Source of the DNA: Tenuifilum thalassicum
Lineage (GTDB): Bacteria > Bacteroidota > Bacteroidia > Bacteroidales > Tenuifilaceae
Reading direction: 5' to 3'
Length of the DNA: 64,000 nt
NCBI RefSeq assembly: GCF_013265555.1
Contig: NZ_CP041345.1
Location: forward strand, 1,658,581 to 1,722,580
Part shown: one piece after another, positions 1 through 64,000 of the stretch
How the letters are laid out: each line of letters begins with the position of its first letter
How positions within the stretch are numbered: position 1 is the first letter of the stretch
Notes under the pieces: model-generated
The model's input: only the letters and a program-made list of their open reading frames with translations
Told to the model about the DNA's origin: nothing
The model's database searches: none
Made by a program: the position numbers and the translations under genes

Positions 1-596
1 GCTACAATCTTAGGACGCATAAAGTCCTTGAATAGGTTCTCAAAGTCGGCATCGGTAAAGCTAACCACATAACTTCCATCCTTAGGTCCGATACGGAAAC
101 CATATTTAATTGCCTTATCAACCTTAACCTCTACCTCTTTATTGATAATTGATTGTGCTTTTGCAGCAAAATGGTCGGCAACAGCTTTAGCCATGTCCTC
201 GGGAACTAATACCTGAAGACTAACAGCTTCGGCAGAGTTGGGATCCCAACGGTTAACAGCAGTTTCAATCACCTTCTTAACAAAATCAGCATCTTTAAGC
301 GCGTCAACAACTGGCGTTTCATAAAGCTTAGCCTCAATCATTGAAGTGATTTGTTGTTTTAAGCCATTGATAACCTGTTTTGCCGACAGGGTAACCTCTG
401 TATCGATATTTTTGCGATAGTCTTCTGCTTCCTTCTTGGCAGCGGCAACTATTTTCTCAGCTTCTGATTTAGCTTCGGAAAGAATTTTCTCTGCTTCTTC
501 TTTTGCTTTTGCTACTAGCTGATTTGCCTCTGCTTGTCCTTTTTCCAAGCCTTCGCGGTATATCTTTTCGGTTAACTCTTGAAGCTTATTCTGCAT
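1..596 (-). CDS. V-type ATP synthase subunit E (3' end outside window)
   Basis: The visible 198 codons match the V-type/A-type ATPase E subunit, a peripheral stalk protein that ties the catalytic head to the membrane rotor. The N-terminal third is a long Ala/Glu/Lys-rich helix (about residues 15-60), and a mixed alpha/beta C-terminal part follows, as expected for the family. The ATG at 596-594 has a strong AGGAGGA at 609-603, unusual among these genes. A run of about 245 bases without a gene lies upstream, so this is probably the first gene of a V-ATPase operon that continues to the left. The reading frame runs off the window, so the stop is not seen. Confidence 0.85.
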   Translation of the reverse strand, partial: MQNKLQELTEKIYREGLEKGQAEANQLVAKAKEEAEKILSEAKSEAEKIVAAAKKEAEDYRKNIDTEVTLSAKQVINGLKQQITSMIEAKLYETPVVDALKDADFVKKVIETAVNRWDPNSAEAVSLQVLVPEDMAKAVADHFAAKAQSIINKEVEVKVDKAIKYGFRIGPKDGSYVVSFTDADFENLFKDFMRPKIV

Positions 597-663
597 AGCT
601 TATCCTCCTGTAAGTTATTATTATTTTGTTAGTTAGTAATCTTCGTTTAACATCTAACCTTCA

Positions 664-671
664 CAAATATA
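664..671 (-). promoter_or_regulatory. Candidate -7 box upstream of the V-ATPase gene
   Basis: On the minus strand the sequence is TATATTTG, a perfect match to the Bacteroidota TAnnTTTG element, 68 bases before the start codon at 596. The site is self-complementary enough that the plus strand also reads TATATTTG nearby. I did not find a TTTG at the usual 19-21 base spacing, so this is only a candidate. Confidence 0.3.
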
Positions 672-841
672 TTTGCGTGGTTATGAAAAAAACATGACAA
701 TTGTAATAATTTTAACCGACAAACACAACTATCAATCTTTTCAACATATCCTAATTATCAATATATCAACCAAATAAGCATACTGTTATATGAATAACAT
801 TTATAATTTATTAACACTACCTAATGTTATACAAAAAACAG

Positions 842-2008
842 TTAATGTTTTAATGCCTTGTCAAGAATCCCAATGAGAGTTTCAACAGGTTCAATACCAA
901 TTGATAACCTCACCATTCCTGGGAAAGGGTATTTATCGCCCCAAACAGGTTCAATGGGCATTAGGATGGTTTCGGCGTCTCCTAATGTTGGAATAAGATG
1001 AATGGAATCGGAAACTTTTTGGATAAATGTGTTACACCTTATCTGCTTTTCTTCAAAAGAATCGCCCTTAATATCAAAGGTAACAATAGCCCCAAATCCA
1101 TTTTTAAATAAACTCTTAGCAATACCGTTTGTTGGATGAGTGTCTAATGAAGGATAAAGCACCTTTTCTACTAAAGGGTTTTCATTTAGAAGCTCAGCTA
1201 CGGCTTTAGCATTGCTAAAATGTTGCTTTATACGCAGGTGGAATGTTTTAAGATAATCGAGTAGCCTGTAAGCATCATCGGGTGAAATCATATGTCCCAC
1301 AAGCTTACGATACTCTATTGCCTTCTTAAGCAGCTCTTTATCGTTACCAGTTACAACTCCAGCGGAAAGGTTTCCATGACCTGCAAGATACTTGGTTGCG
1401 CTATGGATTACTATGTCGGCTCCAAAATCGAGGGGTTTAAAGATATATGGTGTTGCAAAGGTATTATCAACAATTACCTTGGCACCATACTTTTTACTAA
1501 TGCTAATAATTTGTGGAACATCGGCAACAATAAGCATTGGGTTGGAGATAGTCTCAAGAAAAACCACCTGGGGCATATGCTGCTTCATAATCCGTTCAAA
1601 TTCATCAATGGAATAGGATTCGCCACTTGGAGTAAACCTTACAATATCGAATCCTCTACGTTCAACCAATACCTTATCGATAAATGAGTTTGTTCCCCCG
1701 TATATTTCGGAAAAGAACAACCATTTTCCATTTTTCTTTTGATTCTGAAAGATTGAAAGGGCAATATCAATAGCGGCAAGTCCCGATTGGGTAAGAAGCG
1801 ACCATGAGGCCCCCTCAATGTTGGCCAGGAATTCCTCGGTTTCAACAACGGTTGGGTTTCTGTAACGTGAGTAAATGTAAAGATCGGGGTCGGCTGGATG
1901 ATCAATCTCATCGGCAAAAGCCTTTTTCATGGTAGGAATATCTTTTAACCAAAATCCTGAATCCCTGTAGATTGGTGTTCTAATAGAGTTTACCTTTTTC
2001 ATCTCCAT
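842..2008 (-). CDS. Trans-sulfuration family PLP enzyme (cystathionine gamma-synthase/lyase type)
   Basis: A PLP-dependent enzyme of the Cys/Met metabolism family, which includes cystathionine gamma-synthase, cystathionine lyases, O-acetylhomoserine sulfhydrylase and methionine gamma-lyase. The PLP lysine lies in HSATKYLAGHGN (about K206), and an upstream VDNTFATPY segment is typical of the family. At about 389 residues the length is normal. The longest frame opens with TTG at 2023; the ATG at 2008 is preferred, with ATG 2002 also possible. It stands alone, so the substrate cannot be assigned from context. The 389 bases upstream contain no recognisable SAM riboswitch. Confidence 0.8.
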   Translation of the reverse strand: MEMKKVNSIRTPIYRDSGFWLKDIPTMKKAFADEIDHPADPDLYIYSRYRNPTVVETEEFLANIEGASWSLLTQSGLAAIDIALSIFQNQKKNGKWLFFSEIYGGTNSFIDKVLVERRGFDIVRFTPSGESYSIDEFERIMKQHMPQVVFLETISNPMLIVADVPQIISISKKYGAKVIVDNTFATPYIFKPLDFGADIVIHSATKYLAGHGNLSAGVVTGNDKELLKKAIEYRKLVGHMISPDDAYRLLDYLKTFHLRIKQHFSNAKAVAELLNENPLVEKVLYPSLDTHPTNGIAKSLFKNGFGAIVTFDIKGDSFEEKQIRCNTFIQKVSDSIHLIPTLGDAETILMPIEPVWGDKYPFPGMVRLSIGIEPVETLIGILDKALKH

Positions 2009-2397
2009 ATTTTTGAATCGCAATTTAGTAAAAATAACATAGTTTGCTTACAGAGAAATAGCTTTTAACTCTCATCTTTAAAAAGATTGCATAATACTTC
2101 ATCATTTATGATATTCGATTTTGTTTAAATCCCTTTCTTCATCTAAGATTAACTCAGCTAGAATGTAGATATCAAAAGGGGATAAATACAATCGAACTAG
2201 AGACAGAGAGTTTTTTCAAGAACTATACTGAATATTCCTTGAGTTTGAATAAATTTATGATTCTATACAATAAAATTAACTTGGGATAGAGTCAAGAGAA
2301 CTTGACTAACAATCATACAAGAAATTAACACAGTTGAAATAAAATATGGAAGATATCTTTACAAAAACAAGTTGATTTAAATTACAATCTACTTTAG
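2009..2397. other. Non-coding stretch, nothing recognised
   Basis: This AT-rich interval between two minus-strand genes has no credible ORF, no tRNA and no clear hairpin with a U-tract. It must carry the promoter of the PLP enzyme gene, but I could not point to one convincingly. Confidence 0.4.
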
Positions 2398-2985
2398 CTA
2401 CTTTCCTTTACGCCAACGGCCAAAAATTGGAATTTTAGCTCTTGTTGAAGTTTGAAAAATGCCTTCATTTACTTTGCGTATATCCTCTATAACATAAAAA
2501 AGTTTAGGGTTGAATTTAAAAAGTATTTCCTGGATATCGGGAAGATTTTTACGATTAATTACAGAATAAACTATGCTAACGTCACCTTGAGCACCTTGAG
2601 CCTGAAATGTTGTGGCACCATACCCATGCGAATTTAAAATTTTAACAAGTTCGGCACCACCATTAATTGAAAAAACACGAACAAGCACCTTCCCAAATGC
2701 AAGCCGCTCTTCAACCATCATTCCAATATAGTTTCCTGCAGCGAAACCGGCAGCATAGCCAAAATAGCAGGCCCAGTTATTAAGATTTCCCATTATTTGG
2801 CTTATAGCAACTATCCAAATAAACACCTCAAAAAATCCTAAGATTGGTGCTATATTACGCTGACCTTTAGAGACATAAATAATTCTAAGAGTTCCAATGG
2901 TTACATCGCAAATCCTTGCAACAAAGATGAGAAATGGCAGAACGCCATACAAGTACAAATCGGAACTAAAAAAATCTGAACTCAT
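2398..2985 (-). CDS. DUF2179 (UPF0316-type) membrane protein
   Basis: A 195-residue protein with about three transmembrane segments in the first 90 residues (from LYGVLPFLIFVARICDVTIG) and a soluble C-terminal DUF2179-like domain (about residues 95-180) containing GGAELVKILNSHGYGAT. This architecture matches the UPF0316/YebE-like family of small bacterial membrane proteins. The function of the family is not established. It is a single gene running opposite to the M28 peptidase gene that starts 86 bases away. Confidence 0.75.
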   Translation of the reverse strand: MSSDFFSSDLYLYGVLPFLIFVARICDVTIGTLRIIYVSKGQRNIAPILGFFEVFIWIVAISQIMGNLNNWACYFGYAAGFAAGNYIGMMVEERLAFGKVLVRVFSINGGAELVKILNSHGYGATTFQAQGAQGDVSIVYSVINRKNLPDIQEILFKFNPKLFYVIEDIRKVNEGIFQTSTRAKIPIFGRWRKGK

Positions 2986-3070
2986 ATATTTTAATTAATG
3001 AGACAAAATTAGATAATTTCTCATTTCTGAGCTATTTTAGTATGCTCAAAATGTTGAAAAAGAATAGCTG

Positions 3071-4534
3071 ATGAAAAGGATAATTTTAGTAATAGCTCTA
3101 ACAACTTTTTATTTAAGTGTTTTTGCCCAGAAAGCCGAAGTTTCCAAAATAAATGCTAATGAGCTAACCAAAACGGTAAAATATCTCTCTTCCAAAAGGT
3201 TTATGGGGCGCTTACCTGGCACGCCGTACTATGTGCATGCTGCCCGATATGTTGCCACGCGCTTTAAAAGTGCTGGGTTAAAGCCACTTTTGGGTAAAAA
3301 CATGCTACAAGAATTTACCGATGAAGTAAACATAATACTTGATGCACAAGTATATATTTTGGATGAGAACAACCGGCCGATTTACCCAATGCGTTTAGGC
3401 AAAGATTTCATTTGTAGAGGATTTTCAGGAGCAGGCGAAATAAGAGGAGAAGTAGTTTTTGCTGGATTTGGAATCAAAACCGATGAGTATAACGATTACC
3501 GAAGCATAAGTGTTAAGGATAAGATTGTTGCGGTGTTCAAATCGGCTCCACCATGGAAACCGTCTAGTGGAAATTGGGGCGACTGGTCGCCACGGGCAAA
3601 AGCCAGGGTTGCTCAAGAACTGGGAGCAAAGGGAATAATCTTTATCGGAGAACCAAATGGAATGCCAAAGACAATGATTTACGGTAGTATTGCTTGTGGC
3701 AGCAAGCCTCATCTTTATAAGTTTCCAATGATTCAGGCAGGAGAAAGACTTACCGACAGCCTTTTCAGCAAACTTCCATATAGCCCCAAAGAATACTACG
3801 AGATGCTTAAAAGAGATAAAGCCCCCCACTCTATTGAGACCGGAAAATCAGTATACATGAGGGTTGTTGCCGACTATCAAGAATTTAGAAAAACTTACAA
3901 CGTTGTTGGTTATATAGAGGGTTCCGACCCCAAACTTAAAAACGAATACATTATATTAGGTGCTCACCTTGACCATGTTGGTTATCAAGGCAACCATGTT
4001 TACTTTCCAGGAGCCAACGATAATGCCTCAGGTGTGGCTGGTATAATTGCTATAGCTGAAGCGCTCAAGGAATCCCCAAAAAAACCTCGAAGGTCAATTG
4101 TATTTGTTGCATTCTCATCGGAAGAGTCGGGACTGAAAGGTTCCACATATTTTGTTAATCACCTTCCTTTTTCAACCGATAATGTAATAGCCATGCTTAA
4201 CTTCGATTGCATAGGATCGGGCGATAGTATTGCTATAGGTGGTGGCAAGACCTATAAAAGACTATGGAGAAAAGCGATGCGATTAGACAAACGAAACACA
4301 AAGCTTCTTACTAAAAAAACATTTGGAGGTGGAGGTGCCGATGCGCAACCGTTCCATGAAAAGGGAATACCAACCCTGTACTTTTATGCCAAAAACGGAT
4401 ACCAACACTTACATCAAGCAACCGATACACAAGAAACTTTAAATCCCCTTGTGTTCGAGAAAACGGTTAGACTTGGCTTTTTAACAACAAAATATCTGGC
4501 AAAAGGAAGATATAGAAAAGAGAGGGCAAAATAA
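3071..4534 (+). CDS. Secreted M28 family metallopeptidase
   Basis: A zinc-dependent aminopeptidase-like M28 enzyme. Residues 1-19 form a signal peptide ending in VFAQ, so it acts in the periplasm or outside the cell. The region around residues 120-260 resembles a protease-associated insert. The catalytic part carries GAHLDHVG (His about 299), PGANDNASG (zinc-bridging Asp), SSEESGLKG (catalytic and zinc Glu) and a final QHLHQATD with a zinc-binding His. The 487-residue length is normal for the PA plus M28 arrangement. It is transcribed alone and converges on the glutathione peroxidase gene. The natural substrate cannot be read from the sequence. Confidence 0.87.
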   Translation: MKRIILVIALTTFYLSVFAQKAEVSKINANELTKTVKYLSSKRFMGRLPGTPYYVHAARYVATRFKSAGLKPLLGKNMLQEFTDEVNIILDAQVYILDENNRPIYPMRLGKDFICRGFSGAGEIRGEVVFAGFGIKTDEYNDYRSISVKDKIVAVFKSAPPWKPSSGNWGDWSPRAKARVAQELGAKGIIFIGEPNGMPKTMIYGSIACGSKPHLYKFPMIQAGERLTDSLFSKLPYSPKEYYEMLKRDKAPHSIETGKSVYMRVVADYQEFRKTYNVVGYIEGSDPKLKNEYIILGAHLDHVGYQGNHVYFPGANDNASGVAGIIAIAEALKESPKKPRRSIVFVAFSSEESGLKGSTYFVNHLPFSTDNVIAMLNFDCIGSGDSIAIGGGKTYKRLWRKAMRLDKRNTKLLTKKTFGGGGADAQPFHEKGIPTLYFYAKNGYQHLHQATDTQETLNPLVFEKTVRLGFLTTKYLAKGRYRKERAK

Positions 4535-4539
4535 AAGAG

Positions 4540-4580
4540 AATAAAAAAGAGGGTGTTAGGCAAACTATCACCCTCCTTTG
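4540..4580 (-). terminator. Rho-independent terminator after glutathione peroxidase
   Basis: The inverted repeat GAGGGTG (4549-4555) and CACCCTC (4569-4575) forms a hairpin. Read on the minus strand it is followed by TTTTTT, which places it correctly behind the glutathione peroxidase gene. On the plus strand the following bases are less T-rich. Confidence 0.7.
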
Positions 4581-4639
4581 CAAAAGACCTATAAGTTGAT
4601 TTTCAAATATATGAACCTCGAAAATAAGGTTTTAGATAT

Positions 4640-5179
4640 CTATTTGCCTTCAAGCCAATCTATAACCCTCTTTGAATGAGGTTTTTCTCTTGGTGGAACA
4701 ACATCAACCAGATTTCCGTTTTCGTCGATTAAATATTTCTGGAAATTCCATTTCACCTTGCTATCCATAACACCATTCTTACTTTTTTGGGTAAGCCACT
4801 GGTAAAGTGGATGCATATCATTACCCTTTACAGATATTTTTGACATCATTGGAAATGTAACATGAAATCTTGATGTGCAAAACTCCTTAATCTGTTCATT
4901 TGAACCAGGTTCTTGTCCCATAAAATTATTTGCAGGAAAGCCAATAATGATGAAGTTTTTATCCTTATACTTTTCGTATAAAGCTTGCAAATCTTCGTAT
5001 TGTGGTGTAAGTCCGCACTTAGAGGCAGTGTTCACCACCATTACCTTCTTGCCCTTTAAACTCGATAAAGAGAACTCGTTACCGTCAATGTCGGTAACTG
5101 TGAAGCTATAAAAACCTGTGGTTTGAGCAGCAACTCCCATTGAGGTTACCGCAAATAGAGATATCAAAAAGTACTTCAT
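4640..5179 (-). CDS. Secreted glutathione peroxidase (Cys type)
   Basis: A 179-residue glutathione peroxidase/thiol peroxidase that reduces peroxides. A signal peptide (residues 1-18, ending GVAAQ) indicates export. The family motifs are VVNTASKCGLTPQY, with the peroxidatic Cys at about residue 55, then GFPANNFMGQEPG with the conserved Gln region, and KWNFQKYLID near the C-terminus. The active residue is an ordinary Cys codon, not selenocysteine. It lies 58 bases from batE in the same direction but reads as a separate gene with its own terminator. Confidence 0.88.
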   Translation of the reverse strand: MKYFLISLFAVTSMGVAAQTTGFYSFTVTDIDGNEFSLSSLKGKKVMVVNTASKCGLTPQYEDLQALYEKYKDKNFIIIGFPANNFMGQEPGSNEQIKEFCTSRFHVTFPMMSKISVKGNDMHPLYQWLTQKSKNGVMDSKVKWNFQKYLIDENGNLVDVVPPREKPHSKRVIDWLEGK

Positions 5180-5237
5180 TGCTGTTTATTTATTGATTAT
5201 AAAATATAAACAGCACAAAAAGGAGAATGTTCAGTCC

Positions 5238-6002
5238 CTATATTTTTTCGAAGTTAGATTTTAGCAACCAACCTTTACTACCATCAGCAATTTTTATTTC
5301 GCACCAGTCTCCCACATTGCGCAAAGTTTCAACTTTTGTGCCTGCATGGAGAATGAACAAATCGTTGGAGTTATCCGAAGGGGAACTCTTAACCGCTACC
5401 GATGAGGTAGTTATTATGGCGTGATTAGAGTTTACCACTCTATTTTTCTGGACGTTACTAAATAAGATAAAAACGATAAAAAGAGCACCCAAAACCCATG
5501 AAAACCAGAAAGAGTTCTTTTTAATCTGATATCTACCAGAAAACTGGAAGAGAGATAGCAAAACAAGGGTAATTATGAATGATAACAAAGCCAGCAATGC
5601 CCATGTATTTGAGCTAAATAGGTTGGAAAGCTGATTTATCCATTTAGTTACAAAGAAATCGGGGATTGCTTCAATTTTATCGGTTGTATATGTTCTTGCC
5701 AATTCAAGGTTGAATTTAATATCATCATCGCTCGGGTTTAAAAGGTAAGCTCTTTCGTAGTTTAGTATTGCATGCGCCATGTCGTTTAGCTTAAAATAGG
5801 CATTGCCTAAGTTAAAATATAGCTCCGGGCTAACTTTCCCTTTTGCAATAATAGCCTCGTAGTGTTGGACAGCCTCGGTATATTTTCCCGACGAATAGAA
5901 CTTGTTGGCTGCCACAAAAAGCGAATCAACATTCTGAGTAGCAACCTTGGCAAATATTGCCAATGGATATATTATAAACAATATGATAACTATTCGCTTC
6001 AT
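5238..6002 (-). CDS. batE: BatE: TPR and SH3-like membrane protein
   Basis: The last gene of the Bat (Bacteroides aerotolerance) operon. It has a signal peptide (residues 1-19), TPR repeats at about 25-110 (SGKYTEAVQHYEAI, LYFNLGNAYFKLNDMAHA), two transmembrane segments near 130-180 and a C-terminal bacterial SH3 domain (about 190-254) with TKVETLRNVGDWCEIKI. This order is the BatE arrangement. It follows batD by 13 bases. Bat proteins are thought to form an envelope complex affecting survival under oxidative stress; the molecular task of BatE is unknown. Confidence 0.83.
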   Translation of the reverse strand: MKRIVIILFIIYPLAIFAKVATQNVDSLFVAANKFYSSGKYTEAVQHYEAIIAKGKVSPELYFNLGNAYFKLNDMAHAILNYERAYLLNPSDDDIKFNLELARTYTTDKIEAIPDFFVTKWINQLSNLFSSNTWALLALLSFIITLVLLSLFQFSGRYQIKKNSFWFSWVLGALFIVFILFSNVQKNRVVNSNHAIITTSSVAVKSSPSDNSNDLFILHAGTKVETLRNVGDWCEIKIADGSKGWLLKSNFEKI

Positions 6003-6015
6003 AGGTCAATTTCCT

Positions 6016-7845
6016 CTACTTTTTTACTTTATTCTTTAACAAGCTTTCAAGTTCTTCAATAAGTTTGAAAGTCTTATCATAAATATCGGTCATTTGCGAA
6101 TGCTCTGCCTCGGGAGCAAATCTGGCATATTCGCAAGTCTCTATGATGGAACGTAACTGTTCAATCTTTTCATCATCGATGCTATTATTTCTCAGATTTT
6201 CAGTTACATTTTCGAGGTTAAGCGTAGCTAAAGATAAATTCAACTTATCGGCAATATAGCCCCAAATAGCCTTATGAATTTCCTCAAAGAATTCGGCGCT
6301 TTTATTATCCTCTAAAAGTTCTTTGGCAAGTTTAAGTCGCTTCTGTGCAATTTTACTTGCCCTACGATTACGAACAAATGCAACATCTTGCATCTTACTG
6401 CGATATCTACGGTAAACATAGGAAAGTACAATAAAAACGGCCAATAATAAGAGGTAAAGGAACTGATAGTAGCCAGAAATAATCCAGAATGAATTGCGAG
6501 TCTTAAACTTAGATGAAGAAGTTTTAATATAACGTATATCCTTCCCAACATACTTAATATCCTCTTTACCGTAGCTAGCAACAACCATGTTGCTTGAAGC
6601 CGAAGAATCGGCTAACACCCTAATATTGAATGGTTTTGATTTGAGGGTAACATACTTTTCTTTTACCGGATCAAAGAAAGAAAAGGTAAAAGGTTCAATG
6701 TTATACTCACCAGCAGCTCTTGGAATGCATACATACTCAAAGGTTTTACTACCGCTGGCATTTGAGCCAGAAAGTTTAACATTATCGGAAATTTTAGGAT
6801 CAAAAACCTCAAAACTTGAAGGGAATTTAACGGTAGGAGCGCCAATAAGTTTTAAATTACCAGAGCCTGAAACCTTTATTTTATAGGTAAAAGCGTCGTT
6901 AGCCTTAACTTCGGTTTTATCAACCGAAACGTCTAGTTTAAATTTTCCTACTGCACCTACAAAATCTTTAGGTTCGGGCTTTGGAAGTGGTTTAATATTG
7001 ATAGTTATGGGTTTGCTTACCAAACGTTTCCTAAATGTTTCATAACCTCCCCCAAAAAATTCATCAAATATTGAGCGGGGACGGGCTGCACGACCTTGGT
7101 AAATAACAATTAGTTCAAAGGGATCAATTGTAATTTTATCGGCTTTTTGGGGGAATAAAACATACCTGCGAATTTCACCAGCGTTATATATTTTGCCATT
7201 AACATTTGCTCTATGAAAATTCACGTTAGGTGAGCTTTTTAGCTCCTGACTCCAGAATCCTTCAAACGAAGGGAATTTGGCATCTTCAAAATTAAGAATT
7301 CCAACTCTTGTGTAGATTTTAATCACCGCTTCAATTGGTTGACCTATATAGGCCGATTTACGGTTGACTTCAACCGTAACAAACAGCTCATCATCAGGCA
7401 AATTGTTGGATTCAACGTTAGCCGATTGCCTGCCAGTACTAGCGGTTGTTTGAGAAGATGTAGGAGATGATTTTATGACCTCAATAGAAATAGGATTTGA
7501 GCGGATACGCTTGTCGCCAACTACTGCTTCAGCCGGGTCAATAGTAAACTTGCCCTCCTTGTTAGCAACAAGAACATAAGAATATGTAAATGTATGGCTT
7601 TGGGTAACCTTTCCATTTATAACCTCAATGCTTGTACTACTGGATGTGCTTGGTCCAGCTAAAATATCAAAACTAGTAATAGAGGGTGGAATAAATTCCT
7701 TTGGTTTAGTATTTAGTGTGTACGAAAGGCTAAACTGCTCCCCTACTTCAACCAGATTTGGCGCATAAGCTTCAATTGTAGCATCTTGAGCTACTAGTAG
7801 CTGGCTGAGAGCAGTTAGAAATATTATGCCAATAAGTTTCTTCAT
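6016..7845 (-). CDS. batD: BatD: envelope protein of the Bat operon
   Basis: A 609-residue protein with an N-terminal signal peptide (residues 1-19, ending LLVAQ), a large periplasmic part made of several immunoglobulin-like beta domains (about 25-440), one transmembrane helix (about 458-480, FLYLLLLAVFIVLSYVY) and a cytoplasmic helical tail. Phrases such as EVGEQFSLSYTLNT and the linker of Ser/Thr at about 130-145 are typical of BatD. It sits 5 bases from batC. By analogy the periplasmic domains would dock the VWA domains of BatA and BatB; that is inference. Confidence 0.85.
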   Translation of the reverse strand: MKKLIGIIFLTALSQLLVAQDATIEAYAPNLVEVGEQFSLSYTLNTKPKEFIPPSITSFDILAGPSTSSSTSIEVINGKVTQSHTFTYSYVLVANKEGKFTIDPAEAVVGDKRIRSNPISIEVIKSSPTSSQTTASTGRQSANVESNNLPDDELFVTVEVNRKSAYIGQPIEAVIKIYTRVGILNFEDAKFPSFEGFWSQELKSSPNVNFHRANVNGKIYNAGEIRRYVLFPQKADKITIDPFELIVIYQGRAARPRSIFDEFFGGGYETFRKRLVSKPITINIKPLPKPEPKDFVGAVGKFKLDVSVDKTEVKANDAFTYKIKVSGSGNLKLIGAPTVKFPSSFEVFDPKISDNVKLSGSNASGSKTFEYVCIPRAAGEYNIEPFTFSFFDPVKEKYVTLKSKPFNIRVLADSSASSNMVVASYGKEDIKYVGKDIRYIKTSSSKFKTRNSFWIISGYYQFLYLLLLAVFIVLSYVYRRYRSKMQDVAFVRNRRASKIAQKRLKLAKELLEDNKSAEFFEEIHKAIWGYIADKLNLSLATLNLENVTENLRNNSIDDEKIEQLRSIIETCEYARFAPEAEHSQMTDIYDKTFKLIEELESLLKNKVKK

Positions 7846-7850
7846 AATTC

Positions 7851-8585
7851 CTACCAGTTTTTAATTGTAGCACCAGAAACAGGCTTGGCTTGCTTCTTCT
7901 TTATTTTATCCTGAATCTCTTTTTCGCGTTGCTGCAATGCTTGAAGCATACGTTCAGCATCTTCCTTTGATATTTTAGGTTGTTGCTGCTGCTGTTTATC
8001 CTCTTTATTTTGATCCTGGTTTTGTTGTTGGTCGTTTTTCTTATCGTTATCGTTCTTATCCTTTTTATCCTTGTTTTGATCCTCCTTGTTGTCTTTCTTG
8101 TCCTTATTATCCTTATTATCCTGCTTATTATTTTGCTGATTGTTCTGTTGTTGCTGCTGTTGCATCATTCTTAGCGCTAACGACAGGTTATACTTAGCGT
8201 CCATATCATCAGGATTATATTTTATAGCCTTTTTATAGGCCTCGATGGACTCCTTCAGCTTCTTTTGCTTGAAAAGGGCATTCCCCTTATTGTAGTAAAC
8301 CATCGATTTCTCTAAATCGGAAAGTCCAGAAAGGTTTATCCCATCAATAGCTGAAAGGGATTCCTCATGTTTATTCTGTTTGTAAAGAGCGTCGGCAAGA
8401 TTAAAATTAGCCTTAAACGAATGCTTATTTTTTTCTAAGGCTTGGCGATACTGCACTTCCGATTCCAAATAATCATTTTTTTCGAAGGCTTTATTTCCAC
8501 GGCGTATCAGCTTATGCTCGCTCTGAGCATTCAGGTTATTATTAATTAAAAATATAGTAATTCCAAAGAGTAAAATACGCTTCAT
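7851..8585 (-). CDS. batC: BatC: TPR protein with a Gln/Lys/Asp-rich tail
   Basis: A signal peptide (1-20) is followed by TPR repeats (about 25-140; SIEAYKKAIKYNPDDMDAKY is the clearest). Residues about 143-205 are an extreme low-complexity run built of Q, N, K and D, then a short charged helix. TPR plus a disordered charged tail is usual in BatC. The start ATG overlaps the batB stop (ATGA), so the two are translationally coupled. The tail will be prone to length change between strains because its codons are near-repetitive. Confidence 0.82.
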   Translation of the reverse strand: MKRILLFGITIFLINNNLNAQSEHKLIRRGNKAFEKNDYLESEVQYRQALEKNKHSFKANFNLADALYKQNKHEESLSAIDGINLSGLSDLEKSMVYYNKGNALFKQKKLKESIEAYKKAIKYNPDDMDAKYNLSLALRMMQQQQQQNNQQNNKQDNKDNKDKKDNKEDQNKDKKDKNDNDKKNDQQQNQDQNKEDKQQQQQPKISKEDAERMLQALQQREKEIQDKIKKKQAKPVSGATIKNW

Positions 8586-9625
8586 GACTTTTGAACGTTT
8601 TTATCAACCCCAAATAGATTCACCTTTGAAAGCAACTTAGTTTTACGGTCAAGTATAAGTAATTCGACCAAAATGAGCACAATTGCAATAGCTAAAATAT
8701 ATTGATATTGCTCTTCGTATTCCGAATAAATCTTATCCTTAATCTCCTTACGGTCGACATTCTTTAGGGACTCGTAAATAGGCATCAATCCAAAACTTGC
8801 ATTTGTTGCCCGGACATACTTTCCATTTCCAGTAATGGCAACTTTTGTAAGCGTTTCCTCATCCAAGCGGGTAATAACAACCTCGCCTTCGGAATCTTTT
8901 AGGAAATCTCGACTATTTCCAATGGGAATGGGAGCACCTTCGGGAGAACCGATTCCAATAGTATAGATTTGGATTCCATTCTCGGCAGCCTGTTTGGCAA
9001 TTTCAACAGGATCATCTATATGATTCTCACCATCGGATATTACAATAATAGCCTTACCTGTGTTTGAATTTGGAGTGAATGAATTGGCTGCCAGTTCTAT
9101 GGCACGTCCTATTGCAGTTCCCTGTTTAGGAACCATACCAGGGCTAACCGATGATAAAAATAATTTTGCTGAAGCATAATCGTTAGTTACAGGAAGCTGC
9201 ACATAAGCATCGCCAGCAAAAACAATAAGTCCGATTCTATCCTCCTGAAACTTTTCAATTAGCTGAGAAATAGCCTGTTTCGCTCTCTCTATCCTGTTGG
9301 GTTTGATATCTTCGGCAAGCATGCTATTTGAAACATCAAGGGCAATAATCATCTCCATGCCCTTACGTTTAACCTCAGTAAGTTTTGCTCCTACCTGGGG
9401 TCCTGCTAGCGATACGATTATTAAGAAAAATGCTATGCTTAATAAAGTAAACTTTGTCCATATCCTGCGAAACGACAATTCAGGAAGAAGTTTAAGTACT
9501 GTTTTGTACTCCCCAAAAATGGTTATCCACTTTTTTTGCCTTTTCACAGTAAACCAAGAAAGGACTGCAAATGCAGGGATTAGTAGTAAAAGGTAAAAAT
9601 ATTCTGGATTTGAGAATCTAAACAT
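8582..9625 (-). CDS. batB: BatB: VWA-domain membrane protein
   Basis: Two N-terminal transmembrane helices (about 10-25 and 60-80) are followed by a von Willebrand factor A domain (about 90-290) with a MIDAS metal site DVSNSM and a later ISDGENH, and a C-terminal membrane helix (about 308-326). This matches BatB. The VWA domain most likely lies in the periplasm and binds a divalent metal and a partner protein. It overlaps batC and lies 12 bases after batA, which has the same fold, so the pair probably arose by duplication. Confidence 0.86.
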   Translation of the reverse strand: MFRFSNPEYFYLLLLIPAFAVLSWFTVKRQKKWITIFGEYKTVLKLLPELSFRRIWTKFTLLSIAFFLIIVSLAGPQVGAKLTEVKRKGMEMIIALDVSNSMLAEDIKPNRIERAKQAISQLIEKFQEDRIGLIVFAGDAYVQLPVTNDYASAKLFLSSVSPGMVPKQGTAIGRAIELAANSFTPNSNTGKAIIVISDGENHIDDPVEIAKQAAENGIQIYTIGIGSPEGAPIPIGNSRDFLKDSEGEVVITRLDEETLTKVAITGNGKYVRATNASFGLMPIYESLKNVDRKEIKDKIYSEYEEQYQYILAIAIVLILVELLILDRKTKLLSKVNLFGVDKNVQKS

Positions 9626-9637
9626 ACCTTACATTTT

Positions 9638-10627
9638 TTAAATTCCAAGCAAATAGGTTCTACGTAAAACAAATTCAGCAACCAACAGTACAAATGAGTA
9701 AAGAAGCCACTTTCTAAAGAGCTCCTCCCTTTTGGTGTATTCGTTTGTTTCAATCTTGGACTTTTCTAGTTTATCAATCTTACTATAAACCTCCTCTAGA
9801 GCCTTATTATTGGTGGCTCTAAAATACTCACCTCCTGTCATTTGGGCAATATCCTTAAGCAAAGCCTCATCTATCTCAACCTTCATATCCTGGTATCTTG
9901 TTCCAAAAGGTGTTTGAACAGGATAAGGAGCAGTTCCATAGGTTCCTACACCAATGGTATATACTCTTATTCCAAATGTTTTAGCCATTTCAGCAGCTGT
10001 CATTGGAGCAATTTCTCCACGATTATTTACTCCGTCGGTAAGTAGTATTACCACCTTGCTCTTTGATTTGCTATCCTTTAAACGTGAAATGGCAGTTGAG
10101 AGCCCAGAGCCAATGGCCGTACCATCTTCTAAAATGTTAGGCTCTATGGCACGAAATTGGTTAATTAGAGTTGCCCTATCGGTAGTAAGCGGACAAAGAG
10201 TAAAACTTTCGCCTGCAAAAATCACAAGCCCAAGCCTATCATTCTTACGTCCACTTATGAACTTAATACCTAAGTTTTTGGCAGCCTCAAGCCTATCGGG
10301 TTTAAAATCGCGTGCCAACATACTTCCCGACACATCGATTGAAAGCACAATGTCGATACCTTCGGTGATAACATTTTGTAAAACTGTTGTAGATTGAGGA
10401 CGCGCAAGTGCAACTATTGCAAGAGTAACTGCTGCTACTCGCAGCACAAAGGGTATATGCCTTAAATAAACCTTAATGTTAGGTTTTGCCTTTTCAAATG
10501 GTTGGCTTGCCGAAATGCTTAATGGCGCCTTTGACTTATGCAACCTATAAAAGTACCAAAAAACGATAAAAGGCACTATTAGCAATAGGTAGAGTAATTT
10601 CGGGTTAGCAAAAACAACTAAAAGCAT
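9638..10627 (-). CDS. batA: BatA: VWA-domain membrane protein
   Basis: A 329-residue protein with N-terminal membrane helices (about 8-25 and 55-75), a VWA domain with MIDAS sequence DVSGSM and LTDGVNN, and a C-terminal membrane segment (about 308-325). It matches BatA of the aerotolerance operon. It follows the preceding membrane protein gene by 6 bases. The segment KPDRLEAAKNLGIKFI after the MIDAS is typical of Bat VWA proteins. Confidence 0.86.
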   Translation of the reverse strand: MLLVVFANPKLLYLLLIVPFIVFWYFYRLHKSKAPLSISASQPFEKAKPNIKVYLRHIPFVLRVAAVTLAIVALARPQSTTVLQNVITEGIDIVLSIDVSGSMLARDFKPDRLEAAKNLGIKFISGRKNDRLGLVIFAGESFTLCPLTTDRATLINQFRAIEPNILEDGTAIGSGLSTAISRLKDSKSKSKVVILLTDGVNNRGEIAPMTAAEMAKTFGIRVYTIGVGTYGTAPYPVQTPFGTRYQDMKVEIDEALLKDIAQMTGGEYFRATNNKALEEVYSKIDKLEKSKIETNEYTKREELFRKWLLYSFVLLVAEFVLRRTYLLGI

Positions 10628-10633
10628 AATTAT

Positions 10634-11623
10634 TTAGTTTGATGTTGTTGATGAATCTACACTTTTACTCCCATCACTTTCAACTTCATCGGTATCTTCA
10701 ACAGGTTTTGTTCCCTCTACAAAACCAATGGCAAAGGTTAGGAAATTCCTATTCTCATCGATTAATGGAAGATGCTTGGCAAACTTTACTAAATCGGATG
10801 TAGAAAGCAGTTCTCTAAGGGTTTCTTTATAATTATCTAAATTATATTCCAACCTATCAACCTCGGCAAGTATCTGGCTTGTAGTTTGTTCTGGGGCATT
10901 AATACCAAAGCGGTCTTCAAGGTAAATTCTAAGGATATCAACAAGTTTGGTGTAGTAATCCTTTGGATTGTCCGATGCCCACTCTTTTTGCTCCTCTAAA
11001 AGTTTCAGCTCACGTAAAGCTACAATGTGAGCTGGTTCCTTTGGCTTAAAAATATTAAGGAATGGCTTATTCTGCTTTTTACTTCTGATGTAAAGATAAA
11101 GTAGCACAGAAATGGCGATGATAAGCAGGCCTAACCCAACCCATGGAGCAACTTCGGAAAAATGGAGGGGTTCTCTTATAGGTGGTTTAATATCTTTAAT
11201 ATCATTTAAGGTGGTATCGGGTTCAACCAGCTTAACAAGTATTCCGGGTGAATTAATGAGGGCAGTATCAACAAAGCCCCCATGCTTTATTAGAACAGGA
11301 AGTCCCTGGATACGAAAGATTCCTTGATTAAAAACGGTAACGGGTATCCTTAACTTATAGATAAGAGTATCGCCAGATAGTATAGAATCGCTCGATGGCA
11401 TTCCTAATAACTCAAAGCCCCCAGGAATCGTATCGTTGATTGGTGGCATTTGTAAGCTGTAGGTACCTCTTCCCTTTGCTTCTACAATAAAATCGACCTT
11501 ATCGCCAATAAGAATTGAATCTTTATTGAATAACGATTTAAACTCAAGCTGTTCAACCTGAGAGTTACCTAAAAAAGGGATAAAAAGAAGAAAAACGGAA
11601 ATTATATGTTGAAATGGTCTCAT
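10634..11623 (-). CDS. Bat-operon membrane protein (DUF4381-like), function unknown
   Basis: It has a signal peptide (1-21), an extracytoplasmic beta-rich half (about 22-150) that resembles the first domain of BatD, one transmembrane helix (about 163-185, APWVGLGLLIIAISVLLYLY) and a cytoplasmic helical part (about 195-310). Proteins like this regularly sit between the DUF58 gene and batA in Bacteroidota. Its start ATG overlaps the upstream DUF58 stop. I infer a scaffold role linking the Bat VWA proteins to the membrane; nothing in the sequence shows an enzyme activity. Confidence 0.65.
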   Translation of the reverse strand: MRPFQHIISVFLLFIPFLGNSQVEQLEFKSLFNKDSILIGDKVDFIVEAKGRGTYSLQMPPINDTIPGGFELLGMPSSDSILSGDTLIYKLRIPVTVFNQGIFRIQGLPVLIKHGGFVDTALINSPGILVKLVEPDTTLNDIKDIKPPIREPLHFSEVAPWVGLGLLIIAISVLLYLYIRSKKQNKPFLNIFKPKEPAHIVALRELKLLEEQKEWASDNPKDYYTKLVDILRIYLEDRFGINAPEQTTSQILAEVDRLEYNLDNYKETLRELLSTSDLVKFAKHLPLIDENRNFLTFAIGFVEGTKPVEDTDEVESDGSKSVDSSTTSN

Positions 11624-12510
11624 TTTGCCCTCCTTTTAAAGAGTAAAATTAGCGGTTTAACATAGTCCACGTCAGTTCTAATTGATACCCAATCAACTTT
11701 AGCCTTGTTAAAGGTTTGTCGGAGCGATTCGGAAGTTGTATTCCACCACTTTTTGTAGGTTTCCTGCACTTCGTAGCTATTGCTATCGACCCAAATATCC
11801 TTACCGGTTTCAGCATCTTTTACTCTTAACAAACCAACCTGAGGGAACTGTGTTTCCCTAAAGTCATAAACTCTTATCCCCACAACATCATGTTTGTTAT
11901 TTGCTATTGTAATGGCTTCGGAGAATCTGGGTTGCTCAGTTTCTGAATCAAAGTCGATGAAGTCGCTTAGCACAAAGGCAGTTGAGCGTTTTTTGATAGC
12001 ATTGGTTAGGAACCGTAGTGCTTCGGCCAGGTTGGTTTCTCTACCTTGAGGCTGAAAGTTAAGCACCTCGCTTATAATACGTAGGGTATGCTTACGTCCC
12101 TTTTGGGGAGGAATAAACTTTTCGACACGGTCGGAGAAAAGGATAACACCTATTTTATCGTTATTTTGGATAGCAGAAAAGGCCAAAACGGCAGCAACCT
12201 CGGCAATAACATGTCGTTTGAAATTATGTGCAGAGCCAAAGTTCTGAGAACCGCTCACATCGATAAGGAGCATAACCGTTAGCTCACGCTCCTCCTCAAA
12301 TACCTTAACGTAGGGCTGGTTATACCGTGCGGTTACGTTCCAATCGATATTCCGAATATCATCGCCATAACGATATTCACGTACCTCACTAAAAGCCATA
12401 CCTCGCCCTTTAAAAGCACTATGGTACTGGCCTGCGAAAATTTGACGGGTTAATCCCCTTGTCTTTATCTCGATTCTACGAACTCTCTTAAGCAGTTCCG
12501 AAGTTTCCAC
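11620..12510 (-). CDS. DUF58 (VWA-like) protein of the MoxR/Bat operon
   Basis: A 296-residue cytoplasmic protein with the DUF58 signature GRGMAFSEVREYRYGDDIR at about residues 35-53, followed by DWNVTARYNQPYVK and the degenerate MIDAS LIDVSGSQ. DUF58 proteins are paired with MoxR AAA+ ATPases and are thought to be adaptors or targets of that chaperone. The start codon is GTG (12510-12508). It is 11 bases after the small secreted protein gene and overlaps the next gene by 4 bases. Confidence 0.85.
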   Translation of the reverse strand: METSELLKRVRRIEIKTRGLTRQIFAGQYHSAFKGRGMAFSEVREYRYGDDIRNIDWNVTARYNQPYVKVFEEERELTVMLLIDVSGSQNFGSAHNFKRHVIAEVAAVLAFSAIQNNDKIGVILFSDRVEKFIPPQKGRKHTLRIISEVLNFQPQGRETNLAEALRFLTNAIKKRSTAFVLSDFIDFDSETEQPRFSEAITIANNKHDVVGIRVYDFRETQFPQVGLLRVKDAETGKDIWVDSNSYEVQETYKKWWNTTSESLRQTFNKAKVDWVSIRTDVDYVKPLILLFKRRAK

Positions 12511-12521
12511 AGTTTAATGTT

Positions 12522-12938
12522 TTATTTTTGGGATCTGATAGTAATGGTAAGAAACCATTTACCTTTAATTAATGTATATGTAAACTTCCTACCATCAATA
12601 TCTTCTAACCACTTATTTTTACCATAGGGTTGAAACTTTGAATTCAATTCGTTAACCACTTCATCGTAAAGCCAGGTATTGTACATCCTTGAAACAGCAG
12701 TGCAAACTCCTTTAGAATCGATCATGCAAAGAACTGTTTGTTCATCTAAAGTGTTAACGAATTTAATAAAACCACGGTCATCAACCCTAACCTCTTTTTC
12801 GTAAAAGAACCCTTTATACTCTTTTGGTAAGCGCTTTACTATTTCATCTTTATGAATTCCTATATAGTTTTGAGCACATAGCGATAGGCTCAAAAGCAAA
12901 GTGATAGGCATTAAAAGATAAATAGCAAGCTTTTTCAT
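12522..12938 (-). CDS. Small secreted protein inside the moxR-Bat operon, unknown
   Basis: A 138-residue protein starting MKKLAIYLLMPITLLLSLS, a clear signal peptide ending LCAQ. The mature part is about 117 residues of alternating beta and helix, with no motif I recognise. A GTG two codons upstream (12944) would overlap the moxR stop; the ATG at 12938 is chosen because the signal peptide begins there. The gene lies between moxR and the DUF58 gene, where most Bat operons have none, so it may be lineage-specific cargo or a new Bat component. Confidence 0.6.
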   Translation of the reverse strand: MKKLAIYLLMPITLLLSLSLCAQNYIGIHKDEIVKRLPKEYKGFFYEKEVRVDDRGFIKFVNTLDEQTVLCMIDSKGVCTAVSRMYNTWLYDEVVNELNSKFQPYGKNKWLEDIDGRKFTYTLIKGKWFLTITIRSQK

Positions 12939-12943
12939 AAGCA

Positions 12944-13945
12944 CTAAGGTACCTCAATGGTATTAAGTATTTCGGTAATAATATCTTCGGATGTTATATT
13001 TTCAGCTTCGGCCTCATAGGTTAAACCAATACGATGGCGAAGCACATCGTAGCAGACGGCCCTAACGTCTTCAGGAATAACATAACCGCGACGTTTAATA
13101 AATGCGTATGCTTTTGAAGCTTGACCTAGACTAATAGTTGCACGAGGCGAAGCGCCGTAAGAGATCATTGGTTCAAAGCGCTCAAGGTTATATTTCTGGG
13201 GGAAACGAGTGGCGAACACAATGTCAAGTATATACTTCTCAATTTTTTCATCCATATATACCTCGTGCACCACCTCACGAGCTTTAATAATATCGGATGG
13301 TTTAAGAACCTTCTCGGCTTTTGGAAACTGCATTGCAAGGTTCTCGCGCATTATTTGGCGTTCCTCTTCAAGTTTTGGATAATCAATTTTAACTTTAAGC
13401 ATGAATCGGTCAACCTGAGCTTCGGGCAAAGGATAGGTTCCTTCCTGTTCAATGGGGTTTTGGGTGGCCAGTACAAGGAATGGCTCTTCCAGCTTGTAGG
13501 TTTCATCGCCAATGGTAACCTGACGCTCCTGCATAGCCTCAAGCAGAGCGCTTTGAACCTTTGCTGGGGCACGGTTTATCTCATCGGCAAGAATGAAGTT
13601 TGAAAAGATAGGCCCTTTCTTCACAATGAATTGCTCCGATTTGGGGCTATAAATAAGAGTACCTATCAAATCGGCTGGAAGCAAATCGGGGGTAAACTGA
13701 ATACGGTTAAACTTAACATCTATTATATTGGCAAGGGTGTTAATGGCAAGTGTTTTAGCCAAACCAGGTACTCCTTCAAGCAGGATGTGCCCATCGGCAA
13801 GCAGGCCAACTAAAAGCGATTCAACTAAGTGCTTTTGACCAACAATTACCTTGCCCATCTCCATGTTGATGATATCAACAAAGGAACTCTCAAGCCTTAT
13901 TCGCTCGTTTAACTCTTTGATATCAACAGTAGATTGTACGTCCAT
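12944..13945 (-). CDS. MoxR family AAA+ ATPase
   Basis: A 333-residue AAA+ ATPase with Walker A GVPGLAKT (about 78-85), Walker B LADEINRAP (about 138-146), sensor-1 LATQNPIEQEGTYPLPEAQ and an arginine finger in the DRFMLK region. MoxR ATPases remodel or help assemble VWA-domain proteins. As the first gene of the operon with DUF58, BatA and BatB, its clients are very likely those VWA proteins. The start ATG is at 13945 and a non-coding gap separates it from truA on the other strand. Confidence 0.9.
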   Translation of the reverse strand: MDVQSTVDIKELNERIRLESSFVDIINMEMGKVIVGQKHLVESLLVGLLADGHILLEGVPGLAKTLAINTLANIIDVKFNRIQFTPDLLPADLIGTLIYSPKSEQFIVKKGPIFSNFILADEINRAPAKVQSALLEAMQERQVTIGDETYKLEEPFLVLATQNPIEQEGTYPLPEAQVDRFMLKVKIDYPKLEEERQIMRENLAMQFPKAEKVLKPSDIIKAREVVHEVYMDEKIEKYILDIVFATRFPQKYNLERFEPMISYGASPRATISLGQASKAYAFIKRRGYVIPEDVRAVCYDVLRHRIGLTYEAEAENITSEDIITEILNTIEVP

Positions 13946-14160
13946 AGGGTTTATATTTTAAAATTTGTTTAACCTTTTGCATTACTCTATTTGCAAATAT
14001 GATAATAAATAGCCCTAATCGATGTTAATTTAGGTTAAAGGAAAATTATTCTGTAATAAAGGTAGTTAAAGGGCTGTAGGATATTTTAATATTCATTTTT
14101 TTTGACTAAAATTAAAGTTTATATTTTCAAACTCAACAAACATTGAATCAAACCATTGAA

Positions 14161-14913
14161 ATGACAAGATATTTCATATACCTATCATATAAAGGGACAA
14201 ACTACCACGGGTGGCAGGTTCAGAACAATGCTGTAAGCGTACAGGAGCTGGTTAACAATGCTTTGAGCATCCTGCTAAAGCACGAAGTTAAAACGGTAGG
14301 TGCAGGCCGGACCGATACGGGTGTCCATGCTAAGAATTACGTTGCCCATTTCGACAGCGAAATTGATAATCTCGATAATAATTCTAGGTTTTTACATAGC
14401 ATGAATCGCATTCTTCCCCATGATATTGTAATTCATAGAATTAGGAAGGTAAAACCAGATGCGAATGCCCGTTTCGACGCAACATTAAGGGGCTATGAGT
14501 ATGTAATAAGCAGGAGTAAAGATCCCTTCCTATTAGGTTTGTCGTGGCAATACGATGCAAAGCTTAACATTGAAAACATGCAGCTGGCTGCTCAGCAACT
14601 ATTCAACTATTCCGATTTCACAAGTTTTAGCAAGGTTGGGTCCGATAATAAAACCAATAACTGTGAAATCTATAAAGCAGATTGGCAGGTTAATGGTAAC
14701 ATTTTGATGTTTAACATTGAAGCCAACCGATTTCTTAGGAATATGGTGCGAGCCATTGTTGGAACATTGATTGATGTAGGAAGGGGAAAAATCACACCCG
14801 AAGAATTTGCGCAAATAATAGAGCAACGAGATAGAAAATTGGCCGGTACGAGCGCACCAGCCGAAGGGTTATTTTTTACTAAGGTTGAGTATCCTGAGAA
14901 AGTGTTTTTCTAA
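14161..14913 (+). CDS. truA: tRNA pseudouridine synthase A
   Basis: TruA isomerises uridines 38-40 in the anticodon arm of several tRNAs. The catalytic Asp lies in GAGRTDTGVHA (about residue 56), and FTSFSK, FLRNMVRAIVGTLIDVG and the C-terminal GTSAPAEGLFF are hallmark TruA stretches. The longest frame begins with TTG at 14143; ATG 14161 gives MTRYFIYLSYKGTNYHGWQ, which matches the normal family start, and a length of 250 residues. It is a single gene diverging from moxR. Confidence 0.92.
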   Translation: MTRYFIYLSYKGTNYHGWQVQNNAVSVQELVNNALSILLKHEVKTVGAGRTDTGVHAKNYVAHFDSEIDNLDNNSRFLHSMNRILPHDIVIHRIRKVKPDANARFDATLRGYEYVISRSKDPFLLGLSWQYDAKLNIENMQLAAQQLFNYSDFTSFSKVGSDNKTNNCEIYKADWQVNGNILMFNIEANRFLRNMVRAIVGTLIDVGRGKITPEEFAQIIEQRDRKLAGTSAPAEGLFFTKVEYPEKVFF

Positions 14914-15044
14914 AGCAGAAACCGATAAATCAAATCTTTAAACAAAACTCACAAAGTTTATTAGAAAGGGCACAATCAACTATTACAAGTATTTTCTAAC
15001 CCTTAGTCACTTTTAAGAATGGATCTAGAAATGTAAAAAATGAA

Positions 15045-17708
15045 TTAGTTCTGTTTCGAAGGCATTAGGGGCATTTTTAGGGAGACAATAAACGAACGAG
15101 GGCGTAAAAGTACAGAGCTATAAGTTATCATATTTTGATCGGTAGCATAAACATCAAACGACCTAGCGTCTAACAAATTATTACAGGTAAAGTTAAGAAT
15201 ATAACGTCCGTTCCCTAGCTCCACATTCAGAAATGCATTAAGAAAAACTGATTCGCTCTTGGAATTATTGAAATTATTAAATTTATAGTACTCCGATTCT
15301 ATTCCAAAATAGATATTTTTCTTAGTATAGTACAGAATATCGAACTTATGAGACAGGTATCTACTTTCTGACTTAAAGCTATTTAAAGAAGAGTTAATAA
15401 AATCGAGTTTGGTGCTATATTCAAACTCAAAATTATCAATAAAACTCAAATTGACTAAACTTTTAATAGAGTTCCAGTAATTGAATGCCTTATAAATTGA
15501 GCCCGATAACAGCTCATCACTCACATTACGATAAAAGTTGTATTCTAAATTAATATTTGATAGCAATTCGGAAAAGAAATATGAAAAACTAGCTTTGAAA
15601 TTATCTGATTCCGATATGTTGTCAAGCCGCTTATACGTATAGCTCAGCAGTCCATTTTCGAGCAATCGTTTATCTTTTATATAATCGTTAACTGCATACC
15701 TTTTGCGATAATCTATATTAAACCCAATGCCTGATAATGGGTTAGAATAGGATAGTTCAGCCCTAATATAGCCATTTCGACCATATCTGAAGTAGTTGTT
15801 TCGCAATATAAGCCTATGTGATTTTATTACATACCCATTTGTAATATCACCAGGATCACTTACACTTTGGGTATAGCTAAGCACCATGTTTGCAGTCCAA
15901 GTTGCACTAATTTTGTATTTAAAGTTTACATAGGGCTCAAAGGTGGTAAGGGGGTTGGGTTTGCTATTCTCATATGAAATATTGCTTTCGGATACATAAC
16001 GACTATATACAGGAAAACCAAAATTCACATTCAATGATCCATTTTTAAAAAGTAAGCTAGGTTTAATTCCTGGTTTAAGTATGAGCCACGATTTATCGCT
16101 TTTAAACGAGTCGACATCCACTAATTGGTCGTCCTTATAGATATTGGTAAAAATCTGTCCTTTTTCAACATTAACAAGGGGGGTTAGTTCCAAAACCCAT
16201 TTCCCAAGAACAGAACCCAGCTTATAAAAAGCATCGATTTTTAAGCGATTGGTGGCAATCTTTTGGGTAGACGACTCGTAAGGTAAGCTATCGTTTAGCA
16301 AACCAGTAAAAGCCCCTGGTGATATGATTAGATCTTGAGTTGTATTTAAATAATTTATGTTTGAAAATAATTGATGAAAATTGTTTCGATGCTTAAAAAC
16401 TACATCATTTGTATTTGAAAATATGTAGCTAGGATAACTAGCTTTTTCCATAAATGGGCTATTTCCATCTATACTAGAGTAGTCGTCATTCCAATACCTG
16501 GTATAATTTGTAATTGAATTAAGGTATAACTTTTTAGAGTTTTGAGTCAAACGTGACCCAATTCTCAAACTGTTACTCTTTAACTTATTATATGTTGCCT
16601 CATAGAAGTTTACAGAAGTGTCGGCAAAGAAATATGTTTTGTTAATAGTTCCCTTCCTATAGCTAATATCGCTGTAGTAGTTAACATCAAATTTTGCCTC
16701 CCATTTATCGTTTAGCTTAACCAGATACTTTAATGATGCAAACTTTGAGTTGTTATCGTAGTATCTCTCCATATTTATTGAAGGGGATAGGACATGTGAA
16801 ACACTAACATACCTTGGTTTTAGTGCATCGAAACCGGAAATTACATTATTTGTAATTTCAATTATATTAAACTGGCTTTCGAGTTCTTTTCCAACATTAT
16901 TTGCTTGACCAGTAAAAACCAGCTGCTCATTCTTTTTAAACAACATGGGCGTTACATTTACATCGTAAAGATATGGCTCATAACCCGCTCCCAGATTCAT
17001 GCTACCAGTTACAGCTATATTATTTTTGAGTTTTAGGTTTATGGCGGTTGCATTGCTTGGAATCACATTCTCGAGAATCTTTATTGGTTGATGCCGTTTA
17101 AGCACTTCAACTGCGCCAACGGATTTATGGGGTAGGTTTTTGTTTACTACGTTATAACCACCACCCATTAAATCCAACCCCTCGATATAGTACTTTTGAA
17201 TGGGTTTGCCCTCATAATAAACAGTCCCATCACTTTCTACTTGGAACCCTGGCATGTTTTTTAAAACATCGCCTATGGAAAAGTCTTTTCCTTTGGCAAA
17301 AGAGCTTACCAAATACTTGATAGTATCGCCTTGTTGCTTTATAGGCTTACTTTTCACTATTACTTCTTGAATATACATTTTCTTTTCTTCGAGCGTAAAA
17401 ACCAGCACCTCCCTTTTTGTAAGGTTTATTACGCGGCTAACATCATGATAGCCTAAGCACCTAATGGCCAATAAAACAGTTTGGTAGTTTTTATTTAGCT
17501 TTAACGTGAAAGTACCATCGGTATTAGAGAAAGTGTAAGCAATAATTGAGCTGTTATCGTTAAGGGGTGAAAGCGTAATACTTGCTCCCTCAACAGGCTG
17601 CCCCTTTGTGTCAAGAACTCTTCCTTTTACTTGTACCTGTGCTTCTAGCCCAAGAGTTGAAGAAACAAACAATACAATATAAAATAATGGTGACTTAAAG
17701 GCTTTCAT
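15045..17708 (-). CDS. Outer membrane protein with carboxypeptidase-like regulatory domain
   Basis: An 887-residue protein. Signal peptide 1-23 (ending GLEAQ); CarboxypepD_reg-like beta-sandwich about 24-110 (VKGRVLDTKGQPVEGASI); a plug-like segment about 130-210 (GDVLKNMPGFQVESDGTVYY); and a long beta-rich C-terminal region compatible with an outer membrane barrel. It resembles TonB-dependent receptors without an obvious TonB box. It is 3 bases downstream of a GLPGLI gene, a pairing common in Bacteroidota. The ligand is unknown. It is probably the last gene of an operon with the Cys-rich peptide at 18605-18847. Confidence 0.75.
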   Translation of the reverse strand: MKAFKSPLFYIVLFVSSTLGLEAQVQVKGRVLDTKGQPVEGASITLSPLNDNSSIIAYTFSNTDGTFTLKLNKNYQTVLLAIRCLGYHDVSRVINLTKREVLVFTLEEKKMYIQEVIVKSKPIKQQGDTIKYLVSSFAKGKDFSIGDVLKNMPGFQVESDGTVYYEGKPIQKYYIEGLDLMGGGYNVVNKNLPHKSVGAVEVLKRHQPIKILENVIPSNATAINLKLKNNIAVTGSMNLGAGYEPYLYDVNVTPMLFKKNEQLVFTGQANNVGKELESQFNIIEITNNVISGFDALKPRYVSVSHVLSPSINMERYYDNNSKFASLKYLVKLNDKWEAKFDVNYYSDISYRKGTINKTYFFADTSVNFYEATYNKLKSNSLRIGSRLTQNSKKLYLNSITNYTRYWNDDYSSIDGNSPFMEKASYPSYIFSNTNDVVFKHRNNFHQLFSNINYLNTTQDLIISPGAFTGLLNDSLPYESSTQKIATNRLKIDAFYKLGSVLGKWVLELTPLVNVEKGQIFTNIYKDDQLVDVDSFKSDKSWLILKPGIKPSLLFKNGSLNVNFGFPVYSRYVSESNISYENSKPNPLTTFEPYVNFKYKISATWTANMVLSYTQSVSDPGDITNGYVIKSHRLILRNNYFRYGRNGYIRAELSYSNPLSGIGFNIDYRKRYAVNDYIKDKRLLENGLLSYTYKRLDNISESDNFKASFSYFFSELLSNINLEYNFYRNVSDELLSGSIYKAFNYWNSIKSLVNLSFIDNFEFEYSTKLDFINSSLNSFKSESRYLSHKFDILYYTKKNIYFGIESEYYKFNNFNNSKSESVFLNAFLNVELGNGRYILNFTCNNLLDARSFDVYATDQNMITYSSVLLRPRSFIVSLKMPLMPSKQN

Positions 17709-17711
17709 TTG

Positions 17712-18542
17712 TTAAAACTTTTCTATGAAATTATTCCAGGACCTAAATTTCTTTAGCAATTGTATCTGATCCTCTTTGCTCAACTGTACAGGAATTTCTC
17801 CTTTCTTTACACGGTTTAAAAAATTCATGTTTTCTGCATAGAAAACTTCCACAAACTCCTTTGGGGTTAACTCCTTATACCTACTTAAATCAGATTCAAT
17901 AAAGATCGGTGTGTTTACACTGTTTTCGGTCACTTCAGCTATTTCAAACCTGTGAAGATCTTGCCTATCATGGATTAGCACAATCAGTCCAGGTAGCCCC
18001 CTGAATTTATAGGGTCCATCGTTTATTGGAATTTCGCTAGTGTACCAAGCGATATACTCGCGTCCTCTAAATTTTGTGGAAGCCTTTTTGCAGCTAAAAC
18101 CTAGAATTACGGTGTCGGATTTAGTATCAAGCACCCATTCTATCCTTTCATTATCCAGCACTGAAAACAGCTTTTCACTACCCCTGTGTGCTAAAAAATA
18201 AATGTCACCTTTACGTGGGTAATTTTTGTATATGTTGTACCTTGAAAAAACATGACCACCATGTGCGTTATATAAATCGTTAATTTTCTGAAATACAGTC
18301 CTATCCTCTGGGCAAAAATAGTATAATGAATCAGAAAGAACGGAAGTTAATTGTGAAAACCTAGAAATACCTCTTCCTACCTGCAATATCATATCTGTAA
18401 CTACTACCCCTGTTGTCCTATTGGAATCAGGGTAGAAGATGTACTTATATTTTACGCTGAATTTAGCCATATCGATAACTTCCTGGCTAAAACATACCCC
18501 TATAGATTGAAATGCTATTAGTAACACAATAAACCGCTTCAT
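17712..18542 (-). CDS. GLPGLI family secreted protein (copy 1)
   Basis: A 276-residue secreted protein with a signal peptide (1-19) and the family motif FRGLPGLIVLI at about residues 188-198. The GLPGLI family is named after this motif; its function is unknown, but members sit beside outer-membrane CarboxypepD-reg proteins. This copy is followed at 3 bases by such a gene and preceded at 62 bases by the small Cys-rich peptide gene. It is closely related to the copies at 19151 and 20057, most of all in the C-terminal half, where even the DNA is nearly the same. Confidence 0.83.
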   Translation of the reverse strand: MKRFIVLLIAFQSIGVCFSQEVIDMAKFSVKYKYIFYPDSNRTTGVVVTDMILQVGRGISRFSQLTSVLSDSLYYFCPEDRTVFQKINDLYNAHGGHVFSRYNIYKNYPRKGDIYFLAHRGSEKLFSVLDNERIEWVLDTKSDTVILGFSCKKASTKFRGREYIAWYTSEIPINDGPYKFRGLPGLIVLIHDRQDLHRFEIAEVTENSVNTPIFIESDLSRYKELTPKEFVEVFYAENMNFLNRVKKGEIPVQLSKEDQIQLLKKFRSWNNFIEKF

Positions 18543-18604
18543 ATCAAAATTTTTAGTAAAATAAGTAGCCAGAAAATTATTTTCCAGCTACTTATAAAAT
18601 AAAA

Positions 18605-18847
18605 TTACGAACCACAGATTGCCTCTCTTACATCAGAAAAATCCTTATCTTTCTCTGCCTTTGTTCCGCAGAGTAGAAGGTAGGTCCCATTACCATTGGC
18701 ACATTTGAGAATTACTAAATCGCAATTATCCTCACGAGCGGTATCCTTTTTTAGCTCATCTTTTCCTTCCGCATTAGCGCTACCTAAAGGTAGTATTGCC
18801 ATACCGAATAGAATTGCAACAAAGAATAATTTAGCTACTTTTTTCAT
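18605..18847 (-). CDS. Small Cys-rich secreted peptide (copy 1)
   Basis: An 80-residue precursor with a signal peptide (about 1-26, ending GSANA) and a mature part of about 54 residues with four cysteines in DNCDL, KCANGN, LLCGT and AICG, which could form two disulfides. It is almost identical to copy 2 (20949-21185) over the first 33 residues and diverges afterwards. I do not recognise the family; it is similar in style to the NVEALA and other tiny exported Bacteroidota peptides but lacks their motif. It opens an operon with a GLPGLI protein and the outer membrane protein, so it may be cargo or a signal handled by them. Confidence 0.65.
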   Translation of the reverse strand: MKKVAKLFFVAILFGMAILPLGSANAEGKDELKKDTAREDNCDLVILKCANGNGTYLLLCGTKAEKDKDFSDVREAICGS

Positions 18848-18870
18848 AATCGTTACGTTTTTTAATCCCT

Positions 18871-18894
18871 CAAACTATTACCCTTGAGGGGGTG
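18871..18894 (-). promoter_or_regulatory. Conserved 5'-leader hairpin before the Cys-rich peptide (copy 1)
   Basis: In the minus-strand transcript CCCTCAA pairs with TTGAGGG around a 10-base loop, ending about 23 bases before the start codon. The same hairpin, with the same loop, precedes copy 2 at 21210-21233. It could act on translation or mRNA stability; it lacks a following U-tract, so it is not a terminator. Confidence 0.45.
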
Positions 18895-18901
18895 GGCAGT
18901 T

Positions 18902-18958
18902 TTTGATTGGCCCTTCAAAAACATTACAAAAAAAAAAAAAAAAAAATCAAACACAAAT
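18902..18958 (-). promoter_or_regulatory. Candidate promoter with 19-base poly(T) spacer (copy 1)
   Basis: Minus strand: TTTG, then A, nineteen T (18946-18928), GTAA and TGTTTTTG. The last element is one mismatch from the TAnnTTTG -7 box. The spacing between TTTG and TGTTTTTG is 24 bases here and 21 in copy 2, because the T tract differs in length. The element assignment is inference. Confidence 0.35.
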
Positions 18959-19150
18959 CAATTTTTAATACATGTTTTATAACATAATGTTATATATTGT
19001 ATAACATTACACTTCGTTTAATCGTTAAATAAAAAGTAGCGATTAACATATGTATAATTATTCTGTATTTTATGACACAAACAACCCGCTTAGGTACTTA
19101 TTATTAAAAGGTGTAGGCTATGTGTGGCTTTAACAGGAAAACCCATTTGA
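18959..19150. other. Non-coding interval between GLPGLI copies 1 and 2
   Basis: AT-rich, with a direct and inverted mix of TATAACAT-like words around 18980-19010. There is no ORF or RNA gene that I can support. Confidence 0.35.
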
Positions 19151-19981
19151 TCAGAATTTTTCTATGAAATTATTCCAGGACTTAAATTTCTTTAGCAGTT
19201 TTATCTGCTCCTCTTTGCTCAGCTGTACAGGAATTTCTCCTTTCTTTACACGGTTTAAAAAATTCATGTTTTCTGCATAGAAAACCTCGACAAACTCCAT
19301 GGGGGTTAACTCCTTATATTTACTTAAATCAGATGTAATAAAGATAGGTGTGTTTTCGCTATTCTCGGTTACTTCAGCTATTTCAAACCTATGAAGATCT
19401 TGCCTGTCGTGGATTAGCACAATCAGTCCAGGTAGCCCCCTGAATTTGTAGGGGCCATCGTTTATTGGAATTTCGGTTGTATACCATGCAATATATTTTC
19501 GTCCCCGGAACGATGCATATGCCTTTTTGCAACTGTAGCCTAGTATTAACGTATCCGATTTATTGTCGAGTATCCAGTAAATTTTCTCTTTATCTACTAC
19601 TGAAAAGTTTATTTTACGACCTCTACTTGTTAAAAAATAGACATTACCTTTACTTGGAAAATCTTTATAAATGCTAAAATTAGAAAAAGTGTGATTGGCG
19701 TAGGCATTATAAATATCATTCATTTTTTGAAATATGGAACGATCATCTGGATAGTAGTAAGTTAAAGAATCTGTTAATACATTTGTATACTCAGTAAATC
19801 GTGACAAATTATTTCCAATCTGTAAAATCATATCCGAAACCACAGCACCTGTTGTCCTATTGGAATCGGGATAAAAGGTATACTTGTATTTTGCATTTAA
19901 TTTGGCAGTATCAATTACGTGCTGACCATAACATAGCGCTACAGATAGAATTGTGTACAATAAAACTAAAAAACTTCTCAT
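19151..19981 (-). CDS. GLPGLI family secreted protein (copy 2)
   Basis: A 276-residue paralogue of the neighbouring GLPGLI proteins, with a signal peptide (1-19, ending LCYGQ) and the FRGLPGLIVLI motif near residue 190. The final 90 residues (from KYIAWYTTEIPINDGPYKF on) are close to copy 1, while the central part is diverged, a pattern suggesting gene conversion or selection on the middle. It lies 75 bases after copy 3 in the same direction and has no Cys-rich peptide gene of its own. It probably ends the operon that starts at the second Cys-rich peptide. Confidence 0.82.
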   Translation of the reverse strand: MRSFLVLLYTILSVALCYGQHVIDTAKLNAKYKYTFYPDSNRTTGAVVSDMILQIGNNLSRFTEYTNVLTDSLTYYYPDDRSIFQKMNDIYNAYANHTFSNFSIYKDFPSKGNVYFLTSRGRKINFSVVDKEKIYWILDNKSDTLILGYSCKKAYASFRGRKYIAWYTTEIPINDGPYKFRGLPGLIVLIHDRQDLHRFEIAEVTENSENTPIFITSDLSKYKELTPMEFVEVFYAENMNFLNRVKKGEIPVQLSKEEQIKLLKKFKSWNNFIEKF

Positions 19982-20056
19982 GGGTATCTCTTTTTTTATT
20001 TATAGTACATATCAACCTGAACCTGTACAAAGAATACGTTTACTGCGTTCCATTTG

Positions 20057-20890
20057 CTAAAACCTTTCTATAAAGTTATTTCTTGTTTTAAACTTCCTAA
20101 GCAATTTTATTTGTTGCTCTTTGCTAAGTTGTATGGCAATTTCTCCTTTCTTTACTCGATTTAAAAAATTCATATTTTCTGCATAGAAAACATCTACAAA
20201 CTCTTTTGGAGTGAGCTCCTTATACTTGTTTAAATCTGATTCAATAAAAATAGGTGTGTTTGCACTATTTTCGTTTAATTCAGTAATTTCAAACCTGTGG
20301 TGATTTTTTTTATCGTAGATTAGCACAATTAGACCTGGTAACCCTCTGAATTTATAGGGACCATCATTTATTGGAATATCACTTGTGTACCATGCGATAT
20401 ACTCGCGTCCTCTAAATTTTGTGAATGCCTTTTTGCAACTAAAACCTAGGATAATAGTATCGGAATTATTATCAAGTTTCCAATTCATATTCTCATCTTT
20501 TTCAAGAACAGCATAATGAACCTTGCTTCCTCGATGTGTTAAAAAATAAATATCTCCTTTATTTGGAAAATCCTTGTAAATCTTAAATGTTGAAAAAATG
20601 TGGCTCCCATGAGAATTATAAAAATCGTTTATTTTCTGAAATTTTGTTCTATCACTTGGATAAAAATATAGTAATGAATCGGAGAACACGTCCACCTGTT
20701 CAGAAAACCTTGAAACATTACTTCCTACCTGTAATATCATATCTGATACTGCTGCACCTGTTGTCCTGTTAGAGTCAGGATAGAATGTGTATTTATACTT
20801 TACGCTAAACTTAGCCACATCAATAACCTCCTGGCATAGACATAATCCTACTGATAGATAAACAAGAAGAAATACAATAAACCGTTTCAT
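20057..20890 (-). CDS. GLPGLI family secreted protein (copy 3)
   Basis: A 277-residue paralogue with a signal peptide (1-20, ending LCLCQ) and FRGLPGLIVLI near residue 190. It carries a C-terminal block like that of copies 1 and 2 (FYAENMNFLNRVKKGEI). Its gene is 58 bases after the second Cys-rich peptide gene, repeating the peptide-then-GLPGLI order of the first operon. Function unknown, as for the family. Confidence 0.82.
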   Translation of the reverse strand: MKRFIVFLLVYLSVGLCLCQEVIDVAKFSVKYKYTFYPDSNRTTGAAVSDMILQVGSNVSRFSEQVDVFSDSLLYFYPSDRTKFQKINDFYNSHGSHIFSTFKIYKDFPNKGDIYFLTHRGSKVHYAVLEKDENMNWKLDNNSDTIILGFSCKKAFTKFRGREYIAWYTSDIPINDGPYKFRGLPGLIVLIYDKKNHHRFEITELNENSANTPIFIESDLNKYKELTPKEFVDVFYAENMNFLNRVKKGEIAIQLSKEQQIKLLRKFKTRNNFIERF

Positions 20891-20948
20891 ATTAAAATAA
20901 TTTTAAATAAGTAGCCAGAAATATTATTCCAGCTACTTAATATAATTT

Positions 20949-21185
20949 CTATCCACAGATTGCTTTCCTTACAAGAGCAAAATCTTCATCTTTTTCTTTA
21001 TCAGTACCACATAAAAGAAGGTAAGTTCCGTTACCATTGGCACATTGGATAGTTATTAAATCGCAATTATCATCAGCTGTAGCCTTTTTTAGCTCATCTT
21101 TTCCTTCCGCATTAGCGCTACCTAAAGGTAGTATTGCCATACCGAATAGAATTGCAACAAAGAATAATTTAGCTACTTTTTTCAT
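20949..21185 (-). CDS. Small Cys-rich secreted peptide (copy 2)
   Basis: A 78-residue precursor with the same signal peptide as copy 1 and a diverged mature part that keeps all four cysteines (DNCDL, QCANGN, LLCGT, AICG). The substitutions fall between the cysteines and in the acidic segment before them, as in peptides under diversifying use of one disulfide scaffold. It opens the operon with GLPGLI copies 3 and 2. The family is not recognised. Confidence 0.65.
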   Translation of the reverse strand: MKKVAKLFFVAILFGMAILPLGSANAEGKDELKKATADDNCDLITIQCANGNGTYLLLCGTDKEKDEDFALVRKAICG

Positions 21186-21209
21186 AATCGTTACGTTTTT
21201 TTAATCCCT

Positions 21210-21233
21210 CAAACTATTACCCTTGAGGGGGTG
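21210..21233 (-). promoter_or_regulatory. Conserved 5'-leader hairpin before the Cys-rich peptide (copy 2)
   Basis: The same CCCTCAA/TTGAGGG stem and 10-base loop as at 18871-18894. The whole leader from the ATG to past the poly(T) tract is nearly identical between the copies, with single-base indels only. Confidence 0.45.
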
Positions 21234-21241
21234 GGCAGTTT

Positions 21242-21295
21242 TTGATTGGGCCCTTCAAAAACATTACAAAAAAAAAAAAAAAATCAAACACAAAT
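21242..21295 (-). promoter_or_regulatory. Candidate promoter with 16-base poly(T) spacer (copy 2)
   Basis: Minus strand: TTTG, A, sixteen T (21283-21268), GTAA, TGTTTTTG. The 21-base spacing lies at the edge of the usual Bacteroidota range of about 19-21. Copy 1 has three more T. Confidence 0.38.
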
Positions 21296-21780
21296 CAATT
21301 TTTAATACATGTTTTATAACACATTATTTGTATAATGCGATATTAGGTGCACAACTGTTAATCCATATAAGTGTTTTGAGCAACACAATGTTAGTTTATT
21401 TGTTATTCACCATATCAGCAGGAGGAAAATCAACAAATACTTTGTGATTCTTGGTATGGATATCGGAGGAATAGTATTCTCTCAATCTGCACCCAATTAT
21501 GAAACTTAATTTTGGTCTTGTCTTGAAAAGCTTTTCGTTTTATAGAACTCTAGATGTTTTGAAACAAGAATGCAAGAAACAAATCAACGGGTACTTTGCT
21601 AATTGTAGTAAACAACATACTTTAGCGACAAACCAGTTCTTTTATCAAGATTAAATGGTGAGAAATTACACTCAGAACACGCTCCCTTGATAAAGGAAAT
21701 ATCCTGAGATTTTTACTCGAATCAAAATTATAATAATATCATATAAACTATCACTTTCCTGTGAAAATTGATGAAACATA
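21296..21780. other. Non-coding interval, nothing recognised
   Basis: Nearly 500 bases with only short unsupported ORFs. The phrase AAGCTTTTCGTTT near 21530 recurs in another intergenic region near 46040, so part of this may be degraded repeat sequence. Confidence 0.35.
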
Positions 21781-21805
21781 CAAAAAACAGGGTTTTCACC
21801 CTGTT
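21773..21805 (-). terminator. Rho-independent terminator after the DUF4301 gene
   Basis: AACAGGGT (21786-21793) pairs with ACCCTGTT (21798-21805) around a 4-base loop. On the minus strand it is followed by TTTTTTG. It lies 36 bases past the stop at 21841. Confidence 0.75.
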
Positions 21806-21840
21806 AATCATTTTGATTAAAAACCAAAACCATTAAGAAT

Positions 21841-23382
21841 TTATCTACATGGTTGATGCTCTTCCCTTAGCAAATCGTTCACCGTTTTTACCGGGGAAAA
21901 CGTTGATAGGGGTACTTCAACGAATATGGTATTCCAGCTGCTCATGGCACCATTCCAAAGGCCAGGAAGTTCCAACGCCTTGAGCTGTTTACCATCCTTA
22001 CTTTTAGTGGATATAAAACCGGTTTCTGGATCACGGTAATCTAAAAGGTTGAATTTTTCGCCTTTAAAATCTACAAACGAGCAAACAATATCAACCGGGT
22101 TGAAGTGGGTTGAAGCCTTGAAAATTGTTTTTGCCTCGGAATTATTCAAATCGATTTGGGAACTCTCAACTATTTGAAGCGATACAGTACCATCGGGATT
22201 AACTGCCCAGAATGGACCACCACCTGGCTCTCCTTCATTTTTAACCATTCCACAAACCCTAATTGGACGGTTAAGAATTCTAATTAGATAATCTTTTAAA
22301 ATATCGGGGTTTGTCAGGTCAATACCTTTTGGCGGCATGACACATAGCTCATCTTGAGTAAACTCCAATATCGATTTTAGCTCCTCAAAAGGTGGATTGC
22401 TGTTATGTAGCTCATGGAGATACCTAAATATAATTTTTTGATAGCTTAAAAGCATACCTGCCAAAGCCTTTTTATACCTAACGGTATGTGGTTTCAGATG
22501 ATCAGGTGCTACATTGTCGATATTCTTTATAAAGACAAGTTCCTGGCCCAAGTCGTTAAGATTTTCGATTAAAGCACCATGCCCACCTGGTCGGAAAAGT
22601 AGCGTTCCATCATCATTACGAAATGGATTGTTATTCATATCAACTGCTACGGTGTCGGTAGATGGCTTTTGTACAGAATATGAGATGTTCAATGTAACAT
22701 CGTAATGATTCTCGTAGAAAGACTTTACCCTCTCGATTAGCGACTCAAAACCATCGAGATGCTCTGGAGAAACCGTTAGGTGAATATTTACATTGCCATG
22801 TTTGTCGCGTGCATACTGGGCTCCCTCAACAAGATGTTCTTCAAGGGCAGTTCGGGCAATGTCGCCATACTTATGGAAAAGGATCAGCGCTTTGGGGAGA
22901 TTCCCATAGTTAAGCCCATCATGTCCTAGCAGAGTGTTAACTATAGGTAGATAATCGTTTTGTTCAATGAGCTCTTCCATTTTGTAGCCTTGAGCCCAAA
23001 GCTCGTTGTAAAGCTTATCGTAAAATGGGAAATCCTTAATTCTATTGAAAAAGGTATAAATTGAGCCAAAACTTTTATCGTTAAAACACTCTAATCCCAT
23101 TACGTGGTAATCGGCCTGAAACTCATATAAGTGCTTAAACATTCTGGTTGCAGCTCCCGAAGCCGGTACAAATTTAACCCTAGAGCCCTCAAAATCTCGA
23201 TAGATATCGATCAAACTATCAAGTTCTTCATCGTCAAGTTTAATAATTCCATCGCCAACAGTGGCGGGTTTCACTAATTTCATAAACGGAAACCCCTTTT
23301 TAAACTGCTCAATTTGAGCCTCAACCATTTCGGAAGTTATTCCCTTCTTCTGCATTTGATCAATATCACTCCGGCTAAACAT
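21841..23382 (-). CDS. DUF4301 family protein
   Basis: A 513-residue protein of the Bacteroidota-specific DUF4301 family. The N-terminal QFKKGFPFMKLVKPATVGDG and KFVPASGAATRMFKHLY are characteristic; the latter resembles nucleotide-sugar pyrophosphorylase loops, and RPGGHGALIENLND (about residue 265) also fits a nucleotidyltransferase-like fold. The biochemical function is not established. A GTG at 23388 is possible, but ATG 23382 has AAGG at a good distance. It follows two thioesterase genes in the same direction with a gap of about 34 bases. Confidence 0.78.
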   Translation of the reverse strand: MFSRSDIDQMQKKGITSEMVEAQIEQFKKGFPFMKLVKPATVGDGIIKLDDEELDSLIDIYRDFEGSRVKFVPASGAATRMFKHLYEFQADYHVMGLECFNDKSFGSIYTFFNRIKDFPFYDKLYNELWAQGYKMEELIEQNDYLPIVNTLLGHDGLNYGNLPKALILFHKYGDIARTALEEHLVEGAQYARDKHGNVNIHLTVSPEHLDGFESLIERVKSFYENHYDVTLNISYSVQKPSTDTVAVDMNNNPFRNDDGTLLFRPGGHGALIENLNDLGQELVFIKNIDNVAPDHLKPHTVRYKKALAGMLLSYQKIIFRYLHELHNSNPPFEELKSILEFTQDELCVMPPKGIDLTNPDILKDYLIRILNRPIRVCGMVKNEGEPGGGPFWAVNPDGTVSLQIVESSQIDLNNSEAKTIFKASTHFNPVDIVCSFVDFKGEKFNLLDYRDPETGFISTKSKDGKQLKALELPGLWNGAMSSWNTIFVEVPLSTFSPVKTVNDLLREEHQPCR

Positions 23383-23416
23383 AGTCACCTTACATTTGAT
23401 TAAAACCAGTTTAAAT

Positions 23417-24178
23417 TTACGATATTTTCTTCCAAGAAAACATTAACCTGCATAAATTCTTATTATTATCGGCGCTAGTAATATCTACCAAACTCTCACC
23501 ATTCTGTTCCTGAAATCGACTGATAGCAAGAATGTCGCCTGCTTTTGCTTCGGCATTAAAATTTACAGCCACCCTTGCAGGGTAGAAGTTTTTAAAATGG
23601 TCAATGCTAAAGGTATTGTAAGCCCAATCGATATATTTTACGTTGTTCACATGCTGGTTCATATCGATATCGCCAATTCTAACACCAATCTTTTCTGAGA
23701 AGTCAGGTACCCCACCCGCTTCTAATAGCCTGGCAGCATTTCGACCCAAAGCATTACGTTGGGCAAAATCAAAATCGGAGAACCAATTAATGCGAACAGG
23801 ACGATGCGATTTAGCATTTAAAACCAACCAGCTTGAAGTGGCAGCAATTATTCTTTTACCACTCTCATCATACATTTCAAAATCGCGAAAAGCAAAGATT
23901 CCGTCTGATCCTCTAGGCCAAGTCAGCAAGGTTACCTGCTCCGTCCATTGGGGTAACCGATAGATTTCAGCTTCAACACGCGAAAGCACCCAGAACAAAC
24001 CTTTTTGTAACAGATGCTCAAAACCATATCCAAGTATATGGGCATGCTCCCAGGCGATTTCCTGAAAGTAATTGAAGAGAGCTGTAACCGTTAACTTTTG
24101 GTTAAAGTCAACCTCATATGAATGTATTCTAATTGAATGCTTATGATATTTAGGGAGTTGGTAGCTAGATAATACCAT
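23417..24178 (-). CDS. Acyl-ACP thioesterase
   Basis: A 253-residue double hot-dog acyl-[acyl carrier protein] thioesterase that releases fatty acids from ACP. The first hot-dog domain (about 10-140) contains FNYFQEIAWEHA and GLFWVLSRVEAEI; the second (about 155-250) contains IGDIDMNQHVNNVKYIDWA, the motif with the catalytic Asn/His. It starts 6 bases after the next thioesterase gene and is probably co-transcribed with it and with DUF4301. Confidence 0.82.
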   Translation of the reverse strand: MVLSSYQLPKYHKHSIRIHSYEVDFNQKLTVTALFNYFQEIAWEHAHILGYGFEHLLQKGLFWVLSRVEAEIYRLPQWTEQVTLLTWPRGSDGIFAFRDFEMYDESGKRIIAATSSWLVLNAKSHRPVRINWFSDFDFAQRNALGRNAARLLEAGGVPDFSEKIGVRIGDIDMNQHVNNVKYIDWAYNTFSIDHFKNFYPARVAVNFNAEAKAGDILAISRFQEQNGESLVDITSADNNKNLCRLMFSWKKIS

Positions 24179-24184
24179 GAAGAA

Positions 24185-24574
24185 CTATTTTGACGAAAAT
24201 TTTTCCATAAAGCGTTTACTGTCTATGATGTAACGGTTGTGCGTACCCCTACCAATTTCGCCTTCTTTATCCCAGGCAACAACTTCAAAGGTCAATTTTT
24301 TACCATCAACAGCTATCAGTGTTGCCTTACTACTAACCTCCCATCCCATTGGAGTAGCCTTGGTATGCTTAACACACACCTCGGTACCAACCGTGTTAAA
24401 TCCGTCGGGCAAATAGGGCAAAACTGCATTTAAAGCTGCTTTTTCCATTAAAGCAACCATGGCTGGTGTAGCAAAAACATCAACCAAGCCTGAACCATAT
24501 TTGGATGCAGTATTCTCTTTTGTAACTATTTCGGTTGCAGTATACTCAACTTTTAACGGTATATTAAACTCCAT
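24185..24574 (-). CDS. Single hot-dog thioesterase (FlK-like)
   Basis: A 129-residue hot-dog fold protein resembling the fluoroacetyl-CoA thioesterase-like family found in many bacteria. It has VFATPAMVALMEKAA (helix with the usual active-site region), GTEVCVKHTKATP and a C-terminal beta strand EGEIGRGTHNRYI. The physiological acyl-CoA is unknown; the FlK comparison is to the fold, not the substrate. It heads the three-gene minus-strand unit. Confidence 0.75.
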   Translation of the reverse strand: MEFNIPLKVEYTATEIVTKENTASKYGSGLVDVFATPAMVALMEKAALNAVLPYLPDGFNTVGTEVCVKHTKATPMGWEVSSKATLIAVDGKKLTFEVVAWDKEGEIGRGTHNRYIIDSKRFMEKFSSK

Positions 24575-24670
24575 AACAATAGCATTTTTAATGGTTACAC
24601 AAAGATATTAACTATTTTCAACTAATAGTATTAATTCGTACTTTTGCATGTTTACTTAATGTTAAAAGCT

Positions 24671-24940
24671 ATGAGCATGGTTATAATAGAGAAGCTAACC
24701 GACGAACAGGTTAACCAAAAGGGGATAAAGAATTGGCCTATCTGGACAAAAGAAGCTTCAACCTTCGATTGGTACTATGATTCTGATGAGGAGTGCTTAA
24801 TACTAGAAGGTGAAGTTGATGTTAAAACCGACGAAGGAACCTACACCATTAAGGCAGGCGATTTTGTAACCTTTAAAAAAGGGTTGAAGTGCGTTTGGAA
24901 CGTTAAGAAACCCATTCGTAAGCACTATAATTTCAAATAA
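24671..24940 (+). CDS. Small cupin-domain protein (DUF861-like)
   Basis: A short cupin of about 89 residues. DEECLILEGEVDVKTDEGTYTI and KAGDFVTFKKGLKCVWNV are the two cupin motifs, similar to the DUF861/EutQ-like sugar-binding cupins. The frame opens with TTG at 24644; ATG 24671 (MSMVIIEKL) is the likely start, with ATG 24659 possible. It diverges from the thioesterase genes and ends at a bidirectional terminator. Ligand unknown. Confidence 0.72.
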   Translation: MSMVIIEKLTDEQVNQKGIKNWPIWTKEASTFDWYYDSDEECLILEGEVDVKTDEGTYTIKAGDFVTFKKGLKCVWNVKKPIRKHYNFK

Positions 24941-25048
24941 TTTAATCCCTTGAAGAATTAAAGGTGGAACGTTAAATGTGACACATGCAGCGTTTAGCGT
25001 TGAAGATTACATTTATTAGCTAAAAATACGTGTAAAAGTTTTAAACAT

Positions 25049-25083
25049 AAAAAAAGAGACGTTGTTTTACGTCTCTTTTTTCT
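25049..25083. terminator. Bidirectional rho-independent terminator
   Basis: AAAAAGAGACGT (25051-25062) pairs with ACGTCTCTTTTT (25069-25080) around a 6-base loop, giving a T-tract on both strands. It lies between the convergent cupin and FprA genes and can serve both. Confidence 0.85.
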
Positions 25084-25103
25084 TTTCTTAAATCAACCAA
25101 AAT

Positions 25104-26291
25104 TTATTTTACGCTCTCGGCAACTTTTTTAGCCAGCTCATCGAACTGTTTCAACTTATCGGCATTGGGTTTACCATAAATTTCAGCAGGTTCAGCAACA
25201 AGTTCAAGTTTAGCCTCTTCTGCGAACTTTTTCAGATTCTTCACACCACCACCATTCCAGCTATAGCTACCAAAGAGCGCTAGCTTTTTATTCTTTATTC
25301 CCATGTGGGTTAACTCACGGGTAAGCTGTTCCATTAAGGGGAACATCTCGGAGTTGTATGCACATGAGCCAAGAACTAGTCCACGGTACTTCCAAATCTC
25401 ATTGATAAGGTGGCTAATGTGTGTTCGGCTAACATCGTGAATGCGAATATTCTTTATACCTTGTTCGGCTATCTTTCGGCCGATGTAATCGGCAATCTCC
25501 TCGGTGTTGCCATACATCGATGCAAAAATAATAACCACACCCTCCTCAGCCTCATAACGGCTCCAACGATCGTAAAGGTCGAGCACCTTTTGAGGGTTTG
25601 AGCGCCAAACCGGGCCATGAGTTGAGGCAACCACTTTAACAGGGATATCTTTTAGCTTTGCAAATGCCTTTTGCACCATATTGCTATACTTTCCAACAAT
25701 ATTTGAGTAGTAGCGGCGCATCTCATCCTCAAAGAAGTTAAAGTTTATTTCGTCGTCGAATATTCCACCATCAAGAGCACCAAAGCTACCAAAAGCATCA
25801 CCTGAGAAAAGGATTTGCTCCGTTAAATCGTAGGTCATCATTGTTTCGGGCCAGTGAACCCAAGGGGTCATTACAAACTTTAGCTTATGGTGTCCAAGGT
25901 CAAGGGTATCTCCATCGTTTACCTCAATCAGATTCTCATTGATTCCCCAGTAGGCTTCAACCATCTTAAAGGTTTTGGTATTTCCCACTATTTTTACCCC
26001 CTTAAAGTGGTCGAAAATAGCCTTTATCTCTCCTGAATGGTCGGGTTCCATGTGGTTAATAACAAGGTAGTCCAATGTCCGACCATCAAGTAAAGCCTCG
26101 ATACGCTCAATGTAGTTACCTGCAACCCTATCCTCAATAGTATCGATAAGGGCTGTTTTTTCGTCAGCAATTAGGTAAGAGTTATAGGAAACTCCCCTAT
26201 CCATTGGCCAAATGTTTTCAAATAACCGTTTACGACGGTCGTTTACACCTATCCAATGAACTTTTCCTACTACCGGTACTGTATAAAACAT
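25104..26291 (-). CDS. FprA-type flavodiiron protein
   Basis: A 395-residue A-type flavoprotein that reduces oxygen or nitric oxide to harmless products with electrons from rubredoxin or a similar donor. The N-terminal metallo-beta-lactamase-like domain (about 1-240) carries the diiron ligands in NHMEPDHSG, GDAFGSFG and STHGPVWR. The flavodoxin domain (about 245-390) has the FMN loop SMYGNTEEIA. The long frame opens with TTG at 26318; ATG 26291 gives the family-like start MFYTVPVVGKVHWIGV. It indicates an organism that meets oxygen or NO under mostly anaerobic conditions. Confidence 0.9.
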   Translation of the reverse strand: MFYTVPVVGKVHWIGVNDRRKRLFENIWPMDRGVSYNSYLIADEKTALIDTIEDRVAGNYIERIEALLDGRTLDYLVINHMEPDHSGEIKAIFDHFKGVKIVGNTKTFKMVEAYWGINENLIEVNDGDTLDLGHHKLKFVMTPWVHWPETMMTYDLTEQILFSGDAFGSFGALDGGIFDDEINFNFFEDEMRRYYSNIVGKYSNMVQKAFAKLKDIPVKVVASTHGPVWRSNPQKVLDLYDRWSRYEAEEGVVIIFASMYGNTEEIADYIGRKIAEQGIKNIRIHDVSRTHISHLINEIWKYRGLVLGSCAYNSEMFPLMEQLTRELTHMGIKNKKLALFGSYSWNGGGVKNLKKFAEEAKLELVAEPAEIYGKPNADKLKQFDELAKKVAESVK

Positions 26292-26582
26292 ATCTATATG
26301 GTTTTTAATTATTACCAAATTTTTCGCAAAAGTAGAAAATTAAAGGGATTATATCGAACAAAATATTCTTGTTAAAAATCAATCTAAATAAAAATAGCAA
26401 GGTGCTGATTTTATAAAAAATGCTGTAAATGCAAAGTTCGAAAGGAAATCAGGTACTAGTTTTAAACGGGAAGATGAAAACAAAGAGTAAATGGAAAGTA
26501 AACCCAGTTATAGCAGTTCTGTTTTTTTGTCAAGAATCAGCTTTATGCTTTAAATAATAAATAGGGAAAGCTAACTAATAGA
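26292..26582. other. Non-coding interval, nothing recognised
   Basis: AT-rich and without a credible ORF. It must hold the fprA promoter. No RNA gene or repeat was recognised. Confidence 0.35.
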
Positions 26583-26608
26583 AATAAAAAAGCCGGCATA
26601 GCCGGCTT
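26583..26608 (-). terminator. Rho-independent terminator after alpha-amylase gene
   Basis: AAGCCGGC (26590-26597) and GCCGGCTT (26601-26608) form an 8-base perfect stem with a 3-base loop. On the minus strand it is followed by TTTTATTTC. It lies 16 bases after the stop at 26624. Confidence 0.88.
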
Positions 26609-26623
26609 CTTATCGGTTATCAT

Positions 26624-28012
26624 TTACCTATTGAGGTAAATATGGAATTCCCATGGTTTCAGTGTTAGCTTTTGTTCCTTTGAAAACTCTGCAGGGATAT
26701 TGCTAAAATAGTCAACATACGGGGTGTTCAGGTGAGCGTCGCCGGTAAACTCAAAGGTCTGCTCTGCTGGCGAAAGGTTGAAGACCGCAAATAGCTTTTG
26801 GGACTCATTAATGCGTGTAAATGCAAATATGGAGCTATCGGCGGTAGTAGTAATGCGGAAAATATCGGCACCCTTTTCGCCAGCATCAAGCACGCTTGCA
26901 TTTTTCTTAAGTGCTGTAAGCTTCTTATAGAGCTCTGTCATGTTCAATGAATCCGACCAATCGATTTGGTCCTTATCAAAAAACTTTAACCTACGGTTAA
27001 AACCTACTTCCTGCCCGCTATAGATAAGGGGCATACCATCAAGTACAAAAGTGAGAGCCGCCATGGTTTTAACAGCATTACCCATTCGTTCAAATTCGGT
27101 TCCATTCCACGAATTTTCATCGTGATTGGTAATAAAGTTCATTTTTATGGTATTCTTCGGATAGGTTGCCGCTTTCTTGAGGAGGTATTGTTCAAGGTCG
27201 GCTACAGTTTTTGAGCCCTGAGCAATTGAGTTAAGGATATGATGACACTCCCAGGCATAATCGGCATCGAAGGCAAATTTTTGAAGTTCAGGTTTTTCTG
27301 CCTCGGCAAGCATAAAAATGGGTTTGCCAAGCTTATTAAGCTCTTTGCGAGCCTCGTTCCAAAAATCGGTGGGAACCTCTCCTGCCACATCACAACGAAA
27401 TCCATCAAGGTCGATATCCTTTATCCAATACTTAAGCATATCAATCATGTAGCGGCGTAATTCCGGTTTTGAGTAGTCCAGCTTGGCCACATCGGTCCAA
27501 TCGAATGGTGAAACCACATTGCCTGATGAATCCCTAACATACCAATCGGGATGTTCGCTAATAAGCACTGCATCGTGGGCTGTATGATTAGCAACAACAT
27601 CGATTATCACCTTCATTCCTAGCTCATGCGCCTTGCTTACAACCGATTTGAAATCGTCAAGCGTACCAAATTCGGGATTTATTCCATAGTAATCCTTAAC
27701 TGAGTAGTAACTGCCTAAACTTCCTTTACGATTTTCCACTCCAATAGGATGAATAGGCATAAACCAAAGAATATCCACTCCAAGGTCTTTTAGTCGGGGC
27801 AGGTGTTGCTCAAAAGCCTTAAATGTTCCTTCGGGAGTAAACTGTCTAACATTAACCTCGTAAATAGTTGAGTTGTAAACCCAATCGGCATGTTCTACCT
27901 TGAAAGGTTCAACCTCTTTGGGTTGCTGCTTGCACGATGCAATTGATAACGTTGCTGCAATTATAGCAACGTAAATCAGATTCCGGAACCTGAAAAAATG
28001 CTTTTTTCTCAT
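26624..28012 (-). CDS. GH13 alpha-amylase family lipoprotein
   Basis: A 462-residue glycoside hydrolase of family 13. A lipoprotein signal ends in LSIASC (Cys about 27), so it is anchored in an envelope membrane. The TIM barrel (about 45-370) shows the four conserved GH13 regions: DVVANHT, DGFRCDVAG (nucleophile Asp), an acid/base Glu in MLAEAEKPE, and ITNHDENSW. A short beta C-domain follows. No starch-binding domain or sus genes are near, so the exact alpha-glucan is unknown. It is a single gene with its own terminator. Confidence 0.9.
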   Translation of the reverse strand: MRKKHFFRFRNLIYVAIIAATLSIASCKQQPKEVEPFKVEHADWVYNSTIYEVNVRQFTPEGTFKAFEQHLPRLKDLGVDILWFMPIHPIGVENRKGSLGSYYSVKDYYGINPEFGTLDDFKSVVSKAHELGMKVIIDVVANHTAHDAVLISEHPDWYVRDSSGNVVSPFDWTDVAKLDYSKPELRRYMIDMLKYWIKDIDLDGFRCDVAGEVPTDFWNEARKELNKLGKPIFMLAEAEKPELQKFAFDADYAWECHHILNSIAQGSKTVADLEQYLLKKAATYPKNTIKMNFITNHDENSWNGTEFERMGNAVKTMAALTFVLDGMPLIYSGQEVGFNRRLKFFDKDQIDWSDSLNMTELYKKLTALKKNASVLDAGEKGADIFRITTTADSSIFAFTRINESQKLFAVFNLSPAEQTFEFTGDAHLNTPYVDYFSNIPAEFSKEQKLTLKPWEFHIYLNR

Positions 28013-28193
28013 GATTTATCTATTTTGTTGATATTAGTTTATCAGTTTTCACACGTTTGCGATTAAAAAATGCCCATAACCAGGGGCTTTTGCTAATATA
28101 GCTATATTTTTAAAGCATTAGTTTTATATTTTACAAAAAACTTGTAAATTGCTTGTATTATAAAAATTATCTAACCTAAAATCGAACAAAACG

Positions 28194-28793
28194 ATGAAAC
28201 TAAAAGTTGTTTATCAGGGGCGATACTCAAGAGCTGAGTTGCTTCTTCGTACATTTCTCGGATGGTTATACATTTATTTACCTCATGGTTTTTTACTGAT
28301 TTTTGTTACGCTTTGGGCGCAAATTCTACAAATCATAGCTTTTTGGGCAATTCTCTTTACAGGTAAGTACCCCAAAAGTTTATTTGACTTTCAGGTTGGC
28401 CTAATGCGTTGGAATTTAAGGCTAAATGCCAGGATCTATAACATCTCGGATGGATACCCTGCATTTGGCATAAATGCAACCGATGAGTACACATCGCTTG
28501 AGGTTGAGTATCCTGAAAAGGTAAGCAGAGGCTTAATGCTAGTTCGATTCTTTTTTGGATGGTTGTATGTTTATATTCCCCATTTCTTTATCCTTGCTTT
28601 CCGTGGTTTCTTTGTTAACATTCTAGTTTTCTTTGCTTGGTTTGTGGTGCTATTTACAGGAAAATATCCTCAAGAATTTCACAACTGGGTTGTTGGACAG
28701 CTTAGATGGATGACCCGTGTAGGACTTTATATGAGCTATATGACCGACGAATATCCAGCCTTTACAGGCGATGAGCTACCTAACGAAAAATAA
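28194..28793 (+). CDS. DUF4389 membrane protein with two internal repeats
   Basis: A 199-residue membrane protein containing two copies of a unit of about 95 residues. Each has SRxxLLxRxFxGWLYxYxPHxF, a membrane hairpin and a LFTGKYPxxxxxxxVGxxRW ending, which is the DUF4389 pattern. The repeats begin near residues 9 and 110. The function is unknown. It is followed by a terminator at 28815-28849, so it is monocistronic. Confidence 0.75.
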   Translation: MKLKVVYQGRYSRAELLLRTFLGWLYIYLPHGFLLIFVTLWAQILQIIAFWAILFTGKYPKSLFDFQVGLMRWNLRLNARIYNISDGYPAFGINATDEYTSLEVEYPEKVSRGLMLVRFFFGWLYVYIPHFFILAFRGFFVNILVFFAWFVVLFTGKYPQEFHNWVVGQLRWMTRVGLYMSYMTDEYPAFTGDELPNEK

Positions 28794-28814
28794 GAAAATT
28801 TTTCACTAATTTAG

Positions 28815-28849
28815 CACAGGCATCGTATTTAATACTTTGCCTGTTTTTT
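28815..28849 (+). terminator. Rho-independent terminator after DUF4389 gene
   Basis: ACAGGC (28816-28821) pairs with GCCTGT (28839-28844), with an inner GTATT/AATAC stem, followed by TTTTTT. Confidence 0.75.
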
Positions 28850-28873
28850 ATGTACTAGTAAAATCTAAATGCC

Positions 28874-29359
28874 ATGGAGTTTTATCCTATACCCCAACCC
28901 GATGAAGTAAGCGATATAGAAAAAGATGATGCAATGGGGGCATACTTTATGATGTTTGCCACAACAGGACTTGGTCTTCCACTCCCCATCATTAATCTTA
29001 TTGCATCAATTATTTACTACTATTTAAACCGTTCTAAAGGTAGGTTTGTGCAGTTCCACTCTTTACAATCGCTTTACTCGCAAATACCAGTTACACTGCT
29101 AAACAGCGCACTTGTCATCTGGGCTATTATAAACCTTGTAAATGATACCCCATTCACAAACACCTTTTGGGGACTGGTTATCACGGCTGGTATCTTTAAC
29201 ATAATCTATTTCATATTCAGCATAATTGCTGCAGTAAAGGCTAAAAAGGGGCGTTTCTTCTACTTTCTCTTTTTTGGAAAACTTGCTTACATTCAGGCAT
29301 ACAAGAAAATGCCAACAAACGAAAATGTTAAAGTTAATTTGAATAAGCCACCTTTATAG
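28874..29359 (+). CDS. DUF4870/Tic20-like membrane protein
   Basis: A 161-residue protein with about three transmembrane helices (about 25-55, 75-95, 103-130) and a FVQFHSLQSLYSQIP segment between them that fits the DUF4870 pattern of hydrophobic proteins with a charged loop (compare F..HA.Q). The function is unknown. It is followed at 11 bases by the M48 protease gene, so the two are probably co-transcribed. Confidence 0.65.
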   Translation: MEFYPIPQPDEVSDIEKDDAMGAYFMMFATTGLGLPLPIINLIASIIYYYLNRSKGRFVQFHSLQSLYSQIPVTLLNSALVIWAIINLVNDTPFTNTFWGLVITAGIFNIIYFIFSIIAAVKAKKGRFFYFLFFGKLAYIQAYKKMPTNENVKVNLNKPPL

Positions 29360-29370
29360 AACCATACTGC

Positions 29371-30156
29371 ATGAGAAAAGTATTTATTGAACTGATTATT
29401 CTGATTGCTGCTGGAGTGCTTTTATGGATAATTTTTTCCAAAACAGTTAGCATTCCAGAAAAACCTGCATTAATATCAGTTGAAAAAGAGATTGAGATTG
29501 GTAAAAGGATTAAAGAAGATTTACTCCAACTTAACGGTTTTACTACTATAAGTAACCGTAAAATAGATTCAATTTTTAAGAACCTTTCCGACACTTTAGA
29601 GCTATACCTTCCTGATAATCAGTTTAAATACAACTTCATAATAGTAGATTCTGATATCATAAACGCATTTGCTATTCCTGGAGGATATATTGCCATAACA
29701 AAAGGTCTGATAAATTATTGCAACACAAACGATGAGCTATTAGCAGTTATTGGGCACGAAATTGGTCATATTGAAAATCGACATGTTATAAACAGGTTGA
29801 TTAGAGACCTTGGCATTTCTCTTCTTTTATCGAATGATAAATATGTTGGAAGCGAAGTTGCCAAAATGCTATTTACACAAAGCTTTAACAGAAAACAAGA
29901 AGAGCTAGCCGATTCATACTCTTGTACATTTTTAGAACGATTAGGTTTAGAACCCAGAACATTAGCTTCGTTCCTTCGAAGATTAATGGAGCAGGATGAA
30001 AACATATCCGATAACTTTGAAATCGTTTCATCACATCCAAGTATGACGAAAAGGATAAGAATGATACTTAATTACAAAGAGTCAAAAATTAAAAATTCCA
30101 AACACTTTAATTTTAACTTCTTGAAAATTATAAAACAAGAATTGAATAATGTGTAG
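29371..30156 (+). CDS. M48 family zinc metalloprotease
   Basis: A 261-residue protease with an N-terminal membrane helix (about 7-24), a zinc motif in VIGHEIGHIENRH (HExxH, about residues 129-133) and the third ligand Glu in EELADSYS. This arrangement matches the M48 (HtpX/BepA-like) family, which degrades or helps fold envelope proteins. It overlaps the following gene by 8 bases, so translation is likely coupled. Confidence 0.85.
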   Translation: MRKVFIELIILIAAGVLLWIIFSKTVSIPEKPALISVEKEIEIGKRIKEDLLQLNGFTTISNRKIDSIFKNLSDTLELYLPDNQFKYNFIIVDSDIINAFAIPGGYIAITKGLINYCNTNDELLAVIGHEIGHIENRHVINRLIRDLGISLLLSNDKYVGSEVAKMLFTQSFNRKQEELADSYSCTFLERLGLEPRTLASFLRRLMEQDENISDNFEIVSSHPSMTKRIRMILNYKESKIKNSKHFNFNFLKIIKQELNNV

Positions 30157-30571
30157 TATAACTATTATTAGACCCAAGAACGAAAAGTATTATAGTGAAG
30201 GTAAACTTAAAATCACTATAGACGGTGAAACGGTTGGTAAGATTTACCAAGGTGAAAAGCTAACCCTTGAACTTTCTGGCAGTGAACACACCCTAAGGGC
30301 GACAACCGTTCTAAAAATGGGAAGCAGAACAATTACCCTTAAAGGGGATGAACAAAAAGAGATTGAAGTAAAAGTTAACCCAAACTTTAACTTTTCACCT
30401 CAAATGGCTATTACGCAGATACCATTATTTACTATTCTTTGGATGCGATTTGAAAACATTTGGATAAAATCATCACTCGCGTTAGTTGCAGGTTTTATCA
30501 TTATCTTTTTTGTAAGAATGCTTTTAAAAGGAAGAACCGAAGCCATTCTGATTAAGGAGATAAACAAATAA
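30149..30571 (+). CDS. Unknown protein with PEGA-like domain and C-terminal membrane helix
   Basis: A 140-residue protein. Residues 1-90 form a beta-rich domain with DGETVGKIYQGEKLTLEL, which looks like a PEGA-type or similar small beta fold. A helix at about 105-125 (SSLALVAGFIIIFFVRMLL) follows. The start ATG overlaps the M48 stop. No family assignment is firm. Its coupling suggests a partner or membrane tether for the protease. Confidence 0.55.
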   Translation: MCSITIIRPKNEKYYSEGKLKITIDGETVGKIYQGEKLTLELSGSEHTLRATTVLKMGSRTITLKGDEQKEIEVKVNPNFNFSPQMAITQIPLFTILWMRFENIWIKSSLALVAGFIIIFFVRMLLKGRTEAILIKEINK

Positions 30572-30587
30572 ATGCTATATAACGAAA

Positions 30588-30630
30588 AAAGCGAATAGTT
30601 CTTGGGTTTCAAACTATTCGCTTTATTTTT
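30588..30630. terminator. Bidirectional rho-independent terminator
   Basis: AAAGCGAATAGTT (30588-30600) pairs perfectly with AACTATTCGCTTT (30612-30624) around an 11-base loop, with T-rich sequence on both flanks. It separates the convergent M48 unit and sucD. Confidence 0.85.
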
Positions 30631-30646
30631 TATACTAAAGTTTTTT

Positions 30647-31519
30647 TTACTTGAGAGCCTCTTTCATTGTTTGGCCTATATTGGCAGGCGATTCAACTAC
30701 ATGAATTCCGCATTCACGCATAATCTTCATTTTAGCAGCAGCAGTATCATCGGCACCGCCAATTATAGCACCCGCATGCCCCATACGGCGACCTTTAGGT
30801 GCAGTTTGCCCTGCAATAAAACCAACTACAGGTTTAGTTCCATTCTCCTTAATCCAGCGAGCAGCATCGGTTTCCATGCTACCACCAATTTCGCCAATCA
30901 TAACAATTCCGTGTGTATCGGGGTCGGCCATAAGTAGTTTAACGGCATCAAGGGTTGTAGTTCCAATAATGGGGTCGCCACCAATTCCTATACAGGTACT
31001 TTGACCCAGTCCTAGTTTGGTAAGCTGGTCAACAGCCTCATAGGTTAATGTACCAGAACGTGAAACCACGCCAATGTGACCCTTTTTGTGAATAAAACCT
31101 GGCATAATACCAACCTTAGCCTCCTCGGGTGTTATTACACCCGGGCAGTTTGGTCCTACCAACCGGGTTTCGGGGTAATCGGCAAGGTAATGTTTCACCT
31201 TAACCATATCGTTTGTGGGGATGCCCTCGGTAATGCAAACTATCACCTTAATACCTGCAGCAGCAGCCTCCATTATACCATCGGCAGCAAAAGCAGGCGG
31301 AACAAAAATAACCGAAACATCGGCACTTGTTTCCTTAACGGCTTCGGCAACGGTATTAAATACTGGCCTATCCAAATGGGTTTGTCCACCCTTTCCAGGT
31401 GTTACACCACCTACCACATTTGTGCCATACTCAATCATCTGCGATGCATGAAAAGTGCCCTCACCTCCGGTAAAGCCTTGAACTATTACACGTGAGTTTT
31501 TATTGACTAATACGCTCAT
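30647..31519 (-). CDS. sucD: Succinyl-CoA synthetase alpha subunit
   Basis: The alpha subunit of succinate-CoA ligase, which interconverts succinyl-CoA and succinate with formation of ATP or GTP. At 290 residues it is full length. It has [11 protein letters not shown] near the CoA-binding N-terminus, GPNCPGVI, and the phosphohistidine region [10 protein letters not shown] at about residue 245. The beta subunit sucC is not adjacent in this window. It diverges from the malic enzyme gene across about 200 bases, which places two C4 acid enzymes side by side. Confidence 0.93.
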
Positions 31520-31544
31520 ATATCGATATTTGTTTAACTAAATA

Positions 31545-31577
31545 CAAAATTAATACAACAATGATTCCGACTTCAAA
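31545..31577 (-). promoter_or_regulatory. Candidate sucD promoter
   Basis: Minus strand: TTTG at 31577-31574, a 21-base gap, then TAATTTTG at 31552-31545, a perfect TAnnTTTG match. It lies 26 bases before the sucD start. This fits the Bacteroidota primary sigma factor pattern. Confidence 0.55.
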
Positions 31578-31720
31578 CCTACACTTTTTTATCAAAAATA
31601 GCAATAAAAAAATGTTTTGTAAAACATATTGAAAAAACTCGATTATTTAATTTGAATTTGTAACTTGTGTTGAAAATTGAACAACAAATTTGAATTTAAC
31701 CAACTAAAAATAAAACCAAT

Positions 31721-33181
31721 ATGGGTAAGGTAAATATTAAACTCGAGCGTCTTGGCGAAATGTTCCCAGAAAGTTGGAACGAAGAACAACGTGCCAAAGG
31801 GAAAACACTATTTCTAAAACACCTAAGTGAGAATGCTCATCGCCACTATGGTGGTAAGATTCAAACCGTACCCAAAGCGCCAGTACCTGGATTTAACTGG
31901 TTTAACGTATGGTACACTCCTGGTGTGTCGAAGGTTTCAACAACCATAAGAGATAACAACGATGCTTCATTTGAGCTCACAAATAGGGGTAACCTAGTTG
32001 CTGTTGTAAGCGATTCTACTCGCGTATTAGGCGATGGCGACTGTACCCCTCCTGGTGGATTGGGAGTGATGGAAGGAAAAGCCTTTCTGATGAAATACCT
32101 AGGTGGAGTTGATGCTGTTGCTCTTTGTGTTGATAGTAAAGGTAAAGATGGGAAAAACGATCCCGATAAAATTATCGAGTTTGTGAAGATGTGCCAACAC
32201 AGCTTTGGGGCTGTAAACCTTGAGGACATTTCTCAACCCAACTGCTACAAGGTTCTTGATGTTCTTAGGGAAGAATGCGTAATACCCGTTTGGCACGATG
32301 ATGCCCAAGGCACTGCATGTGTTACACTAGCGGGCTTACTAAATGCATTAAAACTTACCCAAAAGAAGCTAAGCGATGTTCGTATTGTTTTTTATGGTGC
32401 AGGAGCATCAAACACAACCATAGCTCGCCTTATAATTGCCGATGGTGGCGACCCAAAGAAAATGGTAATGTTTGACTCAAAGGGAGCCCTTCATAAAAAC
32501 AGAGAGGATATTAAAGCCGATTCCCGTTTTTACCGCAAATGGGAGATATGCGAGCAAACCAACCCCGACTGCATAGAGACCATGGAGGAGGCCATGAAAG
32601 GTGCCGACGTGCTGATATCTCTCTCAAAACCTGGTCCCGATACCATTAAACAAGAATGGATAAGGCTAATGGCTAGCAAAGCCATAGTTTTTACCTGTGC
32701 TAACCCCGTTCCTGAGATTTACCCTTATGCTGCAAAAGAAGCAGGTGCATATATTGTGGCAACAGGACGTGGCGATTTTCCTAACCAGGTTAACAACTCT
32801 CTAGGCTTCCCTGGAATACTAAAAGGTGCGCTTCTTGTAAGAGCATCAAAAATTACCGATAACATGGCCATAGCTGCGGCACACTCACTGGCAAACTACG
32901 CGGAAAAGCGAGGTATTGACCCCGATAATATTGTTCCAACCATGGACGAGGCTGATGTATTCCCCGTTGAGGCAGCCGATGTGGCAGTTCAGGCTGTAAA
33001 GGATGGCGTGGCTCGTAAACCTATGACCTGGGACGAAGCATACGAAATTGCCAAAAGGGACATTGAGTATTCTCGCACTATGGTTAAATCGCTCCATGAA
33101 AATGGCTTTATTACCGACCCACCAGCAGAGATGCTTGAAGAAGCCCTTGAATGGACCATTAAGCAGATTGAAGGAAAATAA
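31721..33181 (+). CDS. Malic enzyme (oxaloacetate-decarboxylating, NAD(P)-dependent)
   Basis: A 486-residue malic enzyme that converts malate to pyruvate, CO2 and NAD(P)H. N-terminal malic domain: WYTPGVSKV and VVSDSTRVLGDG. Catalytic region: PVWHDDAQGTACVTLAGLLNAL. Rossmann domain: VFYGAGASNTTIARLI, then LISLSKPG and FTCANPVPEIYP. It is a little longer than the 420-residue bacterial MaeB core and has no phosphotransacetylase fusion. Cofactor choice cannot be read with confidence. It is followed by a heptamer-like repeat tract rather than a clean terminator. Confidence 0.88.
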   Translation: MGKVNIKLERLGEMFPESWNEEQRAKGKTLFLKHLSENAHRHYGGKIQTVPKAPVPGFNWFNVWYTPGVSKVSTTIRDNNDASFELTNRGNLVAVVSDSTRVLGDGDCTPPGGLGVMEGKAFLMKYLGGVDAVALCVDSKGKDGKNDPDKIIEFVKMCQHSFGAVNLEDISQPNCYKVLDVLREECVIPVWHDDAQGTACVTLAGLLNALKLTQKKLSDVRIVFYGAGASNTTIARLIIADGGDPKKMVMFDSKGALHKNREDIKADSRFYRKWEICEQTNPDCIETMEEAMKGADVLISLSKPGPDTIKQEWIRLMASKAIVFTCANPVPEIYPYAAKEAGAYIVATGRGDFPNQVNNSLGFPGILKGALLVRASKITDNMAIAAAHSLANYAEKRGIDPDNIVPTMDEADVFPVEAADVAVQAVKDGVARKPMTWDEAYEIAKRDIEYSRTMVKSLHENGFITDPPAEMLEEALEWTIKQIEGK

Positions 33182-33183
33182 TG

Positions 33184-33250
33184 ATGAAGGATAAAGGTTA
33201 AAGGATTAAGGGTAAAGGATTAAGGATTAAGGATAAAGGGTAAAGGATTT
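33184..33250 (+). repeat. Degenerate GGATAAA/GGATTAA heptamer tract
   Basis: About nine tandem, imperfect 7-base units of the type AAGGATAA, AAGGTTAA, AGGGTAA run directly after the malic enzyme stop. The same unit recurs at 55198-55280 and, in reverse complement, at 60474-60528. Confidence 0.7.
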
Positions 33251-33338
33251 CTTGTCCTACATTGTTTAAATAAAGCAATTATCTATTCTTATTTGTTGGT
33301 ATAAAAGAGATTATTTTATGATAGGATAATGTATTGCT

Positions 33339-33390
33339 AAACAGGTTCGGCTTTGTTTCAAATATTAGTTGGCATGGCCGAACCCTGTTT
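33339..33390 (+). terminator. Hairpin between malic enzyme and SRAP genes (possible terminator)
   Basis: AAACAGGTTCGGC pairs with GCCGAACCCTGTTT with one bulged base and a 25-base loop. Only TTTT lies at the 3' foot, so terminator function is uncertain. Confidence 0.4.
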
Positions 33391-33434
33391 TGAAGGATGT
33401 AGCATCGGTTTGAAATTTTTTCGGCATAAATCAT

Positions 33435-34160
33435 ATGTGTTTCACACTTAGCATACAGGTTGAAAAACATCGACTTGAGAAGGTATTAAATGCCAAGTTC
33501 AGCGTTGATTATCGCTTTGAACCATTCTACTTTGTTTCTGCATTCGATTTTCCTACAATTCCAGTTTTATCCTCCCAAAAACCAGACATTTTTACGCCCA
33601 TGACCTGGGGCTTGATACCACATTGGATTAAAAGCTCATATGAAGCACAATCAATTAAGAGCAAAACACTTAATGCTCGATTTGAAAGTATTCTTGAAAA
33701 GCCATCGTTCAAACATTCGGCTAAAAACAACCGGTGTATTATTCCTGCAACTGGATTTTTTGAGTGGCAGCATATTGGCAGTAAAAAGATTCCATGGTTT
33801 ATAGCACCCCAAAAAGGCGAAATAATGCAACTTGCAGGAATTTATAGCACATGGACTAACCACGAAACAGGAGAAAATACAGATACATTTAGCATTATAA
33901 CAGTCCCTGCAAACCCTTTGCTTGAGAAGATACACAATACCAAAAAAAGAATGCCTGCAATACTAAAACCAGAGCTAGCCAAAGCATGGCTTGATTCAAA
34001 TTTAAAAACAAACAACTATTCAGAAATTTTAAAACCAATTGAACAGGAATACCTTAATGCCTACACCGTTTCACCAATTGTCTCAAATCCAAAAAATAAC
34101 AGGAATACTCCCGATGTATTAAAGCCCTACTCCTACCCAGAACAGCAATCGCTATTTTGA
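33435..34160 (+). CDS. SRAP protein (SOS response-associated peptidase, YedK/HMCES family)
   Basis: A 241-residue SRAP protein that shields abasic sites in single-stranded DNA by forming a thiazolidine link through Cys2. The start MCFTLS puts Cys directly after Met. Also present are LNARFESI (Asn and Arg of the DNA pocket), PATGFFEW (active-site Glu) and IHNTKKRMPAIL (the conserved His). The length is normal. It is followed at 56 bases by sfsA in the same direction. SRAP genes are often part of the SOS response, but I saw no LexA box. Confidence 0.87.
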   Translation: MCFTLSIQVEKHRLEKVLNAKFSVDYRFEPFYFVSAFDFPTIPVLSSQKPDIFTPMTWGLIPHWIKSSYEAQSIKSKTLNARFESILEKPSFKHSAKNNRCIIPATGFFEWQHIGSKKIPWFIAPQKGEIMQLAGIYSTWTNHETGENTDTFSIITVPANPLLEKIHNTKKRMPAILKPELAKAWLDSNLKTNNYSEILKPIEQEYLNAYTVSPIVSNPKNNRNTPDVLKPYSYPEQQSLF

Positions 34161-34216
34161 ACATCACCTCAATCAAATTGTTATTTTGGTGATTAAAACA
34201 AACAACATTTAAAAAT

Positions 34217-34909
34217 ATGATATTTCCTGAGCCTTTAATACATGGTAGACTAGTAAAACGTTACAAACGATTTTTAGCTGATATTATTCTTGATGACGGA
34301 CAACAGGTTACAGCTCATTGCACAAACTCAGGATCAATGAAAAGTTGTTTGGAGGATAATGCCGAAGTCTACATAAGCCGCAGTCCCAACCCAAACCGTA
34401 AGCTCCCATATACCTGGGAGATGATAAAAATAAATGGCGATTGGGTTGGAATTAATACATCGCATCCAAATAAAATCGCCTTTGATATATTACAATCCCA
34501 ATGGATAAAAGTGTTACCTGCATTTCAGCATCTCAAAAGAGAAGTAAAATACGACGATAGCCGTTTTGACGTTTATGGTGAGAGTAATGGCCAAAAGTGG
34601 TTTTTTGAAGTAAAAAACGTAACCTTAAAGGATGGCAATACTGCGCGATTCCCAGATGCAGTAACAACACGTGGACAAAAGCATCTTCAAACTCTTGTTA
34701 AGGCTAAATCAAACGGTTACCAAGTTGCAATGATTTACATAATTCAACGAACCGACGTTGAAGCATTTGCACCTGCATGGGACATCGATCCTGTATACTC
34801 AAACGAACTTGTAAAAGCAATTAATGCAGGGGTAAACATTTTCCCCATTCAGGTTAAGGTTACCCCTACAAGCATTGAACCAATAAAGATTTTACACCTA
34901 GATCTTTAA
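34217..34909 (+). CDS. sfsA: SfsA family DNA/RNA nuclease
   Basis: A 230-residue SfsA protein. PLIHGRLVKRYKRFLADI at the N-terminus, TAHCTNSGSMKSC and FFEVKNVTLKDG (the nuclease-like E-V-K core) match the family. SfsA was named for sugar fermentation stimulation but carries a nuclease fold and binds DNA. It overlaps the convergent TPR gene by 4 bases at the stop codons. Confidence 0.88.
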   Translation: MIFPEPLIHGRLVKRYKRFLADIILDDGQQVTAHCTNSGSMKSCLEDNAEVYISRSPNPNRKLPYTWEMIKINGDWVGINTSHPNKIAFDILQSQWIKVLPAFQHLKREVKYDDSRFDVYGESNGQKWFFEVKNVTLKDGNTARFPDAVTTRGQKHLQTLVKAKSNGYQVAMIYIIQRTDVEAFAPAWDIDPVYSNELVKAINAGVNIFPIQVKVTPTSIEPIKILHLDL

Positions 34910-36231
34910 AATTCTTCATTAAACAACTTGTTTTTGGATGTGTCGCTTAAGACTTTTTTAATATCCTCGTCCATAAAAAATTGTTCATACTTTATTCGCT
35001 CTTTATAATGCTGCACTTCTTGTTTAGCCCTACTAAGCTGGTCACTATCGTTGGCATAAGTTAACGTTGCAATACTATCGTATTTACTAACAATTTCATC
35101 AGCTGAAATATAATCCTTTTGATTCAATTTACACTGCAACAATTTACTCAAGCAATCAAGCTCTTTCTTTTTGTTCAGCTCCATTGCCTTGAGGTAATTT
35201 TTTTCAGCTAAATCGTATTTACTTCTCATTTTGAATACATCACCTAAACTCTCGTAGAATGTTGCAATTAAATCGTTAGGTGGGTAAAGGTTTTTAATAG
35301 TCCTTTCCAAAATATTAACTGCTAAATCACTCTCCCCAATATTGGTTAAGGTTTTTGCATAAACAAAGTTTAGAAGGTAATCGGAGCTATCTAATGAATA
35401 GGCCTTTTTAAGAACACTTTCAGCATCAAAGAAATAACCTTGGGCATGTAATGCCATTCCATAATATTTAAGTGTAAAGAAGGAAGAATCACCTAAAGCT
35501 GTAATTTGAGTAAAGGTTTTTAATGAGCTGCTATAATTCTTCATGTCGGACTCTAGCTTGCCTTTAAGCATTAGTAATGGTAAATAGGTGGAATCTTTTT
35601 GATAGGTTTCAAGCACCATTTCGTAAACAATTGAAGCTGGCACGTTACTAATCGTTAGCATTCTATAGTATTTTGTTGCAACTTCAATATCGTTTGGATT
35701 TAGATTATTGGCATTATAATATGCAGTTGTTGCTTCAATGTTTAATTTCATCTTTTTATACTGATCACCTAATAGGTCCCAATACTTTGCATTGGTAGAA
35801 TCTAGACCAACCAATGTTTTAAATTGTTGAAGGGCTTGATTATCATAAAGGCTTTTTTTGAGGAGTAATGCGTAATTCAACCTAAGCTGTTGATTTGTTG
35901 AATCAACCGAAAGAATCATCTTATACATTTCAATAGCCTTTGTTGGAATACCTGCATTCTCATAGCATCGTGCTAACCCCTTTAAGGCCCATAAACTATC
36001 AGCGCTATAAAGATTTTGATAACAGGTGATTGCGCTATCGTAAAGCTTTAGCCCTTCAAAAGCCATGGCTTTTAGCTGCAGAAGTTCTGTGTTCTGTTCC
36101 TGTTTATTGATTTGCTCTATTACCTCGGAATAACGGCCAAATGCAAAATTTGTTAGAATTTCGTTATTCGCTTGACCAAATAGTAATGTTGAAAAAATTA
36201 CTAATAGGAAAAAAGTTGCTAATCGTTTCAT
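34906..36231 (-). CDS. Secreted TPR repeat protein
   Basis: A 441-residue protein with a signal peptide (1-19, ending LLFGQ) and about ten tetratricopeptide repeats, for example YDSAITCYQNLYSADSLWA and YDLAEKNYLKAMELNKKK. It probably acts as a periplasmic protein scaffold. The reading frame is open up to 36354, but ATG 36231 is chosen because the signal peptide starts there and the extension would overlap the divergent gene. Partner unknown. Confidence 0.75.
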   Translation of the reverse strand: MKRLATFFLLVIFSTLLFGQANNEILTNFAFGRYSEVIEQINKQEQNTELLQLKAMAFEGLKLYDSAITCYQNLYSADSLWALKGLARCYENAGIPTKAIEMYKMILSVDSTNQQLRLNYALLLKKSLYDNQALQQFKTLVGLDSTNAKYWDLLGDQYKKMKLNIEATTAYYNANNLNPNDIEVATKYYRMLTISNVPASIVYEMVLETYQKDSTYLPLLMLKGKLESDMKNYSSSLKTFTQITALGDSSFFTLKYYGMALHAQGYFFDAESVLKKAYSLDSSDYLLNFVYAKTLTNIGESDLAVNILERTIKNLYPPNDLIATFYESLGDVFKMRSKYDLAEKNYLKAMELNKKKELDCLSKLLQCKLNQKDYISADEIVSKYDSIATLTYANDSDQLSRAKQEVQHYKERIKYEQFFMDEDIKKVLSDTSKNKLFNEEF

Positions 36232-36304
36232 TTTTAAATAATTTAGTTTTACAATTATTATTGTTACAATAAACGTGAATATAGTTAAATTTATTACTCC
36301 AACC

Positions 36305-36760
36305 ATGAAACATTTTATATTTTTTTTAACTGGAATCGTGTTGCTATTTGGCAAATTAAGTGCACAAAATGCTAGATACGACTCGACTCTTGCTAAAAGA
36401 CTTTCTGCCGACGATTATGGAATGCGGATATACACTTTTGTTCTGCTAAAATCTGGAAAAGTAAATAACCTTTCGAAAGAATTAACCGACAGCATTTTTC
36501 GCGGTCACATGGATAATATAAACCAGCTCGAAAAGGAAGGTCAACTTATTATTGCAGGACCGTTTGGAAAAAACGAATACGGTTATCGTGGACTCTTCGT
36601 AATTAACGAAACAGATATAAGTAAAGTAAAAGAGATGCTAAATGCCGATCCCGCGATTAGTTCTGGTGTACTCGATGCTGAAATAATTAACTGGTATGGT
36701 TCAGCAGCAATCCCAATTTACTTAGATTTTCACAGTAAGATATGGAAGGAAATGCCATAA
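36305..36760 (+). CDS. Secreted YCII-like domain protein
   Basis: A 151-residue protein with a signal peptide (1-20, ending KLSAQ) and a YciI-like ferredoxin-fold domain: IYTFVLLKSGK, FRGHMDNINQLEKEGQLIIAG and YRGLFVINETDISKVKEML. The YCII family has a conserved His-Asp pair, here seen as H in FRGHMDN. The enzymatic role is unknown. The open frame extends to 36275, but the signal peptide sets the start at 36305. Confidence 0.72.
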   Translation: MKHFIFFLTGIVLLFGKLSAQNARYDSTLAKRLSADDYGMRIYTFVLLKSGKVNNLSKELTDSIFRGHMDNINQLEKEGQLIIAGPFGKNEYGYRGLFVINETDISKVKEMLNADPAISSGVLDAEIINWYGSAAIPIYLDFHSKIWKEMP

Positions 36761-36914
36761 GGAGATTTAAAAGTTATTCTTTAAGAGGCACTTAAAGGAT
36801 ATGTTTATTCTTTTTATTCGTTTTTTTACATATATATAAAACTTAACCTAACTTTAATTGTTTTAATGAAGCAAAAAGTTGAATGGTCAATGCTATAACT
36901 TTAATCATCGTAAA

Positions 36915-37709
36915 ATGAAAAAAGCCATTATCTTATTAATGTTGGTATTGCTTTTCCACCTATCGGAATCACAGGTGTTACATACCGAGAGTTTTGCAGT
37001 TATACTTGATACAAGCAAAACGATAAAAGGAAGTTTTACTCCAGATTTCAAGTTTCAAAACCTTAAGAAAGATCTTCTTGAATTTGAAAACACAACCGAT
37101 ATCACATTTAAATTTAAAGGGAATGCTATTACTATAGCCAATAAGATAGAACTTTCTAAATATGGCAAAGAGACACTACTGAGTGGAGGTTTTCTATACA
37201 TGGAATATCGAAGGATAATAGAAAAAAGGCGACTTGTTTTGGAACCTTATGCCCAAATGCATTGGTCCGATCCTCGTGGCCTGGAGTTGAAGTATGCTTC
37301 TGGTTTCAATTTTCGATACCGACTCTATTATAAAAACCTTATTGGAATGTACATTGGCTCAGGTCCTTTTTATGAGTTTGAACGATGGAATTACGATGGT
37401 GTTCCTGACGAGTTGTTACCACCAAATCCACAAAAGATTGAAAAACAAGATTTTAAGATAGGAAGTTATATTAGTTTCAAATGGAAAACTCCAATAAATT
37501 TAGATATTGACATTAGCCTTTACCATCAGAGTAAGCTAAATGAATTTTTCTATACACCTAGACTTGCTAGCAGCTCAAGTATAAAATATAATTTTACCGA
37601 TCATTTAGGTCTTATAGTTCAATATCAAACTATATATGATTATGCACCTGTTGTTCCAATAGATAAACTTTTCAATGTGTTGTCAACTACTATTGAAGTT
37701 TCATTTTAA
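36915..37709 (+). CDS. Outer membrane protein, DUF481-like
   Basis: A 264-residue protein with a signal peptide (1-19) and a beta-rich body with alternating hydrophobic strands, such as GFLYMEYRRIIEKRRLVLEP and NFRYRLYYKNLIGMYIGSG. It resembles DUF481 outer membrane barrel proteins. ATG 36915 is chosen over the open frame at 36879. It precedes the Trp leader; the trp promoter lies just after its stop, so they are separate units. Confidence 0.65.
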   Translation: MKKAIILLMLVLLFHLSESQVLHTESFAVILDTSKTIKGSFTPDFKFQNLKKDLLEFENTTDITFKFKGNAITIANKIELSKYGKETLLSGGFLYMEYRRIIEKRRLVLEPYAQMHWSDPRGLELKYASGFNFRYRLYYKNLIGMYIGSGPFYEFERWNYDGVPDELLPPNPQKIEKQDFKIGSYISFKWKTPINLDIDISLYHQSKLNEFFYTPRLASSSSIKYNFTDHLGLIVQYQTIYDYAPVVPIDKLFNVLSTTIEVSF

Positions 37710-37719
37710 TTAGAAAAAA

Positions 37720-37750
37720 TTGCGTAAAATGAAAATTTATCATATAATTG
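37720..37750 (+). promoter_or_regulatory. Candidate trp leader promoter
   Basis: TTG (37720-37722), a 20-base gap and TATAATTG (37743-37750), one mismatch from TAnnTTTG. If used, transcription would begin almost at the leader ATG 37755, giving a nearly leaderless leader peptide. A promoter further upstream is an alternative. Confidence 0.4.
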
Positions 37751-37754
37751 CAAT

Positions 37755-37814
37755 ATGAATATGAACAAAAACATATGGTGGTGGCATAAATTAATCCGAA
37801 CAAAAGGGGATTAG
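37755..37814 (+). CDS. trp leader peptide 1 (three consecutive Trp codons)
   Basis: A 19-residue ORF, MNMNKNIWWWHKLIRTKGD, with TGG TGG TGG at 37776-37784 and the stop at 37812-37814. Trp codons are rare, and three in a row just before a terminator and 250 bases ahead of trpB is the signature of ribosome-mediated attenuation. The second ATG (37761) is an alternative start. The stop codon lies inside the RNA segment that can pair with the terminator, as in classical leader systems. Confidence 0.85.
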   Translation: MNMNKNIWWWHKLIRTKGD

Positions 37815-37874
37815 TTTGGCCATTGCTTTTATAATATTTAAGCCGTAGGAAATCCCCTACGGCTTTTGTTTTTT
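37792..37874 (+). promoter_or_regulatory. trp attenuator: competing RNA hairpins and terminator
   Basis: Terminator: AAGCCGTAGG (37840-37849) pairs with CCTACGGCTT (37856-37865), followed by TTTTGTTTTTT. Anti-terminator: AGGGGATT (37805-37812) pairs with AATCCCCT (37851-37858), which includes part of the terminator arm. Protector: TAATCC (37792-37797) pairs with GGATTA (37808-37813). A ribosome stalled on the Trp codons would cover TAATCC and free GGGGATT to break the terminator; one reaching the stop would cover GGGGATT and allow termination. The pairings are seen; the mechanism is inferred from the E. coli trp model. Confidence 0.82.
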
Positions 37875-37888
37875 AAATATGCATTACT

Positions 37889-38014
37889 ATGAAAGTTCTA
37901 TTTAGGAAGTTTAATCAAAAATCGGTTTTTGCTCCATGGTGGTGGCGGGGGGTCCCCGCTGAAAACAGTAAGAATTTAGTCCGTACACCTTGCGGACATT
38001 TTCATCAATTTTAA
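37889..38014 (+). CDS. Second Trp-rich leader ORF upstream of trpB
   Basis: A 41-codon ORF after the first terminator, with APWWWRGVPAEN in frame: TGG TGG TGG at 37937-37945. It ends 52 bases before the trpB ATG. It shares the 11 bases ATGGTGGTGGC with leader 1. A strong hairpin GCGGGG-GGT-CCCCGC (37945-37959) follows the Trp codons immediately. A second hairpin (37979-37997, GTCCGTA/TGCGGAC) is followed by a weak T-rich run. It may be a second attenuator in tandem; the second terminator is much less convincing than the first. Confidence 0.55.
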   Translation: MKVLFRKFNQKSVFAPWWWRGVPAENSKNLVRTPCGHFHQF

Positions 38015-38066
38015 AAAATCATTCAAATTATTTTTTCATCAACGTTTAAAAGTAAAAGTTAATACC

Positions 38067-39269
38067 ATGGAAACCATAACAAACATAAGAGAACGCGAGA
38101 TTGTCAGGCCAAACGAAAGCATGTTAAAGTATAATGGACGTTACGGAGAGTATGGTGGTGCATATATACCTGATGTTTTGGCAAAGCCATTGGAAAAACT
38201 TGCATCAGAGTTCGAAAAACTTGCTAGAACATCTACTTTCCAACATGAGTTAATCTACCTGTTAAAACAGTACGTTGGGAGGCCATCGCCACTGTATAGG
38301 GCAAGCCGACTATCGGAGTATATTGGTTCAACCATCTACCTGAAACGAGAGGACCTAAACCATACCGGAGCACATAAAATAAACAACACAATAGGTCAGG
38401 TCCTGGTTGCCAAGCATATGGGTGCTAAGGAGATAATAGCAGAAACTGGAGCCGGCCAGCATGGAGTAGCAACAGCCACTGCCGCAGCACTCATGGGAAT
38501 ACCTTGCAAGGTGTTTATGGGCGCTAAGGATGCCGAGCGTCAGGCGCTGAATGTAAGGCGAATGAAATTGCTGGGTGCCGAGGTTATCACCACAACCATG
38601 GGAACGGCAACGTTAAAGGACGCTGTTGATGCGGCATTAATGTACTATGTAGATCATCCCGATTCGTTTTACTTGCTAGGCTCACAGGTGGGACCACACC
38701 CCTACCCTAAAATGGTTGGATATTTTCAAAGCGTAATAGGAAACGAGGCTCGAGAACAAATCCTTGATCAGGAAGGACGCCTACCCAATTCAATATTTGC
38801 TTGCGCAGGAGGAGGCTCTAACGCCATAGGCCTATTCTCAGGATTTTTAGAAGATGCAGAGGTAGAGATTTTTGGAGCAGAAGGAGGAGGCTTAGGTAAG
38901 CCTGGTTATACCGCAGCAACGCTATCGTATGGAAAACCAGGAGTTTTCCAGGGGACTTACTCCTACTGCCTGGTCGATGAAAATGGCAACCCTTGTGAAT
39001 CGCATTCAGTGGCTGCAGGATTAGATTACCCTGGCATTAGTCCACAGCACGCCTATCTTAAAGATACGGGGCGCGCTAAATACTTCCCTGTTTCCGATGA
39101 TGAGGCTTTAAAAGCATTTGAGCTGCTATCGCAACTGGAAGGAATCATTCCTGCAATTGAATCGAGTCATGCGGTTGCACTCGCTGCCAAACTGCTTAAA
39201 AATAAAAAACAGCTTGCCATTGTTAACCTATCGGGTCGTGGCGACAAGGATGTTGAAAGAGAATTTTAG
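38067..39269 (+). CDS. trpB: Tryptophan synthase beta subunit
   Basis: A 400-residue TrpB, which joins indole and serine to make tryptophan with PLP. The PLP lysine is in NHTGAHKINNT (about residue 102), with AETGAGQHGVATATAAAL, CAGGGSNAIG (phosphate loop) and NLSGRGDKDVE at the C-terminus. It is the TrpB1 type that normally works with TrpA. No trpA or other trp gene follows; the next gene is unrelated and a terminator lies at 39297. The Trp leaders upstream show it is regulated by Trp supply as a single-gene unit. Confidence 0.95.
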   Translation: METITNIREREIVRPNESMLKYNGRYGEYGGAYIPDVLAKPLEKLASEFEKLARTSTFQHELIYLLKQYVGRPSPLYRASRLSEYIGSTIYLKREDLNHTGAHKINNTIGQVLVAKHMGAKEIIAETGAGQHGVATATAAALMGIPCKVFMGAKDAERQALNVRRMKLLGAEVITTTMGTATLKDAVDAALMYYVDHPDSFYLLGSQVGPHPYPKMVGYFQSVIGNEAREQILDQEGRLPNSIFACAGGGSNAIGLFSGFLEDAEVEIFGAEGGGLGKPGYTAATLSYGKPGVFQGTYSYCLVDENGNPCESHSVAAGLDYPGISPQHAYLKDTGRAKYFPVSDDEALKAFELLSQLEGIIPAIESSHAVALAAKLLKNKKQLAIVNLSGRGDKDVEREF

Positions 39270-39296
39270 GTTGAGGATTGGAATAATTGCTGTTTT

Positions 39297-39330
39297 GGGG
39301 AGTGTCGGTATGGCACTCCCTCTTTATTTT
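39297..39330 (+). terminator. Rho-independent terminator after trpB
   Basis: GGGAGTG (39298-39304) pairs with CACTCCC (39314-39320), followed by TCTTTATTTTT. It ends the trpB transcript about 30 bases after the stop. Confidence 0.8.
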
Positions 39331-39443
39331 TACTTGCTACAATTAATTTTTTGCACGAAATTTGAATTCATAAATCAATTCTTTCCGGGTGGTAATACGG
39401 ATTACTAGTAAATAACTTATGTGTAAATAAAAATTAAAGCTTA

Positions 39444-40256
39444 ATGATGAGAAAGATTATACTGGTTCTGCTGCTTCAACTTGGGCTTACAGTTTCAGCA
39501 CAAGATGCTATTAAAGTTGAAAATGCCACAGGCAGGCAAATAATTGCAGGAAGTACAAGCGAGGAAGAAGCACGAGTTAAGGCAATCGCACAAGCCAAAG
39601 TCGATGCCCTTCGCAAGGCAGGAGTTGCCGAACATATCCAATCGTATGAAATGCTATATAAGAGCGAGGTTAACAATAAGTTTGACGAGGTATTCATGAG
39701 CGATATGCTTTCTGAAATAAGAGGAGCGGTAAGAAAATATGAGATAGTAAAAATTGATAAGGGCATTGACGAATTTCAAAACTTTTACGTAGAGGCAACC
39801 ATTAAAGCCGAGGTAATTCTATACAACAAAGGCAAAGACCCTGCGTTCCAGGTTAGTATCGATGGAATTAAACAGGGATATCAGAGTGGTGAAAAAATGA
39901 AGTATTCGGTTACACCGACTCAAGATTGCTATCTCAACATTTTCAACCTTTACGAGAATAATGCCTCGCTTATTTACCCTAACCAGTATGAGAAAAGTAG
40001 ATTGTTTAAGGCAGGTGAAACGGTAACTTTTCCGTTAAGCGACCTAATTGATGGTTATACCCTTGAAAAAAGTACTAGTGAACCTGAAAAGAACAAGCTC
40101 GTATTTGTTTTTACAAAAGAGGATATCCCATATATCAACTTCAAGCTGAATCAGGAAGGGGATCAAATCACCTCGTTTGAGGATATTTCGGCTTGGCTAT
40201 TCAGCATATCGCCCGACAGAAGAGTAAACTATTTTGTTCAGTTTGTTATTTACTAG
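39444..40256 (+). CDS. Secreted DUF4384 domain protein
   Basis: A 270-residue protein with a signal peptide (1-20, ending VSAQ). An N-terminal part of about 100 residues has LPP20-like features (EEEARVKAIAQAKVDALRKA), then a DUF4384-like domain (about 135-230) with YSVTPTQDCYLNIFNLYENN and IYPNQYEKSRLFKAGE. The DUF4384 function is unclear; it occurs in envelope proteins. The last 11 bases overlap the end of the convergent DUF71 gene. Confidence 0.72.
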   Translation: MMRKIILVLLLQLGLTVSAQDAIKVENATGRQIIAGSTSEEEARVKAIAQAKVDALRKAGVAEHIQSYEMLYKSEVNNKFDEVFMSDMLSEIRGAVRKYEIVKIDKGIDEFQNFYVEATIKAEVILYNKGKDPAFQVSIDGIKQGYQSGEKMKYSVTPTQDCYLNIFNLYENNASLIYPNQYEKSRLFKAGETVTFPLSDLIDGYTLEKSTSEPEKNKLVFVFTKEDIPYINFKLNQEGDQITSFEDISAWLFSISPDRRVNYFVQFVIY

Positions 40257-40944
40257 CTAGCTCAATAAACCAAAACGGTTTTACCCCATCACCCTTAGAG
40301 TTGGGATATTCTACCTTTATTTTTTCACCCAAATCAAACTTAACTGGTTTGGTAAAAATTGGGCCATCAAACACAAAGCTGTGAAATTCGCCATTTTCTC
40401 CACAGACATCAACATTATCTGGAAGGTTGGTGATAAACATTGAGGAGTAATGTTTCCCTACAAAAGAACTATCAAGCAATTCACCATCAACACAGGTTAC
40501 AATAGATTTAAACTGGTTTGCCAAGAACTCCTTTGCAATGTCGGTCGATTTTGTTCCCCAAAGTGGAAAGATTGGCTTTAACCCTATTTTAGCCAGCTGT
40601 TTCTCTCTATATCTTTTAATATCTTCAAGAAAAATATCGCCAAACACAACACCTTCAACCCCGGATTCTTTCATGGAAACCATAAAATCGCCCATTATTC
40701 TCTCATAATCGTCCATGGTACAGTTATCGGGGAGTGTTATAACATGAAGAGGAATACCAATTGACTCCGCTTGCTTTTTAAGTAGTTTTAGCGAAACACC
40801 ATGCATCGATATACGCTGAGTGGTTTGATTTATTGTTGTAACCAAACCAGCAACGTTCAAGCTATTGCCACTCAGGCATCGATATAAAGCAAGAGCGGAG
40901 TCTTTACCCCCGCTCCAGCTCATAATACATTTCATCTTACTCAT
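40246..40944 (-). CDS. DUF71/COG2102 PP-loop ATP pyrophosphatase, B12-cluster type
   Basis: A 232-residue PP-loop protein. SWSGGKDSALALYR at residues 9-22 is the ATP pyrophosphatase loop, and GVEGVVFGDIFLEDIKRYRE is the DUF71 signature. Eukaryotic and archaeal relatives make diphthamide, which bacteria lack; a bacterial subgroup has been predicted from gene context to act in vitamin B12 salvage. Its position as the last gene of a cobalamin riboswitch operon with BtuB and a BtuG-like protein fits that subgroup. The start ATG touches the preceding gene's stop. Confidence 0.82.
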   Translation of the reverse strand: MSKMKCIMSWSGGKDSALALYRCLSGNSLNVAGLVTTINQTTQRISMHGVSLKLLKKQAESIGIPLHVITLPDNCTMDDYERIMGDFMVSMKESGVEGVVFGDIFLEDIKRYREKQLAKIGLKPIFPLWGTKSTDIAKEFLANQFKSIVTCVDGELLDSSFVGKHYSSMFITNLPDNVDVCGENGEFHSFVFDGPIFTKPVKFDLGEKIKVEYPNSKGDGVKPFWFIELASK

Positions 40945-42020
40945 TAGTTGAAAATTACACCATTAGGGCCAATACCAACTTCAACCTCTTTCTTAGGACC
41001 AGTAAAATCGCTTGCATATACTTTTAAAACGCCTGCTCCAGTGAAGCTAGGTGCTTCGAGGCAATAGATATCGCCATTGTTAGGATTTACATTAAATCCG
41101 TAGTACGAACCTAAAATTGAAGGTTGTTCAGGAATTGAGGTAGCATTAATTGAAATGCTAAAGATACCATTAAAACCGTATCCGCCTCCAAAGTAAATAG
41201 TTTGTTTATCAGGGCTAATATCAATATGCGAAGGATGCTTACTATCAAATAATGCGATAGTCTTTTCCACCTCTTTGGTATTAGGATTAATCACAACCAA
41301 CGATGATGGTTTGCTTCCAACTATATTCCAGTTGGCATCATAAATGGTAGTACCAGAGCAAATTGCCCAAATCTTACCATTTGCATCGGTAACCATCTCT
41401 TTTGGACAAAAACCAACATATAGAGTATCCTCAACCTTATTAGTGCTTGGGTTGATTACAAAAATGGTGGAATCTGTTCCAAAACCACCGCTATTAGCAA
41501 CCCAAATACGGCCAGCTGCGTAAATTATACCTTCGGCTCCTGAACCAACAGGTATAGAGTCTACTTTGGTTAAGGTAGATGTGTTATACACCATTACAGC
41601 CCCATTTTGTCCCCAACCATTCCATTGGGAAATATAGATATTATCATCGGCTACAGCAGCATAGCGAGGATTATTTAGGTTCTCAATTACACCTGCTTGC
41701 ATAAAGTCGGCGCTATTAACCACTTCAACCTTGCCAGAATTGTTAACAACAAGGTAGATTTTACCCTTTGACTTAATCGCACTTTGTAAAACATCACCTA
41801 ATGGGCGACTGTTAACGCTTTTAAAAACACCATTAACAGTTGAATCGGTGTTATAGCTTACCCAGCTAACCGATGCGTTTGAACTCCCAAAAGCACCCTC
41901 GTTTAAAACAAATGCACCTTTTTCAAACCTTCCTGGTTCCGAGTCGTCGTTATCGCACGACACCAATCCAAATGCTGAAAAAGCGAATAATGCAGCTAAT
42001 AAAATTACGTTTCTTTTCAT
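40944..42020 (-). CDS. BtuG-like surface lipoprotein (beta-propeller)
   Basis: A 358-residue lipoprotein with lipobox GLVSC (Cys about 22) followed by an acidic stretch DNDDSE, typical of surface-exported Bacteroidota lipoproteins. The body contains repeated propeller blades (VVNNSGKVEVVNSADFMQ, VFVINPSTNKVEDTLYVG-type repeats), DUF5074/YncE-like. BtuG of Bacteroides is such a protein; it binds B12 on the cell surface and hands it to BtuB. The location between btuB and the DUF71 gene supports this role. It starts 23 bases after btuB. Confidence 0.8.
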   Translation of the reverse strand: MKRNVILLAALFAFSAFGLVSCDNDDSEPGRFEKGAFVLNEGAFGSSNASVSWVSYNTDSTVNGVFKSVNSRPLGDVLQSAIKSKGKIYLVVNNSGKVEVVNSADFMQAGVIENLNNPRYAAVADDNIYISQWNGWGQNGAVMVYNTSTLTKVDSIPVGSGAEGIIYAAGRIWVANSGGFGTDSTIFVINPSTNKVEDTLYVGFCPKEMVTDANGKIWAICSGTTIYDANWNIVGSKPSSLVVINPNTKEVEKTIALFDSKHPSHIDISPDKQTIYFGGGYGFNGIFSISINATSIPEQPSILGSYYGFNVNPNNGDIYCLEAPSFTGAGVLKVYASDFTGPKKEVEVGIGPNGVIFN

Positions 42021-42043
42021 GATACTTAGTTTTTAATTGATTA

Positions 42044-43963
42044 CTATCTAGTTGATTTTGATTGAATTTCGACATTAAGCCTAACAAAATAGTTCCTTAA
42101 AGGCATAGCATAGTTACGCATGAGCTGATATTGCTCATTCCACACATTATTAATGCCCACGCTAATGCTTGCCTTACTACCTGCTAATGAAAAGTTATAT
42201 GCTAGTACAGCATCACCTAAATTATAGTATGGTAGCTTGTTCTGGTCATCGGTATAACGTTCCGATGCAAATGAATGCGTGTATAGAATGCTAAACCCAT
42301 TATAAGACAACGAAAACGATCCCCCCACCCGATGACGCGGAACATATATCATAGGTTTTCCATCGTAATCGCCTATATCGTATACTTTTGAATTTGTATA
42401 GGTGTAACTTAAATCGGAAATCACTTTAATTCGTCGACTCCCAATATTAAACCTCAGAAAACCTTCAATCCCATTTGATTTTCCATGGTTAAAGTTATCG
42501 GGCTTCCAGCGCCCATTATCGTTAGCATCGGGAAGCCAAACAATCCAATCGTTTAGCTCTGTTATGTAATATGTAACCGATAAGGATAATCTTCCAGCAG
42601 GTAATGACACAATAAAATCAGCGCCTCCATCGGCATTCCAACCATGTTCAGGTTTTAAATCGGGGTTTCCAGATGCAAATGTAGTTGTAGCCCAGTACAA
42701 ATCATTTAGTGTAGGCAGGCGATAGCTGGTTGCAGCCGATGCTTTTAGCCTCATCCATTTGAAAACCTCTAACTCAACCCCACCCGAGGCGACAACTGGA
42801 ATAAAATCACCATCAACAAGCTCATCGCGAACTGATGTTGCAACGGTAACCCTGCTGTCAAAAAAACGGTTAACCATAGAAGCGTATGCAGAAATACGAT
42901 TTCTAACAGCATTCTTGATATAGCTGTCTGATTTGGCCATATCGATTGTATGCCCAACACCCGCAACAATTTCGCTTTTTGAAAAGACCTCTTTCTTTAA
43001 CTCAATCTCATTTATAAGCTGTTTACTTCTGTTATTGCTATAAATATTACTTGTAGAATCTTCGTACCTATTTTTGGCATTCACGTATGCATTCTTAAAT
43101 CTGACAGAAAATTTGCTTAGCTCAGAAACGAGGTTCGATGAAAGAGCATAATTATTATCAACCTGATTAGCATGAGAGGCCTGATAGCTACTCATAAGTG
43201 TTTGCACATTCTTATCGTTACTAGTTAGCCAACCTGAAAAATTCCATAGACTATTTTGACCAATTCGAACCGATACATCGGCCATTAGTCCATGAAGTTT
43301 GGCTTGAGCATTAGATATTCGTTCGCGGGGATTTCCAAACTTATAGGTATTAATAAACTCAAAATCGTTATCGGCCCATGTTCCATTGTACTTTAGCGAG
43401 AGGGCTAAGTTTTGGGTTCCGTACTTTCCACTTGCAACTACACCTCGAGTATGGCCATCGCCATAAATAGTTCCTACTTCTATTCCATTAGGTTGTTGAA
43501 GCAAGCTCTTACTTTCCAGAATAACAATCCCAGAGATAGCGCCACTACCATAAATAGTGCCATTACCCCCGTGTTGCACCTTTATACTATTGAAAAGCAT
43601 TGTTGGCAGTTGCGAAAGGTTGACACCTCCATTCATAGGACTTTGCAAGTTTATTCCATTCCACACTACTGCAGTATGAACCGAACTCCCCCCCCTCAGG
43701 GCAATGGATGATAGCCCACCAACCCCATAGGTACGAATACTAGCACCAGACGACTGAAGCAATTCGGAAAGGTTTCGACCTTCGAAGGTTTTAAGTTTCA
43801 GTGAGTCAACCTTAAAACTATTAGTACCAATAGTATGCGATTGCCTATAGGTAGAATATATAGCCACCTCATCAACCCTAATGGTATCGTCGATACTCAT
43901 TTGGGCCTGAACGATAGCAGGGAATAAAATAGCTCCAACAATACAACCTTTTACAAAACGCAT
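42044..43963 (-). CDS. btuB: TonB-dependent vitamin B12 receptor (BtuB-like)
   Basis: A 639-residue TonB-dependent receptor. Signal peptide (1-20, ending VQAQ); a TonB-box-like segment around DTIRVDEVAIYST; plug domain about 35-150 with LSSIALRGGSSVHTAVVWNG and GNGTIYGSGAISGIVILE; barrel with a C-terminal aromatic end. The substrate is assigned from the cobalamin riboswitch just upstream and the BtuG-like neighbour. The length fits BtuB (about 600-680). Confidence 0.87.
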   Translation of the reverse strand: MRFVKGCIVGAILFPAIVQAQMSIDDTIRVDEVAIYSTYRQSHTIGTNSFKVDSLKLKTFEGRNLSELLQSSGASIRTYGVGGLSSIALRGGSSVHTAVVWNGINLQSPMNGGVNLSQLPTMLFNSIKVQHGGNGTIYGSGAISGIVILESKSLLQQPNGIEVGTIYGDGHTRGVVASGKYGTQNLALSLKYNGTWADNDFEFINTYKFGNPRERISNAQAKLHGLMADVSVRIGQNSLWNFSGWLTSNDKNVQTLMSSYQASHANQVDNNYALSSNLVSELSKFSVRFKNAYVNAKNRYEDSTSNIYSNNRSKQLINEIELKKEVFSKSEIVAGVGHTIDMAKSDSYIKNAVRNRISAYASMVNRFFDSRVTVATSVRDELVDGDFIPVVASGGVELEVFKWMRLKASAATSYRLPTLNDLYWATTTFASGNPDLKPEHGWNADGGADFIVSLPAGRLSLSVTYYITELNDWIVWLPDANDNGRWKPDNFNHGKSNGIEGFLRFNIGSRRIKVISDLSYTYTNSKVYDIGDYDGKPMIYVPRHRVGGSFSLSYNGFSILYTHSFASERYTDDQNKLPYYNLGDAVLAYNFSLAGSKASISVGINNVWNEQYQLMRNYAMPLRNYFVRLNVEIQSKSTR

Positions 43964-44018
43964 TGCTACAAATGATTAATTCATTTTTTAATCATTCGCA
44001 GCGCTCGGACTAAGGGAA

Positions 44019-44046
44019 AATAGAACGGAAAAATAGATGTTCTATT
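44019..44046 (-). promoter_or_regulatory. Possible expression-platform hairpin of the B12 riboswitch
   Basis: AATAGAAC and GTTCTATT form a perfect 8-base stem between the riboswitch and btuB. On the minus strand it is followed by TTCCC, so it is a weak terminator at best; it may work on translation instead. Confidence 0.4.
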
Positions 44047-44079
44047 CTTCGCTTTTCACCCGAAAGCTACGAAAAAAAC

Positions 44080-44245
44080 TATGCGTTTGGCAGGTCTTCT
44101 GGCTTGCTCAACCTTTTACAGCCTTCCCATCAGGCAAATCCTAACAGTGGCAGAGGGTGTAAAAGGCATTTCAATGAGCTTACAGCTGCGGGGACAGCCC
44201 CGGAATTGCACCGGGTTCCCTTTTAAGCCCTAATGGGCACCAAAT
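44080..44245 (-). ncRNA. Cobalamin (vitamin B12) riboswitch
   Basis: The minus strand contains the B12 box AGCCAGAAGACCTGCC (44104-44089), the GGTGCCC, GGGAACCCGGTGCAATTCC and CGGGGCTGTCCCCGCAGCTGTAA segments in the correct order. Adenosyl- or other cobalamins bound to this RNA lower expression of the genes below. It controls btuB, the btuG-like gene and probably the DUF71 gene. Boundaries are approximate. Confidence 0.93.
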
Positions 44246-44250
44246 CGCTG

Positions 44251-44281
44251 CAATATTAGCACTAAAAGTTGAGTTGTGCAA
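44251..44281 (-). promoter_or_regulatory. Candidate promoter of the B12 operon
   Basis: Minus strand: TTG (44281-44279), a 20-base gap and TAATATTG (44258-44251), one mismatch from TAnnTTTG. It lies directly ahead of the riboswitch. The IS30 end at about 44296 is only about 15 bases further upstream. Confidence 0.55.
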
Positions 44282-44295
44282 GAAAGGAAACCGTA

Positions 44296-45300
44296 AATTC
44301 AACAAGCAAATGCGACACAATTAAAGAACTCTGTTTTTGGAGTACTAAAATGCAAAGTCTTCCTTGGTCTTCTGTTTATTTTATGTTGTACCTGTTTCAC
44401 AAAATCTGAATCAAAGGTATCAAAATTTGATTTTTTAGGGATGTACTGTCTTATTAATTTATTAGAGTACTCACTTAATCCCCTTTCCCAAGAAGAATAT
44501 GGATGAGCGAAGTAAAAGTCAGCCTTCAATTTTTTCGCTATTTTTTCATGTCTGGCAAATTCGGAACCGTTATCACTGGTTATTGATTTTACGCTGTTCT
44601 TATAGGGCAGTAGCATTCTAATTACGGTATTAGCAAGTCCATCTGCATCTTTACCATCCTCCAATTTCCTTATTAAAATCATTGATGTTTTTCTTTCAAC
44701 TAAAGTTACCATTGCTCCTTTATTATTCCTCCCAACAATTAGGTCAATCTCCCAATCACCAAAACGCTCCTTGTTGTTTATTACAGCAGGCCTATCGTCA
44801 ATGGAAACCTTGTTTCTTATAACCACATGCTTCCCTCCAACAGGGCGATTGCGGTGTTTTAGCTTATGCCGCATATGCTTATGCAGCTCTCCTCCGGCCT
44901 GTTTATCTGCCCTTATGTACTGGTATATTCTTTCATGAGATACCATTTCAATTCCATTTCTATCACAATGTCCCTTTATTTGCTCTGGCGACCACTGCTC
45001 TTCTTTTATCCAATTGTCTATCTTTACTTGCATGCTTGTATCAAACCTGCGATTCTGACAGAAACGCTCTTTCCTCTCTTCCGCTAACTCGTTAGCAGAA
45101 TCAGGATTATAAGCACCTCGCTTGCTACTATTGCGACTTATTTCACGATAAATAGTGCTCTTGTGAACTTTTAAAGCCCTGGCTATTTCACTTTTTGTTT
45201 TCCCGCAATCCAAATACGCTTTTAATGCGTATCTTTGCTCCAATGTCAAATGCTTCATCCGTATTTTTTTGGCGAAAACAAAGGTCGAACATTTGCATTA
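44296..45300 (-). mobile_element. IS30 family insertion sequence, apparently complete
   Basis: An element of about 1 kb containing one full-length transposase gene. The ends carry imperfect inverted repeats, GCAAATGCGAC (44306-44316) at the left and GTCGAACATTTGC (45284-45296) at the right. The left repeat overlaps the last transposase codons. Exact ends and target duplication could not be fixed by eye. Two fragments of its left end also occur at 58109 and 60358. Confidence 0.8.
44299..45258 (-). CDS. IS30 family transposase
   Basis: A 319-residue transposase. The N-terminal HTH (KHLTLEQRYALKAYLDCGK, then SEIARALKVHKSTIYREISR) recognises the ends. The DDE catalytic core has FGDWEIDLIVG (first Asp), SITSDNGSEF (second Asp) and WERGLSEYSNKLIRQY, where the Glu of the usual NEN-type motif is expected. 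The length is normal and there is no frameshift, so it may be active. It is transcribed toward the B12 operon, so readthrough could enter the riboswitch region. Confidence 0.92.
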   Translation of the reverse strand: MKHLTLEQRYALKAYLDCGKTKSEIARALKVHKSTIYREISRNSSKRGAYNPDSANELAEERKERFCQNRRFDTSMQVKIDNWIKEEQWSPEQIKGHCDRNGIEMVSHERIYQYIRADKQAGGELHKHMRHKLKHRNRPVGGKHVVIRNKVSIDDRPAVINNKERFGDWEIDLIVGRNNKGAMVTLVERKTSMILIRKLEDGKDADGLANTVIRMLLPYKNSVKSITSDNGSEFARHEKIAKKLKADFYFAHPYSSWERGLSEYSNKLIRQYIPKKSNFDTFDSDFVKQVQHKINRRPRKTLHFSTPKTEFFNCVAFAC

Positions 45301-45362
45301 AGAGAGAAAATACTTTTTAGTTTTTCTCTCTTTCTTTAATTTAAATTCTTTTCTTGTCGTTG

Positions 45363-45426
45363 CCTATTGATAATCAGAATAACTTTCTAAACGCTTTGCT
45401 AAAAGTTATTTCCGATTATCAACAGG
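45363..45426. repeat. Long imperfect hairpin next to the IS30 right end
   Basis: TTGATAATC plus GAATAACTTT on the left matches AAAGTTATTTC plus GATTATCAA on the right, with one mismatch and one bulge; flanking CCT/AGG extends it to about 22 paired bases. It could be a structured repeat or the remnant of another element. No gene is assigned. Confidence 0.5.
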
Positions 45427-45429
45427 CCA

Positions 45430-46100
45430 TCATCATCATCATTCAAGAAATTTTTCGCATTTACTAATTGAACTTTCAATAAAGGACTTAGTCCGGCGAA
45501 GACGGATAAAGATTCAAGATTTCAGATTTCAGATTCAAAATTTCAGATTTGTCCGGCAAAGACGGATAAAAGGCGTTAAACGTAAAACGTTAAGCGTTAA
45601 GCGAAAAAATTTGTTTATTTGAAGCATTTGCATTTTATTTTTAAACCACGGAGTTACACAGAGGAATGCACAGAGGCATACAAGAGGAAAAACAAATATG
45701 GTCACTTAAATCTTCTGGTTCATTCCGATTGTTTCCGAATCATTCCGACTCATTCATTCCTCTAACTTCATCTAACTTCCTTTAACTTCGTCAAATTCTT
45801 TAAGAAGAGGTGCTTCTACTATGGTCGGCATGACTACTGGTTCTTAGAACAATTATTCAAAATTGCGAAGCAGCTTTATAATACCTTTATTTGGTCTGGT
45901 TCTTTCGTGCATCGCAAATCACTTTTGACATGATAATTCTACCATTAGTTAGCCCCTACGGGGCTAAAAAATAGACACCTTTTTTTTACGAAACACCAAA
46001 AACTAAACACGGTTTTCTGTCTTGTCCTGTAAAGCTTTTCGTTTCACCCCTAAATTTGAATTGCTTGCTGAATCTACGGACACTATTTTTCTCCATAAAT
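45430..46100. other. Non-coding repeat mosaic upstream of the his operon
   Basis: No credible gene. It contains five CAT codons in a row (45428-45442) without a start codon; 7-base-period tracts at 45508-45600 (GATTTCA and CGTTAA types); and a composite repeat (45723-46030) that recurs in inverted orientation at 55485-55790, including the hairpin GCCCC-TAC-GGGGC. Confidence 0.6.
45723..46030 (-). repeat. Composite intergenic repeat, copy 1 (minus orientation)
   Basis: Read on the minus strand the order is: CCGTGTTTAG, a GCCCCGTAGGGGC hairpin, TTTGCGATGCACG, AAGAACCAG, TCATGCCG, CTCTTCTT, and decamers GAAGTTAAAG/GAAGTTAGAT. The same order occurs at 55485-55790 on the plus strand. No ORF spans it. 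Confidence 0.65.
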
Positions 46101-46132
46101 TTTGATTTTTTAAAAAACATTTCGTTTATTTG
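46101..46132 (+). promoter_or_regulatory. Candidate his operon promoter
   Basis: TTTG (46101-46104), a 20-base gap and TTTATTTG (46125-46132), one mismatch from TAnnTTTG. Transcription would start about 10 bases ahead of the His leader peptide ATG at 46151. Confidence 0.55.
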
Positions 46133-46150
46133 CAGGGAATAGAATCGCAC

Positions 46151-46231
46151 ATGAAAGCATTAGGTTATACCACACTTCATCATCATCACCATTCACATCA
46201 TTGGCGAATGGCAGATGATCATTTGGTATAA
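46151..46231 (+). CDS. hisL: his leader peptide (eight His codons)
   Basis: A 26-residue ORF containing HHHHHSHH at codons 10-17 (46178-46201) and one more His near the end. It lies just upstream of a terminator and hisG, the classical position of a his leader. High His content makes ribosome stalling dependent on charged tRNA-His. The sequence is otherwise unlike the enterobacterial hisL. Confidence 0.88.
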   Translation: MKALGYTTLHHHHHSHHWRMADDHLV

Positions 46232-46307
46232 CCGAAAGTAAGAAGTAAATATACCACACCTATAAAAAGGGTCTGCCATTCGCAAGGCAGGCCCTTTCTG
46301 TTTTTTG
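46163..46307 (+). promoter_or_regulatory. his attenuator: anti-terminator, protector stem and terminator
   Basis: Terminator: AAAGGGTCTGCC (46266-46277) pairs with GGCAGGCCCTTT (46286-46297) with one wobble, followed by CTGTTTTTT. Anti-terminator: GCGAATGGCAGA (46204-46215) is the perfect 12-base complement of TCTGCCATTCGC (46272-46283), which includes the terminator arm. An outer stem, GGTTATACCA (46163-46172) with TGGTATAACC (46224-46233), closes around the His codons. A ribosome stalled on the His codons would break the outer stem and leave GCGAATGGCAGA free. The pairings are seen; the mechanism is inferred. Confidence 0.87.
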
Positions 46308-46332
46308 TCAACTCACCAAATACATAATCGAA

Positions 46333-47193
46333 ATGAATACAAAAATTACGCTGGCCATTCAAAAGAGTGGTCGACTAAATCAGGGAACTATAGAGCTGCT
46401 CAGCCGATGTGGAATCAAAGTTAGCAATGGAGGTAATCATCTTAAAGCGTTAGCCGAAGGTTTTCCAATGGAGGTGTTACTCCTGCGCGACGACGATATT
46501 CCACAATACGTTGCCGATGGAGTAGCCGATATAGGAATTCTTGGACTAAACGAAGTTTTGGAAAAGGGAAAGGATGTTGAGATAGTCCGCAAGCTTGGCT
46601 TTTCCCGATGTCGCCTATCGATAGCCGTACCTAGCGCAGTAAGCTACACCGGACGTGAGTGGCTGTCGGGAAAAAGAATAGCCACATCCTATCCCGAGAT
46701 TCTACGCTCATTTCTAAAAGAGAATAGCCTAGATGCTGAAATTCACACCATCAGCGGTTCGGTGGAGATAACACCTGGAATTGGCATGGCCGATGCCATT
46801 TTTGAAATTGTTAGCAGTGGAGGCACCTTGCTAAGCAATAACCTAAAAGAGGTAGATGTGATTATGAAAAGCGAGGCCGTATTAATTGCCAACAAGAACC
46901 TCAATCAAACCAAAATTGAACTACTTAAAAAACTTGAGTTTCGCATTGAGGCTGTTCGTAAAGCGCAAAGAAACAAATATATCTTACTAAATGCACCAAA
47001 GAACAGGCTAAACGAGATTATTGGGTTAATCCCAGGTATGAAAAGTCCAACCATTCTTCCATTGGCCCAAGAGGGATGGTTCTCGCTGCACTCGGTGGTT
47101 AACGAGGATGATTTTTGGGAAGTTATCGGCAAGCTCAAAGATGCTGGTGCCGAAGGTATTCTTGTTGTTCCAATTGAAAAAATGGTCATTTAA
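46333..47193 (+). CDS. hisG: ATP phosphoribosyltransferase (long form)
   Basis: First enzyme of histidine synthesis: joins ATP and PRPP. At 286 residues it is the long form with a C-terminal ACT-like regulatory domain (about 205-286, ILPLAQEGWFSLHSVV), the usual site of His feedback inhibition. Catalytic region: ILGLNEVLEKG, RIATSYPEILRSFLKEN and SGSVEITPGIGMADAIFEIV (PRPP loop). It is the first gene after the His leader and terminator, 12 bases ahead of hisD. Confidence 0.95.
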   Translation: MNTKITLAIQKSGRLNQGTIELLSRCGIKVSNGGNHLKALAEGFPMEVLLLRDDDIPQYVADGVADIGILGLNEVLEKGKDVEIVRKLGFSRCRLSIAVPSAVSYTGREWLSGKRIATSYPEILRSFLKENSLDAEIHTISGSVEITPGIGMADAIFEIVSSGGTLLSNNLKEVDVIMKSEAVLIANKNLNQTKIELLKKLEFRIEAVRKAQRNKYILLNAPKNRLNEIIGLIPGMKSPTILPLAQEGWFSLHSVVNEDDFWEVIGKLKDAGAEGILVVPIEKMVI

Positions 47194-47205
47194 ACAGTTA
47201 CTACC

Positions 47206-48486
47206 ATGAGAATTATTATTGATGCACAAAATATAGACTACTTAGAGATATTAAAACGTCCTTGTGAACTCAATATTGGTTTAAGGGAACAGGTTTCTGC
47301 TATTATTTCAAAGGTTAAAGCCGATGGCGACAAAGCGCTCAAAGAGTTTACATCGAAGTTTGATAGAGTTGAACTTGATACGATAGAAGTAGATTTAAAA
47401 GCGCTTAATGACTCAAAAAAACATGTTGAAACCGAACTAGGATTAGCCATTGAGGTAGCAAGTAAAAACATTGAACAATTTCATGCTGCCCAGCGCATTC
47501 AGGAAATTGAGGTTAACACGATGCCGGGAGTTACCTGCAAGCTACTTTACCGGCCATTAAATCGTGTAGGGCTTTATATTCCTGGTGGCACTGCACCGCT
47601 AATATCTACAGCGCTTATGCTTGGCGTACCTGCAAGAGTTGCTGGTTGCAATGAGCTTATTGTCTGCACGCCCCCCCCAATTAATCCGGCTATACTATAT
47701 GCCTGTAGCTTAATTAATGCAAGAGTTTTTTGCGTAGGTGGTGCACAAGCCATTGCAGCCATGGCATTTGGTACGGAAAGCATTCCCAGGGTTGATAAGA
47801 TTTTTGGCCCTGGCAACAGCTTTGTAACCGAGGCCAAGATGCAAGTTGCAGCAATGGGCGTTCCAATTGATATACCTGCAGGCCCATCGGAGCTGTTAGT
47901 TGTTGCCGATGAATCAGCAAACCCAACTTTTATTGCAGCCGATTTGCTTTCGCAGGCCGAGCATGGTACCGATAGCCAGGTGGTGCTAATTAGCACTAGC
48001 CAAACGATAATTGATAACACTTTAAACGAATTAAAGTCACAGCTTACCAAGTTGCCCCGCAAGGAAATTGCTCAGGAATCGTTAAAAAATAGCGCTGCTA
48101 TAAAGGTTGATTCCATTAAACGTGCCCTGGAAATAAGCAATGGCTATGCACCAGAACACTTAATACTGGCAGTAAATGACGCATCGAGGCACGTTGACCA
48201 AGTTATGAATGCCGGCTCGATATTTTTAGGTAGCTACACCCCCGAATCGGTTGGCGATTACGCAAGTGGAACCAACCATACCCTACCAACCAGCGGCTTT
48301 GCACGAAACTGGAGCGGAGTAAGTTTGAACTCATTTACCAAAACAATAACAGTTCAAGAGGTTGATAAAAAGGGAATTGCAAGCATCGGGCAAACCGTGA
48401 TTGCACTTGCCGAAGCTGAACAGCTAAATGCTCACGCAAACGCAGTAAAGGTCAGACTAAATCAGCTTAAAAAGAATCAAAAATGA
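47206..48486 (+). CDS. hisD: Histidinol dehydrogenase
   Basis: A 426-residue zinc enzyme that oxidises histidinol to histidine in two steps. Signature segments include RVGLYIPGGTAPLISTALM, GPSELLVVADESANP and LLSQAEHGTDSQVVLI with the zinc-binding Gln and His, and the C-terminal LPTSGFARNWSGVSL. Overlaps hisC by 4 bases (ATGA). Confidence 0.95.
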   Translation: MRIIIDAQNIDYLEILKRPCELNIGLREQVSAIISKVKADGDKALKEFTSKFDRVELDTIEVDLKALNDSKKHVETELGLAIEVASKNIEQFHAAQRIQEIEVNTMPGVTCKLLYRPLNRVGLYIPGGTAPLISTALMLGVPARVAGCNELIVCTPPPINPAILYACSLINARVFCVGGAQAIAAMAFGTESIPRVDKIFGPGNSFVTEAKMQVAAMGVPIDIPAGPSELLVVADESANPTFIAADLLSQAEHGTDSQVVLISTSQTIIDNTLNELKSQLTKLPRKEIAQESLKNSAAIKVDSIKRALEISNGYAPEHLILAVNDASRHVDQVMNAGSIFLGSYTPESVGDYASGTNHTLPTSGFARNWSGVSLNSFTKTITVQEVDKKGIASIGQTVIALAEAEQLNAHANAVKVRLNQLKKNQK

Positions 48487-49541
48487 TGACAATTGAAAAC
48501 GTAACTTCACTGGTGAGGCCAAATATTGCATCACTTAAACCCTATTCATCGGCGCGAAGTGAATTCACAGGTGAAAACAAAATTCTTTTGGATGCAAATG
48601 AGAATCCGTTTGAGCTATGGGAAATGGAAAAGATTAATCGCTACCCCGACCCACTGCAAACAAATGTAAAACAAATAATTGCCCAAATTAAAGGGATAAA
48701 ACCGGAGCAATTGTTTATTGGAAACGGAAGCGATGAAGCAGTTGACCTAATAATACGATGCTTTTGTGAACCTGCCTCAGATAGAATTGCAATATTTGAG
48801 CCTACCTATGGCATGTATTCGGTATGTGCAACAATTAATAATATTGGAGTTGAAAAATATCTTCTAAAAGATGATTTCTGTATTGATGCCGATTCTTTTC
48901 TAAACAGGGTAACAAAAGATGTTAAGGTAGTTTTTATTTGCAATCCGAATAATCCAACAGGAAACAGTCAAAAGTTTGGCGTAATAGAACAAATATTATC
49001 AGAAATCAATGGGCTGGTTGTTGTTGATGAAGCATATATTGATTTTTGTTCGGATAAATCGGTGGTTAGTTTAGTTAATCGATATCCTAACCTAATAGTG
49101 CTTCAAACCTTTTCCAAGGCCTGGGGACTTGCAGGTGCAAGAATAGGCTTGGCCATTGCCAATAGGCAAATTATAAGTATTCTGAACAGGGTGAAATTCC
49201 CTTACAATATTGGTAAACCATCCTTGCAGATACTTAAGAATTCCCTTTCGAATAAAGCGTTAATGGAAAAATTTATCGCACAGATAACCGGTGAAAGACA
49301 AAACCTCTACGAACAGCTAAAGCAGTTCTCTTTTATTACAATGGTTTACCCATCCGAAGCCAATTTTCTCCTTGTAAAAACAACCAATGCCCAAAAAATC
49401 TACACATATCTGCTTGACAAAAACATTGTTGTTCGGAATCGTAGCCATGAACCGCTGTGTAGCAACTGCTTAAGAATAACCGTGGGCACACCTGCCGAAA
49501 ACCAAATACTAATTGAAACCTTAAAAAAGCTAAACCTATGA
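48483..49541 (+). CDS. hisC: Histidinol-phosphate aminotransferase
   Basis: A 352-residue PLP aminotransferase (fold type I). LLDANENPFE near the N-terminus, FICNPNNPTGN, VVVDEAYIDF and the PLP lysine in LQTFSKAWGLAGARIG (about residue 211) identify HisC. It transfers an amino group from glutamate to imidazole acetol phosphate. Both flanking genes overlap it by 4 bases. Confidence 0.94.
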   Translation: MMTIENVTSLVRPNIASLKPYSSARSEFTGENKILLDANENPFELWEMEKINRYPDPLQTNVKQIIAQIKGIKPEQLFIGNGSDEAVDLIIRCFCEPASDRIAIFEPTYGMYSVCATINNIGVEKYLLKDDFCIDADSFLNRVTKDVKVVFICNPNNPTGNSQKFGVIEQILSEINGLVVVDEAYIDFCSDKSVVSLVNRYPNLIVLQTFSKAWGLAGARIGLAIANRQIISILNRVKFPYNIGKPSLQILKNSLSNKALMEKFIAQITGERQNLYEQLKQFSFITMVYPSEANFLLVKTTNAQKIYTYLLDKNIVVRNRSHEPLCSNCLRITVGTPAENQILIETLKKLNL

Positions 49542-50620
49542 AGCCAATTCTTTTTATCGACCGTGATGGGACATTAATAAAAGAACCCAACGACCAGCAG
49601 GTTGATAGTTTTGACAAACTCGAATTCATGCCCGGTGTATTTACCTGGCTTGGCAAGGTTTGTAGAGAACTTAACTTCTACCTTGTTATGGTCACCAACC
49701 AGGATGGGCTTGGCACAAAAAGTTTTCCAGAGTCGGACTTTTGGGGACCACATAACATCTTACTTAAAGCGTTAAAAGCCGAAGGTATTACATTCGACGA
49801 AATACTAATTGACCGCTCGCTACCCGGTGAAAACAAACCAACCCGTAAGCCTGGAACAGGACTTGTCAAACATCTTCTTATACCCGATTTTGACATACAA
49901 AACTCTTTTGTGATTGGCGACCGTGAAACCGATGAGCGTTTTGCCCAAAACATCGGTTGCAAAGCTATTAGATTTGGCAGCAAATCTGCATTTGAGCAAA
50001 ACCTTTCTGCCAGCAATTGGGAACAGGTATTCTATCTACTTAAACCTAAAAGAGTTGCCCGCCTAGCTCGCAAAACTACCGAAACCGATATTGCAATTAG
50101 TATCAGTTTAGACGGTGATGGAATATTTAGAATTGATACTGGAATCCACTTCTTTAACCACATGCTTGAGCAGCTCTCAAAGCATTCGGGCATCGATATG
50201 GATATTACGTGTAAAGGCGACCTTAATGTCGACGAGCATCACACTATTGAAGATGTTGGCATTGCGCTTGGCGAAGCGCTAAAATTGGCTATAGGCGATA
50301 AAAAAGGGATAAATCGCTATGGATTTGACATACCTATGGACGAGAGCCTTGCAAGAGTGGCCATCGATTTTAGTGGAAGACCATATCTTGTTTTTAATGG
50401 CGATTTTAAACGAGAGTACCTTGGTGGTATGCCCACCGAAATGATAAAGCATTTTTTCCACTCACTGGCCTATAGCGGAGGATTAACCATAAATATCGAA
50501 TTTAATGGAGAGAACGACCACCATAAGACCGAAGCCATATTTAAAGCCTTTGCTAGAAGTCTTAAACAAGCCATTTGCCAGGATGGAAATAATCTACCAT
50601 CTACTAAAGGCAAACTTTAA
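49538..50620 (+). CDS. hisB: Bifunctional histidinol-phosphatase / imidazoleglycerol-phosphate dehydratase
   Basis: A 360-residue fusion of two enzymes. Residues 1-165 are a HAD phosphatase with the nucleophile motif FIDRDGTLI, a zinc-type RSLPGENKPTRKPGTG loop and IGDRETDERFA. Residues about 170-360 are the dehydratase with HFFNHMLEQL, DEHHTIEDVGIALG and the second metal site NDHHKTEAIFKAF. It performs the dehydration step and the phosphatase step of the pathway. Confidence 0.95.
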   Translation: MKPILFIDRDGTLIKEPNDQQVDSFDKLEFMPGVFTWLGKVCRELNFYLVMVTNQDGLGTKSFPESDFWGPHNILLKALKAEGITFDEILIDRSLPGENKPTRKPGTGLVKHLLIPDFDIQNSFVIGDRETDERFAQNIGCKAIRFGSKSAFEQNLSASNWEQVFYLLKPKRVARLARKTTETDIAISISLDGDGIFRIDTGIHFFNHMLEQLSKHSGIDMDITCKGDLNVDEHHTIEDVGIALGEALKLAIGDKKGINRYGFDIPMDESLARVAIDFSGRPYLVFNGDFKREYLGGMPTEMIKHFFHSLAYSGGLTINIEFNGENDHHKTEAIFKAFARSLKQAICQDGNNLPSTKGKL

Positions 50621-50629
50621 AAGATTAAA

Positions 50630-51226
50630 ATGATGAGTAGGCTAAATATTGGAATAATACAGTATGGAGCAGGGAACCAAGCTTCTATACGAAATGCACT
50701 TGATAAATTTGGTGTAAATGCCTTTCCTGTAAGCACAAAAGAGGAGCTAAACAAGGCCGACAAGCTAATAATTCCAGGAGTTGGGCATGCAAAAAAGGCC
50801 ATGCAACAACTAAACTCATTGGGATTAACCGAAGCAATCATTCAAACTGATATTCCACTGTTAGGCATTTGCCTTGGTATGCAACTACTTGGCAGATTTA
50901 GTGCCGAAGGAAGCACCAGCTGCCTGAATATATGCGATTATGAAACGCACAAATTCGGCATTAAGCTAAAAATCCCACACATGGGATGGAATATGGTAAA
51001 ACTAGCAGACGCCCCACTCTTTTACAAGCTTGGGGAAAGTGAATGGTTTTACTATGTGCATAGCTACTATGTTCCTAAAAGCGCTAATACCATTGCAACT
51101 TCAAACTACGAAATTGACTTTATAGCAGCGGTAAGGCAAAATAACTTTTGGGGCGTTCAGTTTCACCCCGAAAAAAGTGGAGAAAAAGGATTACAAATCA
51201 TTAAGAACTTTATTGAGCTATGCTAG
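50630..51226 (+). CDS. hisH: Imidazole glycerol phosphate synthase, glutaminase subunit
   Basis: A 198-residue class I glutamine amidotransferase that supplies ammonia to HisF. Active site: GICLGMQLLG with the catalytic Cys (about residue 83) and VQFHPEKSG with the His/Glu pair. The oxyanion segment IPGVGHAKKAMQQL is typical. It overlaps the hisA start by 7 bases. Confidence 0.94.
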   Translation: MMSRLNIGIIQYGAGNQASIRNALDKFGVNAFPVSTKEELNKADKLIIPGVGHAKKAMQQLNSLGLTEAIIQTDIPLLGICLGMQLLGRFSAEGSTSCLNICDYETHKFGIKLKIPHMGWNMVKLADAPLFYKLGESEWFYYVHSYYVPKSANTIATSNYEIDFIAAVRQNNFWGVQFHPEKSGEKGLQIIKNFIELC

Positions 51227-51936
51227 CAGTACCAGCCATAGATATTATCGATGGGAAATGTGTTAGGCTTTACCAAGGTAACTTTTTAAGTGCAAAAAGC
51301 TACGGCACAAACCCACTTGAGCAAGCTAAGGCGTTTGAAGATAATGGGTTTACAAATCTTCACCTTATCGACCTTGATGGAGCAAAGGAAGGTGTTCCAA
51401 AAAACCTTAAAACACTTGAGAAAATTGCAAAATCAACAAATATCAAAATTGACTTTGGTGGCGGATTAAGAAGCACGGAAAGCATCAATAGCGCAATTAG
51501 TGCTGGTGCATGGAAGGTGAACCTTGGAACTATCCTAACATCAATGAATGTTGATATAAATATCGACAGCATAAAAGAGAAAGTCATAGCAGCTATTGAT
51601 TGTGAGAATAACATGGTGAAGTCCAATGGATGGCAAAACCAAACATCTATAAAGATTGATGATTTAATTGCCCAACTGGTAAACGATGGCTTTAGCCATT
51701 TCACGGTTACTGATATTAGTCGTGATGGAACACTAACCGCACCTTCATTCTACCTGTATGAACGCCTTAGAAGACTCTACCCTAATGTTGCCCTATGGGC
51801 AAGCGGTGGAGTAAGTTCAATTACCGATTTGAAAAACCTTAAAAGGTTAGGTGTTGATGGTGCCATTATAGGCAAGGCCATTTACGAAAAAAGAATTAAC
51901 CCTAAAGAATTATTGAAATGCTTGCAAAACGAATAA
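51220..51936 (+). CDS. hisA: Phosphoribosylformimino-5-aminoimidazole carboxamide ribotide isomerase
   Basis: A 238-residue TIM barrel isomerase. The start [20 protein letters not shown] carries the first catalytic Asp, and [14 protein letters not shown] the second, with IDFGGGLRS and [11 protein letters not shown] as phosphate-binding loops. It overlaps hisF by 19 bases; hisF and hisA share the same half-barrel ancestry. Confidence 0.94.
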
Positions 51937-52673
51937 TACCATGCCTTGATGTAAAAGACGGGCGCACAGTCAAGGGGATAAACTTTAGCAATTTGACAGA
52001 TGCCGGCGACCCTGTTGAACTTGCAAAAAGGTATTACAACGAAAGCGCCGATGAGTTGGTCCTGCTCGATATCTCGGCAACGCTTGAAGGACGTGAAACT
52101 TTTGTTGATACCATTATAAACGTTGCAAAAGCAATTGCCATACCCTTTACTGTAGGAGGGGGCATTAGCAGCGTTCAACAGGCAGAAAGGTTGTTAAAAG
52201 CAGGAGCCGACAAAGTATCAATTAATACGGCTGCTATCCAAAATCCAAGGCTAATAGGAGAACTTGCCGAGCGATTTGGCTCACAGTGCGTTGTGGTAGC
52301 CATCGACACCAAGCTAACCGCAAAAGGTTGGGAAGTTGTTACTCACGCTGGAACTCAACAAACGGGGATAATGGCAGATAAATGGGCAAAAACATGCGAA
52401 ATGCTTGGCGCTGGAGAAATACTACTCACCTCATTCACTTCCGATGGCACCCAACAAGGCTTTGCCATTGATATAACAAGGGAAATATCACAAACAGTTA
52501 ACATTCCTGTTATCGCATCTGGTGGTGCTGGTATGCTTGACCACTTTGCTGAGGTTTTTATTAAAGGCAAAGCCGATGCTGCTTTGGCAGCTGGTATTTT
52601 TCACTACGGAATGCTTACTGTTAAACAGGTTAAAGAATACTTACTGAAGCAAAATATTAATGTTAGAAACTAA
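51918..52673 (+). CDS. hisF: Imidazole glycerol phosphate synthase, cyclase subunit
   Basis: A 251-residue TIM barrel that builds the imidazole ring using ammonia from HisH. Motifs: [17 protein letters not shown] (catalytic Asp), [25 protein letters not shown] (second catalytic Asp) and [14 protein letters not shown]. In this family the second motif usually reads SMDRDGT; here it is SFTSDGT, a difference from the textbook motif that keeps the Asp. Confidence 0.94.
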
Positions 52674-52684
52674 AATAAATCATT

Positions 52685-53344
52685 ATGACAACACTAAACT
52701 TTGACAAGTTAAATGGATTAATTCCAGCAATTATTCAAGACGCAGCAACAAACCGAGTGTTAATGCTTGGTTTCATGAACCGCGAGGCACTTGAAGTAAC
52801 AAGAAAAACTGGATTGGCAACCTTTTACAGCCGAACACGAAGGCAGATTTGGACAAAAGGCGAGACATCGGGCAACTACCTTAAAGTAGCAGCAATAATT
52901 CCCGATTGCGATGGCGACACCTTACTGGTTAAAGTAAATCCGCAAGGGCCTGTTTGCCACACTGGAAACGACACCTGCTTTAACGAGATAAACCGAAACT
53001 CATTAGGCTTTATTGAATATCTGGAGAGTGTTATTGAATCGCGAAAGGACGAGCAGCCCGATAGTAGCTATACCGCAAAGCTATTTTCTGCAGGAAACAA
53101 AAGAATAGCCAAGAAAATTGGTGAAGAGGCCGTTGAGCTGGCTTTAGAATCAGAAACAGGTTCAAACGAAAGGTTACTAGACGAAACCGCCGACCTGATT
53201 TACCACGCCTTAGTATTACTTGCAAGCCGAAACCTCAAGTTTGAAAATGTTATTGATGTTCTCAAAAACAGACATGCTGATAGTAAAGCATCCAACGAAC
53301 AGATAGACAATTTCAAACGAGGTGAAAAGCAATGGGGAAAGTAA
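52685..53344 (+). CDS. hisIE: Bifunctional phosphoribosyl-AMP cyclohydrolase / phosphoribosyl-ATP pyrophosphatase
   Basis: A 219-residue HisI-HisE fusion for steps 2 and 3. Cyclohydrolase (about 1-120): metal ligands in DCDGDTLLV and VCHTGNDTC. Pyrophosphatase (about 130-219): KRIAKKIGEEAVELALE and ETADLIYHALVLLA. It is the last gene of the his operon, separated by 65 bases from the tRNA-Arg gene. Confidence 0.94.
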   Translation: MTTLNFDKLNGLIPAIIQDAATNRVLMLGFMNREALEVTRKTGLATFYSRTRRQIWTKGETSGNYLKVAAIIPDCDGDTLLVKVNPQGPVCHTGNDTCFNEINRNSLGFIEYLESVIESRKDEQPDSSYTAKLFSAGNKRIAKKIGEEAVELALESETGSNERLLDETADLIYHALVLLASRNLKFENVIDVLKNRHADSKASNEQIDNFKRGEKQWGK

Positions 53345-53409
53345 AAATTCGTCGATATATTTTAATTTTTAAAAGTAATGATTAATTTTGCGCTTCGAAA
53401 AACGAAGCC

Positions 53410-53483
53410 GGTCCGGTAGCTCAGTTGGATAGAGCAACAGCCTTCTAAGCTGTGGGTCGTGGGTTCGAATCCCGCCCGGATCA
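53410..53483 (+). tRNA. tRNA-Arg (anticodon TCT)
   Basis: A 74-base cloverleaf. Acceptor GGTCCGG pairs with CCGGATC (one wobble); D arm GCTC/GAGC; anticodon stem ACAGC/GCTGT with loop CTTCTAA; T arm GTGGG-TTCGAAT-CCCGC; discriminator A. The 3' CCA is not encoded. TCT decodes AGA arginine codons. Confidence 0.96.
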
Positions 53484-53504
53484 CTTAAAAGAACTAATCA
53501 ATCG

Positions 53505-53542
53505 AAAAGGTCAATTCTTATAGGATTGGCCTTTATTTTTTG
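53505..53542 (+). terminator. Terminator after tRNA-Arg
   Basis: AAAGGTCAAT (53506-53515) pairs with ATTGGCCTTT (53525-53534) with one wobble, followed by ATTTTTTG. It lies 22 bases after the tRNA. Confidence 0.8.
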
Positions 53543-53773
53543 TTTAAATATTAGGGCGGGATCATGAGCCAAAAGCGAACTAATCATTTACAACCAATCC
53601 CAAACAATAAAATCATCTTAAAACCTAAACGCCAAATTACATTTAACACAATTAAATAAACAGTATAATGCTATTATTCAATAACTTAAAAAATATATTT
53701 AAAATAAATCTAAATTAATAGTGCTAAATCCAAATATTATGCGTTACTTGCACTCGAATTAAAAATCACAATA

Positions 53774-53965
53774 ATGAACAAAGGAACAGTAAAATTCTTT
53801 AACGAATCAAAAGGTTTTGGTTTTATTAAAGATTCAGAAACAAGTGAAGAGTATTTTGTACACGCAACAGGTTTAAAAGATCAAATTACAGAAGACGATG
53901 AGGTTACTTTCAACCTTGAACAAGGAAGAAAAGGCTTAAATGCAGTAGACGTAAAATTGGTTTAA
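53774..53965 (+). CDS. Cold-shock domain protein (CspA family)
   Basis: A 63-residue OB-fold RNA chaperone with RNP1 KGFGFIKD and RNP2 EYFVHATGL. It binds single-stranded RNA and DNA. Its own terminator lies at 53987. The 230 bases of AT-rich sequence before it (from 53543) may contain a long 5' leader, as is common for csp genes, but I saw no decisive structure. Confidence 0.92.
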   Translation: MNKGTVKFFNESKGFGFIKDSETSEEYFVHATGLKDQITEDDEVTFNLEQGRKGLNAVDVKLV

Positions 53966-53986
53966 CACAACCCATATACTTGTTAG

Positions 53987-54014
53987 AATCCCGGATTTTC
54001 CGGGATTTTTTTTT
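53987..54014 (+). terminator. Rho-independent terminator after the cold-shock gene
   Basis: AATCCCGG (53987-53994) pairs with CCGGGATT (54000-54007) around a 5-base loop, followed by a run of T. Confidence 0.92.
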
Positions 54015-54068
54015 ACATCAATTTCAACATTCAAATAGTATCTTTGTTTTACTGAAAACTTTACTGTA

Positions 54069-55214
54069 ATGAAAATCCCACAAATCGTAATATTCTTATC
54101 CGTTGTCTTAGGTGTTTACACGTTGGTAAATGTCTTTTTATACTACCAGACACGCCCATTATTTAACCTTACCACAATTGGTTCATTGATTAAGCTGCTT
54201 TTTTGGATAGCTGTAATTGCATACCCACTTGGCAGAACATTAGAATCCGTAATTGGTGGACAAATCCCCACTCTACTTGTCAAGTTAGGTTCAATTTGGC
54301 TTGCCTTTATGCTATATTTAACCTTGCTATTCTTGCTTTTCCAGATTCTTTCGCCAGTGGCAAATTATATGTTCCATATCGATTTTAAAGGTAATACGCA
54401 TATTCGTCAAATCTCAACAGGAATAGTATATATTGCCTCAATCCTTATTTTTGTTGCAGGATATATTAACGCAATAAGTCCCAAAATAGCTGAGCTAAAA
54501 ATAGATACACATAAACCATTACCCAACAACAAGCTTACCATTGTAATGGCATCGGACATTCATCTGGGAACCATTATAGGCAAAAAGGATTTAGGTAAAC
54601 TTGTTCAAAGAATAAATATCCAAAATCCAGATTTAGTATTATTTGCAGGTGATATATTTGATGAGGACATTGCACCAGTAGTAAACGGCCAGATGGGCAA
54701 ACTATTTGAGGAGATAAAGTCGAAATACGGCGTTTATGCTGTTACAGGAAACCACGAGTTTTTCAGAAACTACCAGGCAAAAATGGATTACCTTAACGAA
54801 CACGGTGTAAATGTTCTTTGCGATACTGCAATAGTTGTAGGTAATGTTAACATCATCGGACGGTATGACCGCCAGAGCAATTTTGCGTTAGGGCAAAAAA
54901 GAAAGCCGCTGGCTGAACTGGCCAAAAATATTGATAAAAATCATTTTACCGTTGTTCTAGACCACCAACCCTTTAACCTAAATGAAGCGGTAGAGATAGG
55001 AGCCGATTTGCAACTATCGGGACATACACACCACGGACAGATGTGGCCTTTTAATTACATCACTAAGGCGATTTACGAGGTTAGCATGGGATATAAGAAA
55101 ATTAAGGATACCCACTTTTACGTATCGCCCGGCTACGGAACCTGGGGACCAAGAGTAAGACTAGGAAACAGACCTGAGGTGGTGGTGATTAGGATAAAAC
55201 AGGATAAAGGATAA
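54069..55214 (+). CDS. Membrane-anchored metallophosphoesterase
   Basis: A 381-residue protein. About four transmembrane helices (residues 1-145) are followed by a calcineurin-like phosphoesterase domain (about 155-375) with the metal ligands in ASDIHLG, FAGDIFDED, TGNHEF and SGHTHHGQMWP, plus SPGYGTWGPRVRLG near the end. This architecture matches the YkuE/YaeI-like group acting on phospholipid or similar phosphates at the membrane. The substrate is unknown. The last codons run into a GGATAAA repeat tract. Confidence 0.88.
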   Translation: MKIPQIVIFLSVVLGVYTLVNVFLYYQTRPLFNLTTIGSLIKLLFWIAVIAYPLGRTLESVIGGQIPTLLVKLGSIWLAFMLYLTLLFLLFQILSPVANYMFHIDFKGNTHIRQISTGIVYIASILIFVAGYINAISPKIAELKIDTHKPLPNNKLTIVMASDIHLGTIIGKKDLGKLVQRINIQNPDLVLFAGDIFDEDIAPVVNGQMGKLFEEIKSKYGVYAVTGNHEFFRNYQAKMDYLNEHGVNVLCDTAIVVGNVNIIGRYDRQSNFALGQKRKPLAELAKNIDKNHFTVVLDHQPFNLNEAVEIGADLQLSGHTHHGQMWPFNYITKAIYEVSMGYKKIKDTHFYVSPGYGTWGPRVRLGNRPEVVVIRIKQDKG

Positions 55215-55280
55215 AGGATAAAGCTCAAAGGATAAAGGACTTAGTCCGGCGAAGACGGATAAAGGTTAAAGGATGAGCCA
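55198..55280 (+). repeat. GGATAAA heptamer tract, with TCCGGCGAAGACGGATAAA
   Basis: Four or more GGATAAA units overlap the end of the metallophosphoesterase gene, then the phrase TCCGGCGAAGACGGATAAA and two more units. The phrase recurs at 45491-45509 and, in degenerate reverse complement, near 58192 and 60441. Confidence 0.7.
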
Positions 55281-55311
55281 TCCAAAATAAAGTCTACATA
55301 AAAACGTAGAT
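55281..55311 (+). mobile_element. Solo IS3-type end remnant
   Basis: TCCAAAATAAAGTCTACATA and following bases match the left end of the IS3 remnant at 58226 (TCCTAAATAATGTCTACATA) and continue to the same CGTAGA/TGTAGA. No transposase is attached. It marks an older insertion or deletion. Confidence 0.55.
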
Positions 55312-55423
55312 AAAATTAAACCAATTGCTTATCACCCAGCACCTTCTACGGCACGGCTTGCCAACCCGAGCGAAGTCGAGGCATCTCTTCTTGAAGAATC
55401 TGATGAAGTTAAAGGAAGTTAGA

Positions 55424-55492
55424 GGAATGAATGAATCTGAATGAATCGGAATGAATCGGAAATATTCGGAAGGAGTCGGAAGAACCGTGTTT
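55424..55492 (+). repeat. Decamer tract GAATGAATCG
   Basis: About six degenerate 10-base units run in tandem: GAATGAATCT, GAATGAATCG twice, then GAAATATTCG and GAAGGAGTCG. It directly follows a GAAGTTAAAG/GAAGTTAGAG decamer pair. The same pair of tracts stands in reverse complement at 45720-45790. Confidence 0.65.
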
Positions 55493-55790
55493 GGTATTTA
55501 GTTTTAGGTGTTTAGAAAAGTGTGCTCAGAATCAACCAATTAATAAAGAATGAAAATTCAGCCCCGTAGGGGCGAACTATAGGTAGAATTAACAAGAATT
55601 AACAAGTCCCATAGAGTTTTGCGATGCACGGAAGAACCACACCAAAGAGCGAATATGAAACGTTGCATCGCAATTTCAAGTAATGCCCCCAAGAACCAGT
55701 TTGTCATGCCGTGCGTAGTCGAGGCAACTCTTCTTGAAGAATTTGACGAAGTTAAAGGAAGTTAGATGAAGTTAGAGGAATTTAAAAGAA
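55485..55790 (+). repeat. Composite intergenic repeat, copy 2 (plus orientation)
   Basis: The modules are collinear with copy 1: AACCGTGTTTGG, GCCCC-GTA-GGGGC, TTTGCGATGCACG, AAGAACCAGT, TCATGCCG, CTCTTCTT, then AAGTTAAAGG decamers. A further pair GCGATGCA/TGCATCGC makes a stem of 8 bases around about 40 bases. Confidence 0.65.
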
Positions 55791-56032
55791 TGACACTGTA
55801 TTTTGAACAGCCCCTGAACAGACCCTTTTTGAACAAACCCTATTTTGAACAGACCACAACCTTGGCTCAACTGGGTATTGGTCAAATTTTGAATTTTGAA
55901 TTTTGAACTTTGAATCCGAATTTCGTCTTCCACAGTTGGGCCGAGGTTATAAAAAGAAATAGACGAATGGAGTTTGGTGGCGGTTGTACCGCAGTCAGAC
56001 TATCAAATGCAGGCTCAGCATTCAAGGATATA

Positions 56033-56060
56033 TTGGGCTTAGGCTAAAGCCTAAGCCCAA
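56033..56060. repeat. Perfect 12-base-pair hairpin
   Basis: TTGGGCTTAGGC (56033-56044) pairs with GCCTAAGCCCAA (56049-56060) around TAAA. No T-tract follows on either strand, so it is not a typical terminator. It lies about 85 bases after the stop of the secreted protein gene at 56145. Confidence 0.7.
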
Positions 56061-56144
56061 CAAACGGCAACAAAGCGAGTTTTTATAAGTTACCCTTGTT
56101 TGCGCATTCTATGATAAAAAGCAAGGAAAAAATAACTACCATTA

Positions 56145-57074
56145 TTATTCCTTTATTTTTCTCAATGTAACATATATCATTGGATTACCATGGTGTACTG
56201 CGTGCCTTTTAGGATAGTTTTCCCAATATATAGTATCTCTTCGCCAACCATTCTTATCATAAAACCATTTATAAAATTTATTTGTTTCCTCCCATGCGTC
56301 GCCAATTTTAATACTGTTAATATCTTCTCGAAGGGTCAATGTACCAAGTTTCTTAGCTTGGTAGTCGGGCTTGTAGTTTACAGGTAGTTCAAGTACAACA
56401 AACAATCCATTACTAGGCATGGGTAATTTATATTCATAAAGGTTAATTTTTAAGTAATCATCACCTTTATAACCTTTATTTGCCTCAAATAAAATTGGTC
56501 CTAATAATCTTAAAGAATCGTTGGGTTTCAAAAATTCCTTTTCACCAGCATAAAGCGAAAAAAGAAATGGAGATGCAGGGTTGCCTTTATTTACAATATA
56601 TATGCATAATTGATTTATAACAAACTGCTCATTAGGTTTTTTATTTGGAATATATAAACCGAGTTTTCCATATATAGAATTATAGTAATCTTTTCTTGGC
56701 TTTTTTTTATAAATTCCCATCTTTTCGAATTTAATCCTTTTGGGGGATTTAATTGTAACTCCTTCAATACTAAATTGTTTGCTCTTAAGTGGGATACTAA
56801 TAATATCTTGAGGTAACATCGACAAATCAATTTCTTTATCAATGTATGACATATGCTTTAATAAAACCTTTGAATGGTATAATTTTTTTGTTGGCTTAAA
56901 TAAGCCATTGGCATCTGTCTGTCCTACAACCGCACCATTCAACAATACAAAGCAATCTGAAATTGGTTCAGTAGTTGCTTCATCAAATACTCTAAGGATT
57001 AACTCCTTGGGGGTATTTACATAAATTGGCGATTGCCAAAGAAATGCTAAAAGAATTAAATGCAATAAATACAT
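56145..57074 (-). CDS. Secreted carboxypeptidase-regulatory-like protein of the peptide module
   Basis: About 309 residues. A hydrophobic start (MYLLHLILLAFLWQ) acts as a signal peptide or anchor; then a CarboxypepD_reg-like beta domain (about 25-110: LILRVFDEATTEPISDCFVL and GQTDANGLFKP) and an unrecognised C-terminal part of about 200 residues with ENYPKRHAVHHGNPMIYVTL at the end. The frame is open from 57122; ATG 57074 gives the better signal peptide. It lies about 60 bases after a GG-leader peptide gene and is probably in its operon. Function unknown. Confidence 0.6.
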   Translation of the reverse strand: MYLLHLILLAFLWQSPIYVNTPKELILRVFDEATTEPISDCFVLLNGAVVGQTDANGLFKPTKKLYHSKVLLKHMSYIDKEIDLSMLPQDIISIPLKSKQFSIEGVTIKSPKRIKFEKMGIYKKKPRKDYYNSIYGKLGLYIPNKKPNEQFVINQLCIYIVNKGNPASPFLFSLYAGEKEFLKPNDSLRLLGPILFEANKGYKGDDYLKINLYEYKLPMPSNGLFVVLELPVNYKPDYQAKKLGTLTLREDINSIKIGDAWEETNKFYKWFYDKNGWRRDTIYWENYPKRHAVHHGNPMIYVTLRKIKE

Positions 57075-57132
57075 AAAATTTTGTAAAATACATACAGGCA
57101 AATAATGCCTGTATGTTATCAATTCTGACTAA

Positions 57133-57333
57133 TTAATCTAATCTTGTTTCAGTGGTCTCATAAAAACCAAACCATGAACATCTTTGTTTCACAGTATGAG
57201 AGACCCCATTTTCATCGACAAATTCACCTGCATAATGCCAATGATTGAATCTCAAAATACGATCTCCACCTTTAAAATTGTTCAAATCATTTTCTAGCAT
57301 AGACATTGACTCAAATTTATCTATTTTCTTCAT
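57133..57333 (-). CDS. GG-leader peptide precursor A2
   Basis: A 66-residue precursor: MKKIDKFESMSMLENDLNNFKGG (leader, cleavage after Gly23 inferred) and a core of 43 residues rich in aromatic amino acids (FNHWHY, CSWFGFY) with one Cys. The leader pattern (charged start, spaced hydrophobics, GG) matches the Bacteroidales GG natural-product-precursor type. Such leaders are normally cut by a C39 peptidase ABC transporter, none of which is in the window. It follows the A1 gene by 12 bases. Confidence 0.65.
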   Translation of the reverse strand: MKKIDKFESMSMLENDLNNFKGGDRILRFNHWHYAGEFVDENGVSHTVKQRCSWFGFYETTETRLD

Positions 57334-57345
57334 ATCGTTGTGTTG

Positions 57346-57546
57346 TTAATCGTAAAGTTCTTTATATTTATCTGTGGGGTTACCCCAAATATTATAATAT
57401 TGATACCTGATGATACTTGTGCCTTCGCTTGCACCTTCAAGTTTCACATATCCAACTTTTATAACACGCCAACCCCATCCTCCTTCAATTGATTTCATTT
57501 CATCGGAAGTAAGTTGACAAAACTTCTTATCATCTAAACTTTCCAT
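57346..57546 (-). CDS. GG-leader peptide precursor A1
   Basis: A 66-residue precursor. Leader MESLDDKKFCQLTSDEMKSIEGG ends in GG at 22-23; the core is about 43 residues and starts WGWRVIKVGYVKL, with several Tyr and Trp and no Cys. The sequence EMKSIEGG is a textbook GG leader ending. The gene is 164 bases after the HTH gene of block A. The final product and its modification are unknown. Confidence 0.65.
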   Translation of the reverse strand: MESLDDKKFCQLTSDEMKSIEGGWGWRVIKVGYVKLEGASEGTSIIRYQYYNIWGNPTDKYKELYD

Positions 57547-57656
57547 ATTATTATATTTTTCCTACTCATAGGGAACACCCCAGGCTTTTCAGTTACCGCC
57601 CACCACTCCATCCTGCGCAGTTTATTTTAATGGATTGGTTAATACAAAGTAAACCG

Positions 57657-57685
57657 ACAGGTCGGCAACCACACTTTCGACCTGT
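57657..57685 (-). promoter_or_regulatory. Conserved hairpin after the HTH gene (block A)
   Basis: ACAGGTCG (57657-57664) pairs with CGACCTGT (57678-57685). In block B the equivalent stem is CAGGTCGG/CCGACCTG; base changes at the edges keep pairing. It lies between the HTH stop and the GG peptide gene and could regulate the peptide message. No T-tract follows. Confidence 0.5.
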
Positions 57686-57710
57686 AAATATTTTATGTTT
57701 TATAGCATAT

Positions 57711-57989
57711 TTATGGGGGGGGTAAGTTTGGCGTGTCGGTATTTTGTGTTTTGGATTCGTCCTCAATAAAACAAAGAACTAGCCTGCCGGGGCGGGAGAA
57801 CTTCCAAGTACGGAGCGTAGGATTGTACTCCAAGGGTACTTTTATGCTCTCGAGCTGTTCAAAATAGTTGCGCACGGTGCGTTCGCTCACTCCAAGCTTA
57901 TCGGCAATTTCGGGTGCAGTTCCTGCGTTGCCGCTTCGTAAAAGAAAATCGAGATACTCGATAAGTCGTTTTGATTCAATAATATTCAT
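57711..57989 (-). CDS. Small HTH regulator (DeoR/HTH_11-like), copy A
   Basis: A 92-residue protein with a winged-helix N-terminus of the HTH_11/DeoR type: ESKRLIEYLDFLLRSGNAGT then APEIADKLGVSERTVRNYFEQ (recognition helix). The C-terminal part, VPLEYNPTLRTWKFSRPGRL, probably forms the wing; no sensor domain is attached. It is 164 bases upstream of the first GG peptide gene and is the likely regulator of that module. Copy B at 59885 is nearly identical over its first 80 residues. Confidence 0.75.
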   Translation of the reverse strand: MNIIESKRLIEYLDFLLRSGNAGTAPEIADKLGVSERTVRNYFEQLESIKVPLEYNPTLRTWKFSRPGRLVLCFIEDESKTQNTDTPNLPPP

Positions 57990-58060
57990 TTCAACTAAAC
58001 ATAAAATTAATGAGAGTGGTCTGGCCCCCTATAAATCGAAGTTTTGTATAGATAGTTAAA

Positions 58061-58068
58061 CAAATATA
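58061..58068 (-). promoter_or_regulatory. -7 box upstream of HTH copy A
   Basis: TATATTTG on the minus strand, a perfect -7 match, 72 bases ahead of the ATG. The base triplet at the position of the -33 element in copy B (TTG) is CTT here, so the -33 element appears lost. Confidence 0.4.
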
Positions 58069-58108
58069 TTATATTTCGTTTACAATTAAAGTAGCAAAGG
58101 GCAACATT

Positions 58109-58191
58109 AATTCAACAAGCAAATGCGACACAATTAAAGAACTCTGTTTTTGGAGTACTAAAATGCAAAGTCTTCCTTGGTTTTCTGTTTA
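58109..58191 (-). mobile_element. IS30 left-end remnant (block A)
   Basis: 83 bases identical or nearly so to the IS30 end at 44296-44378, encoding only the last codons of the transposase (TLHFSTPKTEFFNCVAFAC). The break point, followed by TCCGTCTTTGCC, is the same in block B, so truncation preceded duplication. Confidence 0.85.
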
Positions 58192-58225
58192 TCCGTCTTT
58201 GCCGGAAAATTCTGAAATCTGACCC

Positions 58226-58675
58226 GTCCTAAATAATGTCTACATAAAAATGTAGATATGAATAAGAATAATTACGTAACAAAACGCTACAGCGAGAGTT
58301 TTAAATTAAAAATTTTAAGCGAACTTAGCACGGGTAAGTACTCAAAGCATGATCTTACCCAGCAGTACGGAATTTATGTTCCAACTATTAACCGATGGAT
58401 TAAGAAATACAACAGGGTAGACCTTATGAACAAGCGAGTTTTAGTGCAAGAGCCAGATGAGGTCAGCAAGCTGCAGGCCTTGCAGAAGGAGATGGAGCCT
58501 CTCAAGAAGCTTCTGCTTAAGATGAACCTTGAGTTCCAGGTAAAGAACTGCTTTCGCATCAGCATGACACAGGAAAACCATTGCTACAAGAATGCTGTGG
58601 CCGAAAGGGTAAACGGTATCCTTAAGAATGAGTGTGTTGCCTAATTTTTTTTACCCTTTAGACTTATTTTAGGAC
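58226..58675 (+). mobile_element. IS3 family remnant with internal deletion
   Basis: Ends GTCCTAAATAATGTCT (58226-58241) and AGACTTATTTTAGGAC (58660-58675) are inverted repeats. The enclosed frame joins an OrfA N-terminus to an OrfB C-terminus, with most of OrfB missing. At about 450 bases it is well short of a complete IS3 element (about 1.2-1.5 kb). Confidence 0.8.
58258..58644 (+). pseudogene. IS3 transposase OrfA-OrfB deletion fusion
   Basis: A 128-residue frame. Residues 1-100 are an IS3 OrfA with the HTH NNYVTKRYSESFKLKILSEL and GIYVPTINRWIKKYN and a coiled coil. Residues about 100-128, FRISMTQENHCYKNAVAERV and onward, are from the end of the OrfB DDE domain (the Glu region). The catalytic Asp residues are missing, so it cannot transpose by itself, though it keeps the end-binding domain. 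Confidence 0.85.
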
Positions 58676-58690
58676 TAGACACTCCATAGT

Positions 58691-59502
58691 TTAAAAAATC
58701 TTAAACATAGGAATTGATACGCTTTGTAAAACGATTTGAAGTTTGGAATTATCTATATTAGTATATTCGAACCTAACAAAACCAAACCTAGGATTAAAAT
58801 AACTCGTAAGTTTTGTTTTCCCCAACACACTTACAGCCTCACTATCAACAATAAAGCAATCCAAATTTCCAAAATTAGTTTTAATTGTCTTTTTCCCAAC
58901 TATTTTGTACTTATACTTAAATTCAACGATTCCTTTCCATTGCTTCCAGCGTTTATCGCCCCACCCTTCACTTATTTTAAGTTTCCAATTCCAAGAATGG
59001 CCTATTTCTAAAGGATACTTAATATACGGGTATGGGTTTAATTCTAAAATTTGAAACAAATACTCCCTCGGAGGATGAAACCATAAATTTTACAATTCTC
59101 AATCAGCCCTGTCATGGCATCATTTAGTATTATCGGGATATCTATACAATATCCCGGTTTGATAAAAACAGGGTCGTTGAAATTCATATTTTCTTTAGAT
59201 ATTTCAAGTTGAAACCCTTTAACCAGATTTTTTTTACATGTATTTACATCGATAAAATCCCAAGAACCATCTTTATTAACATAGAAGAATAACTCTTTAC
59301 CATTTTTATCAAAGAATTTATAGCTAAATGTTAAAACACTTCCGCGTTTATAAATATTATTACGCTCTAGTTCAGGTTTTTCAATTATATTCCCATACAA
59401 ATACCCATCAAGTAAAAGCAAATTATTTTCATTTGTTATTACTTGAGCCGCAATATAAAGACGTAAAAACAAAAAGGTTACAAACAGTGTTAGTTTATTC
59501 AT
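58691..59502 (-). pseudogene. Frameshifted secreted protein of the second peptide module
   Basis: Two frames make one protein. The first (59502-59044) starts with a signal peptide MNKLTLFVTFLFLRLYIAAQ and runs to about residue 145; the second frame continues from about 59095 with WFHPPREYLFQILELNPYPY and ends at 58691. The switch is a one-base shift near 59085-59095, close to AAAATTT. The second part cannot start by itself with a good ATG. It is either a mutated gene or a sequencing error. The function is unknown; the position matches the secreted protein of module A. Confidence 0.65.
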
Positions 59503-59590
59503 AATTAAACTTTTAGTACTTATTATCACATTAAAAAAAACGAGCCAACTGCTTTGAAGATGGTGTGTTTATTTAATAAAACATATTATG

Positions 59591-59788
59591 CTACATCCAA
59601 CCTTCACAAATTTCAATTTTAGAATTATCATCAGTAATCACAATATGGTCTCCATTTTGGTATACATATGTATTCCTATATTTTGCTGTCAAACCAATTT
59701 GACCTCCAACTACTTTCGACATCTGTTCCTTGTCAATTTGTTCATTCTTGAACATATTGTCTTCTAAACTCTCAAATTTTGAATTCAT
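59591..59788 (-). CDS. GG-leader peptide precursor B1
   Basis: A 65-residue precursor. The leader has KFESLEDNMF, then IDKEQMSKVVGG with GG at residues 28-29, followed by a 36-residue core QIGLTAKYRNTYVYQNGDH and a CEGWM end with one Cys. The MSKVVGG ending is the clearest GG leader in the window. The frame is open back to 59857, but the leader starts at ATG 59788. It is 97 bases after the HTH gene of block B. Confidence 0.72.
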   Translation of the reverse strand: MNSKFESLEDNMFKNEQIDKEQMSKVVGGQIGLTAKYRNTYVYQNGDHIVITDDNSKIEICEGWM

Positions 59789-59884
59789 TTTATTAATTGT
59801 TAAGACCCTACTCATAGGGAGCACCCCAGGCCTTTCGGTTACCGCCCACCAATCCATCCTGCGCAGTTTATTTTAATGGATTGG

Positions 59885-60238
59885 TTAATACAAAGTAAAC
59901 CGGCAGGTCGGCAACCACACTTCCGACCTGTAAATAATTTTATGTTTTATAGCATATTTATGGGGGGGGTGAAAGTTTGGCGTGTCGGTATTTTGGGTGT
60001 TGGATTCGTCCTCAATAAAGCATAGAACTAGCCTGCCGGGGCGGGAGAACTTCCAAGTACGGTACGTAGGATTGTACTCCACGGGTACTTTTATGTTCTC
60101 GAGCTGTTCAAAATAGCTTCGCACGGTGCGTTCGCTCACTCCAAGCTTATCGGCAATTTCGGGTGCAGTTCCTGCGTTGCCGCGTCGTAAAAGAAAATCG
60201 AGATACTCGATAAGTCGTTTTGATTCAATAATATTCAT
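59885..60238 (-). CDS. Small HTH regulator (DeoR/HTH_11-like), copy B
   Basis: A 117-residue version of copy A. The HTH (APEIADKLGVSERTVRSYFEQ) and the wing region are kept with few substitutions (for example VPVEYNPTYRTWKF). After DTPN the frame differs because two extra bases stand next to the run of eight G, giving a 34-residue unrelated tail instead of a stop. The DNA-binding part should be intact. It probably controls peptide B1. Confidence 0.7.
   Translation of the reverse strand: MNIIESKRLIEYLDFLLRRGNAGTAPEIADKLGVSERTVRSYFEQLENIKVPVEYNPTYRTWKFSRPGRLVLCFIEDESNTQNTDTPNFHPPHKYAIKHKIIYRSEVWLPTCRFTLY
59904..59930 (-). promoter_or_regulatory. Conserved hairpin after the HTH gene (block B)
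   Basis: CAGGTCGG (59904-59911) pairs with CCGACCTG (59923-59930). Compared with block A one inner pair changed from G-T to G-C. Confidence 0.5.
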
Positions 60239-60309
60239 TTCAACTAAACATAAAATTAATGAGAGTGGTCTGGCCCCCTATAAATCGAAGTTTTGTATAG
60301 ATAGTTAAA

Positions 60310-60340
60310 CAAATATATTACATTTCGTTTACACATGCAA
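60310..60340 (-). promoter_or_regulatory. Candidate promoter of HTH copy B
   Basis: TTG (60340-60338), a 20-base gap and TATATTTG (60317-60310), a perfect -7 box. Both elements are present here, while copy A keeps only the -7 box. Confidence 0.55.
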
Positions 60341-60357
60341 TAGTAAAGGACAACATA

Positions 60358-60440
60358 AATTCAACAAGCAAATGCGACACAATTAAAGAACTCTGTTTTT
60401 GGAGTACTAAAATGCAAAGTCTTCCTTGGTTTTCTGTTTA
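60358..60440 (-). mobile_element. IS30 left-end remnant (block B)
   Basis: The same 83-base fragment as at 58109, with the same break point (here followed by TCCGTCTTCGCC). Confidence 0.85.
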
Positions 60441-60473
60441 TCCGTCTTCGCCAGAAAATTCTGAAAACTTTAA

Positions 60474-60528
60474 CCTTTATCCTTTATCCTTTATCCTTTA
60501 TCCTTTATCCCTTATCCCTTATCCTTCC
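60474..60528 (-). repeat. CCTTTAT heptamer array
   Basis: Seven 7-base units: CCTTTAT five times, then CCCTTAT twice. It is the reverse complement of the GGATAAA tracts at 33184 and 55198. It lies between block B and the histidine kinase gene. Confidence 0.8.
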
Positions 60529-60703
60529 TTAGTTTAAAATTTGTTCATAAAAACTTTTCGTTTTGCTTGAATTTCAAAACAGTAAACCAATAAATTTGTT
60601 TTAAAAAAGAACAACAAGGTTTTGCTTAAACTAATATTACAATCTTGCATCAAAGAATAATAAATCGATTTTCTCAAATTCACAAGGCATCAAGGCGATA
60701 ACC

Positions 60704-63700
60704 ATGAGCAGCAGTAAAGAGTACCAGTCGCTAAAGGATAAATACCAAGCATTAGAACAAGAGTATCAGAAGCTCCAAGATAGGTATAATCAGCTTTTAA
60801 AAGACAAATTTGCAGAGGCAACCCACGATTCAATTTTCAGGGAGGTGGTTGAGTCATCCCCGATCGGCCTAATTCTGGCCAACCAAGATGGTATAATTAC
60901 CTATTCAAATAAGATTGCACCTCAACTTTTAGGGAAAGAATACGGAGAGAGTCTTATTGGTCAAGATATCAATAGTTTGATTTCTACAGACATAAGAACA
61001 GGTGAAAAGTTTGATTTTGAACAGGTAAAAGAGCAAAACCTATTTAAAACCACCCAAAAATTTGCTACCCCGGAAAATGAATCTATTGTTGAAATTGCAA
61101 TTCGCTCCATCAGCCCCAACCTAAAAGTATGTTTCCTTAAAAATATTACAGAGTCATATAAGACCGAGAGTGAGCTATTCCAGAGTGAAGAGAAATTTCG
61201 TTTAGCCTTTAAGCATAGCCCTGATGCTGTAAATATTAATCGAATAGATGGACTTTATGTAGACATAAATGATGGTTTTACTCAGCTAACCGGGTACACT
61301 CGCGACGATGTAATTGGTAAGCTATCGTCGGAGATTGGAATTTGGCAAATTCCTGCCGACCGTGAAAAGCTGGTTGATGAGCTTAAGCAGAAGGGATTTG
61401 TTAGAAACCTTGAATCCCAGTTTCTGTGCAAAGATGGTTCCATAAAAATAGGATTAATGTCAGCGGCAATTATTAATATTAACGGCATTCCTCATATTCT
61501 TTCAATCACTCGCGATATTACGGAAATTAAAGCTGCAGAATACCAGCTAAAGAAAAGCGAATCACGTTTTAGAACCATGATTGAGCAATCGGCCGAAGGT
61601 ATAACATTTACCAACGAGGCCGGGATTGTTGTCACATGGAATCGTTGCATGGAAGAAATTACCGGAATTTCTGCTCACGAAGTTCTGGGGCAATACATTT
61701 GGGATGTACAATTCCGTGTAGAAAACAAAACCGATAAAAATTCCGAAGAGTACATAAAGCTCAAAACAAACCTTTTACACGCCCTTAGAACGGGAACCCT
61801 CTCCTATGCAAAAAATCTGATGGAACGTATATTCACCGATTCTAATGGAAACACAAAAATTATACAGGGTTCGGTTTTCCCGATAAAAACCGGTAAGGGA
61901 TATATACTTGCTTCCATTGCACGTGACATTACCGAGAAAAAGAAAACGGAAGAAAAGATTAGGAAATCCGAGGCAAATCTTAAAGCACTAATTGACAACC
62001 GGGATGACCACATATGGTCGCTTGACAGGAACTACCGCTATATTGCCTTTAATAAAGCTTGGGCCGAGATGTTCAAGTTGTACTATAAACAGGAACTCAA
62101 ACAGGGAATGAATGCATTAGATTTCCTTGAAGGGAGCGATAAAGAATTTTGGATTGAAAAGTGTGAGAGAGCCTTTAAAGGTGAAAAGGTAAAGTTCACA
62201 AGAGCATATAAGCTGTGGGATGGAACCCACTACTATCAGGTATCGTTGAATCCTATAGCTGTTGAAAATTCAATCACCGGAGTATCAATAATAAGTGTCG
62301 ATATAACAGAGCAAGTTACAAGCACCCAGCGCTATAAAACCCTGTTTGAACATGCCCCTGTGCCACTTTGGGAAGAGGATTTTTCTGATGTTAAAAAGCT
62401 CCTTTCCTCACTCAAAGATGAGGGTGTTGATGATTTTGAAACCTATCTTGAACAACATCCCGAGGTAGTAAACAGGTGTGTCGAAATGGTCAAAATTCTG
62501 GACATCAACGATAGTGTTCTCATTCTACACGAGGCGGAAACAAAGGAGGAAATACTTGAAAGTTTAAATAAGATTTTCAACTGCGACTCTCTGAAAGCAT
62601 TTAAGAACGAGTTACTTGCAATAGCTAACAATAAAACCGAATCGTTCTTTGAGGCAAAAGTTAAAACGCTAAAGGGCAATGAGCGTTACATTATTTTGCA
62701 TTGGAACGTAGTACCCGGTTACGAGGAAACCCTTGAGCGGGTTTATATTTCCACGCTCGATATCACCCAAATGAAAAAATCAGAGGAAGCCATTAGAGAG
62801 AGCGAAAACAGGTATCGTACCCTCTTCGAACAATCGTCGGATGCTATTTTTCTGGTTGATCTGGATAGTAAAGTGATAGACTTTAATCCTCGTAGCGTTG
62901 AAATTCTTGGATATTCCGCTAATGAGCTATTAGGGATGAACCTATCAAGCATAGTCCATCCCGATGATTTGGCTGCAAAAGATCACGCCAGAGCTATTAA
63001 AGATTTAAGTGAGGGAAAAACAATTTATGCAGAGTATAGGGTTAGGAAAAAGGATGGAACATATATCCCAATAGAACTTAGTGTCAAACAAATTGATAAA
63101 AACCGTTTTCTAAACATTGCACGCGATATTTCGGAACGAAAAAAGGTTGAGGAAGAGATTAAAAGCTATAACAGAAGGTTAGTAGATATCCTTGAAAACA
63201 TGTCCGACGCATTTGTTGCACTTGACAGGAACTGGTGCTACACCTATATGAACGAAAAGGCAGCAAAAATATTTAACCGGGATGCCAAAGAAATGATTGG
63301 GAAGCATATATGGACCGAATTTCCCGAAGGCGTTGGGCAACCCTTTCACCTGAACTACGAAAAAGCCATGAATGAGAAGGTATTCATTAAAATGGAAGAG
63401 TACTATCCCCCTTACGATAAATGGTTTGAAAACAGAATTAATCCAACCGACGATGGTATTGCTATCTTCTTTTCAGATATAACTGACCGTAAAAAGGCAG
63501 AACAGGAAATACTAAAGCTAAACACCGAACTTGAAAAGCGTGTTTTTGAACGTACTATTGAGCTGCAGAACGCCAATCAGGAGCTGGAAGAGTTTGCCTA
63601 CTCCATATCGCACGACCTGAAAGCACCGCTTAGGTCGATAAGAGGTTTTTCCGAAATCATTTCGAACCGTTACCGTTCGGTTCTTGACGAGGAAGGACAG

Positions 63701-64000
63701 AAATATTTTAACTACATTCTGGAATCGAGCAACCATATGGCCACTCTTATCGACGACCTGCTTAAATTTGCGCGTCTGGCAAAGAAAAGAACAAGCAATG
63801 AGCTGGTGGACCTGAACAACTTGCTACAAACAGTAATGCACGATTTAAAAGTTGATATTGACAAATCACAGGCTACAATTAAAATTCAACAACTCCCCAT
63901 TGTTAAGGGCGACAAAACCCTACTGGTACAAATATTCTCAAACCTGATTTCTAATGCCATTACCTATACCAAAAAAGGAACTTATCCAGAAATTCAACTA
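60704..64000 (+). CDS. Multi-PAS sensor histidine kinase (3' end outside window)
   Basis: The visible 1099 codons contain a coiled coil (about 5-40) and six PAS or PAS-like domains, starting near residues 47, 160, 285, 426, 700 and 825, with typical openings such as RLAFKHSPDAVNINRIDG and RYRTLFEQSSDAIFLVDLD. Residues about 545-690 form an extra PAS-like module with a helical insert. A HisKA domain follows with FAYSISHDLKAPLRSI (phospho-His about 970) and the start of the ATPase domain (NLISNA box). No membrane helix is seen, so it probably senses inside the cell. The frame is open to the last base. Signal and partner regulator unknown. Confidence 0.92.
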   Translation, partial: MSSSKEYQSLKDKYQALEQEYQKLQDRYNQLLKDKFAEATHDSIFREVVESSPIGLILANQDGIITYSNKIAPQLLGKEYGESLIGQDINSLISTDIRTGEKFDFEQVKEQNLFKTTQKFATPENESIVEIAIRSISPNLKVCFLKNITESYKTESELFQSEEKFRLAFKHSPDAVNINRIDGLYVDINDGFTQLTGYTRDDVIGKLSSEIGIWQIPADREKLVDELKQKGFVRNLESQFLCKDGSIKIGLMSAAIININGIPHILSITRDITEIKAAEYQLKKSESRFRTMIEQSAEGITFTNEAGIVVTWNRCMEEITGISAHEVLGQYIWDVQFRVENKTDKNSEEYIKLKTNLLHALRTGTLSYAKNLMERIFTDSNGNTKIIQGSVFPIKTGKGYILASIARDITEKKKTEEKIRKSEANLKALIDNRDDHIWSLDRNYRYIAFNKAWAEMFKLYYKQELKQGMNALDFLEGSDKEFWIEKCERAFKGEKVKFTRAYKLWDGTHYYQVSLNPIAVENSITGVSIISVDITEQVTSTQRYKTLFEHAPVPLWEEDFSDVKKLLSSLKDEGVDDFETYLEQHPEVVNRCVEMVKILDINDSVLILHEAETKEEILESLNKIFNCDSLKAFKNELLAIANNKTESFFEAKVKTLKGNERYIILHWNVVPGYEETLERVYISTLDITQMKKSEEAIRESENRYRTLFEQSSDAIFLVDLDSKVIDFNPRSVEILGYSANELLGMNLSSIVHPDDLAAKDHARAIKDLSEGKTIYAEYRVRKKDGTYIPIELSVKQIDKNRFLNIARDISERKKVEEEIKSYNRRLVDILENMSDAFVALDRNWCYTYMNEKAAKIFNRDAKEMIGKHIWTEFPEGVGQPFHLNYEKAMNEKVFIKMEEYYPPYDKWFENRINPTDDGIAIFFSDITDRKKAEQEILKLNTELEKRVFERTIELQNANQELEEFAYSISHDLKAPLRSIRGFSEIISNRYRSVLDEEGQKYFNYILESSNHMATLIDDLLKFARLAKKRTSNELVDLNNLLQTVMHDLKVDIDKSQATIKIQQLPIVKGDKTLLVQIFSNLISNAITYTKKGTYPEIQL

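Follow-up and report, generated by a model that had tools for sequence, protein, structure and literature searches.

Near one end of the window – the whole stretch of 64,000 nucleotides of the Tenuifilum thalassicum genome analysed here – lie two adjacent units, A and B, both read from the minus strand. In each, as the initial annotation had described, a gene for an HTH regulator is followed by a hairpin, one or more GG-leader precursors and a secreted protein, and all of these elements are present (Table 1). The regulatory blocks, described there as nearly identical, agree in 631 of 663 aligned columns with 3 gaps (95%), a similarity that far exceeds chance. This homology stops at GAGTAGG, a conserved motif of the leader. 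Behind copy A come the GG-leader peptides A2 and A1 and then secreted protein A; copy B leads to B1, its only GG-leader peptide, and to a secreted protein that is unrelated to that of unit A and has an interrupted frame.

Table 1. Features of units A and B in window coordinates
Feature	Position	Strand	Remarks
Secreted protein A, 309 aa counted from ATG	56145..57074	-	27–32% identical to proteins encoded next to ATP-grasp/SPASM genes
GG-leader peptide A1, 66 aa	57133..57333	-	relatives in L083, L084, L154
GG-leader peptide A2, 66 aa	57346..57546	-	TIGR01847 16.1 bits; relatives in L083, L084, L154
Leader RNA A (P0, P1, P2, P3, GAGUAGG), relative of DUF805b RNA	57559..57648	-	
Copy A of the duplicated block, with HTH gene, hairpin, promoter-like box, leader and IS30 remnant	57561..58220	-	663-column alignment
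Promoter-like box TTTACTTTG, copy A	57645..57653	-	TAnnTTTG minus one base
Terminator-like hairpin A, 8-bp arms	57657..57685	-	inverted-repeat scan and sequence
HTH regulator A, 92 aa, single winged-HTH domain	57711..57989	-	PF08279 HTH_11 35.7 bits, cut-off 25
IS30-element end remnant, 84 bp, copy A	58109..58192	-	
IS3-family transposase fragment between the units	58258..58644	+	NF033516 E 5.3e-14, below cut-off; PF01527 31.8 bits, cut-off 24.1
Secreted protein B, C-terminal part, other frame	58691..59059	-	77% identity, positions 150–271 of L045 protein
Secreted protein B, N-terminal part	59044..59502	-	66% identity, positions 1–139 of L045 271-aa protein
GG-leader peptide B1, 65 aa	59591..59788	-	listed ORF starts upstream at 59857
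Leader RNA B	59805..59894	-	
Duplicated block, copy B	59807..60469	-	663-column alignment, 95% identity
HTH regulator B, 117 aa	59885..60238	-	PF08279 32.1 bits, cut-off 25
Promoter-like box TTTACTTTG, copy B	59891..59899	-	sequence
Hairpin B (CAGGTCGG/CCGACCTG)	59904..59930	-	sequence; inverted-repeat scan returned nothing for copy B
IS30-element end remnant, 84 bp, copy B	60358..60441	-	position taken from A/B alignment

The motif [hydrophobic]xx[hydrophobic]xGG is directly visible in all three peptides. GG-leader peptides of Bacteroidales, and bacteroidetocins, have been described from the same phylum (PMC6671954, PMC10352776). Against TIGR01847 (cut-off 15.7), A2 scores 16.1, B1 12.0, and A1 gives no match. 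The frames of A1, A2, B1 and secreted protein A are all intact. The initial annotation had called the peptides unrelated in their cores, but A1 and A2 are not entirely so: at the C-terminus, these and their orthologues have in common a G-x(n)-T-x(n)-D pattern, which is weak and was recognised by eye. Secreted protein A matches CarbopepD_reg_2 far below the cut-off if a longer start is taken, and gives no match to it from the ATG. Secreted protein B is, as read from the two stretches that resemble a single relative, one gene split between two frames – a break that could be an assembly error.

Both regulators resemble HTH_11 (PF08279) regulators, exceeding the cut-off of that family, and the AF2 model of HTH A is a winged helix of the order H-H-H-E-E-E (mean pLDDT 65.1); they differ in having no further domain seen and in their place at the head of peptide loci. 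Foldseek relates the fold weakly to NiaR, BirA and DtxR-type regulators, with no match at E <= 0.001. HTH B is 91% identical to HTH A across the shared part and, over 75 codons, the copies differ by 3 silent and 6 changing substitutions, too few for judging selection. The HTH protein would control the adjacent promoter.

In the gap behind each HTH gene lies a hairpin, which presumably acts as a terminator. An inverted-repeat scan of the region between HTH and leader gave a result at 19 of 20 places; the best repeat ends 47–59 nt before the leader core at 10 of them (arms of 6–16 bp), lies at least 70 nt away at 8 and is trivial at 1, so a hairpin at this position is common, not universal. The idea that the inter-gene repeat is an operator fitted to the recognition helix was considered and rejected, because in units b and d of one related genome (G009) the first 120 nt of the HTH gene are identical and the repeat arms are different. 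Of 60 related elements, 19 have an exact TAnnTTTG upstream, against an expectation of 7%; the promoter box of the window lacks that exact spacing.

The 84-bp end of an IS30 element, present within both copies of the block, is found at 8 further places in the same genome, and one full copy of the element scores 280.9 bits with the IS30 transposase model (cut-off 80). As both block copies contain the remnant, the block is a segmental duplication: the remnant would first have come to lie upstream, the head would then have been duplicated as a segment, and its copies now stand before different precursors. An origin of the cassette from a mobile element was likewise rejected, the 84-bp repeat being an IS30 end remnant with copies elsewhere; inside the repeated unit, no transposase or recombinase is seen.

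The leader and DUF805b RNA

The leader ends 12–16 nt before the start codon of a GG-leader peptide and would control the expression of the first peptide gene. It is a divergent, enlarged relative of the Rfam DUF805b RNA that falls below the threshold of that family: copy A reaches 14.3 bits (gathering threshold 35.6), and copy B is not listed at E <= 5. With DUF805b RNA (RF02914) and DUF805 RNA (RF03081) of clan CL00115 it has in common the core GGCGG-N-GAAAAGCC ... GAGUAGG shortly before a start codon – the conserved core and the position are thus both found – and it differs in an extra hairpin, P3, in the linker and a long P1 upstream. Its P0 may be promoter sequence instead of a helix.

The connection is made by a model built on six close sequences (R1), which bridges the window leader to members above the Rfam threshold. 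It matches 26 places in 14 of 27 genomes of the family, the genome of the window included, and among 18 loci scanned with Rfam, 4 pass the DUF805b threshold. An Rfam scan of the window alone had given three matches at chance level, among them DUF805b, which later proved meaningful. The DUF805 motif was reportedly described by Weinberg and co-workers in 2017; neither DUF805 nor DUF805b occurs in the literature searched on this topic.

As to the pairing, two-sided changes are found in 18 of 24 pairs of an alignment that was itself fitted to the structure, and the observed values are reached by none of 500 shuffles. An unfitted test of the stems gives a weaker signal (15 of 57 vs 6.55 expected), and the six close sequences alone show no excess over shuffles.

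Maturases and exporters in relatives and in the genome

Several loci that carry the HTH gene are furnished with the enzymes of RiPP clusters. In L044, an ATP-grasp protein (TIGR04192, 252 bits) and a SPASM protein (TIGR04193, 250.5 bits) both exceed their cut-offs, and L048 has the same gene order, with its SPASM gene above the cut-off; two intact clusters, the second unit of L044 and that of L048, have no leader core in front of them. L047 encodes a C39 ABC protein (Peptidase_C39 111.3 bits, cut-off 22), and L045 and L046 encode radical-SAM proteins, whose best NCBIfam scores are below cut-off.

Three genomes (G022, G019 and G105) encode relatives of A2, A1 and secreted protein A and, next in order, an ATP-grasp and a SPASM protein. 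All six maturases are above cut-off; G105 belongs to a different family from the genome of the window. No HTH gene is present in the ~470 nt of contig left upstream in G022 or in the upstream ORF list of G105, and in G019 the contig ends soon upstream, with no HTH shown. In L084, the leader core is not found. The description of the window peptides as RiPP-type precursors is thereby supported for A1 and A2, whose orthologues lie beside ATP-grasp and SPASM genes; for B1, its basis is the GG leader and the setting.

The window thus resembles grasp-with-spasm RiPP clusters in that relatives of A1, A2 and secreted proteins A and B adjoin such maturases and in that its peptides carry GG leaders, and differs in that its genome matches neither maturase model. 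The initial annotation was right that no maturation enzyme or C39 transporter is nearby, and this extends to the whole genome: in an assembly 98.6% complete, TIGR04192 has no match at E <= 0.01 and TIGR04193 none at E <= 0.001, the latter being positive in 9 of 27 family genomes. Nor do maturase and exporter queries find a remnant in the window at E <= 0.01. The only C39 match of the genome (G000:C1:225237-225635) is ~1.4 Mb from the window (1658581-1722580); it is an open frame (Peptidase_C39 112.5 bits) with its own small GG peptide frame beside it.

Precursor content also varies among related loci in the paper on ‘branch 5’ graspetides (PMC8939145), whose available passages name an OmpR-family response regulator for this branch and mention neither this small HTH nor a leader RNA. 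The portions of PMC10352776 at hand note one HTH gene in one cluster, BGC3, and describe no leader RNA. A scan of genome contigs returned 32 loci, only 5 of them in Bacteroidota.

With no grasp-with-spasm maturase found in the genome and the frame of one secreted partner interrupted, both units are most likely remnants that have been orphaned; the lack of any match to the maturase models, together with a single distant C39 exporter, likewise marks the window as most likely holding orphaned precursors. The claim of an undescribed system of this exact composition is not borne out for a complete system: the window looks like what is left, orphaned, of a cluster of known type. The orphan status has two family models as its basis, and an unrelated maturase could act.

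The units might instead be active stand-alone signalling or bacteriocin cassettes, whose peptides would be cleaved and exported in trans, unmodified, by the single C39 exporter. The open frame of that exporter and the GG peptide next to it would fit, as would the open leaders and cores of all three peptides and the well-conserved heads; yet relatives of A1 and A2 adjoin ATP-grasp and SPASM maturases, the exporter is far off and has its own peptide, and one secreted partner is broken, all of which makes this alternative unlikely.

Linkage of the head to peptide genes

Across the order, a strict GG peptide lies within 1.5 kb behind 24 of 76 HTH homologues (5 of 120 random windows), and a homologue of a RiPP or export gene within 6 kb of 29 of 76 (1 of 120); one or the other is found for 41 of 76 (6 of 120), and neither is in reach for 35 of 76. 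On whether the HTH protein is found mostly without GG peptides, which the initial annotation had named as grounds for refutation, the outcome is therefore mixed: 24 of 76 have a strict GG peptide, and the count is 41 once RiPP and export homologues are included. The claim that one regulatory head is reused before different exported peptides holds, in relatives as well as in the window. Within the family, 15 of the 26 places matched by R1 have an HTH gene upstream, and in 12 of these 15 a strict GG peptide comes next. Beyond the family, most copies of the RNA lie before genes of other kinds (strict GG peptide 3 of 26, HTH 1 of 26), which by reading are those of outer-membrane proteins, lipoproteins and others.

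This last observation, and the 35 HTH homologues with neither feature in reach, would suit the view that HTH and leader belong to the general expression equipment of the order and are linked to peptides only incidentally. We think it improbable, given the strong enrichment over random windows and the peptides that follow most of the family places with both HTH and leader.

The second head of G009 is a mosaic: the first 120 nt of its HTH gene are 100% like paralogue d, and the region behind the HTH is 92–93% like the window. Such mosaics suggest, from sequence comparison, an exchange of heads between peptide genes, which would proceed by homologous recombination. That the hairpin and leader region is instead a recombination site inserting different peptide genes, with no role as regulatory RNA, is very doubtful: the mosaic and the end of A/B homology at GAGTAGG would agree with it, but no recombinase is seen in the repeated unit, ordinary homologous recombination explains the mosaic, and the core stands at a similar distance from the start codon before many non-peptide genes, as expected of a leader RNA.

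Altogether, we consider it probable that a portable head – a single-domain winged-HTH gene, a terminator-like hairpin, a promoter and a DUF805b-type leader – is present twice in the window, and that units A and B are now most likely orphaned remnants. In relatives, such heads stand before RiPP clusters with precursors, ATP-grasp and SPASM or radical-SAM maturases and a C39 exporter.

More tentatively, HTH, insulating hairpin, promoter and DUF805-clan leader may form a head that is passed among peptide loci by recombination, so that Bacteroidales lineages would swap the exported peptide and keep one regulatory input; as the same core precedes many exported proteins, the leader might serve all of these as a sensor of an envelope or export signal. 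This extension is possible but not likely.

In a limited literature search, for which two papers were available as passages, no paper was found connecting the HTH or the leader RNA with RiPP clusters. Within that literature, three things are newly connected: a small HTH_11 family, an Rfam RNA whose name comes only from a neighbour gene, and, within a single order, RiPP clusters with several chemistries. The window itself has the appearance of orphaned precursors, not of a complete new system. If the link is true, HTH and leader would serve as markers in the search for peptide clusters with overlooked short precursor genes, and testable targets would be gained for the RNA family.

The duplicated head and mosaic heads

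The duplicated layout that the initial annotation had proposed – HTH regulator, hairpin, GG peptide or peptides, secreted protein – is present on the minus strand of the window (G000:C1:1658581–1722580; see table), in a genome of 3.2 Mb assembled as a single contig and 98.6% complete. The heads of the two units form a direct repeat, identical at 631 of 663 aligned columns, which stops at the leader's GAGTAGG and contains the 84-bp end of an IS30 element. That end is carried at eight further places in the genome, and the IS30 transposase model gives 280.9 bits (cut-off 80) with one full copy. The two heads are thus alike through a fairly recent segmental duplication and were not designed twice independently. 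At loci L003–L010 of the same genome, the end of the multicopy IS30 element adjoins many different genes.

Across 75 codons, three silent and six amino-acid-changing differences separate the two HTH copies; the resulting dN/dS of 0.59 comes from too small a number of changes to establish relaxed selection, and values of 0.07–0.28 in comparisons between genomes indicate general constraint on the HTH. Heads may also be mosaic. The compared genome G009 carries an array of HTH heads (L044, L045) that precede different peptides; one head is truncated. Unit b of this genome matches paralogue d at 100% identity over the opening 120 nt of its HTH gene, is 68–69% identical to the window over the next 120 bases and, behind the HTH, is 92–93% identical to the window versus 75% to paralogue d, with a local match to the window of 118–120 nt at 97–98%; this patchwork points to recombination within the head.

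Features of the window, of its own genome (G000) and of HTH-headed clusters in compared genomes
Feature	Location	Content
Unit A, minus strand	window: head copy 57561–58220; A2 57546–57346; A1 57333–57133	HTH gene (HTH_11, PF08279), hairpin, promoter-like box, leader, peptides A2 and A1, secreted protein A
Unit B, minus strand	window: head copy 59807–60469; B1 59788–59591	head as in unit A, peptide B1, secreted protein split over two frames
IS3 transposase fragment	between units A and B	
Short direct repeats	window 55401–55790	GAAGTTA-type units
Short direct repeats	window 60468–60530	CTTTATC units
Plus-strand frame	window 60704–64000	resembles a multi-PAS sensor protein by reading; heads to window end
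Third HTH and GG-peptide locus, own genome	L049:4221–8797 (G000:C1, about 1539200–1543800)	154-aa radical-SAM frame, PF04055 41.8 bits
Sole C39 ABC exporter found, own genome	L157:1123–3663 (G000:C1, about 223120–225660)	73-aa Gly/Ala-rich GG peptide frame and LytTR-like genes (by reading)
Two more leader cores without HTH, own genome	L094:4799–4836; L095:4627–4655	each precedes a small secreted-looking protein, then GLPGLI-like and large outer-membrane-like genes (by reading)
G009 and G020, behind HTH		GG peptide, secreted protein, ATP-grasp, small protein, SPASM
G009, another head		three GG peptides and radical-SAM protein
G006, behind HTH		GG peptide and C39 ABC exporter
G001, behind HTH		small secreted protein, GLPGLI protein, radical-SAM protein, pseudo-rSAM protein

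The HTH family and its neighbours

Homologues of the HTH occur in 21 of 99 genomes, its own included (E ≤ 1e-4), and close ones lie upstream of cluster genes. Within these HTH-headed clusters, the ATP-grasp, SPASM and GLPGLI proteins and the C39 domain score over their own cut-offs; the radical-SAM and pseudo-rSAM proteins stay below the NCBIfam cut-off (best scores 165.5 of 525 for TIGR04463, 291.8 of 300 for TIGR04148 and 126.1 of 250 for TIGR04150). Modelled by AlphaFold2 from eight sequences, the HTH has three helices followed in number by as many strands, at a mean pLDDT of 65.1, and the 50 PDB matches listed by Foldseek are mostly winged-helix regulators, none reaching E ≤ 0.001.

Across the order, a profile from 13 HTH sequences found 89 places among 393 genomes, 53 of which have at least one; 79 places were analysed, and leaving out three with less than 500 nt downstream gives 76, paralogues and related genomes among them. 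A strict GG-leader frame lies within 1.5 kb downstream at 24 of the 76, against 5 of 120 random windows (20 stretches from 15 genomes, both strands, drawn without matching to individual HTH places; Fisher 3.5e-7). RiPP enzyme or C39 ABC homologues lie within 6 kb on the same strand (tblastn) at 29 of 76 places against 1 of 120 (Fisher 4.7e-13), a count in which downstream sequence is shorter than 6 kb at some places, three enzyme matches (two in G001, one in G208) involve queries that originated at those very loci, and weak matches to the C39 ABC query, which includes an ordinary ABC domain (61–64 bits in three cases, 146–238 in several), may be other ABC transporters. Either kind of neighbour is found at 41 of 76 places against 6 of 120, and either kind or a leader core at 44 of 76 against 6 of 120; on the upstream side of HTH loci, GG frames occur in 9 and leader cores in 2 of 100 windows. 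The expectation that the HTH goes with GG peptides is borne out in part: strict GG peptides follow a minority of places, the combined count covers just over half, and 35 of 76 have neither neighbour.

The leader RNA

Between genomes with differing peptides, the stretch from HTH to peptide is 79–98% identical over 92–172 nt. Its predicted fold comprises P1 (CCAATCCAT/ATGGATTGG in B), P2 (GGGC/GCC[U/C]), P3 and a conserved GAGUAGG. In six close sequences, pairing does not exceed that in shuffles. A model built from these six (R1) found 26 places, spread over 14 of the 27 family genomes; in an alignment fitted to the model – 26 matches from 25 of the 26 loci, L064 being left out – pairs are formed in 93.1% of cells versus 77.4% in shuffles and 33.4–50.4% in slid controls, with two-sided changes in 18 of 24 pairs. 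An unfitted search for stems adjoining the core lends the predicted pairing modest support: at least seven Watson–Crick pairs turned up in 15 of the 57 elements, against an expected 6.55.

When 18 R1 loci were searched with Rfam, L066, L067, L072 and L073 passed the threshold of the RNA family DUF805b, L074 and L078 scored just under it and L079 and L060 lower, and ten, the window copies included, had no DUF805b match at E ≤ 1. As R1 bridges to the loci over threshold, the window leader is taken as a probable diverged relative of DUF805b whose linker holds an inserted hairpin; linkers are bimodal in length (3–9 versus 15–17 nt). The first ATG stands 16–24 nt behind GAGTAG in 47 of 60 elements, and TAnnTTTG, the Bacteroidetes −7 box, is found no more than 110 nt upstream in 19 of the 60, where 7% would be expected; the window's box, TTTACTTTG, has a spacing one base less.

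Among the 26 family places, an HTH lies upstream in 15, 12 of which have a strict GG peptide; such a peptide comes next in 16 overall, and two places have no frame in reach. The core is missing in the second unit of L044 and in L048, though the clusters are intact. In the wider order, a second model (R2) found 47 places among 393 genomes, 32 of which have at least one. At the 26 examined, all from outside the family, an HTH occurs at one and a strict GG peptide at three, two additional places (L135, L138) having GG peptides that escape the strict pattern; at 13, the protein that follows exceeds 130 aa, and many of these proteins read as having signal-like N-termini. The leader RNA is thus not peptide-specific, and its coupling to HTH and peptides characterises this family. 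At L135, L138, L209 and L210 (genomes G107 and G210), DUF805b-like cores stand just upstream of more than one of the tandem GG-leader paralogues, as if every peptide gene had its own leader.

Probable precursors and the search for their maturases

Peptide A2 has matches in three of 27 family genomes: its own, G022 and G019. In the latter two (L083 and L084, respectively) and in G105 of another family (L154), the gene order is A2-like, A1-like, secreted protein, ATP-grasp, SPASM, with respective scores of 262.4, 231.5 and 258.3 for ATP-grasp (cut-off 230) and 291.3, 201.8 and 278.7 for SPASM (cut-off 175). Their secreted proteins are 27–32% identical to secreted protein A, and two of the three give weak, sub-cut-off CarbopepD_reg_2 scores. 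L083 and L154 each have a leader core ahead of the peptides; a pattern search found none in L084. No HTH appears upstream of these operons – in the roughly 470 nt of contig left in G022, in the ORF list of L154, or in L084, where the contig ends soon – and only the window therefore shows the tie of A peptides to the HTH. Towards their C-terminus, the A-type peptides have conserved Thr and Asp/Glu residues, which would be compatible with graspetide rings. Secreted protein B matches a 271-aa protein of G009 (L045) that adjoins SPASM and ATP-grasp genes over their cut-offs.

The window's own genome has no match to the ATP-grasp maturase TIGR04192 (E ≤ 0.01) or the SPASM maturase TIGR04193 (E ≤ 0.001), and no remnants of these maturase or of exporter queries were found in the window (E ≤ 0.01), in agreement with the initial annotation, which saw no maturation enzyme or C39 transporter nearby. 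The genome's single C39 match, at G000:C1:225237, lies within an ABC exporter that adjoins a small GG peptide frame; this 73-aa frame is class II bacteriocin precursor-like by reading and has no Pfam match. The third HTH of the genome is diverged (37% identity) and stands upstream of a GG peptide; the radical-SAM frame behind it ends at an IS1380 transposase gene, and the maturation pathway of that locus also looks broken.

Because neither maturase model has a match in the genome at these thresholds, no remnant was found in the window, and the one C39 match lies elsewhere, the best reading of the window is that a regulatory head was duplicated and stands in front of RiPP precursors that have been orphaned. 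The earlier idea of a reused cassette keeps its first half, a head reused before GG peptides; the units themselves are better taken as orphans.

In the text considered from PMC8939145, Bacteroidetes ATP-grasp/SPASM loci have precursors of great diversity, along with auxiliary proteins and a regulator of the OmpR family; that text mentions neither the small HTH of the window nor an RNA. The portion considered of PMC10352776 notes a single HTH gene, in one of its Bacteroidales clusters, and does not contain the word 'riboswitch'. The part worth following is the wider link of the small HTH family, the DUF805b-type leader and peptide clusters.
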